Shown here piece after piece: positions 1-45,415 of a stretch of DNA of 45,415 bases. The stretch is from Tindallia sp. MSAO_Bac2 (GTDB lineage Bacteria; Bacillota; Clostridia; Peptostreptococcales; Tindalliaceae): the NCBI GenBank assembly GCA_003838145.1, contig QYZZ01000083.1, positions 1-45,415 on the forward strand. The letters run 5' to 3'. The notes below the pieces were generated by a model. It saw only the letters and a list, made by a program, of their open reading frames with translations. It was not told where the DNA came from and made no database searches. How positions within the stretch are numbered: position 1 is the stretch's first letter; every line of letters begins with the position of its first letter. Made by a program: the position numbers and the translations under genes.

Positions 1-535
1 CAATCCTCCCTGTGAATTGGTTCCGTTTCAAGACTTAACTGTCATACGATTCAAACAATCTGCTGTATTCCAGGATGACAAACTGGTCCGTTATGCTGCC
101 TACTTTTCGTCTCCCATAAATGCCTTTATATGGTTACCCTTCCACTTATGTACTTTTGAACGTACGATAGTTCTTCTGGAAATTGATGGAGCATCAGTTC
201 AAGTTCAGCAAATCTTCGAAGTACATCTAAGGATAGATTAAGCCATTCATTTTCTAGCTTTGATGTTGACATTTTCCAGGAAGCTCCCCATCCCTATAGA
301 CCTGTTGGATAAAGTCCAACTGATCTCTATGTTTTTTTCGATAACATCAGTTTTTTTGGGTAATAGCTGGCATTTATTCCTCTCCTCAATTTCATTTTTG
401 CAAATCTTTGACACCACGATCAGCTATGCCGAAAACAAATATTTCCGCATGGCATTTTAGATATAAGCAGTTCAATTATACCAGAAACTGGGTTTTAAAG
501 CTGCGGAAGTTGAGTTGATTACAAATTGACTTACA
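1..535. other. left edge, no convincing gene
   Basis: This stretch holds only short open frames. The most protein-like is a 48-residue frame on the minus strand at 126-272 (MSTSKLENEW..., ending GRVTI), which has no good ribosome binding site and ends in a stop. A different minus-strand frame just downstream of it reads KGIYGRRK, faintly like the start of IS3-type transposase domains, but nothing after it supports that. It could be decayed coding sequence. I see no RNA gene here. Confidence 0.4.
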
Positions 536-570
536 AAAAGAACCAGCGACACTAAATCGCTGGTTCTTTT
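536..570 (-). terminator. terminator of the left tRNA cluster
   Basis: A perfect 14-bp stem (AAAAGAACCAGCGA pairing with TCGCTGGTTCTTTT) with a 7-base loop lies directly after the 3' end of the last minus-strand tRNA. The stem ends in A/T runs on both sides, so it could work in either direction. Confidence 0.85.
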
Positions 571-578
571 ACAATAAC

Positions 579-655
579 TGGCGCGGCATGCAGGACTCGA
601 ACCTGCAACCAACTGATTCGAAGTCAGGTACTCTATCCAATTGAGCTAATGCCGC
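579..655 (-). tRNA. tRNA-Arg (anticodon TCG)
   Basis: On the minus strand a 77-base cloverleaf begins GCGGCAT and ends with an encoded CCA. The anticodon loop is CTTCGAA, giving TCG, and the T-loop GGTTCGAGTCC is intact. It is the last gene of the left tRNA cluster. Confidence 0.9.
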
Positions 656-664
656 ATGAAATTG

Positions 665-739
665 TGGAGCGGAAGACGAGATTCGAACTCGCGACCCTCG
701 CCTTGGCAAGGCGATGCTCTACCACTGAGCCACTTCCGC
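665..739 (-). tRNA. tRNA-Gly (anticodon GCC)
   Basis: Minus-strand 75-base tRNA starting GCGGAAG with encoded CCA. The anticodon stem-loop CGCC-TTGCCAA-GGCG gives GCC. Confidence 0.93.
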
Positions 740-769
740 ATAATGTGGCGGGGTTAGCCGCCACGCTAT

Positions 770-845
770 TGGCTGGGATAGCAGGACTCGAACCTGCGCA
801 TGACGGAGTCAAAGTCCGCTGCCTTACCGACTTGGCTATATCCCA
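770..845 (-). tRNA. tRNA-Gln (anticodon TTG)
   Basis: Minus-strand 76-base tRNA beginning TGGGATA, the U1-A72 type start usual for bacterial tRNA-Gln, with encoded CCA. The loop CTTTGAC gives anticodon TTG. Confidence 0.93.
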
Positions 846-849
846 ATGG

Positions 850-926
850 TGGGGTGGATGATGGGATTCGAACCCACGCATGCAGGAGCCACAATCCTGT
901 GTCTTAACCACTTGACTACATCCACC
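850..926 (-). tRNA. tRNA-His (anticodon GTG)
   Basis: Minus-strand tRNA with loop TTGTGGC, anticodon GTG. The sequence encodes the extra 5' G (position -1) facing C73, the identity element of tRNA-His, and the 3' CCA. Confidence 0.93.
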
Positions 927-967
927 ATGTATATGTGCTGCTTATCGGCCAGGGACTCAGCATCCTG

Positions 968-1044
968 TGGCGTGCCCACAGGGATTCGAACCCCGGACCC
1001 ACGGCTTAGAAGGCCGTTGCTCTGTCCAGCTGAGCTATGGGCAC
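968..1044 (-). tRNA. tRNA-Arg (anticodon TCT)
   Basis: Minus-strand 77-base tRNA beginning GTGCCCA with encoded CCA. The loop CTTCTAA gives anticodon TCT. Confidence 0.93.
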
Positions 1045-1052
1045 AGAATAAA

Positions 1053-1126
1053 TGGAGCGGGTGAAGGGAATCGAACCCTCGCGATCAGCTTGGAAGGCTG
1101 AAGTTCTACCACTGAACTACACCCGC
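1053..1126 (-). tRNA. tRNA-Gly (anticodon TCC)
   Basis: Minus-strand 74-base tRNA beginning GCGGGTG with encoded CCA. The loop CTTCCAA gives anticodon TCC. It is the first gene of the left tRNA cluster in the direction of transcription. Confidence 0.93.
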
Positions 1127-1182
1127 ACGATCCTGTTTCCTTTTTGCCACGTATTATAATTTACCATCTTCCAGCTGCTTTG

Positions 1183-1659
1183 TCAAGAAGAAATTGATAT
1201 AAACTCGCTGTCGGATGGCTTTTGGAGGTTAAGCCTTAAACAGGTCGGATCTCCACTTATTCTTGGTTCCGAAGCACTCCCGGGATTGATAAGGTATATG
1301 CCCTTTTCTTCTACAAGAGCCGGAATGTGAGTATGGCCAAACACAGCTATGTCGGCTTTTACTTCCAATGCTCTGTAATACAAACGGTTAAAATCGTACT
1401 TAACCCCGTATTGATGTCCGTGACACAGAAACACTTTTTGGTTGTGAATCTCCAGGATCTTCTCTGCCGGAAGTCCCGGCTGACGGTCACAGTTGCCGGC
1501 AACGGCTGTTATTTTTTCCTGTAAATGTTTTTCCAGTTTCTCAATATCATGAAAAAAGTCACCGGTATGGAGTATTTTATCGCAGTCCTCCAGCATGTTG
1601 ATTGCTTTATTTAATTGTTGGATATTTCCGTGTGTATCACCCAATACGCCTATTTTCAT
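1183..1659 (-). CDS. YfcE/MJ0936-type metallophosphoesterase
   Basis: A 158-residue soluble protein of the small calcineurin-like phosphodiesterase family (YfcE, MJ0936, B. subtilis YsnB). The metal-binding signature is visible in order: the N-terminal GDTHGN, then HTGDFFHD, AGNCD, LCHGHQYG and FGHTHIP, with INPGS near the C-terminus. Length is normal for the family. The start ATG has an AAGGAG site just upstream. It lies 4 bases after the stop of rdgB, in the usual clostridial order rph-rdgB-yfcE, so it is probably co-transcribed. Family members hydrolyse phosphodiesters in vitro, but the physiological substrate is generally unknown. Confidence 0.92.
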   Translation of the reverse strand: MKIGVLGDTHGNIQQLNKAINMLEDCDKILHTGDFFHDIEKLEKHLQEKITAVAGNCDRQPGLPAEKILEIHNQKVFLCHGHQYGVKYDFNRLYYRALEVKADIAVFGHTHIPALVEEKGIYLINPGSASEPRISGDPTCLRLNLQKPSDSEFISISS

Positions 1660-1663
1660 CTTT

Positions 1664-2272
1664 CTACTCCTTAAAATGTTGAATCAGCATTTCTTTTAAA
1701 CTCTCTAAGGCTCTTGAACGATGGCTCATGCCGTTTTTGATTTCCGGGTTTAATTCTCCAAAGGTTTTTCGATGCCGGGGTACATAAAACATTGGATCAT
1801 AGCCAAAGCCGTTTTCGCCTTTTTCTTCAAAATCAATATACCCTTCCACTTCGCCTCTGGTAACCATCACTTCACCATTCGGAAAAGCCGCTGCCAATGC
1901 GCACACAAAACGTCCGCTTCTTTTCTCCATGGGGACACCGTCCAGTTCTTGCAGCAGTTTGGCGTTATTATCCCCGTCAGTGGCATTTTCGCCTGCATAA
2001 CGGGCTGAATATACGCCCGGCCTGCCATCCAGGGCATCCACTTCCAAACCGGAATCGTCTGCCAGAGAAAGGCTGTTTGTTGCTTCACAAACCGCCATGG
2101 CTTTTATCAGCGCGTTTTCTTCAAAGGAGTCTCCGGTTTCTTCGATTTCCATATTTTCCAGCCCTATATCCTTCATGGAAACCACTTCAATGGGAAAGTC
2201 TTTTAACATGTCTGCGATTTCCTTTAATTTATGGACATTTCCAGTTGCAATAACTGCCCTTATCTTTTCCAA
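1664..2272 (-). CDS. rdgB: dITP/XTP pyrophosphatase (RdgB/HAM1)
   Basis: A 202-residue Ham1/RdgB-family nucleoside-triphosphate pyrophosphatase. The family cleans the nucleotide pool by converting dITP, ITP and XTP to monophosphates and pyrophosphate. Visible motifs are the N-terminal ATGNVHKLKEI substrate loop, ADDSGLEVDAL with the metal-binding acidic residues, the PGVYSARYAG loop, GYDPMF, and the C-terminal SHRSRAL. The start is a TTG preceded by a strong AGGAGGAGG site. It lies 12 bases after the end of rph, as in many Firmicutes. Confidence 0.95.
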   Translation of the reverse strand: MEKIRAVIATGNVHKLKEIADMLKDFPIEVVSMKDIGLENMEIEETGDSFEENALIKAMAVCEATNSLSLADDSGLEVDALDGRPGVYSARYAGENATDGDNNAKLLQELDGVPMEKRSGRFVCALAAAFPNGEVMVTRGEVEGYIDFEEKGENGFGYDPMFYVPRHRKTFGELNPEIKNGMSHRSRALESLKEMLIQHFKE

Positions 2273-2284
2273 CGTGTCCTCCTC

Positions 2285-3025
2285 CTATTTCCTTGCCTTT
2301 TCAGCATATATTTCTGATATCACTTTCTTTTGCTGTTCAATCAGTTCTTCTATTCCACTTTTTCCAAGATCGATCATCTGATTCATCTCGTCCAAGGTAA
2401 ACGTGGCTTCTTCACCGGATCCCTGGATTTCCACCAGCTCTTCCGCTTCTGTCATCACCAGGTTCATGTCAACAGCTGCTGTTGAATCTTCCTCATAGCA
2501 CAGATCCAGAAGCGCTTTACCGTCGACCACGCCAACACTGACAGCTGCCAGATAATGGTTGATTGGTATTTCCCTGATTTGCCGGTTTTCTCTCATTTCA
2601 ATCAGCGTTTCCATCAATGCGATAAACGCACCTGTGATGGATGCTGTCCGTGTTCCGCCGTCTGCCTGTATCACGTCACAGTCAATCCAGACTGTTCTTT
2701 CTCCAATTACTTTCAGATCCACCACGGATCGAAGAGCCCGTCCAATTAAACGCTGGATTTCCTGGGTTCTTCCTTCCACTTTTCCTTTGCTGGATTCCCG
2801 GATTTTTCTGGTATGGGTGGCACTGGGAAGCATTGAGTATTCGGCAGTTATCCATCCTTTTCCACTGCCTTTAAGAAAAGGCGGGACCTTTTCTTCCATA
2901 AATGCAGTACAGATTACTTTTGTATTTCCCATTGTTACCAGAACGGATCCGGATGCGTATTTGGTGAAATTTCTTTCAAAGGTAATCGGTCTTAACTCAT
3001 CGGCTTTTCTTCCATCATTTCGCAT
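2285..3025 (-). CDS. rph: ribonuclease PH
   Basis: A 246-residue phosphorolytic 3'-5' exoribonuclease that trims tRNA precursors downstream of CCA. The protein starts [14 protein letters not shown], as is typical. It contains the [12 protein letters not shown] and [14 protein letters not shown] segments and the phosphate and metal-binding [16 protein letters not shown] segment. Length matches the family. An AAGGGAG site stands 6 bases before the ATG. It is followed closely by rdgB and yfcE. The nearby tRNA genes all encode CCA, which fits an enzyme that trims their 3' extensions. Confidence 0.96.
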
Positions 3026-3049
3026 GTATTAGCTCCCTTCGGATCTTTG

Positions 3050-3568
3050 TTATCTTTTCATTTTGGTGAAATAACCGCCTTTAATGGCACGGGCATCTGT
3101 AACTGTTACAAATGCCTTTGCGTCGTGCTGGTCCAGGATACGGTGCAGCTTTGCCAGGTTTTTCCGTTGGATGGTTACGTTCAGCAGATGGTTGATACCA
3201 TAGCGTCCATGACCTTCCACAACCGTTACTCCAAAGCCTGCATCCCGGATACTGTCCACCAGGCTCATGGCTTTTTTGTAAGTAATCACCTGGACTACCA
3301 GATCTCCTAATGCCATCCGCTCTTCCAATATTATACCAACATAACCGCCGGATGCAAATCCTAAAGCATAGGCAATAACATTAAAAGGATCATTCAGATT
3401 ATCCAACACTCTCCCAATGGCCATAACCCATATAATAACCTCGACGAATCCTATTGCGAAGGCTTCTATTCTTCTTCCCCGCATTGCCATGATGGTCCGC
3501 ACTGTTGCCATGCTCATATCTGCTGTTTTAGCAGCAAAAATAAACAAGTATCCAAGAATAAGCTCCAC
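3050..3568 (-). CDS. UPF0316 membrane protein (DUF5698/DUF2179)
   Basis: A 172-residue protein of the UPF0316 family. The first 100 or so residues contain about three hydrophobic segments (LILGYLFIFAAKTADM, AFAIGFVEVIIWVMAIG, VIAYALGFASGGYVGI). The C-terminal half is a soluble DUF2179 domain with the GHGRYG motif. I place the start at the GTG at 3568 because AAGGGAGG lies 6 bases upstream. The frame is open for another 17 codons upstream, but that part runs into a large palindrome and has no ribosome site. The function is unknown; related DUF2179 domains occur in YitT-type membrane proteins. Confidence 0.85.
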   Translation of the reverse strand: MELILGYLFIFAAKTADMSMATVRTIMAMRGRRIEAFAIGFVEVIIWVMAIGRVLDNLNDPFNVIAYALGFASGGYVGIILEERMALGDLVVQVITYKKAMSLVDSIRDAGFGVTVVEGHGRYGINHLLNVTIQRKNLAKLHRILDQHDAKAFVTVTDARAIKGGYFTKMKR

Positions 3569-3598
3569 GTGAATCCTCCCTTTCGGTCTCAAAATATC

Positions 3599-3631
3599 AG
3601 ACCACAAGCGATGAATCATCGTTTGTGGTCT
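3599..3631 (-). terminator. large inverted repeat between amidase and UPF0316 genes
   Basis: A near-perfect 33-base palindrome, with AGACCACAAGCGATGA pairing with TCATCGTTTGTGGTCT. It sits 21 bases after the amidase stop and 31 bases before the UPF0316 start. The minus-strand sequence following it is not a clean T-run (GATATTTTGAG), so it may be a weak terminator, an attenuator or an RNA-stability element. Confidence 0.5.
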
Positions 3632-3652
3632 ATGCCTTCAACTTGCTATCTT

Positions 3653-5839
3653 TTACCTGGCTTCTGAAAGATGGGTTCCTGTTTCCTCCACATATCGAAT
3701 TACTGCATTTCGAATTCCTTCTGCAGCCAGTTTTCGATATTGACTGGTTGCCAACAGCCTTTCTTCCTCCGGATTGGTCAGGAAACCAATTTCCGTTATA
3801 ATGGCCGGCATCTTAGTTTCCCTCAGTACATACAACCGGTCCCGGGCATTAATCCGATGACTGGAGGCATTTAATGTCCGTACCATTTCTTCCTGAAAAA
3901 TTTCTGCCAGCCGCAGATTATCCCGAAAATCAGTAGGGCTGTTTTCACTGGGATAGTAAAGGGTTTCCACCCCTTTTAAGTCAGATCTGGGTGCTGCATT
4001 GGCGTGTACACTTACAAAAATGTCTGCATTCATCTGATTTGCAATGGCCGCTCTATCTTGCAAGGTAACAAATGTGTCATCCCTTCGAGTCATGTAAGTT
4101 CTGAAACCGGCTTCCTGCAGCAGCTTTTCTGCTTCAAGTGCCACTTCCAGCACAACTTCCTTTTCTGTCATACCTAAGTTAGACGATGTAGCCCCCGGAT
4201 CTTTGCCACCATGACCGGCATCAATCACTATGAGTCTTTCCCGATAGCGCAGATCACGGTTGGTGAATTCCAGCTCCAGGTCTTTTGTGTTTTTAATGCC
4301 CGGGCTTCTTATTTCCACACCGGCCTTAACATGAACATTTGCTATTAATTGACCGTTTTGTGCGGTGTTGGTCATCTGAATAAAGTCGATTAAAGGATCG
4401 TCTATATCAAGAATTTCAAATGGTATGTTCATATTATCCTTCGGCATAATCAGTTTTACAATGGAGGCGGATTCATCCACTTCTATTTTGTAGTCAACGG
4501 CGCTGTTGCCATAAAATGTAAGCTTTGATGATGTCCAGCCGGACTCCACATAGCGATAACCATCTTCCGGTTCTCCTTCCAGGTGTACGACCAGTCTTCC
4601 ATTTTGTTTATCAAAATAAAGGTCATCTAAATCTGGTACGTTGTTTAAATCAATGACAGTCCGGACTATTTTATCATCCGGATCATAGTGGTGGTCCGGA
4701 GTAAACTCAGACACTCTGATCCGGTGTGCCACTCGTCCGCCGACGTTAAAGTCAGGGAAGCGATGCCCCGGGTTTAGCAGGGAGTCTTTTATATCAACCA
4801 CCAAACGATTAGGGCTGTCCAGTTTCATTAAATTGTAGTTGTGAACATTGCTGCCCTCAATCACCAGTACTTCCTTCGCGTTGTAGCGTTCAAAGCGAAC
4901 GTCATCAACGTAGTGAATCAGGCGGATAACCATCTCTTCTGTTCTTTCATCATAACGGATATCATGACCAATATCATTTTTCAGATCCAGCACCAGCCGG
5001 GTTACCCATGGGTCGCGTTCAAACTGAGAGGAACGGACAGCACTTATGTATGCGTTGCCGGGCGCTGAAACTTTTATGGTTTTGTCGTTCTGCATGTGTT
5101 CAGAATTGTCCATTCTTAAGCGGGTATGATTAAAGTCAAAAACCAGCCGCTGTGGGTTCATCAGCTGAGCCGTACTGTAGTGAACTTCTTCTCCTGTTTT
5201 AATTCGAATTTCCGGCATTCCTTCCACCATTTTAATGCTTATATCTTCCAGCAGTGCCTCATCTCCATCATGATCTACAGGTGCTATATCATCTTCTTCA
5301 TGAGTATCGACGGATTCATCCGGTAGTAATTCAGTTTCTGGTGATCGAATAACGACTGTTCTGGTATCATTGTCCCATCCAACATCTAGTCCCAGTTCTT
5401 GCCCTAAAAACCTTACAGGAACCATGGTTCTCCCGCGCCCCTGATAGGTGACAATTTTGGCTGGCACCTGACTGGGAAGAATTTTTTCTTCACCATTAAC
5501 CTGAACGCTTGCACTGTCAATGGTTAGGAGTATTTCTTTCTCTTCGTTTGATATGCTCACCTGCCGTTTTTCTCCATCCCAGCTTACCTCTGCACCGGTT
5601 TGATTGGCTATAGCAGCTACTGGTACCAGTGTCCGGTATTGTCCATCATGCTGAAAAAGTACCGGCGGCACATCAGAAGCCAGAGGTTCACCATCCATAG
5701 TCATCTGAACAACTGGGATATCCATCATTCTTTCATCTACTTCTGCCCTTATGGTGGGGACATCAGCAAAAACAAACTGTGGAGTAAGCGCCGCAAGCAT
5801 CAGAATTATTCCAAGTCCAATCATTCTTATTTTTTTCAT
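3653..5839 (-). CDS. N-acetylmuramoyl-L-alanine amidase with stalk and AMIN domains
   Basis: A 728-residue secreted cell-wall hydrolase. The start is the ATG at 5839, with GGGAGG 8 bases upstream. Residues about 1-26 form a signal peptide (KKIRMIGLGIILMLAAL). Residues about 30-165 resemble the copper-amine-oxidase N-terminal domain common in clostridial surface proteins, with two repeats containing RTLVPVAAIA and RTMVPVRFLGQ. The middle region, about 200-520, contains AMIN-type beta repeats that bind the envelope. The C-terminal ~185 residues are a zinc Amidase_3 domain with all ligands: DAGHGG, MTEKEV, SVHANA and ITEIGFLTN. It probably cleaves the amide bond between MurNAc and L-Ala in peptidoglycan. 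A sigma-A-like promoter lies upstream. Confidence 0.95.
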   Translation of the reverse strand: MKKIRMIGLGIILMLAALTPQFVFADVPTIRAEVDERMMDIPVVQMTMDGEPLASDVPPVLFQHDGQYRTLVPVAAIANQTGAEVSWDGEKRQVSISNEEKEILLTIDSASVQVNGEEKILPSQVPAKIVTYQGRGRTMVPVRFLGQELGLDVGWDNDTRTVVIRSPETELLPDESVDTHEEDDIAPVDHDGDEALLEDISIKMVEGMPEIRIKTGEEVHYSTAQLMNPQRLVFDFNHTRLRMDNSEHMQNDKTIKVSAPGNAYISAVRSSQFERDPWVTRLVLDLKNDIGHDIRYDERTEEMVIRLIHYVDDVRFERYNAKEVLVIEGSNVHNYNLMKLDSPNRLVVDIKDSLLNPGHRFPDFNVGGRVAHRIRVSEFTPDHHYDPDDKIVRTVIDLNNVPDLDDLYFDKQNGRLVVHLEGEPEDGYRYVESGWTSSKLTFYGNSAVDYKIEVDESASIVKLIMPKDNMNIPFEILDIDDPLIDFIQMTNTAQNGQLIANVHVKAGVEIRSPGIKNTKDLELEFTNRDLRYRERLIVIDAGHGGKDPGATSSNLGMTEKEVVLEVALEAEKLLQEAGFRTYMTRRDDTFVTLQDRAAIANQMNADIFVSVHANAAPRSDLKGVETLYYPSENSPTDFRDNLRLAEIFQEEMVRTLNASSHRINARDRLYVLRETKMPAIITEIGFLTNPEEERLLATSQYRKLAAEGIRNAVIRYVEETGTHLSEAR

Positions 5840-5893
5840 TGAAAAGCCTCCCGGCATAGTTTCTATGTTGTATTAATTGCTGCATCTTTCTAT

Positions 5894-5923
5894 TATATAT
5901 CACTCTGAATCAGCTAATGTCAA
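5894..5923 (-). promoter_or_regulatory. sigma-A-type promoter of the amidase gene
   Basis: On the minus strand a perfect -35 TTGACA (5918-5923) is followed after 18 bases by TATATA (5894-5899). It lies about 55 bases before the amidase start codon. Confidence 0.65.
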
Positions 5924-5967
5924 TGGGACTACAGGGAATGTAATCACAATGTAACCTGCTCGCTCCG

Positions 5968-6951
5968 TTAAAGAACCTGATACAATTCATCCACGTCCGG
6001 CTCTTCTAAAGGAACCTTTTTTCCGTCCGCCAGAATATACCTTTCCCCGGATGTTATTTTACCTATTACCGACGCTTCTATCTTATTTTCATGGAGTTTT
6101 GCCATCAGATTGTCAAGTTTATCCGGAGGGATCGTCATAATCATAACACCACTGGAAATCAGTCGGTATGGATCTATTTCAAAATGCCGGCAAATGGCTA
6201 TGGTCGAAGGCAGAAGCGGGATTTGATCCCGATGAATTTCCGCTCCCGTCTGAGAGGCTTCCGCCAGCTCCCATAACGCTCCCATAATGCCGCCTTCTGT
6301 GGCGTCGTGCATGGCGGTTACGCCCAGGGTTCCTGCCAAAATTCCTTCAGGAACAACACTGATATGGTGTTTTTGTTCTTTGGCTTCTTTCATCAATTCT
6401 CTACCCAACACTTCCGAGAGTTCACCTTCTTTGTCGTGAGCCAGAATTGCTGCTCCTTCCAGACCAGCGTGTTTGGTCATCACAATAATGTCTCCCGGCT
6501 TTGCTCCTGCAGACTTAATCATACGATCCCGCCGCTGTTTTCCGATAGCCACAGTGCTGATAACCACCTGATTTACGGTATCTGTTATTTCTGTATGCCC
6601 TCCCAGTATCTGAACTGAAATGCTCTCCGCGGCTTTACTGGCATCTTTCATTATTTGTTCCAGATCCTCTTCGGTGGTGCTGGAGGGTGCCAGAACCGTC
6701 AGCATCACTCCTACAGGCTCAGCTCCGTCTGATGCCACGTCATTGCAGGCAATATGTACGGCCAGATTTCCTATATCCGCAACGGCCCCGGTAATGGGAT
6801 CTGTACTGACAACGCATAGCTGGTTGTCCAGGTCCAATACAGCGCAGTCTTCTCCAATACCAGCCCCTACCAGTACTTCTTTTCGGGTGCTCTTTACATT
6901 GGCAATAATTTTATCTCTTAAAAAATCTGTCGGCACTTTTCCGATTTTCAT
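5968..6951 (-). CDS. AIR synthase/ThiL/HypE superfamily protein
   Basis: A 327-residue protein of the PurM/ThiL/HypE/SelD ATP-dependent superfamily. Visible features are an N-terminal GIGEDCAVLD ATP-binding segment, STDPITG, the AVHIACNDVASDGAEPVG motif typical of the family, GGHTEITD, and the Gly-rich MHDATEGGIMGALWE segment in the second half. Length fits the family, which is usually annotated only as AIR synthase-related. It overlaps the upstream membrane-protein gene by 4 bases, and a thiamine-type ABC transporter lies two genes further up. A ThiL-like role (phosphorylating thiamine monophosphate) is conceivable from context, but the sequence is not a standard ThiL and HypE-like chemistry is equally possible. 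Confidence 0.8.
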   Translation of the reverse strand: MKIGKVPTDFLRDKIIANVKSTRKEVLVGAGIGEDCAVLDLDNQLCVVSTDPITGAVADIGNLAVHIACNDVASDGAEPVGVMLTVLAPSSTTEEDLEQIMKDASKAAESISVQILGGHTEITDTVNQVVISTVAIGKQRRDRMIKSAGAKPGDIIVMTKHAGLEGAAILAHDKEGELSEVLGRELMKEAKEQKHHISVVPEGILAGTLGVTAMHDATEGGIMGALWELAEASQTGAEIHRDQIPLLPSTIAICRHFEIDPYRLISSGVMIMTIPPDKLDNLMAKLHENKIEASVIGKITSGERYILADGKKVPLEEPDVDELYQVL

Positions 6952-7673
6952 TCCAAGTTTCCTTTCTCTTCATATTCCCGGCATGAATCCTGGTATCGGC
7001 GAAGCATTCTTTCCAGCTGCCACGCAATAATCCCGATGACCAGTAAGCTGCCCATAGCTGTTAACCCTATTTTCATAGCCGTATTGATAAAGAATGTTTC
7101 CGGTAATAGCTGGATCAATACGTGTCGTTGCGGATCCAGTATCCATAAGTCGTTATCAAACAGCAGCAGATGGAAGTATGTGAAGTACTTGGTAAAGTCC
7201 AGCCAGATCAGAAGTCCTAACAGTATCATCATGTCTACATTGGCCAGACCGGTGTAAAACAGGGTTCGAAGAAAGTGATTCTGCCATTTTTTGTCTTTCA
7301 GGACAACCCAGATCAGCAGCAGGATGAAGCCTGCTATGGATATGTTTCGCAGCAACCGGGCTGTGTTATAAAGATCCAGTACGTCTACCATATGCAGTCG
7401 TTCCCGCTCGTCATAAAGGGGCTGATACTCTCCGTCTTTTACCGCCATGGTCTGGAAGTCTTCTTTTTCCCCCTGAAGGTAAAGGATGATCTCCTCTGCT
7501 GCATGTTCAAGATTTTCCTGATCCATACCGGCTTGCGGTATCCAGTTTTGTTTTTCGAACTCGGTCATATAGTGATCCACATCGTAGGTCACATACTCCA
7601 GAGACAGCACCCAGGCTGTAATGGTAAGGAATATACCCATAAGGATATATATGGCTCTTTTTTTCCAGCTCAT
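6948..7673 (-). CDS. DUF1461/TIGR01906-type integral membrane protein
   Basis: A 241-residue membrane protein with hydrophobic segments near residues 5-25, about 115-137, 150-170 and 195-220. A ~90-residue loop after the first helix contains ENLEHAAEEIILYLQG and MVDVLDLYNTARLLRN, characteristic of the clostridial TIGR01906/DUF1461 family. The start ATG at 7673 is chosen because GGAGG lies 7 bases upstream; longer versions of the frame run into the ribosome site. It starts 2 bases after the ABC ATPase stop and its end overlaps the next gene, so all three are translationally linked. The function is unknown. Confidence 0.8.
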   Translation of the reverse strand: MSWKKRAIYILMGIFLTITAWVLSLEYVTYDVDHYMTEFEKQNWIPQAGMDQENLEHAAEEIILYLQGEKEDFQTMAVKDGEYQPLYDERERLHMVDVLDLYNTARLLRNISIAGFILLLIWVVLKDKKWQNHFLRTLFYTGLANVDMMILLGLLIWLDFTKYFTYFHLLLFDNDLWILDPQRHVLIQLLPETFFINTAMKIGLTAMGSLLVIGIIAWQLERMLRRYQDSCREYEEKGNLE

Positions 7674-7675
7674 GA

Positions 7676-8434
7676 TCATTCCTCCGATGGTCTGTCCGTC
7701 AGGCATGCTAAAACAGACTCTTTTAATTGAATATATTCCGGCTCTGCGAAAGAATTAAGTCCCCGGGGGCGCTTCAGATTCACCCTGAATTCTTTTCGGA
7801 TTTCAGCCGGCCGATGAGACAATACGTAAACCCGGTCTGAAAGCAGCAGTGCTTCATCCACATCGTGGGTGATGAGCAAAACAGAGGATTCTATCTCTTC
7901 CATGACATTCATCAGCCATTGTTGCATGGTTTGTCGTGTAAGTGCATCTAATCCTCCGAAGGGTTCATCCAACAACATAATATCCTGAGAAAACATAAAA
8001 GTTCTCAGAAGAGCAGCCCTTTGTCGCATGCCTCCGGATAATTGTGCCGGGTAATATTTTTCAAACCCCTCCAACCCGAAAAGGGCAAAATGAGGAAGTG
8101 CTTCTGCGTGAGCCTGGCGTTGGTTTATTCCTTTTAAAAATAATGGCAGGCATACGTTATCCAGAATGTTCCGCCAGGGCAGCAGCAAGTCTTTCTGGTG
8201 CATAAAACTGACTCTGCCTGCGATTCCCGTGTATTTTTCCCCTTCAATGATAACATCTCCCTGATCCGGTAAAGCAATGCCGGCAATAATGCTAAACAGG
8301 GTGCTTTTACCACAGCCACTGGGCCCCAGTATCGTAACAAATTCTTTACGGTTAAGATGCAGGGAAATATTTTCCAGTGTATGAAGGCGGACAAAGGATT
8401 TTTTGATGTTTTTTGCTTCCAGTATTGAGTCCAT
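7676..8434 (-). CDS. ABC transporter ATP-binding protein (SsuB/ThiZ type)
   Basis: A 252-residue cytoplasmic ATPase of the nitrate/sulfonate/taurine/thiamine-precursor importer class. Walker A is GPSGCGKST, the Q-loop region is MHQKDLLLPWRN, the signature is LSGGMRQR, Walker B is IMLLDEPFGGLD, and the switch is LLITHDVDEA. The start ATG at 8434 has GGAGG 9 bases upstream. It follows the permease gene by 23 bases. Together with the permease and the MTH1187-type thiamine-binding protein it most likely energises uptake of thiamine or a precursor, although no substrate-binding lipoprotein gene is present here. Confidence 0.9.
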   Translation of the reverse strand: MDSILEAKNIKKSFVRLHTLENISLHLNRKEFVTILGPSGCGKSTLFSIIAGIALPDQGDVIIEGEKYTGIAGRVSFMHQKDLLLPWRNILDNVCLPLFLKGINQRQAHAEALPHFALFGLEGFEKYYPAQLSGGMRQRAALLRTFMFSQDIMLLDEPFGGLDALTRQTMQQWLMNVMEEIESSVLLITHDVDEALLLSDRVYVLSHRPAEIRKEFRVNLKRPRGLNSFAEPEYIQLKESVLACLTDRPSEE

Positions 8435-8457
8435 TTTGGCATGCCTCCATCCATCGA

Positions 8458-9252
8458 TCATTTCTGCTGGTCAACAGGTTCTTCCTGGGACTGGTCATGC
8501 TGTTGCCATGGCATGGCTTTTTCTTCAGCCAACTGAATGATTTTCAGCACTAAAATACTGAGAATCACAATAACGGTAATAACAGCAAAAACCTGGTCTG
8601 TTGCAAAGGACTGCCGGACCCGAAGCATGTAAACTCCCAGCCCCATTCTACCGCCAATCCACTCTCCGATCACTGCGCCCATAATACTGTAGGTGCCCGA
8701 TATTTTAAGGCCGGAAAATAAAGACGGCATGGCTGCCGGCAGCTTTACCCAACGGTATTTTTGCCAGGTGGAAGCATCCATGGCATGCATCAGGTCCATC
8801 AGTTCTTTATCCACTGTAGCTAAGCCTTCCATCAGGCTAATGGTAATAGGGAAAAAACATACCAGCACAACAATCAGCACTTTTGGAAGAATGCCGAAAC
8901 CAAACCACATTGCAAAGAGCGGTGCCAACACGATAATAGGAACCGTCTGTGAAGTTATCAAATAGGGGTACAGCGTTTTTCGCGCTAAAGGCGAGTAATC
9001 CAGCCACAGCGCCAGCAAACAGCCCAGCAGCATGGCAATGGCAAATCCCACCACTGCCTGCAGTAATGTGATTCTGGCATGCTGCCACAACAGATCTGCA
9101 TTCCGGACCATTGCCAGAAGAATCCTGCTTGGCGGTGGCAGTAAGTATGCCGGCAGGATTTGGAGCCTTCCGGTCATTTCCCATAAAAACAGAAATAATA
9201 CGCCTACACCGGCAGACATTAAATGATCAACGGTGTTTCGCCACTTTTTCAT
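8458..9252 (-). CDS. ABC transporter permease (SsuC/ThiX type)
   Basis: A 264-residue integral membrane permease with about six hydrophobic segments and the BPD_transp_1 EAA-like loop, EGLATVDKELMDLMHAMDAS followed by KLPAAMPSLFSGLKIS. This is the classical coupling-helix region contacting the ATPase. The N-terminal pattern WEMTGRLQILPAYLLPPPS is typical of the sulfonate/thiamine-precursor permeases. Its start overlaps the end of the thiamine-binding gene by 26 bases and there is no strong ribosome site, so translational coupling is likely. Confidence 0.9.
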   Translation of the reverse strand: MKKWRNTVDHLMSAGVGVLFLFLWEMTGRLQILPAYLLPPPSRILLAMVRNADLLWQHARITLLQAVVGFAIAMLLGCLLALWLDYSPLARKTLYPYLITSQTVPIIVLAPLFAMWFGFGILPKVLIVVLVCFFPITISLMEGLATVDKELMDLMHAMDASTWQKYRWVKLPAAMPSLFSGLKISGTYSIMGAVIGEWIGGRMGLGVYMLRVRQSFATDQVFAVITVIVILSILVLKIIQLAEEKAMPWQQHDQSQEEPVDQQK

Positions 9253-9514
9253 CCATACTCACGCCTTCCGGACGATATTGTATTTTCACCACAGACATCA
9301 CATTCCCTGCTCCAGCCTGAATACACACTTTCTGTGCTTCTTTGACAATTTCCATCAGTTCGTCCAGATCGCCTTCCATGGTGGTTTCCAGGGGGCCCAC
9401 TTCATATTTCACTCCTGAATCCTGAATCATCTGGATCACCTGATCCACCACTCCATATACGTATTCATCCGCTACCGATGGCAGTACCTGCAGCCCTACA
9501 TTAGCATTGGCCAT
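9227..9514 (-). CDS. MTH1187/YkoF-type thiamine-binding protein
   Basis: A 95-residue protein of the DUF77/MTH1187 family, small ferredoxin-like-fold proteins that bind thiamine or hydroxymethylpyrimidine. Recognisable segments are VGLQVLPSV, the YEVGPLETTMEGDLDELM region and VCIQAGAGNVMSVVKIQY. The start is the ATG at 9514, with GGGAGGG 8 bases upstream. It starts 2 bases after the ligA stop and overlaps the permease gene. It lacks a signal peptide, so it would work in the cytoplasm as a thiamine sensor or carrier rather than as the external binding protein. Confidence 0.88.
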   Translation of the reverse strand: MANANVGLQVLPSVADEYVYGVVDQVIQMIQDSGVKYEVGPLETTMEGDLDELMEIVKEAQKVCIQAGAGNVMSVVKIQYRPEGVSMDEKVAKHR

Positions 9515-9515
9515 T

Positions 9516-11528
<2,013 letters not shown>

Positions 11529-11542
11529 TCACCTCATTTTTG

Positions 11543-13936
11543 TTAATCTTCAATGGTCAGCTTCACATAATCCAGATTTATTTTTTTTAGACCGCCTCCG
11601 GGAAAAGCAATGGTTACCAGTTCATTAGCTTTTGAAACCACTGTACCGCTTCCAAAAACAGGATGGCTTACCTTTTGACCGGTCTTAATGGATTGATCTT
11701 CTCCAGCATGCTTTGGAGATGCAAATGTTTCCATGGGTTTGATTTCTTTTCGCTGCCATCGTTGCTTTTGCTGTTTTTTCCGAAAAGCTTCCTGCCGGGA
11801 GTCCGAAACGCTCCGTTCATCCCCCAGTTCTTCCATGCATTCTGTGGGAATTTCCTTCATGAATCGGGACACCTCATTGTAGCCGGTAAATCCGTAAAGG
11901 GTACGCGTAACCGCGTTGCTAAGGTATAGTTTTTGCTTTGCACGAGTCAGCCCCACGTAACAGAGACGTCGCTCCTCCTCCTCGTTGCCTTCTTTCAGGG
12001 ACATGCTGGAAGGAAAAATGTTTTCTTCCATGCCCGGCATAAATACCACCGGGAATTCAAGTCCTTTGGCACTGTGCAGAGTCATCAGCAAGGCACCTGT
12101 GTCGTCCTCTTCTTCCAGGGAGTCGACGGCTGCTTCCAGCGTTGTACCGGCTAAAAAATCTTCCAGGGTTTCTTCTTCAGCTGTCTGGTCAAATTCGCGG
12201 GTTAAGGAAAGAAATTCCATCAGGTTTTCCACTCTTCCCTGGGCTTCTATACTTCCATCCTCCTGAAGCTGTTTCAGGTAACCGGTGGTGGCATATATTT
12301 CTTCCACCAGGTCTGTAACGGCATAGGTTGCTTTTTGCTCCACCCAGGGAGTAACCATGGTCATAAACTTAGCCAGGGAATTTGCTGCACGGCTGCTGAT
12401 ACGGTGCCGCCACTGATCCGTTTCCGCCAGCATCCTCCATAAAGGCATATCCAAATCCGAAGCCAGCACTTCCAATGTTTCTACCGTTTTATCTCCAATA
12501 CCGCGACGGGGGGTGTTTAAAATGCGTTTAAGGCTTAGTTCATCACTGGGGTTTTCAATAACTTTCAAATAAGCCAAAATATCTTTGATCTCTTTACGGT
12601 CGTAAAAACGGGTGCCGCCGTAAATCCGATAGGGGATTCCGGCCTTCATCATGGCTTCCTCCAGCACTCGGGACTGTGCATGGGTGCGGTATAGAACGGC
12701 AAAGTCGCTATAGGGCTGCCCTTTTTCGTGAAGATCCTGCATTGACTGTACAACAAAATCTGCCTCTGCATATTCGCTGGCACATCGGCAGTATTTCAGT
12801 TTTTCGCCTTCCATCCCTTTGGTAAATAATTTTTTCAATTTCCGGTAACGGTTATTGGCAACAACTTCGTTGGCTGCTTTAAGTATGGTTTCGGTGGAGC
12901 GGTAGTTTTGTTCCAGTTTTATGGTGGTTGTATCTTTGAAATCTTTTTCAAAGCCAAGGATATTCTCTATATCTGCCCCTCGCCAGCCGTAGATGCTCTG
13001 ATCGTCATCGCCCACCACGCAGAGGTTGCGGTGCTGCTTTGCCAGAGCCTTTACCCATAAGTATTGCGGTTTGTTGGTGTCCTGAAATTCATCTACTAAA
13101 ACATACTGAAATCTTTCCTGGTAATATCGAAGCACTTCCGGTGCTTCTTCAAAAAGTTGAAGTGTTTTTAGAATCAGGTCATCAAAATCAAGGGCATTGT
13201 TTTGAAACAGCTTTTTTTCGTAAAGCTCATAGATATTTGCCAGTTGTCTTCCGTAAATATCTTTTTCATTTTGCCTCTTACTCTCTTTTACGCTGATCAT
13301 GCTGTCCTTCATCTTACCGATCCAGCCGCCTACTGCCCGGGGGTTATATTTTTTATCACTTAGATTTAACTGTTTGATGCATTCTTTTATCAGGACCTGC
13401 TGATCCTGCGCATCATAAATCACAAAATTGCTGCCATAGCCCAGACGATGAATGTCACTCCTCAGCATCCGTGCGCAGGCGGCATGAAAGGTACTGATCC
13501 ACATCCGGCTGTATCGGCCTTTCAACAGTTGATTAACCCGTTCTTTCATTTCTCTGGCGGCTTTATTTGTGAAAGTGATGGCCAGAACATTTCCCGGATC
13601 TACAGACTTATATTCCAGTACTCTGGAAATGGCCAGGGGGATAGGTGTATTGGGCTCGGGATTTCCCTCGTGCCACTCCTTTAACTGATCATATTCCTTT
13701 TCCGTCATCCCTTCCGGTACATCATCGCTGCCATAAACAGACCCGAATCGTATCATGTGGCCAATTCGGTTCACCAGCATGGTAGTCTTGCCGGAACCAG
13801 CTCCTGCCAAAACCAGACAAGGGCCTTCTGTATTGAGCACTGCTTCTTTTTGTGCCGGGTTCAGGTGTGGATATTGTTCCATAATAATCGTATTGCGAAG
13901 CTGACAGTATTGTTGCTGCCAGGATAATTGGTTCAT
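11543..13936 (-). CDS. pcrA: ATP-dependent DNA helicase PcrA (UvrD/Rep family)
   Basis: A 797-residue superfamily 1A 3'-5' helicase for repair and plasmid or rolling-circle replication. Motifs are in order: the Q-motif LNPAQKEAV, Walker A AGAGSGKTT, motif Ia TFTNKAAREMKER, motif II VDEFQDTN, motif III VVGDDDQSIYGWRGA, motif IV LEQNYRST, motif V TLHSAKGLEFPVVF and motif VI RRLCYVGLTRAKQKL. The C-terminus ends with the PcrA-type Tudor-like segment (GQKVSHPVFGSGTVV). I choose the ATG at 13936, with GGAAAGGGG 7 bases upstream. An insertion of about 40 residues between motifs I and Ia (SVYGSDDVPEG...) is longer than in B. subtilis PcrA. Confidence 0.96.
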   Translation of the reverse strand: MNQLSWQQQYCQLRNTIIMEQYPHLNPAQKEAVLNTEGPCLVLAGAGSGKTTMLVNRIGHMIRFGSVYGSDDVPEGMTEKEYDQLKEWHEGNPEPNTPIPLAISRVLEYKSVDPGNVLAITFTNKAAREMKERVNQLLKGRYSRMWISTFHAACARMLRSDIHRLGYGSNFVIYDAQDQQVLIKECIKQLNLSDKKYNPRAVGGWIGKMKDSMISVKESKRQNEKDIYGRQLANIYELYEKKLFQNNALDFDDLILKTLQLFEEAPEVLRYYQERFQYVLVDEFQDTNKPQYLWVKALAKQHRNLCVVGDDDQSIYGWRGADIENILGFEKDFKDTTTIKLEQNYRSTETILKAANEVVANNRYRKLKKLFTKGMEGEKLKYCRCASEYAEADFVVQSMQDLHEKGQPYSDFAVLYRTHAQSRVLEEAMMKAGIPYRIYGGTRFYDRKEIKDILAYLKVIENPSDELSLKRILNTPRRGIGDKTVETLEVLASDLDMPLWRMLAETDQWRHRISSRAANSLAKFMTMVTPWVEQKATYAVTDLVEEIYATTGYLKQLQEDGSIEAQGRVENLMEFLSLTREFDQTAEEETLEDFLAGTTLEAAVDSLEEEDDTGALLMTLHSAKGLEFPVVFMPGMEENIFPSSMSLKEGNEEEERRLCYVGLTRAKQKLYLSNAVTRTLYGFTGYNEVSRFMKEIPTECMEELGDERSVSDSRQEAFRKKQQKQRWQRKEIKPMETFASPKHAGEDQSIKTGQKVSHPVFGSGTVVSKANELVTIAFPGGGLKKINLDYVKLTIED

Positions 13937-13974
13937 AAAAAAACCCCTTTCCGGAGAATAGTATATCATAATTG

Positions 13975-14008
13975 AAAATAAAAAAGGAATGGCACTTTAA
14001 CCATTCCT
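13975..14008 (-). terminator. terminator after the RR-PAS-GGDEF gene
   Basis: On the minus strand an 8-bp stem (AGGAATGG with CCATTCCT) around an 8-base loop is followed by TTTTTTATTTTC. It stands 12 bases after the stop of the response-regulator gene and before pcrA. Confidence 0.85.
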
Positions 14009-14020
14009 CAGTATCTTCCG

Positions 14021-15343
14021 TCAGTCTTCTATCAGGGGGTTAAGCCGCGAGAGTCTCTCCCAGTACTTTTGATTTGCACCGGGATTAAATCCAGGTGTTT
14101 TCTCAAGAATTTTCAACAGATCTGACAGTTTGTTATCCCGATTGGTCAGCTTATTCTGATACATATTATCATCCGCTTCTTTTAACAGCTCCGTGGTACT
14201 CATGGTAGATTTAACCTTTGTTGCAGCTCCCAGGGCCATTTGGGTGTATTCACCTTTATATGTCATTTCCTGTGCTTTTTCCCGGATTCTTCGCATCATT
14301 TTCCGGGTATCGGCTTCATTGGTCTGGGGCAACAGAATGGTAAACTCATCTCCACCGGTACGACAAATAATATCCTCATCCCTAAAACAATCTTTCATAA
14401 CCTGCGCAGCTCGCTGTACCAGCTTGTCACCTTCCTGATGTCCTAAAACGTCGTTTACCATTTTAAGACCGTCTATATCACTGATGATCACGCTGAGCGG
14501 GTATTGGCGCTCTGTATCCAGGCGTTGCAGTTCTTCTTCGAAAAAATCTCTGTTGTAGAGGTCAGTTAAACGGTCACGGAACCTGAGATAAATAAGTTCT
14601 TCTTCCGTTTTTCGGGCTTCCGTTACATCCCGGACAATGGCCACAGCCTCGTTTTCTCCGCTGCCGGCCAAGCGCATCTCAAAAATCCTTTCTCCCTTAA
14701 AGGTTTCCAGCTCATATTCAAGGGTTTGCATACTGCCGCTTTGAATTGCCCGCTCAATGCATAATAAAATGCTTCTTGCCAGGGATTCGGGCAAAACCTC
14801 CAGAATGTTTTTACCTTTAACATTCTCCAGTCCGATCGGCATCAGGTCTTTGTCCTGGGTAGTTGCTTCCAGATAGTTTCCCTGACGGTCATAATTAATT
14901 AAAAGGTCCGGTAATGCCTTGACCATAGATTGAAAACGAATCTCTTTTAGCTCCAGCTCTTTTTTCATGCCAGCCTTATAAAGGGCCAGCTCCACATTTA
15001 TATGAAGTTCCTGCTCGTTAAAGGGTTTGATAAGAAATCCGCTTGGTTCGGCCTCCAGAATTCGCTGTTTCACATCATCACTTAAAAAGCCGGACAAAAA
15101 CAACACAGGAATGTTCATGGTCTGCTGGATTTGGCTGGCTCCCCATATTCCGTCCTTTTCACCCTTAAGGGTTATATCCATCAAAACCAGATCCGGTTTT
15201 CTCCTGGCAATCAGAGGCATTGCCTCTTCGACGGAGGTGGCATGTCCGACAATCCGATAATTCTTTTTTCTTAAAGAATCGGTGATGATTTTGGCATCCA
15301 AAGCGTTGTCTTCCACCAAAAGAATTTTGGCAGTTCGTTTCAT
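14021..15343 (-). CDS. response regulator-PAS-GGDEF diguanylate cyclase
   Basis: A roughly 440-residue three-domain protein. The N-terminal receiver (1-125) has the acidic pocket LLVEDN, the phospho-acceptor Asp in LVLMDITLKG, the switch Ser in FLSGF and the Lys in FLIKPF. A PAS domain follows (about 135-255; DLLINYDRQGNYLEA). The C-terminal GGDEF domain (about 265-420) has an intact active site TGGDEF and an RxxD inhibitory site (RDED) exactly five residues upstream. It should therefore be an active, product-inhibited cyclic di-GMP synthase controlled by phosphorylation. No cognate kinase gene is adjacent. The start is one of two neighbouring ATGs (15346 or 15343) after AGAGGTGAT. Confidence 0.9.
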   Translation of the reverse strand: MKRTAKILLVEDNALDAKIITDSLRKKNYRIVGHATSVEEAMPLIARRKPDLVLMDITLKGEKDGIWGASQIQQTMNIPVLFLSGFLSDDVKQRILEAEPSGFLIKPFNEQELHINVELALYKAGMKKELELKEIRFQSMVKALPDLLINYDRQGNYLEATTQDKDLMPIGLENVKGKNILEVLPESLARSILLCIERAIQSGSMQTLEYELETFKGERIFEMRLAGSGENEAVAIVRDVTEARKTEEELIYLRFRDRLTDLYNRDFFEEELQRLDTERQYPLSVIISDIDGLKMVNDVLGHQEGDKLVQRAAQVMKDCFRDEDIICRTGGDEFTILLPQTNEADTRKMMRRIREKAQEMTYKGEYTQMALGAATKVKSTMSTTELLKEADDNMYQNKLTNRDNKLSDLLKILEKTPGFNPGANQKYWERLSRLNPLIED

Positions 15344-15411
15344 CATAATCACCTCTGGTCTGGGCTCTTCGTACTATTCTATCATAATTCCCCTCAGAGG
15401 TGTATTTGGAT

Positions 15412-16581
15412 TTATAATATATGATGGTTTTTTTGGATATAGTCCATAATCTGATGTTTGCTTATACCTTCCAGTTGAAGCTGAAAGGCAACTTTCAGCA
15501 AGAAGCCCATTCTGGCATCTTTTGGAATCCCCAGCTTACTCAGATCTTTTCCTTTAACAAAGGGTTTGGGCGCTTCCGTCGGACAATATGAAACAATTAA
15601 TTTCATTTTCTCCCGTAACCTTAGTACCTTCGCTGAAAGAAACGCCTCTTCCTTTTTCATCAGCAGAGAAAGTCGCCGGTAATCTGCTGCCCTGTCAGAA
15701 CTGATGATGATCGCCAGGGCCCTTATCCGACTTTCCAATTCCTTGCTTTTCTGGTGATGACGGCTGAATTCATAAAAATCCTTCCGTATTTTACTGTAAA
15801 TGCTTTCTTTTTCATTCCTTTCGGCGAGGCTTTGGTCCGGACTGCCTTTAAAGATTTCCGGGTATTGGCAGTGCAGGATAGCCGCCCACATGAACATTTC
15901 AGACCAGCTGCTCTGCTCCCGGTATAAAGTCGCATCCTTAACCAGCTGCTCTGTTACTTCCTCTCTTCCTCTTTGAAGTACAGGCGGAAATTTTCCGGTT
16001 TTTTTCATGTAATGAAATCCTGTTTCCGGAAAAGGAGCCAGGATCCATTTTTTAAATTCATCGTATATACGCTCAGGAGCTATGTTCTTTGCCGATGTTT
16101 CCTTCATTTTTTGCAGTGTATCTTTCTCGACCTCCAGGTTGAATCGGGATGCCAGCTGAAAGCCCCGGTAAATCCGCAGCGGGTCCTGTGTAAGCGAAGC
16201 CGGTCCTGCCATTCTCAGCACCCGGCACTCTAAATCTTTACTCCCTTTCAGTGGATCAACCAGTTGCCCGGTCATGGCGTTGCAATATATGGCATTCAGG
16301 GTATAATCCCTTTTTTTTGCGTCATTCTCTAAAGAAGTCCCGGAGAGGGATATTTCTACCGCGACCCCTGATAACACCCACACTGGCTGTGTTTTTCCGT
16401 ACTGTTTCCATGCACCCAGGTCTGACAAAACAGATTCCAGCTCTTCTGCTGTCATTTCAAACACAACCAGGTCATAATCTTTGGACGGGCAGCCCATCAG
16501 AGAATCTCTGACGCAGCCGCCCACCCAATATGGCTGACCACCTGATTCATGAATTTTTCGAACCAGCTCTTTTGCCGTCAT
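15412..16581 (-). CDS. class II tRNA nucleotidyltransferase (CCA-adding/poly(A) polymerase family)
   Basis: A 389-residue nucleotidyltransferase. The head contains YWVGGCVRDSLMG and the catalytic KDYDLVV (two metal-binding Asp). Next come KKRDYTLNAIYCN, DPLKGSKDLECRVLR, and the nucleotide-recognition region DPLRIYRGFQLASRFNLEV. The rest is alpha-helical, with no recognisable HD phosphohydrolase domain. It probably repairs or adds tRNA 3' CCA ends; since the tRNA genes here all encode CCA, a repair role or poly(A) polymerase activity is plausible. The start ATG at 16581 has GGAG 8 bases upstream. The alternative ATG at 16605 has a poorer site. Confidence 0.88.
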   Translation of the reverse strand: MTAKELVRKIHESGGQPYWVGGCVRDSLMGCPSKDYDLVVFEMTAEELESVLSDLGAWKQYGKTQPVWVLSGVAVEISLSGTSLENDAKKRDYTLNAIYCNAMTGQLVDPLKGSKDLECRVLRMAGPASLTQDPLRIYRGFQLASRFNLEVEKDTLQKMKETSAKNIAPERIYDEFKKWILAPFPETGFHYMKKTGKFPPVLQRGREEVTEQLVKDATLYREQSSWSEMFMWAAILHCQYPEIFKGSPDQSLAERNEKESIYSKIRKDFYEFSRHHQKSKELESRIRALAIIISSDRAADYRRLSLLMKKEEAFLSAKVLRLREKMKLIVSYCPTEAPKPFVKGKDLSKLGIPKDARMGFLLKVAFQLQLEGISKHQIMDYIQKNHHIL

Positions 16582-16628
16582 TATTTTGACTCCATTTCTC
16601 AGCATTTCCTGCCTCTTTAAAGAATCGC

Positions 16629-18113
16629 TTAATCCAGTCGGATTATTTCCGTTATTTTCCCGTTTAATGTTATTTCTGATGCTTCAATGATCATTCTGAC
16701 AGGAATTCCTTCGGTTCCTTCTGATGCCTGCTGTTCAGACAAAGCCCTTACGCCTTCAACGGCTTCTTCATCTACAGATAACACCCTTGGATGCCCTTCA
16801 ATGATAACTTCAACGGAATGACTGTCTACCGCACCCTGATAATAACCTTCCACAACCACCTGGTCTATTTGGTTCAGAGCGGTCATTTCAAGTTCTCCAT
16901 TTGCTTCTGCTTCCTGAAATTCGACGGATACCAACTGCCCCGGTTGAACAGGCCGGGATGTCAGTTGTTCTCTTACATCCTCCGAAAGCCTGAATTCCCT
17001 CAGTCCGTATGGAGATTCCAACAAATTCAGTTCCAGATAATAGCTGTCTATAATGTTGAAAACCGTAGCGGTGCTTAGGCCTGCCCCATCATCAATCATT
17101 GCCATGGAGACGTCCTTAGCTTCTTCTGTTCTTTCAAAGGCTTCTTCCGCTTCTGCAGAGGCAAAGTGCAACTCCTGATTTTCTTCAAAGTCAAATGCAA
17201 ATACAGATTCATCCAAATCAACGTCGACAGCCAGACTTGTATACTGGCGAATCGTCCGATCGCCATTGCCATGGATTATTTTTTGCTTTAACGGCAGCTG
17301 AAGGCTTTCATCTACCCAAACCCGGCTAAAGGGCTGATCCGAATCATATCGATATTCATAAAGGGTTGTTTGCTGCCCGTTTATTTTTTCTTCCCCAAGG
17401 ATATTGACTTCCGGTGCATTTCTTATTTCTTCCAGCATGGTTCCCAGATGATAGTCCGATAAATATTGATTCAAGGCTTCCGGACCCATGGCTTCAATGG
17501 TTACATCCTGAGCATCTTCTCCCCTGTAAGATATTAACAGTTTCTGCCCGTCATATATTCGGGTTAATGGCTCTCCTGTGTCTACCCGGGTAACCGAAAC
17601 AAATCGATTTGGCTTTTGATACGTTATTTCTACGGTTTCCTCCCAGGTTACTCCATCGTAATCACGGACAACTTCCATTGTGCCAACATAGTTTTCCATA
17701 GCCTGATATGCTTCGGCAACGAGAGCAAACTGACCACCGTCCGTATCCATCATCATTCTTGGTCCGGCTTCTTCCGGTGCCATTTCTGTTGCCACCATGT
17801 CCATGGCATCATCGGACTGTCTTTGGGTTTGCAGAAATCCGACAATTAGAAATATAGCCGCTGCAGCAGACAGCCATTTTATCCACTCCGGTCTTCCTGA
17901 CTTTGACCGGACTGGTGAAGATTTCTTTTCTTCAGGCCATTCCCAGGGAACTTCATCACTCCTGAGCCTTTTAACGCTCCGAACGGTTTCCAGCATAGCT
18001 GCCATATCCTGGTCCAGATTAGGAGGCGGTGTGGGTTTGCATTCCATAATCAATTCATCGATGAAGTCGTTAATATATTCTTGTTCGTTGTAGCGATTTT
18101 TTTGTTCACCCAT
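16629..18113 (-). CDS. RseB/MucB-like membrane anti-sigma or sigma-regulatory protein
   Basis: A 494-residue protein whose start overlaps the end of the sigma-factor gene by 8 bases. About 85 charged cytoplasmic residues precede a single transmembrane helix (WLSAAAAIFLIVGFLQ, about 84-100). The external part contains a LolA/RseB-like beta domain (YVGTMEVVRDYDGVTW, RIYDGQKLLISY, TLYEYRYDSDQPFSRVWVDE) and a C-terminal region of unknown fold. The overlap and topology suggest an anti-sigma factor that holds the adjacent sigma factor and senses envelope conditions. The N-terminus has no His-x3-Cys-x2-Cys zinc motif, so it is not a typical ZAS-type anti-sigma factor. Confidence 0.8.
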   Translation of the reverse strand: MGEQKNRYNEQEYINDFIDELIMECKPTPPPNLDQDMAAMLETVRSVKRLRSDEVPWEWPEEKKSSPVRSKSGRPEWIKWLSAAAAIFLIVGFLQTQRQSDDAMDMVATEMAPEEAGPRMMMDTDGGQFALVAEAYQAMENYVGTMEVVRDYDGVTWEETVEITYQKPNRFVSVTRVDTGEPLTRIYDGQKLLISYRGEDAQDVTIEAMGPEALNQYLSDYHLGTMLEEIRNAPEVNILGEEKINGQQTTLYEYRYDSDQPFSRVWVDESLQLPLKQKIIHGNGDRTIRQYTSLAVDVDLDESVFAFDFEENQELHFASAEAEEAFERTEEAKDVSMAMIDDGAGLSTATVFNIIDSYYLELNLLESPYGLREFRLSEDVREQLTSRPVQPGQLVSVEFQEAEANGELEMTALNQIDQVVVEGYYQGAVDSHSVEVIIEGHPRVLSVDEEAVEGVRALSEQQASEGTEGIPVRMIIEASEITLNGKITEIIRLD

Positions 18114-18627
18114 TGAAATACCCTCCTTCCTCCAGTATTTCCTTTAATTTTCTGACTCCCCGGTACTGAAGGCTTTTTATGGTTCCCACCGGCTTATCCA
18201 GTCTTTCTGCCACTTCATTTAAGGGGTAGCCTTCAACAATACGCCAGATTAAAACTTTTTGGTAAATATCCGGTAACTTTTTCAAAGCTTCCCGCAACAC
18301 CATATTTTCCTCGATCATATGGTTTTCTGAAACGGGTGAATTTTTTTCAGTCACCTGATTCAGCTCCACCACTTTAGGATTTCGGCCTTTTTGCCGCCAG
18401 GTATCATAAATGGTGTTTCTAACGGCAGCAAAAATATAGGCACGAATTTTTTCTTCCTCTACATTGCCCTTTTTCACCTGTTGAAATACCTTTTTAAAAA
18501 CCTCCTGGGTCAGCTCTTCAGCCTCTTCCTTGTTTTGCAGACGGTAGTAGGCAAACTGATAGACCTGTGGCCATAGGTTTTCATAGGTTTCCTGAAACAG
18601 TTTGTTGTATGATGAAACAGATGTCAT
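18106..18627 (-). CDS. ECF-type RNA polymerase sigma factor
   Basis: A 173-residue sigma-70 family factor of the extracytoplasmic-function group. Region 2 is visible as the segment from YENLWPQVYQF to AEELTQEVFKKVF, with AYIFAAVRNTIYDTWR. Region 4 is LPDIYQKVLIWRIVEGYPL followed by the helix-turn-helix NEVAERLDKPVGTIKSLQYR. The start ATG has GAGGGTGG upstream. The downstream gene overlaps it and probably encodes its membrane-bound regulator, so the pair forms an envelope-stress-type unit. Its regulon cannot be read from this window. Confidence 0.93.
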   Translation of the reverse strand: MTSVSSYNKLFQETYENLWPQVYQFAYYRLQNKEEAEELTQEVFKKVFQQVKKGNVEEEKIRAYIFAAVRNTIYDTWRQKGRNPKVVELNQVTEKNSPVSENHMIEENMVLREALKKLPDIYQKVLIWRIVEGYPLNEVAERLDKPVGTIKSLQYRGVRKLKEILEEGGYFNG

Positions 18628-18765
18628 GTGTTGCCACCCTCTTTTCCAGCCTGTATTTCCGTTTCTACAAGTTAATACGCAATTTCCTTAAAAGGGTTGC
18701 ATTACCTTTCAATAAAATTTATGATTAAGATACACTATAAATTCAAAAACCAAATAAAAGATTTT

Positions 18766-18794
18766 AACCACGAAGGCCGCTAAGGACACGAAGG
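18766..18794. repeat. ACCACGAAGG/GGACACGAAGG short intergenic repeat
   Basis: The spacer between the sigma factor and ptsH carries AACCACGAAGG then CTAAGGACACGAAGG, an imperfect direct repeat of CACGAAGG. The motif resembles the 'accacgaaggacacgaagg' family of short intergenic repeats known from unrelated bacteria. It lies in an otherwise AT-rich spacer without genes. Confidence 0.5.
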
Positions 18795-18816
18795 GAAAGA
18801 TTTTTTTAAGATAAAA

Positions 18817-18844
18817 GAAGCCTGACTGCCAGGAGTCAGGCTTC
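18817..18844 (-). terminator. ptsH terminator
   Basis: The hairpin GAAGCCTGACT / AGTCAGGCTTC with a short loop is followed on the minus strand by TTTTATC. It overlaps the last codons and stop of ptsH. Confidence 0.8.
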
Positions 18845-19102
18845 CTTAAAATTGTTTTCGATCAGTTCCACTAATTCCTCGAATGCCAGTGCTTCATCAG
18901 GACCTTTTACCACAAGGCGTATCTCTTCACCCTGTCTTACGCCCATGCTCATAACATTCATGATACTTTTAGCGTCGTACTGATTACCACCCCGGTGAAT
19001 ATGGATATCCGATTCAAAGCGCATGGCATGCTTTACCAATGCAGCAGCAGGCCTGGCATGTATACCGGTTTCATTAGTGATGAGGAGGGTTTTTTCCAGC
19101 AT
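18836..19102 (-). CDS. ptsH: phosphocarrier protein HPr
   Basis: An 88-residue HPr, the small phosphocarrier of the PTS sugar-uptake system. The active-site His15 lies in TGIHARPAA and the HprK regulatory serine, Ser46, lies in AKSIMNVMSMG. Both are intact, so it can act in sugar transport and in carbon catabolite control as in other Firmicutes. The start ATG has AAAGGATGG upstream. It is a single gene, divergent from the aminotransferase gene, with its own terminator; enzyme I is not adjacent. A catabolite-repression HPr-like paralogue (Crh) is less likely because His15 is present. Confidence 0.95.
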   Translation of the reverse strand: MLEKTLLITNETGIHARPAAALVKHAMRFESDIHIHRGGNQYDAKSIMNVMSMGVRQGEEIRLVVKGPDEALAFEELVELIENNFKEA

Positions 19103-19238
19103 AGGAATCCATCCTTTCTAAATGTCAAAATATTAGTACAAATAACAGGAAATTTCTGAATCCTCTTACACTATTGTACCTTAAACAGCCTCATAAAAAA
19201 AGAACTATATTGAAAAACATTTAACAAGGAGGAATAGC

Positions 19239-20417
19239 ATGTATAATGAGCAATTCAATGAGGTAATTTCCCGGAAGGGAACCCATTCCATTAAATGGGA
19301 ATTTGGAAAGACGTTTTTTAATGATGACGATATCCTGCCCATGTGGGTGGCCGACATGGATTTCCCAAGTCCGCCGGAAGTGGTTAAAGCCGTAAAGGAG
19401 AGAGCCAGTCACGGCATTTACGGGTATACCGGAATATCGGATGAGTATTTGGATTCGGTAGTCCAGTGGATGAAAAAACGCCATCAGTGGTCCGTTGCTC
19501 CTGAAGAAATCACTTTTATCAACGGAGTGGTACCAGCACTTAATATGTTAATGCAAAGCTTTGCACAGCCTGGTGATTACGTTGTTATTCAGCCACCAGT
19601 ATATTATCCGTTTTTCAGTGTTGTTCGGAATAACGGACAGATACCGCTTCTCAACACTCTTGTGGAGGGTTCTGATGGATATGTAATGGATTTTGACGAC
19701 CTGGAGGCTAAATTAAAAAATCCCCGCACTACCATTATGATTTTGTGCAGCCCACACAATCCGGTGGGCAGAGTATGGAAAAGAGAAGAATTGCTTCGGG
19801 TGGCGGAGCTGTGCCTGGCCCATGATGTATTGCTTATCTCTGATGAGATTCATCAGGACCTGGTATTTGATGGTTTTTCTCATATCACCACTGCAACGCT
19901 TTCAGAGGAAATCGCCCATAATACCATTACCTGTACAGCCCCCAGCAAAACCTTTAACATGGCCGGTCTTCAGTCGTCCAACATTATGATCCAGGACGAG
20001 AAGAAACGCCGGGTTTTTTCGCAGACCCTTGAACGTAACGGCGTTTTTGGAATGAATCCTTTCGGAGATGTGGCAACCATTGCTGCATACCGACACGGAG
20101 AAGCCTGGCTGGATTCTTTGATGCAGTATTTAACAGGGAATCTCCACTATTTGCAAAACTTTCTCCAACAACGATTTCCAGAAATTAAAATGAATCCGCC
20201 GGAAGCCACTTATTTAGCATGGCTTGACTGCCGTTCTTTAAACCTCAGTAAGTCAGAACTTGAAAAATGGCTGGTGGAAAAAGCCGGCGTTGCCCTAAAT
20301 CAGGGGTACACTTTCGGCGATACGGGGGCCGGTTTTGTACGCCTTAATTTTGCATGCCCCAGGTCTATTTTGGAAGAAGGACTGGAACGAATAGAAAAAG
20401 CAAAAAATTCATTGTAA
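19239..20417 (+). CDS. MalY/PatB-type PLP-dependent C-S lyase/aminotransferase
   Basis: A 392-residue fold-type I PLP enzyme of the MalY/PatB group (cystathionine beta-lyase activity). Visible are the N-terminal MWVADMDFPSPPEVV, YGYTG, the CSPHNPVGRVW segment with the cofactor-binding Asn, ISDEIHQDLVF with the PLP-pyridine Asp, the Schiff-base Lys in APSKTFNMAGLQ, and the C-terminal GAGFVRLNFACP with the carboxylate-binding Arg. The start ATG has AAGGAGG 7 bases upstream. It is a single gene with a strong terminator. A likely role is cleaving cystathionine or cysteine conjugates. The exact substrate cannot be read from the sequence. Confidence 0.93.
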   Translation: MYNEQFNEVISRKGTHSIKWEFGKTFFNDDDILPMWVADMDFPSPPEVVKAVKERASHGIYGYTGISDEYLDSVVQWMKKRHQWSVAPEEITFINGVVPALNMLMQSFAQPGDYVVIQPPVYYPFFSVVRNNGQIPLLNTLVEGSDGYVMDFDDLEAKLKNPRTTIMILCSPHNPVGRVWKREELLRVAELCLAHDVLLISDEIHQDLVFDGFSHITTATLSEEIAHNTITCTAPSKTFNMAGLQSSNIMIQDEKKRRVFSQTLERNGVFGMNPFGDVATIAAYRHGEAWLDSLMQYLTGNLHYLQNFLQQRFPEIKMNPPEATYLAWLDCRSLNLSKSELEKWLVEKAGVALNQGYTFGDTGAGFVRLNFACPRSILEEGLERIEKAKNSL

Positions 20418-20422
20418 ATACG

Positions 20423-20460
20423 AAGCCGCATGCAAGTAAATAGCTGCATGCGGCTTATTT
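20423..20460 (+). terminator. bidirectional terminator after the MalY/PatB gene
   Basis: The perfect 12-bp stem AAGCCGCATGCA / TGCATGCGGCTT with a 10-base loop is followed by ATTTTTA. It stands between convergent genes and can serve both the aminotransferase and the selenoprotein gene on the other strand. Confidence 0.88.
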
Positions 20461-21087
20461 TTAGTCTGTATTTATTTCCAGATATTCTTCTATATTGCTG
20501 AGTAAACGGTCTGTTACCTGTTGGTGCAGCAATTCTCCCTCCGGACTTATAACGGCTATGCCTCTTCTGATAACATCCGGATTGTCGGCAATTCCCGTGT
20601 AGGAAAATAATGCTGCCTCCGGATCAGACAGGAGATGAAAATCGATGTTTCTGCTTTCAATGAGCCGGGCATGATTTGACGGCACATCCGCACTGACTCC
20701 GTAAATACTATACCCTTGGCTCTCTATTTCAGGCAATATTTCGTTCAGCTGTTCCAGCTGATTAACACAAACGCCTCAGGCAGCTCCCAGGAAGAAAGCA
20801 AAAATAGTGCCCGATTCGGCTTCAGCCGCTAATTCAGCTATATTTTGTGACTCTTCCCTTTCATCCATAAGGGATATGTCCTCCAGTTCTCCAGGGTCCA
20901 CCTCTATCTCTTCAATATTCCCAGCCGGTGCTTCTGCCTGATGCCGCAATGACTGCACCCCCAGAAATATTACCAGGACAATCAGCACCACCGCTGCAGT
21001 AATCATTATTTTCATTACTTTTTTTCCTTTTTCCGGTTGTACATTTTTCTTGGCCTTGTTTCTTTTAATTTTTCTGGTCTGCGACAT
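20461..21087 (-). CDS. membrane-anchored thioredoxin-fold selenoprotein (AhpC/TSA-like, U-x-x-C)
   Basis: A single 208-residue frame interrupted by one in-frame TGA (20776-20778), read here as selenocysteine at residue 104. The N-terminus is basic, followed by one transmembrane helix (about 25-45, MKIMITAAVVLIVLVIFL) and an acidic linker. A redox domain then begins GTIFAFFLGAA-U-GVC and continues NQLEQLNEILPEIESQGY, YGVSADVPSNHARL and the C-terminal EGELLHQQV. TGA falls exactly where thioredoxin, TlpA and peroxiredoxin proteins carry the first active-site Cys, and a second Cys follows at +3. A short hairpin (CAGCTG-GAA-CAGCTG) begins 15 bases after the TGA. The start ATG has GGGGGG upstream. 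The domain should face outside and act as a thiol peroxidase or disulfide reductase. Confidence 0.85.
20743..20766 (-). promoter_or_regulatory. candidate bacterial SECIS hairpin
   Basis: Immediately downstream of the in-frame TGA, the coding strand can fold as GTT-AAT-CAGCTG-GAA-CAGCTG-AAC, a 6-bp stem plus three more pairs around a bulge. Bacterial SECIS elements lie in the coding region at about this distance. The tiny loop is not a textbook match, so this is a candidate only. Confidence 0.4.
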
Positions 21088-21290
21088 AAAGGCATTCCCC
21101 CCAAATAAATTTATGAACCTATACAGCTGCAAAGCTGGTACTCCATCAGACTATTTGTTTTTTACCCTTTCAGGCAGATGCATACGCAGGTTTGAAAGAT
21201 AAACGTTTATCCTTACTGATAGCGGGTAAAATTCAATCTGTAAACACATCGTTTTTTCTACTATTAAACACAACCGAGGGAGTGATTCTT

Positions 21291-21725
21291 GTGAAGACAG
21301 AAAAATCCGGATTAAAAAATGTAGAATGGTGGCTTTTGCTTGCTGTACTCGGCATCATACTAGTGGTCATTTTTGCTGTTATGAACGCAGGCCCGGTACC
21401 ATTCCAGTTTTTCTTGTGGCACTATGAGATCAGCCTTGCTTTGCTCATTTTTCTTTCTGTCGCCGTCGGTATTGTTATTGCAGTCAGTTTAGGTCTGGTA
21501 AAACAATTCAAAAACCGAAAAACCTTTAAAGACTTAGAAAAACAGGTTCAGGCTCTTAAGCTTGAAAATGAGTCATATTCCAAAGAGTTAGAGTCGTTAA
21601 AAAAGAATAAAAAGCCTGAGCCGAAACCCGAGGACTCATCACCTAAGGAAGCTCAGGACATAGCATTGGCGGATGCAGAAAGTTCGGACCAGCAACAAAA
21701 AGACAAGGAATCAACTGGTAAGTAA
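21291..21725 (+). CDS. LapA/DUF1049-family membrane protein
   Basis: A 144-residue protein with two closely spaced transmembrane helices (LLLAVLGIILVVIFAVMNAG and ISLALLIFLSVAVGIVIAVS) separated by the short PVPFQFFLWHYE segment diagnostic of the LapA/YrvD-type DUF1049 family. A cytoplasmic coiled coil follows (LEKQVQALKLENESYSKELE) and then a charged, low-complexity tail. I chose the GTG at 21291 because GAGGGAGTGA lies 7 bases upstream; the open frame extends further but without a ribosome site. In enterobacteria LapA helps lipopolysaccharide assembly, but in this monoderm group the role is unknown. Its 3' end overlaps the convergent patatin gene by 15 bases. Confidence 0.85.
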   Translation: MKTEKSGLKNVEWWLLLAVLGIILVVIFAVMNAGPVPFQFFLWHYEISLALLIFLSVAVGIVIAVSLGLVKQFKNRKTFKDLEKQVQALKLENESYSKELESLKKNKKPEPKPEDSSPKEAQDIALADAESSDQQQKDKESTGK

Positions 21726-22949
21726 GGGGCTTATCCAATCCTTATTACTCCCTAAAAGTGTCACGATATCGTGACGCTTTTTTTCTTTGCCAATTTTCAT
21801 CAAAGATTCCGAAGCCTTAATTAAGTAAGCAGCTTTATTGTATACATCTTTTTTCTTTTCATAATGTGACGTGCATATATTCAGCTTTTCAAGCAAATCC
21901 CGAAAAGAATATAATTGCAGGGACTCTATTTCATAGGATTTAGCTACAGCTTCCATTAAAGCGATTATTAAATCCTTATGGCTTGATTCTTTCGGCAATT
22001 CAAAAATATCGATCATGTATGGCAGCGCTTCTTCCAGAAAGAGACGATTCAGAGTTTTGCTTTGACTCAGGTCCAGGGCGGTACACATTTTTTTCTGTAA
22101 ATCAGTCGGCCATGCCAGCATGGCCTCCAGAACAGCCCGATCTGTCGGAGCATCATAAATATAATAATGACTTCCCTCCATTTTATCCAGCACACGGAGA
22201 GTATCGAGGTATCCGATCTGTAAATTCCGCCGGCTTTGCTCTGTAGTAAAGTTCAGAACGCCCCCCAGCTCCCGGTTTGGACAGATGTAGACCAGTTCTG
22301 TATCACCCGGATCCACTTTTAGAATCCTTCCCCGGCCATAAAGGCGAACTACGTATATTTTTGAATATCCTTTTCTAAGCAGCATGTTGATGGGCAAATT
22401 GTTATAAAAACTGCCGTCCAGGAATCGTTTCCCATTAAACTTCCTGTCCTTAAACACAGGCAGATAGGATGACGCCATTAAATAATCGGCCATTTTCCCT
22501 TCCGGCACATCTTCCTTAAACAGCTCCAAAGGTTCCATATCCGACAGGGAATAGGTCACAAAGCCAAAGTCTTTGGTGGAATCCCGGATTTTCTTTTCAT
22601 TGATCATTTGCTGAACCAAATCGTATAATGGTGCCGTATCAACACCAGAGTTTCGAATGGCTTTTCGGATCTCCTCCAGTAAAATACTGACATTTTTCTG
22701 ATCCAGTTTCCAGTCTGTTATCAGTTCATTGATATCATCGTCGATGGATAAGACCCGATTTGGCTCCACATTATACCAGGTTTCCCAGGCCAGATCGAAA
22801 TCTTCCTGAAGGATCATAGCACCATTCAAAGCCCCTACTGAAGTGCCTGTCACACCATCAAAATCAATTCCTTTTTCGCGAAAGGCCTTCCAGGCTCCAA
22901 TCTGATACGCACCTTTTCCGCCTCCACCTTCTAATGTCAAACCTGTCAT
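21711..22949 (-). CDS. patatin-like phospholipase family protein
   Basis: A 412-residue patatin-domain lipid acyl hydrolase. The oxyanion-hole motif GGGGKGAYQIG is at residues 8-18, the nucleophile elbow GTSVG at about 40, and the second catalytic residue is in FLDGSFYNNLPI (D-G dyad), all intact. The C-terminal ~190 residues (from about VVRLYGRGR on) form a variable helical extension without a recognised domain. There is no signal peptide, so it is probably cytoplasmic or peripheral on the inner face of the membrane. A GAGGAGAG site precedes the ATG. It is a single gene, convergent with the LapA-like gene. Confidence 0.92.
   Translation of the reverse strand: MTGLTLEGGGGKGAYQIGAWKAFREKGIDFDGVTGTSVGALNGAMILQEDFDLAWETWYNVEPNRVLSIDDDINELITDWKLDQKNVSILLEEIRKAIRNSGVDTAPLYDLVQQMINEKKIRDSTKDFGFVTYSLSDMEPLELFKEDVPEGKMADYLMASSYLPVFKDRKFNGKRFLDGSFYNNLPINMLLRKGYSKIYVVRLYGRGRILKVDPGDTELVYICPNRELGGVLNFTTEQSRRNLQIGYLDTLRVLDKMEGSHYYIYDAPTDRAVLEAMLAWPTDLQKKMCTALDLSQSKTLNRLFLEEALPYMIDIFELPKESSHKDLIIALMEAVAKSYEIESLQLYSFRDLLEKLNICTSHYEKKKDVYNKAAYLIKASESLMKIGKEKKRHDIVTLLGSNKDWISPLLTS
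21754..21785 (+). terminator. terminator of the LapA-like gene inside the patatin coding region
   Basis: AAAAGTGTCACGAT / ATCGTGACGCTTTTTTTC forms a strong stem around the exact palindrome GTCACGATATCGTGAC and is followed by a T-run on the plus strand. It lies within the last codons of the convergent patatin gene, so the same bases both terminate one gene and encode the RHDIVT segment of the other. Confidence 0.75.
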
Positions 22950-23079
22950 GTCGACTCTCTCCTCATTCTATTAAAATCAAAGAAATTCAATTGAAAATTA
23001 ACCGTTAAATACCTACCCAATCCATTCAAGCTTAAATCTGCAGCCTATGGATGTGCAAGTATAATACCAGCGTTACAAA

Positions 23080-23111
23080 AAGAAGAGAAGAACGATTTGT
23101 CTTCTCTTCTT
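23080..23111 (-). terminator. cstA terminator
   Basis: The 12-bp stem AAGAAGAGAAGA / TCTTCTCTTCTT with an 8-base loop is followed on the minus strand by TTTTTG. It stands 41 bases after the cstA stop. Confidence 0.85.
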
Positions 23112-23152
23112 AATTTTCAGCATTTATTCATTTTAAGCTTGTTTGTAAGATT

Positions 23153-24766
23153 TTACTCCTGATCGGATGCTTCAGTCTTAAACAAAATACCAAATCCTTG
23201 AACCAACAGCACAATTGCCAGAATGAAAAGCAAGACAGGGAATGCTACCAAAATCATGTTTCCTGTAGCAAGATTGGTTCTTGCCAGGAAGAAAAGCGCC
23301 AACAGGGTAGCTGCAAACATAAATACGATTGGAACAACAAACATCCCATATCCTTTGTTGATCTTTTTCAGCCAAACAGCAACTGCCATGAGTGCCAGTG
23401 CCGCCAACAACTGATTTGCAGAACCAAAGATAGGCCAGATTAATTGCCAGCTGGTGACCGCCAGTAAACCGCCAAGCACAACGGTTACGCCGGTAGCTGC
23501 ATACATATTGGTGAAAATCGGTTTCTTTTCTGTTGGATCTTCAGGCTCAAAAAATTCCTGAAGAATAAATCTTCCCAATCGGGTTGCCGTGTCAAGACTG
23601 GTTAATGCGAAAGCTGATACAGCCAACGCTACGAAGGATTTACCTATTTCAAAGGGTATTCCAAAACTGGTCATAAAAACACCGATACCATCAGAAAACA
23701 CGTTAACCGGACCACCGTCGGCTAATAGTTCTGTTAGTCTTGGGCCAGCTACATAAGCTGCAGTAATAATTGCAATGGTAGCCAGAACTCCTTCAATAAG
23801 CATACCACCATATCCGACCAGCTTGGCATCACTCTCTTTTGTAAGCTGTTTCGATGACGTACCGGATCCTACCAAGGAGTGAAATCCGGAAATGGCTCCA
23901 CAGGCAACAGTAATAAACAGCATTGGGAATAAGTACTGTCCGCCAACATTAAAGCCCATATATCCTTCCAACTGAATGGTAGGACGGGTAATCAACAGTC
24001 CCAAAACGGCTCCTGCCAGCATTGCATAAAGAAGGTATGCATTGAGGTAGTCACGTGGCTGCAATAGTATCCATACAGGTGTTACGGAAGCAACCGCGAT
24101 ATATACAAGCAATAACGCTATCCAAACGTTTCGGGATAGAATAAGCGGAAACATGTTACCCAGAGCAATACACACTAAAAGTAGAGCAACACCAATAACA
24201 GAACCAATTTTAAGCGAAAAGCCTCTGCGGTAAACAAGGTTTCCAAAGCCAATTGCCAGAATAATGAAAAGTACAGAAGCCGTTCCGGCAGCCGGCACAG
24301 AAACAAAGGTGTTGGCAACGATATTGGTGAATGCTGCAACAACCAGCAGTAGTGTCAGCCATGCAAAAATAGAGAACAGACGTTTTCCTTTTCTCCCCAT
24401 AGTCGACTGAATTACTTCTCCAATGGATTTACCTTCATGCCGCACGGAAGCATAAAGGGAGCTGTAATCCTGTACGCCTCCAAAGAATATACTACCCACA
24501 ATGATCCAAAGCAGCACAGGGATCCATCCGAATATTGCAGCTGCAATGGGCCCGACTATCGGACCCGCTCCAGCTATGGAAGCAAAGTGGTGACCCAGCA
24601 GAACTGCAGACGAAGCCGGGACATAATCGACACCATCACCGCGTGTATGAGCCGGTGTCGGTTTGGAATCATCGATACCCCATTGCTTTGTAAGCCAGGC
24701 ACCATAGGTCACATAAGCAACAGAAAAAGCAATAATTGATATAAGAACTAATATTAATGCGTTCAT
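23153..24766 (-). CDS. cstA: CstA-family carbon starvation protein, probable pyruvate/peptide transporter
   Basis: A 537-residue polytopic membrane protein with about 14-16 hydrophobic segments. The CstA signature segments are all present: VPASSAVLLGHHFASIAGAG, GPIVGPIAAAIFGW, FFGGVQDYSSLYASVRHEG and GFHSLVGSGTSSKQL. The length is that of the shorter Gram-positive type rather than the ~700-residue E. coli CstA or BtsT. In E. coli, BtsT and CstA import pyruvate, and btsT is controlled by the LytS/LytR-type BtsSR system. A LytS/LytR-type pair lies two genes upstream here, so pyruvate uptake is the best guess. The ATG has AAGGAGGAAG upstream, 30 bases after the preceding gene. Confidence 0.93.
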   Translation of the reverse strand: MNALILVLISIIAFSVAYVTYGAWLTKQWGIDDSKPTPAHTRGDGVDYVPASSAVLLGHHFASIAGAGPIVGPIAAAIFGWIPVLLWIIVGSIFFGGVQDYSSLYASVRHEGKSIGEVIQSTMGRKGKRLFSIFAWLTLLLVVAAFTNIVANTFVSVPAAGTASVLFIILAIGFGNLVYRRGFSLKIGSVIGVALLLVCIALGNMFPLILSRNVWIALLLVYIAVASVTPVWILLQPRDYLNAYLLYAMLAGAVLGLLITRPTIQLEGYMGFNVGGQYLFPMLFITVACGAISGFHSLVGSGTSSKQLTKESDAKLVGYGGMLIEGVLATIAIITAAYVAGPRLTELLADGGPVNVFSDGIGVFMTSFGIPFEIGKSFVALAVSAFALTSLDTATRLGRFILQEFFEPEDPTEKKPIFTNMYAATGVTVVLGGLLAVTSWQLIWPIFGSANQLLAALALMAVAVWLKKINKGYGMFVVPIVFMFAATLLALFFLARTNLATGNMILVAFPVLLFILAIVLLVQGFGILFKTEASDQE

Positions 24767-24795
24767 GATCTTCCTCCTTCTTTATTATTCCAGTT

Positions 24796-25302
24796 CTATG
24801 TGCTTAAAACGGGTGAATAAACCTCTTGAACCTCCTTTCCTCTTTTATTATAATAAACGCTCCCGGTAGCAATATTCACTGCTACGAGGCGTATGTAAAC
24901 CCAACCCTTCAATCCAAAGGCAAAGCTTTTATTATACTTCTTTTTTTCAAGCTGTTGGATAACATTTTCTTTTGGATCTATTTCAGTGACAATCGTTCCG
25001 GTTATTATAGTAGACATATGTTCGTCGTGAGGATTCACTTTTTCCTCTGCTGCTTTCAACAATATATTCCAGTAATCATTAAGTTCTAATCCAGTCAATA
25101 CATCTATTTTCTTCACAAAAACATGTTCGTGATTTTCCATGGCATAAATTTTTAATTTTTTGCTGGCAAAATATCGTTCACTTCGAATTTTAGATTTCGC
25201 ATATAAATCGAAATTCATCTGCTGGTACTCATGATTTCTTTCCATATCAAAATATTGTTGAAGCCTGTCTTCAATTAATTGCAGATATTTCTCACGTTCC
25301 AT
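24796..25302 (-). CDS. uncharacterised 168-residue protein upstream of cstA
   Basis: I do not recognise this protein. It is soluble (no signal peptide or membrane segment), rich in Lys, Glu and Tyr, and begins with a helical stretch (LQLIEDRLQQYFDMERNHEY). Later segments include FASKKLKIYAMENHEHVF, a central acidic helix and a beta-rich C-terminal half (FAFGLKGWVYIRLVAVNIAT). An AAGGAGC site precedes the ATG. It lies between the LytR-type regulator and cstA on the same strand, 30 bases before cstA, and is almost certainly co-transcribed with it. A role in regulating or assembling the transporter is only inferred from position. Confidence 0.8.
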   Translation of the reverse strand: MEREKYLQLIEDRLQQYFDMERNHEYQQMNFDLYAKSKIRSERYFASKKLKIYAMENHEHVFVKKIDVLTGLELNDYWNILLKAAEEKVNPHDEHMSTIITGTIVTEIDPKENVIQQLEKKKYNKSFAFGLKGWVYIRLVAVNIATGSVYYNKRGKEVQEVYSPVLST

Positions 25303-25457
25303 AAAACGCTCCTTTTTTGTATAAATATACGCTGAAAACGCTTTTTCTATTTAAGTAACTATATTATATTAGTAGGCTGACCGGAATATTCGCATAACTC
25401 TCTAAATTGTAGTGAAAAAGGTTTAAATGGTCGTCTTTTGCCACTCAACGGTAAGGG

Positions 25458-26237
25458 CTATCCAATAATGTTCATTCTTTCCTTGAAACTTCTGGTATTG
25501 CTTCTGCTCACCGGAATCACCCGGTCGGTATTATCTTCAATTTTCAGCTGCAAGGCATTGTTAAACCAGTACAGAACTTCTTTAACTTCTTCAAGGTTAA
25601 CAAGAAAGCTTCTATGGGTTCTGAAAAAAGGGGGGTCCGGAAGTTTTTCCTCCCATTCCGTCAAGGTGAGATTAGAAAAAAAGTCTCCTTTTTTCGTTAT
25701 CAGCTTAGTACTCCCTTCCTCAGTTTCTATATACAGAACCTCTTCCAAGTCTAATACATAGAGACGGTCATCCCTTTCCAGGGTAAGCTTTTTCCTTCGG
25801 TGATCCTCCTTCAGATGCTCCTTTAATAGTTTTTTCACCTCAGATAAAGGACTATCAACCTGCATTTCTTTATTTTTTTCAAACTCACGCTCCATGTGGG
25901 AAAGCGTCTTTTCAAAACGTTTTTCATCAATGGGCTTTAGCAGATAATCCACTGCTGCGTATTCAAATGCTTTAAGAGCGTACTTGTCATATGCAGTTAC
26001 AAAGACAATTTTTGAAGAGTAACCCCTGCTAACCATTTCTTCAGCAATATCAAGTCCGGTTAAATCCTGCAGGTGAATATCTAAAAAAACCACATCAAAA
26101 GCTTCTTTTTTCAATAAGTTCAATGCGGTTTCACCACTATTTGCCTCTTCGATCACAACGTTATTCCCAAATTCTTCAATTAATGCCCGCAGCTGTTTTC
26201 TGGCAGGTACTTCATCATCAACGACGAGTATTCTCAT
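25458..26237 (-). CDS. LytTR-family response regulator (LytR/BtsR type)
   Basis: A 259-residue response regulator. The receiver domain (1-120) has the acidic pair VVDDE, the phospho-acceptor Asp in VVFLDIHLQ, the Thr in FVTAY and the Lys in YLLKPID. After a charged linker the LytTR DNA-binding domain (about 150-255) contains DDRLYVLDLEEVLYIETEEG, FFRTHRSFLVNL and the C-terminal VIPVSRSNTRSFKERM. The ATG at 26237 is chosen because the ATG two codons earlier abuts the AGGAGG site. It starts 10 bases after the sensor-kinase stop. Its probable target is the downstream gene pair ending with cstA. Confidence 0.93.
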   Translation of the reverse strand: MRILVVDDEVPARKQLRALIEEFGNNVVIEEANSGETALNLLKKEAFDVVFLDIHLQDLTGLDIAEEMVSRGYSSKIVFVTAYDKYALKAFEYAAVDYLLKPIDEKRFEKTLSHMEREFEKNKEMQVDSPLSEVKKLLKEHLKEDHRRKKLTLERDDRLYVLDLEEVLYIETEEGSTKLITKKGDFFSNLTLTEWEEKLPDPPFFRTHRSFLVNLEEVKEVLYWFNNALQLKIEDNTDRVIPVSRSNTRSFKERMNIIG

Positions 26238-26247
26238 GTTCATCCTC

Positions 26248-27942
26248 CTATGCCCCTATCGGAAAACGAACCTCTACTTTGGTCCCTTGTCCTTTAAGGC
26301 TCTTAATGTTCATTCCGTAGCTTTCACCATATAAGGTGGTCAGCCTTTTGTGAATGTTCATGAGTCCAACTGTTTTTCTTTCACCGTCCTTTTTTTCCTC
26401 GGCCAACAACACAGGGATTCGGTTTTCCTCTATGCCAGTTCCATTATCTTCAATAGATACCAGGTAATCCCTTCCAAGAATCGAGGACGAAATTTTAACT
26501 ACTCCCCCTTCCTTTTTTGGGAGAATCCCATGCAGCACGGCATTTTCAACCAAAGGCTGTAAAATCAATGGTGGAACCTTAATTGTGTGCCAGTCTTTAA
26601 GATCGTATTCCACTTTAAGGCGGTCTCCGAAGCGAGCTTCCTCTATCTCAAGATAGGATTTTATATAAGCGATTTCCTGCTCAAAATCCACCAGTGCCCC
26701 CTGGGTGGAAAGGTTTTTTCTGAACAGGATGGAAAGTGAGTTTAATAGAATTTTTGCCTTCTTTCCATCAAAGAGCATAAAGGACTGAATGGTGTTGATG
26801 GCATTAAAAAGAAAATGAGGATTGATTTGAGCCTGCAATGCCCTCAGTTCAGCATCCACCAGCATTTTTTCCTGGGCCTCCACACGACTGACTTCGATTT
26901 GAGTGGAAAATAACTGGGCAAGACCAAGAGCAAGCTCTTCATCCAAATGACTTATTGAGTGTTCTGCTTCCCGATAAAGCTTAAGGGTGCCGACCGTTTT
27001 GTCCTGCTCCTTTAACGGGACCACTATTGCAGCCTTTAGCGGACATTCCTGATAATGACAGTTAATTTCTTCTTTCTTGCTGATAATTCGATGTGCTCCG
27101 CTTTTTACCACTCCTAAAGTTGCACTGGTCGCAATAGGTTCGCCAGGGCGATGGTGATCTGCACCCAGTCCTCGATGAGCAAGGATTTTCCTGTCATCTG
27201 TGATGGAGACAGCTGCAATATCAATATCCTGATAGATAATTTCCACAACTCTTCCCGCTACTTCTTCTTTTAGTCCTTTTCTGAAGTAAGGTAACGTAAG
27301 GTTGGCAATTTTCAGGACTTTTTCTGCATGGCTTGCAGCTATTCTTTCCTGTTCTTTGTAAATGTTCTCCAGGATGCCAACAAACAATGCGATGCCTATA
27401 GAGTTAACAATTACCATGGGAACAACAATCACCTGAACAAGAGCAAGTGCATCGGCAAAGGGCCTTGCAATCAAAAGGATAATCAACATTTGTGCTGTTT
27501 CTGCCAGCATGCCGATAAACAGTGCATATTTCCATTTATTTTTCATGTTGCGAATGTAAAAATAGAAATGTCCACCCATTAGACCTTCAACTATCGTTGA
27601 GACTCCACAGGCAACCGCCGTAAACCCGCCGATATCGATTAAAAAACGATGACCTCCTGCGATCACTCCCGCTCCAAAGCCAACCAGGGGTCCACCGAGG
27701 AGAGCGCCAACCATAACACCTACCACCCTGGTGTTGGCCAAAGCGCCCTGAACCGGTATGCTGTAATAGGTTCCAAGAATTCCTATAAAACCAAAAACAA
27801 CTGCAAGGGCAAGTTTATCCAAAACTCTGGCATCTTTTTTTATAATAAGACGTTTAAATATTCCTATTTTCGATATAATCACTGCCAAAATGATGATTAA
27901 GCCCAACCGATTAATTAAATCAAAAATCATTTCAACTATCAT
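26248..27942 (-). CDS. LytS/BtsS-type sensor histidine kinase
   Basis: A 564-residue membrane sensor kinase. The N-terminal ~190 residues form a 5TM-5TMR_LYT region (GVMVGALLGGPLVGFGAGVIAGGHR is part of its hallmark). A GAF-like domain follows (about 220-350; ISDDRKILAHRGLGADHH, CHYQECPLKAAIVVPL). The His-kinase box has the phospho-accepting His in NPHFLFNAINTIQSF, and the HATPase has the N-box LQPLVENAVLHG and GTGIEE. Family members sense pyruvate or murein-related signals. The ATG has AAGGTGA upstream. With the LytTR regulator it probably controls the nearby CstA-family transporter. Confidence 0.94.
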   Translation of the reverse strand: MIVEMIFDLINRLGLIIILAVIISKIGIFKRLIIKKDARVLDKLALAVVFGFIGILGTYYSIPVQGALANTRVVGVMVGALLGGPLVGFGAGVIAGGHRFLIDIGGFTAVACGVSTIVEGLMGGHFYFYIRNMKNKWKYALFIGMLAETAQMLIILLIARPFADALALVQVIVVPMVIVNSIGIALFVGILENIYKEQERIAASHAEKVLKIANLTLPYFRKGLKEEVAGRVVEIIYQDIDIAAVSITDDRKILAHRGLGADHHRPGEPIATSATLGVVKSGAHRIISKKEEINCHYQECPLKAAIVVPLKEQDKTVGTLKLYREAEHSISHLDEELALGLAQLFSTQIEVSRVEAQEKMLVDAELRALQAQINPHFLFNAINTIQSFMLFDGKKAKILLNSLSILFRKNLSTQGALVDFEQEIAYIKSYLEIEEARFGDRLKVEYDLKDWHTIKVPPLILQPLVENAVLHGILPKKEGGVVKISSSILGRDYLVSIEDNGTGIEENRIPVLLAEEKKDGERKTVGLMNIHKRLTTLYGESYGMNIKSLKGQGTKVEVRFPIGA

Positions 27943-27966
27943 TTATGTCACCTTCCCCATGAACTT

Positions 27967-27996
27967 ATTATACTAAAATTCAGAAAAGTTTGCCAT
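27967..27996 (-). promoter_or_regulatory. candidate sigma-A promoter of the sensor-kinase operon
   Basis: On the minus strand ATGGCA (27991-27996) and a perfect TATAAT (27967-27972) are 18 bases apart, about 25 bases before the start codon. Confidence 0.5.
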
Positions 27997-28052
27997 ATTT
28001 TATTGGGCACTGTTATTGATATCCCTTCGTTTTACCGAAACCATTCTACCTA

Positions 28053-28102
28053 AAAACAAAAAACCCTCAGAAGCATTTACCAGTAACGATTCCATGAGTT
28101 TT
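28053..28102 (-). terminator. possible terminator of the ubiquitin-like operon
   Basis: On the minus strand an interrupted stem (CTCA ... TTACTGGTAA ... TGAG) is followed by GGTTTTTTGTTTTT. The stem is weak but the T-run is long, and it lies just after the RING gene, the last gene of the operon. Confidence 0.4.
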
Positions 28103-28117
28103 TTTAAATTTTAAGAT

Positions 28118-28456
28118 TTATGGCGAATAAATCTGAAGCAAGTAATAGCCAAATCCCATCAGAAACAGCATCCCGATTATTATTACCCATTGATACCTGA
28201 AAAATAAATTTTTCAGTGTTTTTTCTTCCACTTCTTCAAAGGATATTTCTATTGGTGGAAGCTTTTGACGTCGATGGCTGTTAATCATTGGATTTGGTTT
28301 CATGCGACCTTTACACCCGTAGGTAGTGCACTTTTCATTTTCCAGCCAGCACTCTCTATGGTGTGGCATTTTACAATCAGAACAGATAATACTATCTTCA
28401 CCGATTCTTATCGGTGCCTGACAGTAGGGGCATACGACCTGATCTTTGTAGGCCAA
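28118..28456 (-). CDS. tail-anchored prokaryotic RING-finger protein (candidate E3)
   Basis: A 112-residue protein. Residues 9-48 form a complete binuclear zinc finger of prokaryotic RING family 1 type, with ligands C9, C12, C25, C28, H33, C36, C43 and C48, including the typical MPHHRECW and CTTYGC segments. A polar linker (50-85) leads to one C-terminal transmembrane helix (about 90-109), so the RING should sit on the cytoplasmic face. The start is a TTG, with GGAG 11 bases upstream, 6 bases after the JAB gene stop. In the same operon as a UBL, E1, E2 and JAB it is a natural candidate for an E3-like scaffold recruiting the E2 to the membrane. That role is inferred; such fingers also occur outside ubiquitin-like operons. 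Confidence 0.85.
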   Translation of the reverse strand: MAYKDQVVCPYCQAPIRIGEDSIICSDCKMPHHRECWLENEKCTTYGCKGRMKPNPMINSHRRQKLPPIEISFEEVEEKTLKNLFFRYQWVIIIGMLFLMGFGYYLLQIYSP

Positions 28457-28462
28457 ATCACA

Positions 28463-29467
28463 TCACTCTCCTATCGGGTGATACAATAACAGTCTTTGTC
28501 CAATCTCCAGGCTGTCCGGATCCTCTAAGTTGTTTAGCCTCATAATATATTGATATTCGAAGGGATTATCGTAAAATTGCCGACTGATAGTCCATAGGTT
28601 GTCCCCTACCTGAACGTTATAAAAAAACAACCTGTCTTCTGTAAAAGTTTCAAACTGAGTTTCCAGATGTTGTAAAGATGTTTGGAGCTCCCGGATTCTT
28701 TCCTGTTGTTCATCGATCACTTGGTGCAATTCATCGACCTGATTCATACGGGCTGTTTCCTCCTCATCCCTTACGGACGGAGAATTGTTACTCAATCTGT
28801 GAGCATTGGTAAGCATTAGTAAGAGTAGGCTCATCGCAAGTCCGGCCGCAAGCCATTTTTTAATCGGGTCTGCAGAGGCACTGTTTTCTGTTTGTTGTTG
28901 CAAGGGCCCGGTTTTTTGCTGCGATAATTCACGACTTTTACTATGTAATTTCTTGTTTTCTTCTGAGGTATAATGGTTATAGGTTTCATGTTCTGCAGCA
29001 ACAACTTCCAGCTGCTCCCATTTATAAAATCCCCGCTTTTTTTGAACGGGGTCCACTACATAAGCCACCTGCCATGGTAAGTTGAAAAAGTTTTTATGGA
29101 TAAATAAATCATAATTGGACATAAAAACACCAAAACCCGGGTGAGTGTGAAACCAACCCACCATTTTTTCCTCGGGATAATGACGTTCTTTATCCCTGTG
29201 CAGCTGATCCCAGGTTTCGTGAGTAAAGGTAAGTGATGTTCTGTCAGCCGCTGTCTTTTGAGCGATGATCATACCAGTAATTTTCAGACAGGTACCCGCA
29301 GGGGTATCTTCTGTTCTGCCTACCAGTATTCCTCCCAGCTCTTTTTTCATATCCGTTGCAGCAAACCGGTCAATTTGCTGCCGGACCTCTTTATCCAGAT
29401 ATATTTTCAATTTCTCAAGGGGTGGTTGCAGTGCCTTAGATTCACCCAGTTCAATATCAAAATCCAC
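28463..29467 (-). CDS. JAB/JAMM isopeptidase with transmembrane helix and LysM domain
   Basis: A 334-residue protein of unusual design. Residues about 20-155 are a JAB/MPN metallopeptidase with every catalytic element: E43 in KKELGGILVG and the zinc motif HTHPGFGVFMSNYD, giving H107, H109, S117 and D120. Residues 160-200 are a polar linker. One transmembrane helix follows (about 205-222) with KK on its N-terminal side. Then come a coiled coil (about 236-277) and a C-terminal LysM domain (about 283-330; VQVGDNLWTISRQFYDNP). Without a signal peptide the peptidase should be cytoplasmic and LysM outside on peptidoglycan. In the operon it would mature the UBL or remove it from targets. The start is GTG with AAAGGAG. 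Confidence 0.92.
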   Translation of the reverse strand: MDFDIELGESKALQPPLEKLKIYLDKEVRQQIDRFAATDMKKELGGILVGRTEDTPAGTCLKITGMIIAQKTAADRTSLTFTHETWDQLHRDKERHYPEEKMVGWFHTHPGFGVFMSNYDLFIHKNFFNLPWQVAYVVDPVQKKRGFYKWEQLEVVAAEHETYNHYTSEENKKLHSKSRELSQQKTGPLQQQTENSASADPIKKWLAAGLAMSLLLLMLTNAHRLSNNSPSVRDEEETARMNQVDELHQVIDEQQERIRELQTSLQHLETQFETFTEDRLFFYNVQVGDNLWTISRQFYDNPFEYQYIMRLNNLEDPDSLEIGQRLLLYHPIGE

Positions 29468-29509
29468 GGGCTGTCTCCTTTCCAGGATTACCGGAATTCA
29501 CAGCAAATT

Positions 29510-30082
29510 TTAAAAAAGCTTAATGTCTACATCCGATTTTTCCGAGTTGATTTTTCTTTTTGATGGTGTTAATAGAATATCAAAATTGTCTTTTTGCGAA
29601 TCACCAACATTAACTTCCGGCTCTGGCTGCCATAAATCAACGTTATCCGCCGGAAAACGATGAACATTTTCCTTTGCCCATCTGGAGGCTTCAATATTTA
29701 ATGGGCTTTTAGGGTTGTAGTTTTTGTATTGAATCATGTCGCCAATCTGAATGATAATGTCTACTAAACGCTCCCCTGCTCCCCAAAAATCTCCAATGCA
29801 CACCTGATATCGAAAATTAGGATGAAAAATAGGTGTCTTCATTTGACACTTGGGTTTTTCCCGGGGATAGTTGGCATGAAGATAAACTTCCACCTGATGA
29901 CGGTTTGCCAGCGTTGGTTTTCCTGATTTTTCATCCATTTTATATCCTTTCACCTTAAAGGTTACAAGGTATTTTTCTGGCGGGTCACCTGCTATGGGTT
30001 CAACATCAATAAAAGGATGTCGGGAAAATTCGAGTTTAAGGCTTTTATAGTCTGATTCCAGCCGCCTTAGTCGTGCATTCAT
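29510..30082 (-). CDS. E2-like ubiquitin-conjugating (UBC-fold) enzyme
   Basis: A 190-residue UBC-fold protein. After an N-terminal helix (NARLRRLESDYKSLKLEF) come the beta strands, with HQVEVYLHANYPREKPKCQM (the E2 Y-P-x-x-x-P strand). The HPN motif (87-89) in IFHPNFRYQVCIGDFW is followed six residues later by the predicted active-site Cys95. The helix after it contains the E2-like SPLNIEASRWAKEN. It thus resembles eukaryotic E2s closely, with a ~45-residue polar tail. It would receive the UBL from the E1 encoded 7-14 bases upstream as a thioester. The ATG at 30082 is better spaced from GAGAGGTGA than the ATG two codons earlier. Confidence 0.92.
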   Translation of the reverse strand: MNARLRRLESDYKSLKLEFSRHPFIDVEPIAGDPPEKYLVTFKVKGYKMDEKSGKPTLANRHQVEVYLHANYPREKPKCQMKTPIFHPNFRYQVCIGDFWGAGERLVDIIIQIGDMIQYKNYNPKSPLNIEASRWAKENVHRFPADNVDLWQPEPEVNVGDSQKDNFDILLTPSKRKINSEKSDVDIKLF

Positions 30083-30095
30083 TTCCATTCACCTC

Positions 30096-31274
30096 TCAAT
30101 ATTTGTTATCCAGTATTTTTTCGATATCAGATGTCATTTCCATATATACAATTTCTTTGCCGGAACGTCCCTGATATATTTCCCCGGGGGGAAATCCGAT
30201 TTCTTTCAGGCTCATGTCCGCATAGGCTTCCTGACCTGTAAACTGATGCGCCATTAAGATTTCTCTTTCTTCACCACATTCTGAGCAGATGGCATCTTCC
30301 AGGCTGACTTCCATCAGCGGCCGAAAGAGCGACTCTTTATCTCCGCAGATACAATGAGCCTCAATGGCAATTTCCATATCCGTTTCCAGGACTGCCTCTT
30401 TAAGATTAAGTCTTTCACGTATGATTTCAACCATCTCTCTAAGTGTTGTACTTTCAGACCTCCGGTGGACTTCCACTATCGGCTCCCAGGTTTCATGGCT
30501 ATAGCATTCTTCATTTCTGGGATATGTTACAACATACGAGTCATGGGATAATCCGTTAAATACAAAGCCTTTTCCCGTAAGCGGCTGCAGATCTGCATCA
30601 GGATGCAATAGTTTAACCGCTTCCTGTACCTGAACCCCGGCAATGACAGAAGCTGTCGTTGGAGTTGTCGGAACCTTGCCTTCCATCATTTCCTTCCGAC
30701 TTAACAGGGAACAGGACTTTCGGAAATTCAGCAATTTATAATCAGCCTGACTCATGGTGCATTCATAACAGGCACTCTGCGGCGGGACAAAGACCCGCGC
30801 AAACCCCTGAAACACTTCAATGGCTCCATCAATCCAGGGTGTATTGGTTTTCCAGCATTTCTGATTGATGGACAGTCTTGCCTCCCGATTGTCCAGCCCT
30901 CCTAAAACCAGATCTGCGTGTCGGAAAAAGCCTTTCCCCACCTGGCTGATGATGCTGCCCTGCAGCGGTATTGCTGCGATTTCCGGGTTGATTTCATTAA
31001 TTCTTTCTGCCGCCACAACGGCCTTCGGTCTGGCTTCATCAGCCTCGCGGTACAGTACGGCTCTTGAAAGGTTTGAGTTTTCAATGTGATCCATATCAAC
31101 AATAAGGATTTTTCCTACCCCCAGCAGGGCCAGATTTTTCAGAATCTCATTTCCGATAGCTCCCGCTCCGACTACCATCACTGTTGCACTTTTCAGTTTT
31201 TTCTGGTCCCACCACGGAATTAGCCGCAGTCTTGCATAGCGATCTTCCTGCAGCTCTTCCCTATTCATATCCAT
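30096..31274 (-). CDS. E1-like ubiquitin-activating enzyme (ThiF/MoeB/UBA family)
   Basis: A 392-residue protein. The ThiF-fold adenylation domain (about 10-230) has the ATP loop GAGAIG (36-41), acidic residues D60/D62 in LIVDMDHIE, R71 in NLSR, K84 in RPKA, and D128 in LGGLDNREA. A CYEC pair (C169, C172) and the candidate thioester Cys C188 in FRKSCSLL are followed by VPTTPTTASVIAGVQ, as in E1 enzymes. The C-terminal region adds a possible zinc-binding segment (C308, C310, C330, C333) and ends without known domains. The ATG lies one base after the UBL stop, so translation is coupled. It should adenylate the UBL C-terminus and pass it to the E2 next in the operon. Confidence 0.93.
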   Translation of the reverse strand: MDMNREELQEDRYARLRLIPWWDQKKLKSATVMVVGAGAIGNEILKNLALLGVGKILIVDMDHIENSNLSRAVLYREADEARPKAVVAAERINEINPEIAAIPLQGSIISQVGKGFFRHADLVLGGLDNREARLSINQKCWKTNTPWIDGAIEVFQGFARVFVPPQSACYECTMSQADYKLLNFRKSCSLLSRKEMMEGKVPTTPTTASVIAGVQVQEAVKLLHPDADLQPLTGKGFVFNGLSHDSYVVTYPRNEECYSHETWEPIVEVHRRSESTTLREMVEIIRERLNLKEAVLETDMEIAIEAHCICGDKESLFRPLMEVSLEDAICSECGEEREILMAHQFTGQEAYADMSLKEIGFPPGEIYQGRSGKEIVYMEMTSDIEKILDNKY

Positions 31275-31275
31275 A

Positions 31276-31551
31276 TTATACGCCTGCCGTAATTTCAGGC
31301 TGAAGCCTCAGCACATCATCTTCCTGCACTTCTGCTTCTGCCAGTGTTTGTTCGTCCGTTAACTGCTTTCCGGATGCTTTATGGATAAATTTATAGCTGA
31401 TAGGATTGCCGTCCGGGCCAGTTGTGGGGAGTTCCATTTTCTCCGCCAGCTTAACCAGTATACGATTTACCGGAATATCTGTCGGAAGACTTGCCTGCTG
31501 CTCTTTGTTTCCGGTGGTGTCGATAATATACACATTTACTTTTTCTTCCAT
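31276..31551 (-). CDS. YukD/EsaB-like ubiquitin-like protein
   Basis: A 91-residue beta-grasp protein, first gene of the E1-E2-JAB-RING operon. The pattern is VNVYIIDTTG (strand 1), SLPTDIPVNRILVKLAEKM (strand 2 and helix), ISYKFIHKASGKQLTDEQTL and EDDVLRLQPE, the YukD/ubiquitin arrangement. The C-terminus reads PEITAGV, not the canonical GG: one Gly is followed by a single Val that the operon's JAB peptidase could remove. The start at 31551 has AGGAGG 6 bases upstream, while the longer frame has none. It is the presumptive modifier. If not conjugated, it could act only as a non-covalent partner, as YukD does in type VII secretion systems, though no other secretion genes are near. Confidence 0.9.
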   Translation of the reverse strand: MEEKVNVYIIDTTGNKEQQASLPTDIPVNRILVKLAEKMELPTTGPDGNPISYKFIHKASGKQLTDEQTLAEAEVQEDDVLRLQPEITAGV

Positions 31552-31588
31552 TTTACTTCCTCCTCTTAACGAATTCATTGGTCTGTTT

Positions 31589-31618
31589 ATTGTATCATAG
31601 TTCCCAGATGACGGGCAA
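31589..31618 (-). promoter_or_regulatory. sigma-A-type promoter of the ubiquitin-like operon
   Basis: On the minus strand TTGCCC (31613-31618) and TACAAT (31589-31594) are 18 bases apart, between the vor terminator and the UBL start. It indicates that the operon is transcribed independently of the upstream metabolic operon. Confidence 0.55.
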
Positions 31619-31630
31619 ACAGTGGAATAT

Positions 31631-31668
31631 AAAAAAACCTGCCGGAGAGATCATAATAAACCGGCAGG
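31631..31668 (-). terminator. terminator of the buk-ptb-vor operon
   Basis: The perfect 8-bp GC-rich stem CCTGCCGG / CCGGCAGG with a 15-base loop is followed on the minus strand by TTTTTTTATATT. It stands 19 bases after the gamma-subunit stop. Confidence 0.9.
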
Positions 31669-31686
31669 CTATTCTTATTGTTCTTT

Positions 31687-32241
31687 TTATGCTGATTTTT
31701 TCCGAACAGCTTCAGCACCTTTTTTCAGTGCTTGCTCATTCATTGGAATAAAGTGCTCTTTTCCTGCTCCGTAAACTTTTTTAAGTGTTTCATAAATCGC
31801 TTCAAAAGGAACAACACCCGATAGTTCCAGATAAGCACCCAGCATGACCATGTTGGCCACTTTTGGATTTCCTATTTCTGTGGCAATCGCATTTGCTGGT
31901 ATTTTATAAACTTCAATATCTTTTCGTTCCGGATTCTCCTGAACCAAAGATGAATTTATTATCAGCTTACCACCCGGAACCAGACTTTTTTCAAACTTAG
32001 TCATTGAGGGTAGATTCATCACTATGGCACAGGTTGCATCTTCCGTAATGATAGGAGATCCTACCAGGTTATCAGATACAATCACTGAACAGTTTGCCGT
32101 ACCACCGCGCATTTCCGGTCCATAGGCCGGTAGCCAGGATACCTGTTTTTCATGAACCATACCGGCATACGTCATCAGCTGGCCCATGGACATCACACCC
32201 TGACCGCCAAATCCGGCCATGATAATTTTTTCTGTAGCCAT
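31687..32241 (-). CDS. 2-oxoacid:ferredoxin oxidoreductase gamma subunit
   Basis: A 184-residue gamma subunit of a four-subunit 2-oxoacid:ferredoxin oxidoreductase. It begins with the family signature IIMAGFGGQGVMSMGQ and contains YGPEMRGGTANCSVIVSD, both typical of the CoA-binding gamma domain. It is the last gene of the operon, directly after the TPP-binding beta subunit, with a terminator just downstream. The set order delta-alpha-beta-gamma and linkage to Ptb/Buk favour a branched-chain 2-oxoacid (2-ketoisovalerate) enzyme, VOR. A 2-oxoglutarate enzyme has similar subunits and cannot be excluded by sequence alone. Confidence 0.92.
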   Translation of the reverse strand: MATEKIIMAGFGGQGVMSMGQLMTYAGMVHEKQVSWLPAYGPEMRGGTANCSVIVSDNLVGSPIITEDATCAIVMNLPSMTKFEKSLVPGGKLIINSSLVQENPERKDIEVYKIPANAIATEIGNPKVANMVMLGAYLELSGVVPFEAIYETLKKVYGAGKEHFIPMNEQALKKGAEAVRKKSA

Positions 32242-32991
32242 TTATTTTCCCTCCTCTGGTGATCGGAAGTTTCCAAGGGGATAGTAAGGCAGCATGTTGT
32301 CCTTTAACCATTCCAACGAATCTACCGGCGTAATGCCCCAGTTGGTTGGACACGTTGATAAAACTTCCACCATCGCAAAACCGAGTCCCTTTTGCTGCAC
32401 CTCAAAGGCTTTTCGGATTGCTTTTTTCGCTTTCCGGATATGGGGCACATCATGAATAGACACTCTTTCAACAAAAACAGCTCCATCAATGGTTGCCATC
32501 AATTCACTCATTTTAAGAGGCATTCCGGCATCAGCCGCGCTTCTTCCATAGGGGGAAGTAGTGGATTTCTGATCAATCAAGGTGGTAGGAGCCATTTGGC
32601 CTCCGGTCATGCCATAAATTGCGTTGTTCACAAATATTGTAGTGATTTTTTCGGCCCGATGGGCAACATGAATAATTTCTGCCGTTCCAATGGCAGCAAG
32701 GTCTCCGTCTCCCTGATAGGTAAAGACTGTATTATCCGGATGCACTCTTTTTATTCCTGTCGCCACAGCAGGAGCTCTTCCGTGTGCGGCTTCCTGCATA
32801 TCGCAATTGAAATAATCATAGGCCAATACTGAACATCCTACCGGCGCCACCCCCACTGTATCGCCTATCAGATTCATTTCTTCCAGTACTTCTGCAACCA
32901 GACGGTGGATAATTCCATGTGTGCATCCAGGGCAGTAATGGAACTGTTTTTCCGTAAGCCCCTGAGTTTTCTCAAATACCATAGTTTCCAT
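32242..32991 (-). CDS. 2-oxoacid:ferredoxin oxidoreductase beta subunit (TPP-binding)
   Basis: A 249-residue beta subunit with the thiamine pyrophosphate motif GDGDLAAIGTAEIIH ... VNNAIYGMTGGQ. N-terminal cysteines FHYCPGCTHG (C19 and C22) and a later one in LSTCPTNWG are positioned as usual for this subunit type. It catalyses decarboxylation of the 2-oxoacid and forms acyl-CoA with electron transfer to ferredoxin. Its ATG overlaps the alpha-subunit stop by one base, so the two are translationally coupled. Confidence 0.94.
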   Translation of the reverse strand: METMVFEKTQGLTEKQFHYCPGCTHGIIHRLVAEVLEEMNLIGDTVGVAPVGCSVLAYDYFNCDMQEAAHGRAPAVATGIKRVHPDNTVFTYQGDGDLAAIGTAEIIHVAHRAEKITTIFVNNAIYGMTGGQMAPTTLIDQKSTTSPYGRSAADAGMPLKMSELMATIDGAVFVERVSIHDVPHIRKAKKAIRKAFEVQQKGLGFAMVEVLSTCPTNWGITPVDSLEWLKDNMLPYYPLGNFRSPEEGK

Positions 32992-34055
32992 TACTTAACA
33001 CCTCCAAGTATTTCTTTCACTTTGTCCGCTACAGCTTGAGGTTCGGGACACATTCCTCCGGGTCTGCCATAGAAATAAGTTGGCAGCTTTCCGGCGAGAG
33101 CTATTTTAACGTCGTCAATCATCTGACCCATACTCATTTCAACAGATAATACTGCTTTGGCACTTGAAGGTATTTCCTGGAATGCTTTTTCCGGAAACGG
33201 CCATAGCGTTATGGGACGAATAAGCCCGGCTTTGATTCCATCTTTCTCCAATAGTTCGATGGCGTTTTTAGCCACTCTGGAGGTAATTCCATAAGCAGTT
33301 AAAACAATCTCCGGATTATCATCCATGTTGAAAACTTCAACCCTGGATTCATTCTTTATCATTTCCTGATATTTATTATCCAGGTGGAAGTTGTGTTTTT
33401 CCAGCAATGCCGGGTCCAGAGACAGTGAATTTATAATGTTTGGCTTGCGTTGGTTTTTAGTGCCCGTACTGGCCCAGTCTTTGGGCTGCAGTTCCCGCTT
33501 TTGGGGTTCCTTAAATTCCACAGGCTCCATCATTTGACCAATCATCCCATCCGTCAGGACAAATACCGGGTTTCTGTACTGATCCGCAATGTCAAAAGCC
33601 TCCATTACCAGGTCAACCGCTTCCTGAATACTGGCAGGTGCCAGGGCTATGTGCCGGTAGTCTCCATTACCGCCGCCTCTGGTAGCAATAAAATAATCTC
33701 CCTGTGATGGCTGTATACTTCCAAGACCAGGACCACCACGACTTACATCTACAATTACACAGGGTATTTCAGCTCCGGCTATATAGGTAATCCCTTCCTG
33801 TTTCAGAGCTATTCCTGGCGACGAAGAAGACGTCATCGTCCTTACTCCAGCTCCTGCAGCTCCATATACCATGTTAATAGCAGCTACTTCTGATTCAGCT
33901 TGCACGAACACTCCACCTCTTTTTGCCATCTCCCGGGACATGTATTCCGGGATTTCATTTTGTGGAGTAATCGGATATCCGAAGAAAGCTTTGCAGCCTG
34001 CCTGAATAGCAGCTTCTGCAATGGCTTCATTTCCTTTCATCAGCACTTTGCTCAT
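32991..34055 (-). CDS. 2-oxoacid:ferredoxin oxidoreductase alpha subunit
   Basis: A 354-residue alpha subunit. Family segments are LMKGNEAIAEAAIQAGCKAF, FGYPITPQNEIPEYMS, AGVRTMTSSSSPGIALKQEG, and a C-terminal ALAGKLPTYFYGRPGG region. The length matches VOR and KOR alpha subunits. The ATG has GAGGAGGAAAA upstream. It lies between the small ferredoxin-like delta subunit and the beta subunit. The holoenzyme would oxidise branched-chain 2-oxoacids from Val, Leu or Ile to acyl-CoA. Confidence 0.94.
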   Translation of the reverse strand: MSKVLMKGNEAIAEAAIQAGCKAFFGYPITPQNEIPEYMSREMAKRGGVFVQAESEVAAINMVYGAAGAGVRTMTSSSSPGIALKQEGITYIAGAEIPCVIVDVSRGGPGLGSIQPSQGDYFIATRGGGNGDYRHIALAPASIQEAVDLVMEAFDIADQYRNPVFVLTDGMIGQMMEPVEFKEPQKRELQPKDWASTGTKNQRKPNIINSLSLDPALLEKHNFHLDNKYQEMIKNESRVEVFNMDDNPEIVLTAYGITSRVAKNAIELLEKDGIKAGLIRPITLWPFPEKAFQEIPSSAKAVLSVEMSMGQMIDDVKIALAGKLPTYFYGRPGGMCPEPQAVADKVKEILGGVK

Positions 34056-34079
34056 ATTAATTTTCCTCCTCGATGGGCA

Positions 34080-34304
34080 TTAGTCTTCTTTGTATACGGT
34101 AATAACCAGATCCGGACAAATAGTTGCACAATTGGTGCAGGCAATGCACTTGTCCATTTCCTTCACACCTGCCGGGTGATACCCTTTGCTGTTGATTTTA
34201 TCTTGTTCCAGATGAACAATTTTAACCGGACATGCTGTAACGCAAAGGGCACATCCCTTACACCTGTTTGTATCAAACTCAACGCGGCCTTTTGCTTTTG
34301 CCAT
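34080..34304 (-). CDS. 2-oxoacid:ferredoxin oxidoreductase delta subunit (2[4Fe-4S] ferredoxin)
   Basis: A 74-residue protein with two complete 4Fe-4S motifs, CKGCALCVTACP and CIACTNCATICP. It passes electrons from the TPP site to soluble ferredoxin. I start it at the ATG at 34304, where GGGAGG lies 6 bases upstream. The longer reading frame would enter the upstream gene without a ribosome site. Confidence 0.94.
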   Translation of the reverse strand: MAKAKGRVEFDTNRCKGCALCVTACPVKIVHLEQDKINSKGYHPAGVKEMDKCIACTNCATICPDLVITVYKED

Positions 34305-34339
34305 TTTCTTACCTCCCACATTTATTCTATGATCGTATA

Positions 34340-35026
34340 TCACATCCAGCTTTCCCGCATGGTCAGCCGGATAGGAAAAGCTTCTCCTTCATAATCCTCA
34401 GGCAGCTCATTCGCCAAGGACTCAAGAAGGCTCACATATCGGATGGGAAGTCCGGTTTCTCCGGATACTTCCCTGCATAGCTTCTGTCCTCTTTTCACAT
34501 CCTCCATGCTGGTTTCTCTAAGGAGGTGCGTGTTGTTAACCAGCGCCGTCGGGTAGGTTTTGGATACTCTTGCAATCGATTCAACATGCTGCAAAACACC
34601 TTCTTTTGTTGCTGTTTCGGGGCGGTTGGCATTAACAACAAAAAGCATATCAAAGGCATTTTCTTTAAAATACTGATGATACCTGACCAGCACTCTGGCA
34701 CCCATTGAATCGCCGCCAACGTCCAAAATCACATGGTAACTTTCGTCTTGTAAGGGCGCAGCCACTTCAGCAGAAATAGCGGGCAAATCAGCCCCCTTGC
34801 CTTTTATTGAGCTGGAAATCACGCGTATTCCAGCTTTTTCCATCATTTCCTGCTGTTCACGACTGCGAAAATAAAGGTTCACTACATCCAGGTCCACTAA
34901 AGCTACTTTTTTTCCCTGTTCTGCCAGCTTCAATGCGTAATTAACCGAGAATTCGGTTTTTCCTGTTCCATAATTACCGGTGATAATTCTTATTCGATGA
35001 TCTTTCAAAAGTTGAGTTCCCTTCAT
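34340..35026 (-). CDS. P-loop ATP-binding protein of the vor operon
   Basis: A 228-residue MinD/CobQ-like P-loop protein. Walker A is ITGNYGTGKTEFS near the N-terminus, followed by ALVDLDVVNLYFRSREQ (switch I-like) and a Walker B-like VILDVGGDSMGARV. It has no membrane segment. The ATG overlaps the buk stop by one base (TAATG), so it is translated together with the metabolic genes. It may act as a maturation or regulatory ATPase for the iron-sulfur oxidoreductase, but that is inferred only from position. Confidence 0.8.
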   Translation of the reverse strand: MKGTQLLKDHRIRIITGNYGTGKTEFSVNYALKLAEQGKKVALVDLDVVNLYFRSREQQEMMEKAGIRVISSSIKGKGADLPAISAEVAAPLQDESYHVILDVGGDSMGARVLVRYHQYFKENAFDMLFVVNANRPETATKEGVLQHVESIARVSKTYPTALVNNTHLLRETSMEDVKRGQKLCREVSGETGLPIRYVSLLESLANELPEDYEGEAFPIRLTMRESWM

Positions 35027-36120
35027 TACTGCGACCCCTCACCTGGTGAATAAGATCTGGCTTCTTCTTCCTTACGAAGGATCCGTAATGCGCCTTCAGC
35101 TAATGCAATCATTTCATCCTCACCCGGATAAACCTTAACATCGCCCAGGAAGGAAACCCGATCGCTTATCCATTCTGTCAGCATTTCATCATAAGCCAGA
35201 CCACCTGTCAGTATAATGGCATCAATAGTGCCTTTAAGCACGGCGGCGCATGCACCAATCTCTTTTGCCACCTGATAGGCCATCGCATTATAAACCAGTT
35301 TCGCCTGTTCGTCGCCTTCATTTATCCGCTTAGCAACTTCGCGGCCATCATTGGTTCCCAGGTAAGCTACAAGGCCTCCCTTACCTAATATTTTTTTGTA
35401 TATTTCGCTTTGTTCGTATTTTCCGGAAAAACAGAGCTTGACCAGCTCACCAGCAGGCAGTCCACCACTCCGTTCCGGTGAAAAAGGTCCTTCACCGTCC
35501 AAAGCGTTGTTGACATCGATCACCTGTCCTTTGCAATGAGCGCCTACAGAAATACCTCCACCAAGGTGAGCCACAATCAGATTAACTTCTGAGTAACTCT
35601 TTTGCATATCTTTTGCCGCTCTTCTACCAACAGCTTTCTGGTTTAGAGCATGAAAGATGCTTTTTCTCGGAATTTCCGGCACTCCAGATATACGGGCAGT
35701 TTCATGCATTTCGTCCACTACTACCGGATCAACAATGTAGGATGGAATATTAAGCTGCCCCGCTATTTCACAAGCAAGAACACCACCAAGGTTTGATGCA
35801 TGCTGACCCAGAATTCCTTTTCTCAGGTCTTTGAGCATGGTTTCATTCACTTCGTAGGTTCCACCGGGGATCGGATGCAGCAGTCCACCGCGTCCAACCA
35901 CTGCTGCCAGTTTTTGAATGTTGATATCCCGGCTGTTCAGTGTTTCCAGTATAGCTTCTTTACGAAATGTGTACTGATCAAAAATATTGTTGAATTTAGA
36001 AACTTCTTCCGAGGAGTGCCTGAGCACTTCTTCAAATACCGGTTTTTCATTATCAAATATTGCAATTTTTGTTGAGGTCGAGCCCGGATTAATGGCTAAA
36101 ATCCGGTATACATCTGGCAT
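35026..36120 (-). CDS. buk: butyrate kinase (first paralogue, Buk1)
   Basis: A 364-residue acyl-phosphate kinase of the ASKHA fold that converts butyryl- or branched acyl-phosphate and ADP to the acid and ATP. The N-terminal phosphate loop [60 protein letters not shown] and [11 protein letters not shown] are all intact, and the length matches the family. An AGGTGGTGG site precedes the ATG. It lies downstream of ptb and upstream of the P-loop gene. A second, diverged Buk is encoded at the start of the operon. Confidence 0.94.
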
Positions 36121-36147
36121 GGTTCCACCACCTTCTTTGGTTTACTG

Positions 36148-37056
36148 TTAAAACAATTTTGCAGCACACAGCACTCCCAGTGCAATAGAATTCAGCTTCG
36201 ATTCGTCACTGTCTGCTCTTGACGTAAGAACGATGGGTGCCTTGGCGCCTACAATGACAGCCGCATTACTGGCAAACATCATAAAGCCCAGTGTTTTATA
36301 GAGAATGTTTCCACCCTCGATATCCGGAGCCAGTAAAATATCTGCTTTTCCAGCTACAGGATGGTCTATTCCTTTAATTCTGGCGGCATCTTCCGATACA
36401 GCATTGTCCAGGGCAAAAGGTCCACCAACAACGCAGCCGGTGATTTCACCTTTTTCATTCATCTCTGTTAAAGCTGCCGCATCCATTGTGTCAGGCATTT
36501 TGGGGTTGGCTTTTTCTTTTGCGCAAATAGAAGCAACTTTGGGCTCTTCAATATCCAAAGCTTTTGCCACAACCACTGCATTTTCAATAATTTGCTTCTT
36601 TGTTTCCAGGTCCGGGTCAATATTCATAGCTGCATCTGTCACCAGGAACAACCGGTCAAACCCTTTAATGTCAAAAACGGCCACGTGACTTAGGACGTTA
36701 CCGGTGCGAAGGCCTATTTCTGCATTAAGGACGGCTTTCAGAAAGATGGAAGTATCCACCAGTCCTTTCATTACCATATGTGCTTTTCCGCTGGAAACCA
36801 GCTCTACAGCTTTTAGGGAAGCTTCCATCGGGTCTTCCAGGTCAATAATCTCAAAACTGCTAAGATCCAAATTATTTTCGTTAGCAATGGATTCGATTTT
36901 CGCCTTATCTCCTACCAGTGTGGCATCTGCTACTTTTGACTCTTTCGCTCTGCTAACAGCCTTTAGAACGTCAAGGTCCTGTGCACATGCAACTGCAACT
37001 GTCTTGGGTCCTCTTTCCCGTGCAAAATCCATTAAGTCTGTCATTGTTTTAATCAT
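36148..37056 (-). CDS. ptb: phosphate butyryltransferase
   Basis: A 302-residue acyl-CoA:phosphate acyltransferase of the PTA_PTB family. It converts butyryl- or branched-chain acyl-CoA to the acyl-phosphate used by Buk. Recognisable segments are TVAVACAQDLDVLKAVS, DATLVGDKAKIESIA, VMKGLVDTSIFLKAVL, VTDAAMNIDPDLETK and the C-terminal IVLTSRADSDESKLNSIALG. Its start overlaps the upstream buk2 stop (ATGA). Placement between two kinases shows that the acyl-CoA made by the oxidoreductase is turned into ATP. Confidence 0.94.
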   Translation of the reverse strand: MIKTMTDLMDFARERGPKTVAVACAQDLDVLKAVSRAKESKVADATLVGDKAKIESIANENNLDLSSFEIIDLEDPMEASLKAVELVSSGKAHMVMKGLVDTSIFLKAVLNAEIGLRTGNVLSHVAVFDIKGFDRLFLVTDAAMNIDPDLETKKQIIENAVVVAKALDIEEPKVASICAKEKANPKMPDTMDAAALTEMNEKGEITGCVVGGPFALDNAVSEDAARIKGIDHPVAGKADILLAPDIEGGNILYKTLGFMMFASNAAVIVGAKAPIVLTSRADSDESKLNSIALGVLCAAKLF

Positions 37057-38141
37057 GTAATCTCCACCTCTTTTTCATAGATTTTTGGTTTTTCTTCGTT
37101 TCGGAGCACTCGCAATGCACCTTCATTAAGTGCCAGCATTTCATCCTCTCCGGGATAAACCATTACAGGAGCCATAAAACCAATGTACTCTTTAATCTTT
37201 TCAATCAGCTTATCAGAATACGCCATTCCGCCTGTGATGACAATGGCTTCCATTTTTCCACAGAGAACCGTTGCCATGGAGCCAATTTCTTTTGCAATCT
37301 GATATGCCATTGCCTGATATACAAGCTTTGCAGTCTCGTTTCCACCTTCTATCTGTTTTTCAACTTCTCTAACATCGTTGGTTCCCAGGTAAGCGGTTAA
37401 ACCACCCTGTCCCCTAAGTTTATTCATGATTTCCTTTTGGGAACACTCCCCCGAAAAGCACATTCGCATCAGATCCCCAGCCGGCACACCACCGGCTCTT
37501 TCAGGCGAGAAAGGCCCCATTTCATTGGCATTGTTATAGTCGACGGCTCGTCCGTTAAGCAGTGGCGCGACAGTTATTCCACCACCCAGGTGAGCTACTA
37601 CTAAATTAACCTGATGAAAAGATTTGTTCAGTTCTTTGGCAGCTCTTCTGGCTACCGCTTTAATATTCAACGCATGTCCCAGAGATTTTCTTTCCAGCTC
37701 CGGCATTCCGGATATTCTGGCTACTTCATCAAATTCGTCCACGGCCACCGGATCGACAATGAAGGCTTCTGCCGAAGCCTCTTCAGCAATAGCTTTGGCA
37801 ATGATGCCTCCCAGGTTGGATGCATGCTCACCCTGATACCCGTTTTTAAGATCTCTGATCATTGGATCCGATACATGGTATGTTCCGCCAGGCAAAGGTC
37901 TCAGCAACCCACCTCTACCTACTACCGCTCTTAAGGATTGAATATGGACGCCACACTCCTTCATCCATTCTTCAATCAGATTTCTTCTGTACTCATACTG
38001 GTCTGCAAGTTTCTCAAATTGTTTCAGATCATCAACGGAATGCTCCAGCTTCTTTTCGTGAATTTGTGTTTCGTCTTTGAAGACAGCCACCTTCGTTGAT
38101 GTTGACCCTGGATTGATCACTAATACATACTCTTTATTCAA
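37053..38141 (-). CDS. buk: butyrate kinase (second paralogue, Buk2)
   Basis: A 362-residue butyrate-kinase paralogue with the same motifs as Buk1 ([56 protein letters not shown]) but clearly diverged. It is the first gene of the operon. The start is a TTG with AGGAGGTGA about 9 bases upstream. The sigma-54 promoter lies 57 bases before the start codon. Two kinases with one Ptb may differ in substrate, such as straight versus branched acyl-phosphates. Confidence 0.93.
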   Translation of the reverse strand: MNKEYVLVINPGSTSTKVAVFKDETQIHEKKLEHSVDDLKQFEKLADQYEYRRNLIEEWMKECGVHIQSLRAVVGRGGLLRPLPGGTYHVSDPMIRDLKNGYQGEHASNLGGIIAKAIAEEASAEAFIVDPVAVDEFDEVARISGMPELERKSLGHALNIKAVARRAAKELNKSFHQVNLVVAHLGGGITVAPLLNGRAVDYNNANEMGPFSPERAGGVPAGDLMRMCFSGECSQKEIMNKLRGQGGLTAYLGTNDVREVEKQIEGGNETAKLVYQAMAYQIAKEIGSMATVLCGKMEAIVITGGMAYSDKLIEKIKEYIGFMAPVMVYPGEDEMLALNEGALRVLRNEEKPKIYEKEVEIT

Positions 38142-38197
38142 GGATCTACTTCACCTCCTGAAAAAATACTTAATCAAATCCTCTGCTAATATATACA

Positions 38198-38213
38198 AGC
38201 AATAATCATGCCA
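38198..38213 (-). promoter_or_regulatory. sigma-54 (RpoN) promoter of the buk2-ptb-buk-vor operon
   Basis: On the minus strand TGGCAT-N5-TTGCT matches the -24/-12 consensus TGGCAC-N5-TTGCW at all but one position, with exact GG-to-GC spacing. It lies 57 bases before the buk2 start codon and next to the gene of a sigma-54-dependent activator. Confidence 0.85.
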
Positions 38214-38303
38214 TTTCAACTAAAAATAACTGATTTTTTAATTGTTGCTATCAGTAGGATACATTGTATTTAGGGCGCCGGACTTTATCCTCCTGGTTGT
38301 TCA

Positions 38304-38353
38304 TGCAATAATCTGCATGCAAATAAATGCAAAAGACCGTGCAATTTATTGCA
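38304..38353. promoter_or_regulatory. three TGCA-N6-TGCA sites, probable activator binding sites
   Basis: Three 14-base dyads of identical form TGCA-N6-TGCA occur at 38304-38317, 38318-38331 (directly abutting) and 38340-38353. They lie about 90-155 bases upstream of the sigma-54 promoter, the usual place for enhancer-binding activators. The Fis-type helix-turn-helix of the neighbouring activator would bind such dyads. Confidence 0.75.
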
Positions 38354-38361
38354 CGGTCTTT
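38332..38361 (-). terminator. terminator-like hairpin after the sigma-54 activator gene
   Basis: The perfect 13-bp stem AAAGACCGTGCAA / TTGCACGGTCTTT with a short loop begins at the stop of the activator gene; on the minus strand it is followed by TTGCATTTATT. The same bases contain the third TGCA dyad, so the hairpin and the binding site overlap. Confidence 0.6.
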
Positions 38362-40081
38362 ATTGGATATCCAATTTCTGTATTTTATAGTATAGACTTC
38401 GTATGGAAATATTCAATGCCTCTGCTGTTTTTGTCCGATTTCCACTGTTTGCTTTTAATGCATCCCGTATGATTTGTCTTTCAGCTTCTCTCATTCCTTC
38501 TTCCAAAGTCATTTTATTCTTAAATCTTTCCTTATTTACAGTCAAGTCACTGGCATTTTCCGGAGAATCGCTGTCAAAAAATTTTGGCAGGTGCATTTCT
38601 TCCAAAATGGTTTCCTGAAGTTTCATATTAACCATGGCTCGCCCGATATAGTTCTGAAGTTCGCGCACATTTCCGGGCCAGTGATAGTTTTGCAGGTGAA
38701 TCAAAGCATCAGGGGAAATATCTTGTGCATTTCTGCCGTATTCCTGATTATATTTATTCAGGAGACTGATGACCAGTGGATATATGTCTTTTTTCCTTTC
38801 TCTGAGTGGCGGTATCTGAATTGGAATAACGTTCAGGCGATAGTACAGATCTTCGCGAAACCGTCCTTCTTCCACAGCCTTTTCCAGGTTTACATTTGTT
38901 GCAGATATCACCCTGACATCTACATTGACGGAGCGGGTCGAGCCTACAGGCAGGATTTCTCCCTCCTGAAGCACTCTCAATAATTTAACCTGGGTGCTAT
39001 TAGGTATTTCTGCTATTTCATCAAGAAATATGGTTCCGTTGTGCGCTTCCTGGAAAAGACCTGATTTTCCACCTTTTCGTGCTCCGGTGAATGCCCCTTC
39101 TTCATAGCCGAAAAGCTCACTTTCCAAAAGTGATTCGCTGATTGCCGCACAATTAACCCGAACAAATTGTTTGTACCGTCGATCCGACAAATTATGGATG
39201 GCATGGGCGAATAACTCTTTCCCTGTTCCGCTTTCACCTCTGAGAAGAATCGTCGCCGGTGTTTCTGCTGCCTGACGGGCTTTTTCCAGACAGTTAGTCA
39301 TTTGTGGATCGCGAGCTATAATATCATCAATCGTATATTTAGCCTCAAGCTTTCTAATAATCTGGCGAGCCAGCATCAGTTCACGGCTTAATTTTTTCAT
39401 TTCTGTCAGATCCTGCAAAATTCCTACACTGCCTCGAAGTTCACCATCAACGATGATGGGTGCTGCACTGGCAATAATTTCTTTCTGATGCTTGCCAACC
39501 TTCAGTCTTGCATTGCTGACCGGTTTCCTTTTTTTTAAAGCTTGTAGATGCACACTCTGACCATCAGCGATATCAACCGTTACTGGCTTTCCGATAATAT
39601 CTTTTTCCGAAAGGCCTGTTAACCTTGTATAAGCAGGATTAATCAATACATGTATTCCTTTTTCATCACAAACAGAAATAGCATCCTGTGTCGAGTGAAG
39701 GATTCCCTCCAGCAGGCTTTGCATTTCTTTTAACTGGTCGATTTGATCACTTAAGTTCATCAGGTCGCTGACATCTCTGAAAACAGCCACCGCACCTGAT
39801 ATTTTTCCATTTTCTGCATGAATTGGAATTCTACTTATAGTTATTTCTGAGTTTCTTATCTTCTGAGATTGATTTAGCTCTGCCTTCCCCTTTGCCATTA
39901 TTTCCGGAAGCTGTGTTTCAGGAAAAAAAACAGATACATGTTTTCCTGCCACTTCTTCTTTTTTGAAACCGGTTATCAGCTCAGCTGCCCGGTTAAATAG
40001 CGTAACACAACCATCTTTGTCGATAGCCATCATGCCGTCATTTGTGGAGTCAATAATTACTTCCATTTCTTTGTTTAGCAT
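38360..40081 (-). CDS. sigma-54-dependent transcriptional activator, PAS-PAS-AAA-Fis
   Basis: A 573-residue enhancer-binding protein. Two PAS domains (about 4-105 and 120-225; MMAIDKDGCVTLFNRAAELI and AISVCDEKGIHVLINPA) precede an AAA+ domain with Walker A GESGTGKE (282-289), the sigma-54 contact loop GAFTGA (329-334) and Walker B GTIFLDEIAE. The C-terminus is a Fis-type helix-turn-helix (GNRTKTAEALNISIRSLYYK). There is no receiver domain, so a small molecule bound by PAS is the likely signal. It resembles BkdR, activator of branched-chain 2-oxoacid catabolism in Bacillus. It lies just upstream of the operon with the sigma-54 promoter and should activate it. Confidence 0.92.
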   Translation of the reverse strand: MLNKEMEVIIDSTNDGMMAIDKDGCVTLFNRAAELITGFKKEEVAGKHVSVFFPETQLPEIMAKGKAELNQSQKIRNSEITISRIPIHAENGKISGAVAVFRDVSDLMNLSDQIDQLKEMQSLLEGILHSTQDAISVCDEKGIHVLINPAYTRLTGLSEKDIIGKPVTVDIADGQSVHLQALKKRKPVSNARLKVGKHQKEIIASAAPIIVDGELRGSVGILQDLTEMKKLSRELMLARQIIRKLEAKYTIDDIIARDPQMTNCLEKARQAAETPATILLRGESGTGKELFAHAIHNLSDRRYKQFVRVNCAAISESLLESELFGYEEGAFTGARKGGKSGLFQEAHNGTIFLDEIAEIPNSTQVKLLRVLQEGEILPVGSTRSVNVDVRVISATNVNLEKAVEEGRFREDLYYRLNVIPIQIPPLRERKKDIYPLVISLLNKYNQEYGRNAQDISPDALIHLQNYHWPGNVRELQNYIGRAMVNMKLQETILEEMHLPKFFDSDSPENASDLTVNKERFKNKMTLEEGMREAERQIIRDALKANSGNRTKTAEALNISIRSLYYKIQKLDIQ

Positions 40082-40098
40082 TATGTCGTTACCACCCT

Positions 40099-41328
40099 TT
40101 ATTCTGTTTCCCTTTCCATAATCTGGATTTCAACAGGGTCCGGCCGGACTGAAATATCACTGGAAGCCGTTTCAATGTTCATTGGAAGCCATACCCTTGG
40201 AGATACCTGATGGCTGCCAGCCTCCAGATCTTCCAGATTAACAAATAACATGATTGTGCGTGTATCCAGATTTTGAACAGTGCTGTCCAATGCTGTCAGA
40301 CTCACTTCGAAAAATTCCGGCAGAGCCTCTTCGTCAACCACCAAGTCAGGATCCAGGTTTTCATACCTTAAATTATCCCGAGAGACTTCCAGCGTATGTT
40401 CAGACATTGCCTGCACTTCAATCTCCACCTGAATTTCCGTTTCTGAGTGCGGTTGTACTCCCTCAGGAAATACTATCGGAATCCTCGTTTGAATGTTTTC
40501 GGTAAGGTTTTCCAATTCCAGCGTTTCTGTTCTCAGGCGGCTTACATTTTCAAGATTTCCCGGTTGTCCTTTAATGGTAACAGAAGTTGGGTCGCTGTTA
40601 ATTCTAACTATTTGGTAGCCTTCATCTCCCTGAACATTCAAATCCAGGTCCACAGGTACAGATTTCACCTGATCAATGGTTGCCTGAACGTCTACGAAAC
40701 TGGTTTTTACTTCCACCTGCTCCACTTCTTCACCTCTGCTGTTCAGCACCCGGGGCGGAAGGCTTCTGCTGAGATTTTCACTTTCATTGTTTAGCTCAAG
40801 CCAAACTACGATGGTTTCAATGGAGTTTACGTAGCTTTCAGGTCCCTCAACCCACACAGAGCCTGGCTGTACCCTGGTTTCACCCAGAACATAGCCGGAA
40901 GCAGGCGAACCTTCAATGCCCAGCTCCACTTCAATTTGTTTTTCGACGATACGTTCCAATTCCACGGTTACGTATCTGGGACTAAATTCCACCTCAACGC
41001 CACCGGGAACCGTAACATCAATCGGAATGGAATTGGTGCCTTCTTCATACCCTCTTAAGTCAATAGATGCATTGATATTATCCCTACTGACCCGATGAAC
41101 CTGGTCACGGTTTCCGGTTAAACGAACCCGTATGGTTGGCTCCGGATCACCATATACGACAAGGCCTGACTGACGAATAATATTTTCATTCACCAGGTCT
41201 ACCGGAATATTTAATTCTTCCCGGGTAATTCTTGGGTTGATGACACTCATTACATAAATCCACAATAAAAGCGCAAAAAGTATTGAAATGACTTTTGCAG
41301 CTAAGTTTTTACTTAAAAATTTACTCAT
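40099..41328 (-). CDS. cdaR: YbbR/CdaR, regulator of the diadenylate cyclase
   Basis: A 409-residue YbbR-domain protein. The ATG at 41328 has GGAGG 7 bases upstream and overlaps the end of cdaA by 8 bases. A single N-terminal transmembrane helix (about 12-30, VISILFALLLWIYVMSVI) anchors four tandem YbbR repeats that should lie outside (for example INASIDLRGYEEGTNSIPI and VPVDLDLNVQGDEGY). In Firmicutes CdaR binds and modulates CdaA. The usual third gene, glmM, does not follow here; the sigma-54 activator gene does. Confidence 0.92.
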   Translation of the reverse strand: MSKFLSKNLAAKVISILFALLLWIYVMSVINPRITREELNIPVDLVNENIIRQSGLVVYGDPEPTIRVRLTGNRDQVHRVSRDNINASIDLRGYEEGTNSIPIDVTVPGGVEVEFSPRYVTVELERIVEKQIEVELGIEGSPASGYVLGETRVQPGSVWVEGPESYVNSIETIVVWLELNNESENLSRSLPPRVLNSRGEEVEQVEVKTSFVDVQATIDQVKSVPVDLDLNVQGDEGYQIVRINSDPTSVTIKGQPGNLENVSRLRTETLELENLTENIQTRIPIVFPEGVQPHSETEIQVEIEVQAMSEHTLEVSRDNLRYENLDPDLVVDEEALPEFFEVSLTALDSTVQNLDTRTIMLFVNLEDLEAGSHQVSPRVWLPMNIETASSDISVRPDPVEIQIMERETE

Positions 41329-42148
41329 CTTTACGCCTCCACTTATATTTCCAAAACTTCCATTGCTGTTTTTCACTGATCTCAAAACTGTTGTCTATAT
41401 ATTTTTTTAATGTATCCACATCTAGAAAACGTGTTAACTTTCCATTTTCGGCTACTGAAATGGCGCCTGTTTCTTCCGAGACGATTACTACAATGGCATC
41501 TGATTTTTCTGTAACACCCAGTCCTGCACGATGCCGCGTTCCCAGCTCTTTGTTGATGCCAGGATTCTCTGTTAAAGGAAGAAAACATCCGGCTGCCATT
41601 ATTTTATTTTTTCTTATTACCACAGCACCGTCGTGCAATGGTGTGTTGGGAATAAAAATGTTTATCAGTAACGCCCTTGATACGGCTCCTGTAATCTGAG
41701 TTCCTGTTTCTATTACTTCATTAAGTCCGGTGTCTTTTTCGATTACAATCAGTGCACCTATTTTCTGGCGCGACAAAGAACCAGTGGCTTCACCAACTTC
41801 TTCCACCAGCCGGTTAATCTCTTCATGCTCAATATCCGCTATCGACTTAGTAAGGAACTTGGTGCGCCCAATATATTCCAGCGCTCTTCTAAGCTCCGGC
41901 TGAAACACGATCAGCAAGGCAATCAGTCCGACTGTCATGGTATTCCTGAGAATCCAGTTAATTACGTGTAACTGCAACCATTCACTCATCTGCGTAGCAA
42001 TCAGAAGAACCAAAATACCTTTGATAAGCTGTTGAGCTCTTGTCTCGCGTATCAGCATATATAATTTATAGAAGACAAAGGCAACAATAGCCATGTCAAC
42101 CATATCCCATATTCCAATGTTTCTTAAAATGTTCATTATTTCCTGCAT
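41321..42148 (-). CDS. cdaA: membrane diadenylate cyclase CdaA (DacA)
   Basis: A 275-residue c-di-AMP synthase. About three transmembrane helices occupy residues 10-85 (MVDMAIVAFVFYKLYML, GILVLLIATQMSEW, MTVGLIALLIVFQPEL). The DAC domain (about 100-250) has both catalytic motifs, PLHDGAVVIR and GTRHRAG. A short basic C-terminal tail (WKFWKYKWRRKDE) follows. c-di-AMP controls potassium and osmolyte balance and cell-wall homeostasis. It overlaps the downstream cdaR gene by 8 bases; the pairing cdaA-cdaR is conserved in Firmicutes. Confidence 0.95.
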   Translation of the reverse strand: MQEIMNILRNIGIWDMVDMAIVAFVFYKLYMLIRETRAQQLIKGILVLLIATQMSEWLQLHVINWILRNTMTVGLIALLIVFQPELRRALEYIGRTKFLTKSIADIEHEEINRLVEEVGEATGSLSRQKIGALIVIEKDTGLNEVIETGTQITGAVSRALLINIFIPNTPLHDGAVVIRKNKIMAAGCFLPLTENPGINKELGTRHRAGLGVTEKSDAIVVIVSEETGAISVAENGKLTRFLDVDTLKKYIDNSFEISEKQQWKFWKYKWRRKDE

Positions 42149-42252
42149 ATCGACACCCCTGATTATGTATAACCGCTAATCGCCGTTTCTACTCATTATA
42201 CCACTCCATAATCAATATTCCTATGGATTTATTTAGGCTTTAGGACTCATCA

Positions 42253-42299
42253 TGCATTTTAGTCAGTATTTTTATTATCATCATTGCATTTTTATTCAT
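42253..42299 (+). promoter_or_regulatory. ArgR operator (ARG boxes) upstream of argG
   Basis: TTGCATTTTTATTCAT (42284-42299), read on the other strand as ATGAATAAAAATGCAA, is an almost ideal ARG box. A weaker related site, TGCATTTTAGTCA, lies at 42253-42265. The strong box covers the -35 region of the argG promoter, so arginine-ArgR would block transcription. Confidence 0.8.
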
Positions 42300-42312
42300 A
42301 ATGATTTATAAT
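42284..42312 (+). promoter_or_regulatory. sigma-A promoter of argG
   Basis: TTGCAT (42284-42289) and a perfect TATAAT (42307-42312) are separated by 17 bases, about 42 bases before the argG start. Confidence 0.8.
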
Positions 42313-42353
42313 TAAGGTTGTATAATCAATTAGAACCTTGGGAGGTATTTTTA

Positions 42354-43559
42354 ATGGCTAAAGAAAAAGCAGTTTTGGCGTATTCAGGTGGTTTAGATAC
42401 GTCTGTAATTTTAAAATGGCTTCAAACCCATTATGATTATGATGTTATTGCAGTTTGCGTTGATGTCGGACAGGACGAAGATTTGGAAGCAGTTGATAAA
42501 AAAGCCATGGCAACAGGTGCCATCAAATCATATGTTGTTAATGTAGCTGAAGAGTTTCTGACTGACTATGTTTATCCAACCCTTAAAGCCGGAGCTATGT
42601 ACGAGGGAGAGTACCTGTTAGGAACTTCTTTCGCACGTCCTTTAATGGGTAAAGTACTGGTAGAAATAGCTGAAAAAGAAGGTGCTGTGGCAATAGCTCA
42701 TGGCTGCACCGGAAAAGGAAACGATCAGGTTCGCTTCGAAACAACTGTTAAAGCGTTAAATCCTCATCTTAAAATCATTGCACCGTGGCGTGAATGGGAT
42801 ATGAAGTCCCGAGAAGACTGTATTGATTTTGCAGAGAAGCACGATATTCCAATTCCAGTAACCAAAAAGGATATCTATAGCCGCGATCAGAACATTTGGC
42901 ATTTAAGTCATGAAGGTGGTAATCTGGAAGATCCCTGGAATGAACATGAGCAGGAAATCTACAAAATGACCACCCGACCGGAAGACGCACCCGACAAACC
43001 ATCTTATGTTGTCATAGATTTTGAGGAAGGCATTCCTGTTGCTGTGGATGATGAGAAGCTGCCTCCGGTTGAATTATTGAAGAAGCTTAATAAACTTGGT
43101 GGAGAAAATGGTATCGGAGTTATCGATATCGTTGAAAACAGACTGGTAGGTATGAAGTCCAGAGGAATTTATGAAACACCAGGCGGTACACTAATGTATG
43201 AAGCACATAAAATTCTAGAGAAACTGACTTTGGATCGGATGACCCAGAGTTTCAAACGAACAATGGCCGAACGATATTCTCAACTGGTTTATGATGGCTT
43301 ATGGTTTACGCCACTGCGTGAAGCTATGGATGCTTTTGTAGACGTCACTCAAAAACCCGTAACCGGAAAGGTTCGCCTGAAGTTATATAAAGGAAGCTGT
43401 ACCAATGCAGGATCCTCTTCGCCATATTCATTATACAGCGAAGAATTTGCAACCTTTGGCGAGGATGAAGTGTATAATCAGAAAGATGCTGAAGGCTTCA
43501 TCAATCTTTTCGCACTACCCTTAACCATTCGTGCTATCATGAAAGAAAAACGAAAGTAG
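42354..43559 (+). CDS. argG: argininosuccinate synthase
   Basis: A 401-residue argininosuccinate synthase that joins citrulline and aspartate using ATP, the penultimate step of arginine synthesis. The N-terminal PP-loop [46 protein letters not shown], and [16 protein letters not shown] are intact. The ATG at 42354 has GGGAGG 8 bases upstream, and the longer frame has no such site. It stands alone: argH does not follow and a strong terminator does. An ArgR operator overlaps the promoter. Confidence 0.97.
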
Positions 43560-43591
43560 ACCTGCTATTCTGACTCCCTTTTAAGATATGG

Positions 43592-43627
43592 AAAAACCTC
43601 CGCCTTGTGCAAGCGGAGGTTTTTTCT
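43592..43627 (+). terminator. argG terminator
   Basis: The 12-bp stem AAAAACCTCCGC / GCGGAGGTTTTT with a 9-base loop is followed by a T-run 32 bases after the argG stop. Confidence 0.92.
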
Positions 43628-43682
43628 GTTTATTGATAAATTATGTTATACTGGTTTAAAATGTATTTTCAGAAAGAACAGG

Positions 43683-44318
43683 ATGGTGATAAGATTGCGC
43701 AAAACAGCATGGTTTGTTGTACTGGGCATTATTGGTTTTATTTATTTTGCATCATCAATACCCGGTTTGAGAGTGCTTCCCATATTGAGACAAATTAGTC
43801 ATATAGCCTCCGGTTTTGATTATCTGGTCGAAGGACTGGCTGAATGGATTGCATACCGGATTCCACTAAATTTCTGCGAATTAGCTTATATCGATACCGT
43901 GATGCAGGATTTTCTTGCTTATATCCGTGAAAACCCAATATTGATAGAATTTTTCCTGCGTAAATTAGCGCATGTTATCGTTTTTTTCTTTTTAACCATT
44001 GCAATATTTTTCCTCTCATATCAATATATATCCCGCGCCAGCATTGCTCTGTTAGTATCTTTTGGTGCCGGTTTTATACTGGCCGTCCTGGATGAATTCC
44101 GGCAGTCTTTTGTGCCCGGCCGAGTCGCCAGTGCAGTTGATGTGTTTATCGATATGATCGGTGTCACAATGGCAGTATTCGTTATCATTTTTTCTTTGAT
44201 CATCACCAGCGGAGGACGGGACCGTTACTTTAAACCCAAAGGCATAAAAGGAACGCCTAACTATCCTGTCAGGATAATCAAGCCCGGGTTAACCGGCAAA
44301 TATAGAAAGATTAAATAG
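43683..44318 (+). CDS. VanZ-like membrane protein
   Basis: A 211-residue membrane protein of the VanZ-like family. It has an N-terminal hydrophobic helix (WFVVLGIIGFIYFASSIPG) and two or three C-terminal ones, with the family motif LRKLAHVIVFFFLTIAIFF and the acidic DEFRQSFVPGRVASAVDVFIDMIGV segment. The start is uncertain: the ATG at 43683 and the TTG at 43695 (after GGTGAT) are both possible. VanZ-like proteins are linked to glycopeptide resistance or lipid handling in some species, but no vancomycin-resistance genes are present here and no specific function should be assigned. Confidence 0.85.
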   Translation: MVIRLRKTAWFVVLGIIGFIYFASSIPGLRVLPILRQISHIASGFDYLVEGLAEWIAYRIPLNFCELAYIDTVMQDFLAYIRENPILIEFFLRKLAHVIVFFFLTIAIFFLSYQYISRASIALLVSFGAGFILAVLDEFRQSFVPGRVASAVDVFIDMIGVTMAVFVIIFSLIITSGGRDRYFKPKGIKGTPNYPVRIIKPGLTGKYRKIK

Positions 44319-44380
44319 TCCAGCGCAAAAAATACAATAAAAAATCGACCCTTCGCAACCTTTGCAAAAAGCCGACCTGT

Positions 44381-44456
<76 letters not shown>

Positions 44457-44490
44457 ATGTATGTATGTTTCTAGACCATTCTTGTGAATC

Positions 44491-44580
44491 TGGCGGAAAG
44501 GGTGGGATTTGAACCCACGGCTCCCAGAAGGGAGCGCTGGTTTTCGAGACCAGTTCCTTAAGCCACTCGGACACCTTTCC
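44491..44580 (-). tRNA. tRNA-Ser (anticodon CGA)
   Basis: Minus-strand 90-base tRNA with a long variable arm (GCTCCC / GGGAGC), beginning GGAAAGG with encoded CCA. The loop CTCGAAA gives anticodon CGA. Confidence 0.93.
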
Positions 44581-44609
44581 ATGACTGAGTGTCTTACACA
44601 AAATAAAAA

Positions 44610-44692
44610 TGGTGCGGGTGAAGGGATTCGAACCCCCACGGTCGCCCACTAGACCCTGAACCTAGCGCGTCTGCCAGTTCCGCCACACCCGC
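44610..44692 (-). tRNA. tRNA-Leu (anticodon CAG)
   Basis: Minus-strand 83-base tRNA with a long variable arm, beginning GCGGGTG with encoded CCA. The loop TTCAGGG gives anticodon CAG. Confidence 0.92.
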
Positions 44693-44941
44693 ATAAACAA
44701 AGACGCTTCGCGCCTATGGTAATTAAGAATTGATGAATGATAATTGATAATGGATAATTAAGTTCAAATACCCGCGGGGCACAAGAGCACACAATCAAAA
44801 GATAAACATCAAGACCTTCAAACAAGTTGCAATCACTTATTCTGGGTTATCCACACCCTTTCAGAGCGCAGGCAACCATTTTGTGCATACCCCTTAGGGG
44901 CACTCGTGCTATTTCCTATACCATAAAAAAAGGCATTATAA
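44693..44941. other. AT-rich spacer within the right tRNA cluster
   Basis: A 249-base spacer between tRNA-Leu and tRNA-Tyr with no gene. It contains a short run of related AT-rich words (GATGAATGATAATTGATA, then ATGGATAATTAAG) at about 44730-44765, of the kind often seen as degenerate intergenic repeats. No tRNA remnant is visible in it. Confidence 0.5.
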
Positions 44942-45026
44942 TGGTGGAGGGAGAAGGATTCGAACCTTCGAAGTCGTTGACAACAGATTTACAGTCTGCC
45001 CCCTTTGGCCACTCGGGAACCCCTCC
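44942..45026 (-). tRNA. tRNA-Tyr (anticodon GTA)
   Basis: Minus-strand 85-base tRNA with a long variable arm, beginning GGAGGGG with encoded CCA. The loop CTGTAAA gives anticodon GTA. Confidence 0.94.
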
Positions 45027-45032
45027 ACTTCA

Positions 45033-45108
45033 TGGAGCTGGTGATGGGACTCGAACCCGCAACCTGCTGATTACAAATCAGCTGCTCTGCCAATTGAGCT
45101 ACACCAGC
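45033..45108 (-). tRNA. tRNA-Thr (anticodon TGT)
   Basis: Minus-strand 76-base tRNA beginning GCTGGTG with encoded CCA. The loop TTTGTAA gives anticodon TGT. Its 5' part belongs to a 60-bp direct repeat found again about 120 bases to the right. Confidence 0.94.
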
Positions 45109-45147
45109 ATGTTATGATGCTATCTTACATACTTTTTAGGCTTCGCC
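45088..45147. repeat. 60-bp direct repeat, copy 1 (tRNA-Thr 5' part plus leader)
   Basis: This copy comprises the first 21 bases of tRNA-Thr and 39 bases of its upstream leader (ending TTTAGGCTTCGCC on the plus strand). It matches 45209-45268 with a single difference. Confidence 0.9.
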
Positions 45148-45208
45148 GGTATTTCTTGCTAATTAACTAAGTGATTCACTCCAAATCAAGATTTGGGTTC
45201 TCTACTTA

Positions 45209-45268
45209 TGCCAATTGAGCTACACCAGCATGTTATGATGTTATCTTACATACTTTTTAGGCTTCGCC
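45209..45268. repeat. 60-bp direct repeat, copy 2 (truncated tRNA-Thr 5' end)
   Basis: A second copy of the first 21 bases of tRNA-Thr and its leader, without the rest of the tRNA, offset by 121 bases. It is a relic, either of a tandem tRNA-Thr duplication that lost its 3' part or of a local recombination. Confidence 0.9.
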
Positions 45269-45309
45269 ACTTATGGAACCATATCTCTTCATATTATTCA
45301 AGAAATAAA

Positions 45310-45386
45310 TGGCGACCCGGAAGGGACTCGAACCCTCGACCTCCAGCGTGACAGGCTGGCATTCTAACCAACTGAACTACCGGGCC
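45310..45386 (-). tRNA. tRNA-Asp (anticodon GTC)
   Basis: Minus-strand 77-base tRNA beginning GGCCCGG with encoded CCA. The loop CTGTCAC gives anticodon GTC. A G-U pair closes position 2-71 of the acceptor stem. Confidence 0.93.
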
Positions 45387-45390
45387 TAAA

Positions 45391-45415
45391 TGGTGGGCGC
45401 AACAGGGCTCGAACC
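45391..45415 (-). tRNA. partial tRNA at the window edge, probably tRNA-Val
   Basis: Only the 3' 25 bases are present (T-arm GGTTCGAGCC, acceptor strand TGCGCCC, then ACCA). The acceptor sequence fits tRNA-Val of Firmicutes, but the anticodon lies outside the window. Confidence 0.6.

Follow-up and report, generated by a model that had tools for sequence, protein, structure and literature searches.

An operon of five genes in the window (the whole analysed stretch of DNA, 45,415 nucleotides), from a Tindallia-related bacterium, probably encodes a membrane-centred system of ubiquitin-like conjugation and deconjugation in bacteria, a reading to which we would assign a probability of about 0.6. 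Its anatomy, residue conservation, gene co-occurrence and the constraint on the C-terminus of the ubiquitin-like protein (UBL) are evident from the sequences. Five co-directional reading frames occupy positions 28118–31551 and, like all other features located below, lie on the minus strand. In the order UBL, E1, E2, JAB-LysM and RING they are separated by 1, 7, 42 and 6 bp; an earlier note had called them co-directional and overlapping or closely spaced, and all of this stands except the overlap, which is absent. All five products exceed the cut-offs of Pfam families: YukD (PF08817, 2.8e-9), ThiF (PF00899, 3.6e-56), UQ_con (PF00179, 9.7e-9), JAB (2e-9) together with LysM (PF01476, 3.5e-8) in one protein, and Prok-RING_1 (PF14446, 3.7e-11). 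The reading frames and these matches bear out the complete set of classes proposed in that note. The residues it had named in E1, E2, the JAMM site and RING are also present, with conservation of 76/76, 64/64, 91/91 and 69–71/71 (per RING ligand); the conservation counts leave out E1 frames below 300 aa, E2 domains below 120 aa, RING domains below 45 aa and any row containing X. NCBIfam contained no fitting family over its cut-offs and nothing for E2 or RING, and PADLOC models matched JAB (best 8e-11) and E1 (best 4.9e-17, E1-E2 models), with no match for UBL, E2 or RING.

In the scheme that we infer for thioesters, substrates, topology, docking partner and envelope role, the JAB peptidase would trim the UBL to ...PEITAG, E1 would adenylate the exposed glycine and then accept the UBL on Cys188, and the UBL would be handed to Cys97 of E2 via the UFD-like C-terminal domain of E1. 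The membrane-anchored RING protein would help to pass the UBL to substrates on the membrane's inner face, and the JAB protein would take the UBL off again; its LysM domain may hold peptidoglycan, in which case the state of the envelope could steer deconjugation. A short motif present on E2 and JAB, and at other loci also on a membrane protease of HtrA type, would dock these parts to the UBL. The interest of such a cascade is that it is chromosomal, probably not defensive and present in named isolates, that its E1 and E2 are nearest in profile searches to eukaryotic structures, and that its putative deconjugase carries membrane and wall domains. It would bring two questions within reach of experiment: which roles beyond phage defence ubiquitin-like tagging plays in bacteria, and whether docking of the SIM kind evolved separately from SUMO.

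The E1 protein (30096–31274, 392 aa) consists of a single ThiF adenylation domain and a C-terminal domain with a zinc ribbon. Its candidate catalytic Cys188 (30711–30713) is placed by the AF2 model (mean pLDDT 90.3) in a loop inside the adenylation domain, within a low-confidence stretch covering residues 188–190. Model residues up to 382–383 align to SUMO E1, UBA3, UBA7 and UBA1 with rmsd 4.3–8.0 over about 300 residues, and on this model the C-terminal domain is UFD-like, as a likeness of fold and not of binding. In a sequence-profile search of the PDB eukaryotic E1s of UBA1/UBA7/UBA3 type were closest (from 1.3e-43), followed by MccB (1e-29) and ThiF (3e-26), and fold comparison placed E1 closest to MoeB (Z 29.7) and ThiF (Z 29.1), with SUMO E1 at 27.8. 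E2 (29510–30088, 192 aa) contains H89-P90-N91 and Cys97, all invariant in 64/64 sequences; the cysteine is Cys95 of the earlier note, renumbered from the first ATG. Its best PDB matches, among those listed, bear the names of eukaryotic-type E2s.

The UBL (31276–31551, 91 aa) is a YukD-like beta-grasp protein ending in ...LRLQPEITAG-V; it matches YukD better than ubiquitin in Pfam and is 64–95% identical to 7 relatives. The ThiF/MoeB fold of E1 combined with a YukD-like UBL would also suit a sulfur carrier or an accessory of type VII secretion rather than a modifier. We regard this as highly improbable: E2, RING and JAB are linked to the UBL, and among the 38 window ORFs scanned with Pfam there is no FtsK-like ATPase, WXG100 or other type VII gene, so that assignment to the YukD proteins of type VII secretion was dropped. 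Among UBLs of the best 80 of 174 confirmed loci, PEITAG is found in 81 of the 84 counted (1 further UBL is cut by a contig end) and the C-terminal glycine in all 83 complete ones. It is followed by no residue in 29 of these 83, by 1–3 in 31, by 4–15 in 20 and by more than 15 in 3, the sequence of this tail being not fixed. A constant PEITAG with a variable tail implies trimming to the glycine, as for a precursor cut by a peptidase, and the trimming enzyme is probably the JAB protein of the same operon.

This protein (28463–29467, 334 aa, GTG start) is composed of a JAMM peptidase, a transmembrane segment, a coiled coil and LysM. Its JAMM residues E43, H107, H109, S117 and D120 are invariant (91/91). 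The transmembrane segment (about aa 202–220, 28808–28864) has a hydropathy score of 1.56, the lowest among the TM-JABs listed, and LysM covers aa 283–327 (28487–28621). Within the best 80 of 174 loci, JAB has a transmembrane segment in 54 of the 60 loci bearing it and the complete JAB-TM-LysM arrangement in 41 of 60; LysM as a local addition was dropped on this count. Judged by domain architecture, the membrane and LysM parts are a hallmark of the family. Charges flanking the transmembrane segment, counted as 26 for, 26 against and 15 ties, favour neither topology.

The last gene (28118–28456, 112 aa, TTG start) encodes an N-terminal RING and a membrane helix at the end. The RING domain (aa 9–48, 28313–28432) has the C4HC3 ligand order C9, C12, C25, C28, H33, C36, C43 and C48, that is, the cross-brace order. 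All eight ligands are present in 81/85 RING ORFs, and 73 of these 81 contain at least one hydrophobic segment. The AF2 model (83.1, pTM 0.47) ends in a helix at residues 89–110. In Foldseek its match to RING E3s reached only E 0.016 (best, Ring1B), and VIA-align characterized it as RING/U-box/ZZ-like, with an Ada2/Gcn5 chain (Z 5.5) about equal to a RING1B complex (5.4) and Ada2, ZZ and RING rows tied. Searching the PDB with a profile of the RING alignment gave ten weak matches, for the most part to ribosomal and zinc-ribbon proteins; BMI-1 appeared at E 0.5.

The UBL scan yielded 174 confirmed loci, from Clostridia, Armatimonadota/WS1, Ignavibacteria/Bacteroidota, Chloroflexota, Synergistota and Phycisphaerales, including the named isolates Anoxynatronum buryatiense, Clostridium weizhouense and Massiliimalia massiliensis. 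Locus counts refer to the best 80 of these 174, in which near relatives are favoured; duplicates of other loci (L015, L019, L020, L033 and L034) were excluded. Of six further family genomes, four hold these five genes in identical order at the same chromosomal site, and this sharing of order and site makes the set more than a chance assembly. Homologous operons were checked for keeping the five genes together, as the earlier note had suggested, and the outcome did not count against its reading: all five are held by 46/80 loci (45 if eight RING ligands are required) and by 38 of the 54 with sufficient flank. RING was found in 61/80 (all eight ligands in 60), and an HtrA-like membrane protease in 41/80, the window operon, which lacks this protease, being a compact form. 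At 17 Ignavibacteria/Bacteroidota loci (19 loci of all kinds) E2 and JAB are absent nearby. In 11 of these 17, searched genome-wide, both genes were found at a second place (11/11, adjacent in 10), and the idea that Ignavibacteria do without them was abandoned. The earlier note took RING together with the membrane and wall domains for traits setting this operon apart, which does not hold, since JAB-TM-LysM (41/60) and RING (61/80) recur across phyla and a prokaryotic RING family, PF14446, already exists in Pfam. Its proposal of a role at the envelope is borne out insofar as an envelope coupling is plausible.

E2, JAB and the HtrA-like protease have in common a short tail motif, D-phi-D-I-x-phi, similar to SUMO-interaction motifs. 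In the window it reads D-V-D-I-K-L at the C-terminus of E2 (29516–29533) and D-F-D-I-E-L at the N-terminus of JAB (29447–29464). The strict pattern was registered in 40/43 protease C-terminal tails, 31/68 E2 tails and 25/93 JAB N-termini, against 2/683 C-terminal and 1/683 N-terminal stretches of other ORFs; these counts are not independent, because proteins within one family are homologous. The motif is nearly palindromic, and reversed tails accordingly match too (by the strict pattern, protease 3, E2 1, JAB 7, RING 11). For RING tails, with 6/85 strict matches (maximum of 4 in shuffles) and 7/85 looser ones (mean 3.8 and maximum 10), enrichment is unsupported. A segment I-E-I-S-F between RING and the transmembrane helix (28238–28252), recognized by eye in five family members, may be a weak form of the motif, although it fails the patterns used. 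A DNA pattern for C-terminal motifs gave 6 matches in five whole genomes versus 2 in the backward control, which is uninformative because the pattern is too narrow, missing the window E2, owing to a GTA codon, as well as the protease tail from the genome of locus L058. By analogy with SUMO-interaction motifs, the motif is probably what attaches E2, JAB and protease to the UBL. A bolder version of the conjugation reading, which we hold tentatively and with more doubt than belief, is a multi-phylum membrane ubiquitin system with a SUMO-like docking code, in which E2, the wall-linked deconjugase and a periplasmic HtrA-like protease would all bind the UBL through this motif, so that the tagging of membrane proteins would respond to the condition of the envelope (LysM, protease, FHA).

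The motif on the protease could also be taken to mean that damaged membrane proteins receive the UBL as a mark for proteolysis by partner peptidases, the HtrA-like one and others, and one relative has between E1 and JAB an M48 peptidase (PF01435, 2.7e-18) ending in SSELEIELK. Such protein quality control appears rather unlikely to us: JAB is the only peptidase in the window operon, and no AAA+ protease was recognized by eye among the 45 neighbour clusters listed.

Burroughs, Iyer and Aravind reportedly predicted in 2011 the general kind of prokaryotic operons with RING, E1, E2, JAB and a YukD-type UBL. The window operon has the same five classes as the RING-type operons of the PF14446 kind: a PF14446 RING is encoded together with E2, JAB, an E1 whose C-terminal domain is UFD-like in the model, and a UBL that is YukD-like (PF08817) with a C-terminal glycine. 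In the literature searched we found no earlier account of the JAB-TM-LysM hallmark, the HtrA-like partner, the tail motif, the PEITAG end and its loss, or the spread over these phyla, any of which may be published. To our knowledge, bacterial examples of a full E1-E2-E3-DUB cascade come chiefly from predictions and from the antiviral Bil systems, which have no RING.

Among described systems, the operon of Caldiarchaeum subterraneum likewise unites a Ub-like protein, E1, E2, RING and a precursor-processing JAMM in one cluster (PMC6043591, PMC11354881). CsRpn11 is described as soluble, and CsE1 has its cysteine in a domain of its own of about 60 residues (PMC6043591, PMC11354881); here most JABs carry a transmembrane segment and LysM, and the E1 model places the cysteine in a short loop. 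Bil shares the UBL, E1, E2 and JAB classes; it has four genes, BilA with two Ub-like domains, BilD with a Cys domain of 80 residues besides adenylation domains of which one kind is active and the other inactive, and BilB with CEHH (counted from the Cys, E at +6 and H at +8 and +13) (PMC11354881). Here the UBL is single (91 aa), a single ThiF domain occurs in 392 aa, the CEHH positions of E2 hold G103, G105 and D110, and RING is present. Membership in Bil was ruled out by these four features, in agreement with the separation drawn in the earlier note.

Similarity of enzyme classes to Bil, listed as a known anti-phage pathway (PMC13373217), nevertheless raises phage defence of Bil or Bub type, with the UBL placed on phage or host proteins upon infection. 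WYL-WCX regulator pairs were found near two relatives, and CapW, which has a WYL domain, stands beside Bub/CBASS operons. Bub, likewise a bacterial ubiquitination-like pathway, is in many operons adjoined by CapW, CapH+CapP or CapK+CapS, and it is itself without demonstrated phage protection (PMC13373217). No WYL or HTH-STAS-GHKL protein was detected among window ORFs scanned with Pfam, PADLOC gave only two generic matches among ten neighbours, and, as the earlier note had stated, no mobile or convincing defence gene is adjacent among the neighbours scanned. The system had no match in 72,556 plasmid and 50,697 phage records and no relative in viral contigs in two pattern-limited scans (E2, UBL), and defence is therefore less likely. 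The chromosomal site, moreover, adjoins oxidoreductase and kinase genes in 7/7 family genomes read, and the E1 tree tracks phyla (9 changes versus 25.4 with shuffled labels). We consider phage defence unlikely; the conjugation system may serve the cell envelope instead.

Two family genomes, G001 and G006, retain UBL and JAB, including the JAB catalytic residues and the motif (DFDIEL/DFEIEL); no E2 or family E1 was found in them and no RING adjoining UBL or JAB. They are the only departures from PEITAG (EMTAG and EITTG) among the 83 complete UBLs of the best 80 of 174 loci. The UBL dN is 0.058 for G001-G000 versus 0.020 and 0.024 for G002-G000 and G003-G000, and five of eight neighbour genes place G001 closer than G002 despite this higher value; for G005-G006 it is 0.065 versus 0.012–0.036 in 7/8 neighbour genes (0.084 in the eighth). 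Retention of both genes, with UBL dN/dS still about 0.13 between G005 and G006, suggests that UBL and JAB may have another use after enzyme loss. It could even mean that they act as a pair without conjugation, as a regulator and its anchored binder, E1, E2 and RING being optional. This is very unlikely in our opinion, given that UBL change was faster in both genomes and the exact C-terminal sequence was lost, while the window and four other family genomes kept the enzymes. For the conjugation reading, as far as sequence comparison goes, enzyme loss with faster UBL change and an altered C-terminus serves as a natural deletion experiment on whether the UBL is conjugated, and the constraint on this C-terminus, slackened after the loss, offers a ready evolutionary control.

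Translation of the UBL was assigned to ATG at 31551, with GGAGG about 7 nt upstream; the frame is also open from a preceding ATG at 31578. A terminator-like hairpin (31638–31668; 8-bp stem, 15-nt loop, T-run) stands between the UBL and the oxidoreductase gene upstream of it, found once versus 0 expected with a search pattern written post hoc and omitted by the general hairpin search, which limits loops to 8. A weak promoter-like site upstream of the UBL (31589–31618) reads TTGCCC-18-TACAAT, its second hexamer being preceded by TG, and is one of 12 such sites in the region versus 7.8 ± 2.4 in shuffles.

The five-gene ubiquitin-type conjugation operon proposed in the earlier note proved to be real, since all five products were placed by Pfam above cut-offs. 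They are encoded on the minus strand by UBL (ubiquitin-like protein; 31276–31551; YukD, 2.8e-9), E1 (30096–31274; ThiF, 3.6e-56), E2 (29510–30088; UQ_con, 9.7e-9), JAB-LysM (JAMM peptidase; 28463–29467; JAB, 2e-9, and LysM, 3.5e-8) and RING (28118–28456; Prok-RING_1, 3.7e-11), with spacings of 1, 7, 42 and 6 bp. Between UBL and the upstream oxidoreductase gene lies a hairpin with an 8-bp stem and a T-run (31638–31668, minus strand), whose loop exceeds the limit of the terminator scan used and whose pattern, composed only after the hairpin had been seen, was found once versus 0 expected. It is followed, ahead of UBL, by a promoter-like site (31618–31589, minus strand), which is weak, since 12 such sites were registered in the region versus 7.8 expected. 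Based on these two elements the five genes look like a separate unit.

The active residues named by the earlier note are conserved throughout the family: Cys188 of E1 is invariant in 76/76 sequences, H89-P90-N91 and Cys97 of E2 (Cys95 in the numbering of the earlier note) in 64/64, and E43, H107, H109, S117 and D120 of the JAMM centre in 91/91, while each zinc ligand of RING is kept in 69–71 of 71. The ligand order C4HC3 is that of prokaryotic RINGs, according to a review (PMC11354881). The E1 structure was predicted confidently (pLDDT 90.3), and its adenylation part is closest in fold to MoeB (Z 29.7) and ThiF (29.1), then to SUMO E1 (27.8), UBA3 and others. Its alignments with SUMO E1, UBA3, UBA7, UBA6 and UBA1 cover about 290–312 residues (rmsd 4.3–8.0) and extend into the C-terminal domain, to residue 382–383. 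Profile search of PDB placed UBA1/UBA7 type enzymes on top of the best 60 of 63 matches of E1 (from 1.3e-43), followed by UBA6, UBA3, SUMO E1 and then MccB and ThiF; the best 60 of 258 matches of E2 are E2s with eukaryotic-type names, and no member of this bacterial family is named in either set. For the RING model Foldseek found Ring1B-type E3s nearest, though weakly (E 0.016), and in VIA-align an Ada2/Gcn5 chain (Z 5.5) ties with RING1B complexes (5.4), ZZ domains being close. That the genes encode a conjugation cascade has, in our estimate, a probability of about 0.85.

Prokaryotic RING E3s acting with E1, E2, JAB and YukD-like UBLs were reportedly predicted by Burroughs et al. in 2011, so that the kind of system is already known as a prediction. 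Bacterial E1/E2/JAB operons were described by Iyer et al. 2006, in the text of which the term LysM occurs 0 times and RING 3 times. Identity with Bil was rejected: its tandem UBL, double adenylation E1, CEHH E2 and four-gene plan, as given in the review PMC11354881, were each tested and none was found here. As far as PMC6043591 and PMC11354881 describe it, the archaeal Caldiarchaeum operon is built from the same five parts, but here most JABs carry a transmembrane (TM) segment as well as LysM, and E1 lacks a Cys domain of its own. As far as literature searches show, the JAB-TM-LysM hallmark and the tail motif are additions made here, and so is a natural deletion test.

The set is also widespread. 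Scanning of genome contigs with eight aligned UBLs as a query confirmed 174 loci, the best 80 of which were analysed; they contain UBL in 80 cases, E1 in 73, RING in 61, E2 in 57, JAB in 55 and an HtrA-like trypsin-fold membrane protease in 41. Complete five-gene sets were found in 46 of these 80 (45 if all eight RING ligands are demanded), 34 with the protease and 12 without it. Among 54 loci having at least 6 kb downstream and at least 1.5 kb upstream, 38 are five-gene, 11 are UBL-E1-RING and 5 are other combinations. Seventeen loci of Ignavibacteria/Bacteroidota have no E2 and JAB nearby; whole-genome search for 11 of them revealed the family E2 in 11/11 (one match spans a stop) and JAB elsewhere in the genome in 11/11, next to E2 on one contig in 10. 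The HtrA-like protease (L058:12241–13146 and 42 relatives; L numbers denote loci of relatives, with internal coordinates) is the commonest extra gene near UBL and has two hydrophobic segments in most members, two scanned members of the cluster being Trypsin_2 (Pfam). E2 ORFs longer than 500 aa with at least three hydrophobic segments make up 33/68, and the one long E2 scanned with Pfam has an FHA domain at its end. Very long RING proteins (705–818 aa) stand upstream of UBL in Clostridia (L064:5611–8064, L069:5621–8062, L083:4432–6735, L084:5984–8098); the one scanned gave, besides RING, just a sub-cut-off APC3-like repeat match. At L112:588–4239 UBL is followed by two long E2 genes in tandem with no E1 on that contig, and the same bin holds UBL, E1, E2, RING and JAB on another contig (L100). 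A 599-aa protein with an IscU-like N-terminus joined to a ThiF-like domain (by eye) was noticed in the family genome G001 (L154:382–2181), and a similar long frame in G005 matches it.

The UBL ends with PEITAG in 81 of 84 cases; one is cut off by the contig end and two deviate (PEMTAG and PEITTG). The glycine is followed by 0 residues in 29, 1–3 in 31, 4–15 in 20 and more than 15 in 3, their sequence not being fixed, which matches the expectation for a peptidase-trimmed precursor, and JAB would be the peptidase at hand for trimming. Two UBLs run past PEITAG into long tails, of 107 aa with a zinc-ribbon-like stretch recognized by eye (L051:8995–9582) and of 249 aa (L056:8995–10008), and resemble ubiquitin fusion precursors. 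Between the window and the family genomes G002–G005 identity is 92–95% for UBL, 75–83% for E2, 65–75% for E1, 49–70% for RING and 44–54% for JAB; UBL is better conserved than its enzymes, as in ubiquitin itself.

Two family genomes, G001 and G006, contain at the same site remnants consisting of UBL and JAB-LysM (L033 9368–10796; L034 5638–7063), with 163 and 94 bp between the adjacent frames (stop included). E2 search of both genomes gave no match, RING is absent from the stretches read beside UBL and JAB, and the family E1 was found neither in G006 (genome 75% complete) nor in G001, where the best match is a ThiF paralogue with 2.3e-24 versus 1e-182 or lower in relatives. Since other members of the two genera hold the full set, E1, E2 and RING were likely lost twice. 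Both departures from PEITAG belong to exactly these two genomes. The dN of UBL relative to the window's own genome, G000, is 0.058 for G001 versus 0.020 for G002 and 0.024 for G003, and in five of eight neighbour genes G001 is nearer to G000 than G002 is. For G005–G006 it is 0.065 versus 0.012–0.036 for all but one of eight neighbour genes (the exception has 0.084), with UBL dN/dS of about 0.13, which argues for some constraint left; in most other pairs synonymous sites are saturated and dN alone was compared. Judging by these sequences, UBL changed faster in G001 and G006 than relatives and neighbour genes imply. As this change and the altered end accompany enzyme loss, the conjugating enzymes seem to be what keeps UBL and its end so extremely conserved.

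An envelope-linked ubiquitin-like system is the best reading of the whole, an envelope role being moderately favoured. JAB has a hydrophobic segment in 54 of 60 JAB-holding loci (93 JAB ORFs) and the JAB-TM-LysM arrangement in 41 of 60; Pfam alone called LysM in 38/91 ORFs. Of the JABs that the 11 searched Ignavibacteria/Bacteroidota genomes carry at their second locus, 9 are JAB-TM-LysM-like by eye and 2 are not, and in G147 JAB is followed by a separate small LysM ORF (L035 9628–10092; PF01476, 2e-12; TM by eye). Eight-ligand RING ORFs have 1–3 hydrophobic segments in 73/81 cases. Since peptidoglycan is the ligand of LysM domains, the JAB deconjugase would reach, via TM and LysM, from UBL in the cytosol to the wall; a charge count around the TM segment does not decide this predicted topology (26 cases for it, 26 against it and 15 ties), and the TM score of the window's own JAB is low (1.56).

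In the window's assembly (2.48 Mb, 129 contigs) the operon is flanked by metabolic and regulatory genes (Pfam): 2-oxoacid:ferredoxin oxidoreductase subunits, two acetate-kinase-family genes, phosphate acyltransferase, a LytS/LytT type pair with CstA (23153–27942), and CdaA with YbbR (40099–42148, about 9 kb upstream). PADLOC gave two generic matches on ten neighbour genes. The upstream oxidoreductase-kinase block and downstream CstA with its small neighbour bracket the operon in G002–G005 and the UBL-JAB remnant in G001 and G006; among the family genomes compared, the LytS/LytT pair is at the site in the window, in G002 and in G003 but in no other. In the sister genus CstA is followed by phosphoglucomutase-family (GlmM-like) and GATase-SIS (GlmS-like) genes (Pfam), a cell-wall context. 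WYL-WCX regulator pairs (Pfam; L013 2956–5927, L015 8217–10350) adjoin E2 or stand downstream of the operon in two relatives; CapW, which accompanies Bub and CBASS, likewise belongs to the WYL proteins.

A short motif, D-phi-D-I-x-phi, was noticed in protein tails on reading, and search patterns were composed afterwards. The strict one, [DE][FVIWL][DE][IVL]x[LIVF], occurs in 40/43 C-terminal tails of HtrA-like proteases (shuffles: mean 1.6, max 5; reversed 3), in 31/68 E2 tails (3.1, 10; 1) and in 25/93 JAB N-termini (1.2, 4; 7). The E2 figure is restricted to tails; in a wider count some E2 matches came from a strand inside the UBC fold. Other ORFs of the loci gave 2/683 for C-terminal 40-residue and 1/683 for N-terminal 35-residue stretches, one of the two C-terminal cases being an operon protein, M48 peptidase (L041 4498–5331; PF01435, 2.7e-18). 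It stands between E1 and JAB and ends with SSELEIELK, that is, with the shared motif. UBL has none (0/84), E1 is near the shuffled mean (5/79 versus 6.8), and RING tails are not clearly enriched (6/85 strict, shuffles max 4, reversed 11; 7/85 loose, shuffles max 10). In the window JAB begins with MDFDIELGES and E2 ends with SDVDIKLF, both of which hold the motif; related segments were seen by eye in Ignavibacteria E2 tails. Because proteins of a single family share ancestry, raw counts are not independent; the case for the putative motif is that three non-homologous families have it in common. SUMO-interaction motifs show a similar alternation of hydrophobic and acidic residues. JAB retains the motif in G001 and G006, where UBL is the sole partner left, which favours UBL as its predicted binding partner. 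A docking code based on this motif is suggested tentatively.

E2 search registered the system in 4/6 other family genomes, 0/53 further order-level relatives and 4/397 other genomes across the phylum (one a short match with an internal stop); UBL search gave 2/397. In G162 E2 and JAB lie on a 4.1 kb contig without UBL, because its end falls inside E1. The best 80 of 174 loci, with 60–95% identity to the window UBL, come from Clostridia (many Lachnospiraceae and Oscillospiraceae), Armatimonadota, WS1/Zipacnadia, Ignavibacteria, Bacteroidota, Roseiflexaceae, Synergistetes and Phycisphaerales. A tblastn search with the UBL gave no match among 72,556 plasmids and none among 50,697 phages; nor was any relative confirmed in viral contigs, over two pattern-limited scans. 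In a quick tree built from 76 E1 rows (12 unlabelled) there are 9 phylum-label changes versus 25.4 in shuffles, which points to inheritance mostly within phyla and to some transfers. A stop-containing E2 fragment in G382 (L016 4969–6493) adjoins a DDE transposase (PF01609) and likely represents a recent loss.
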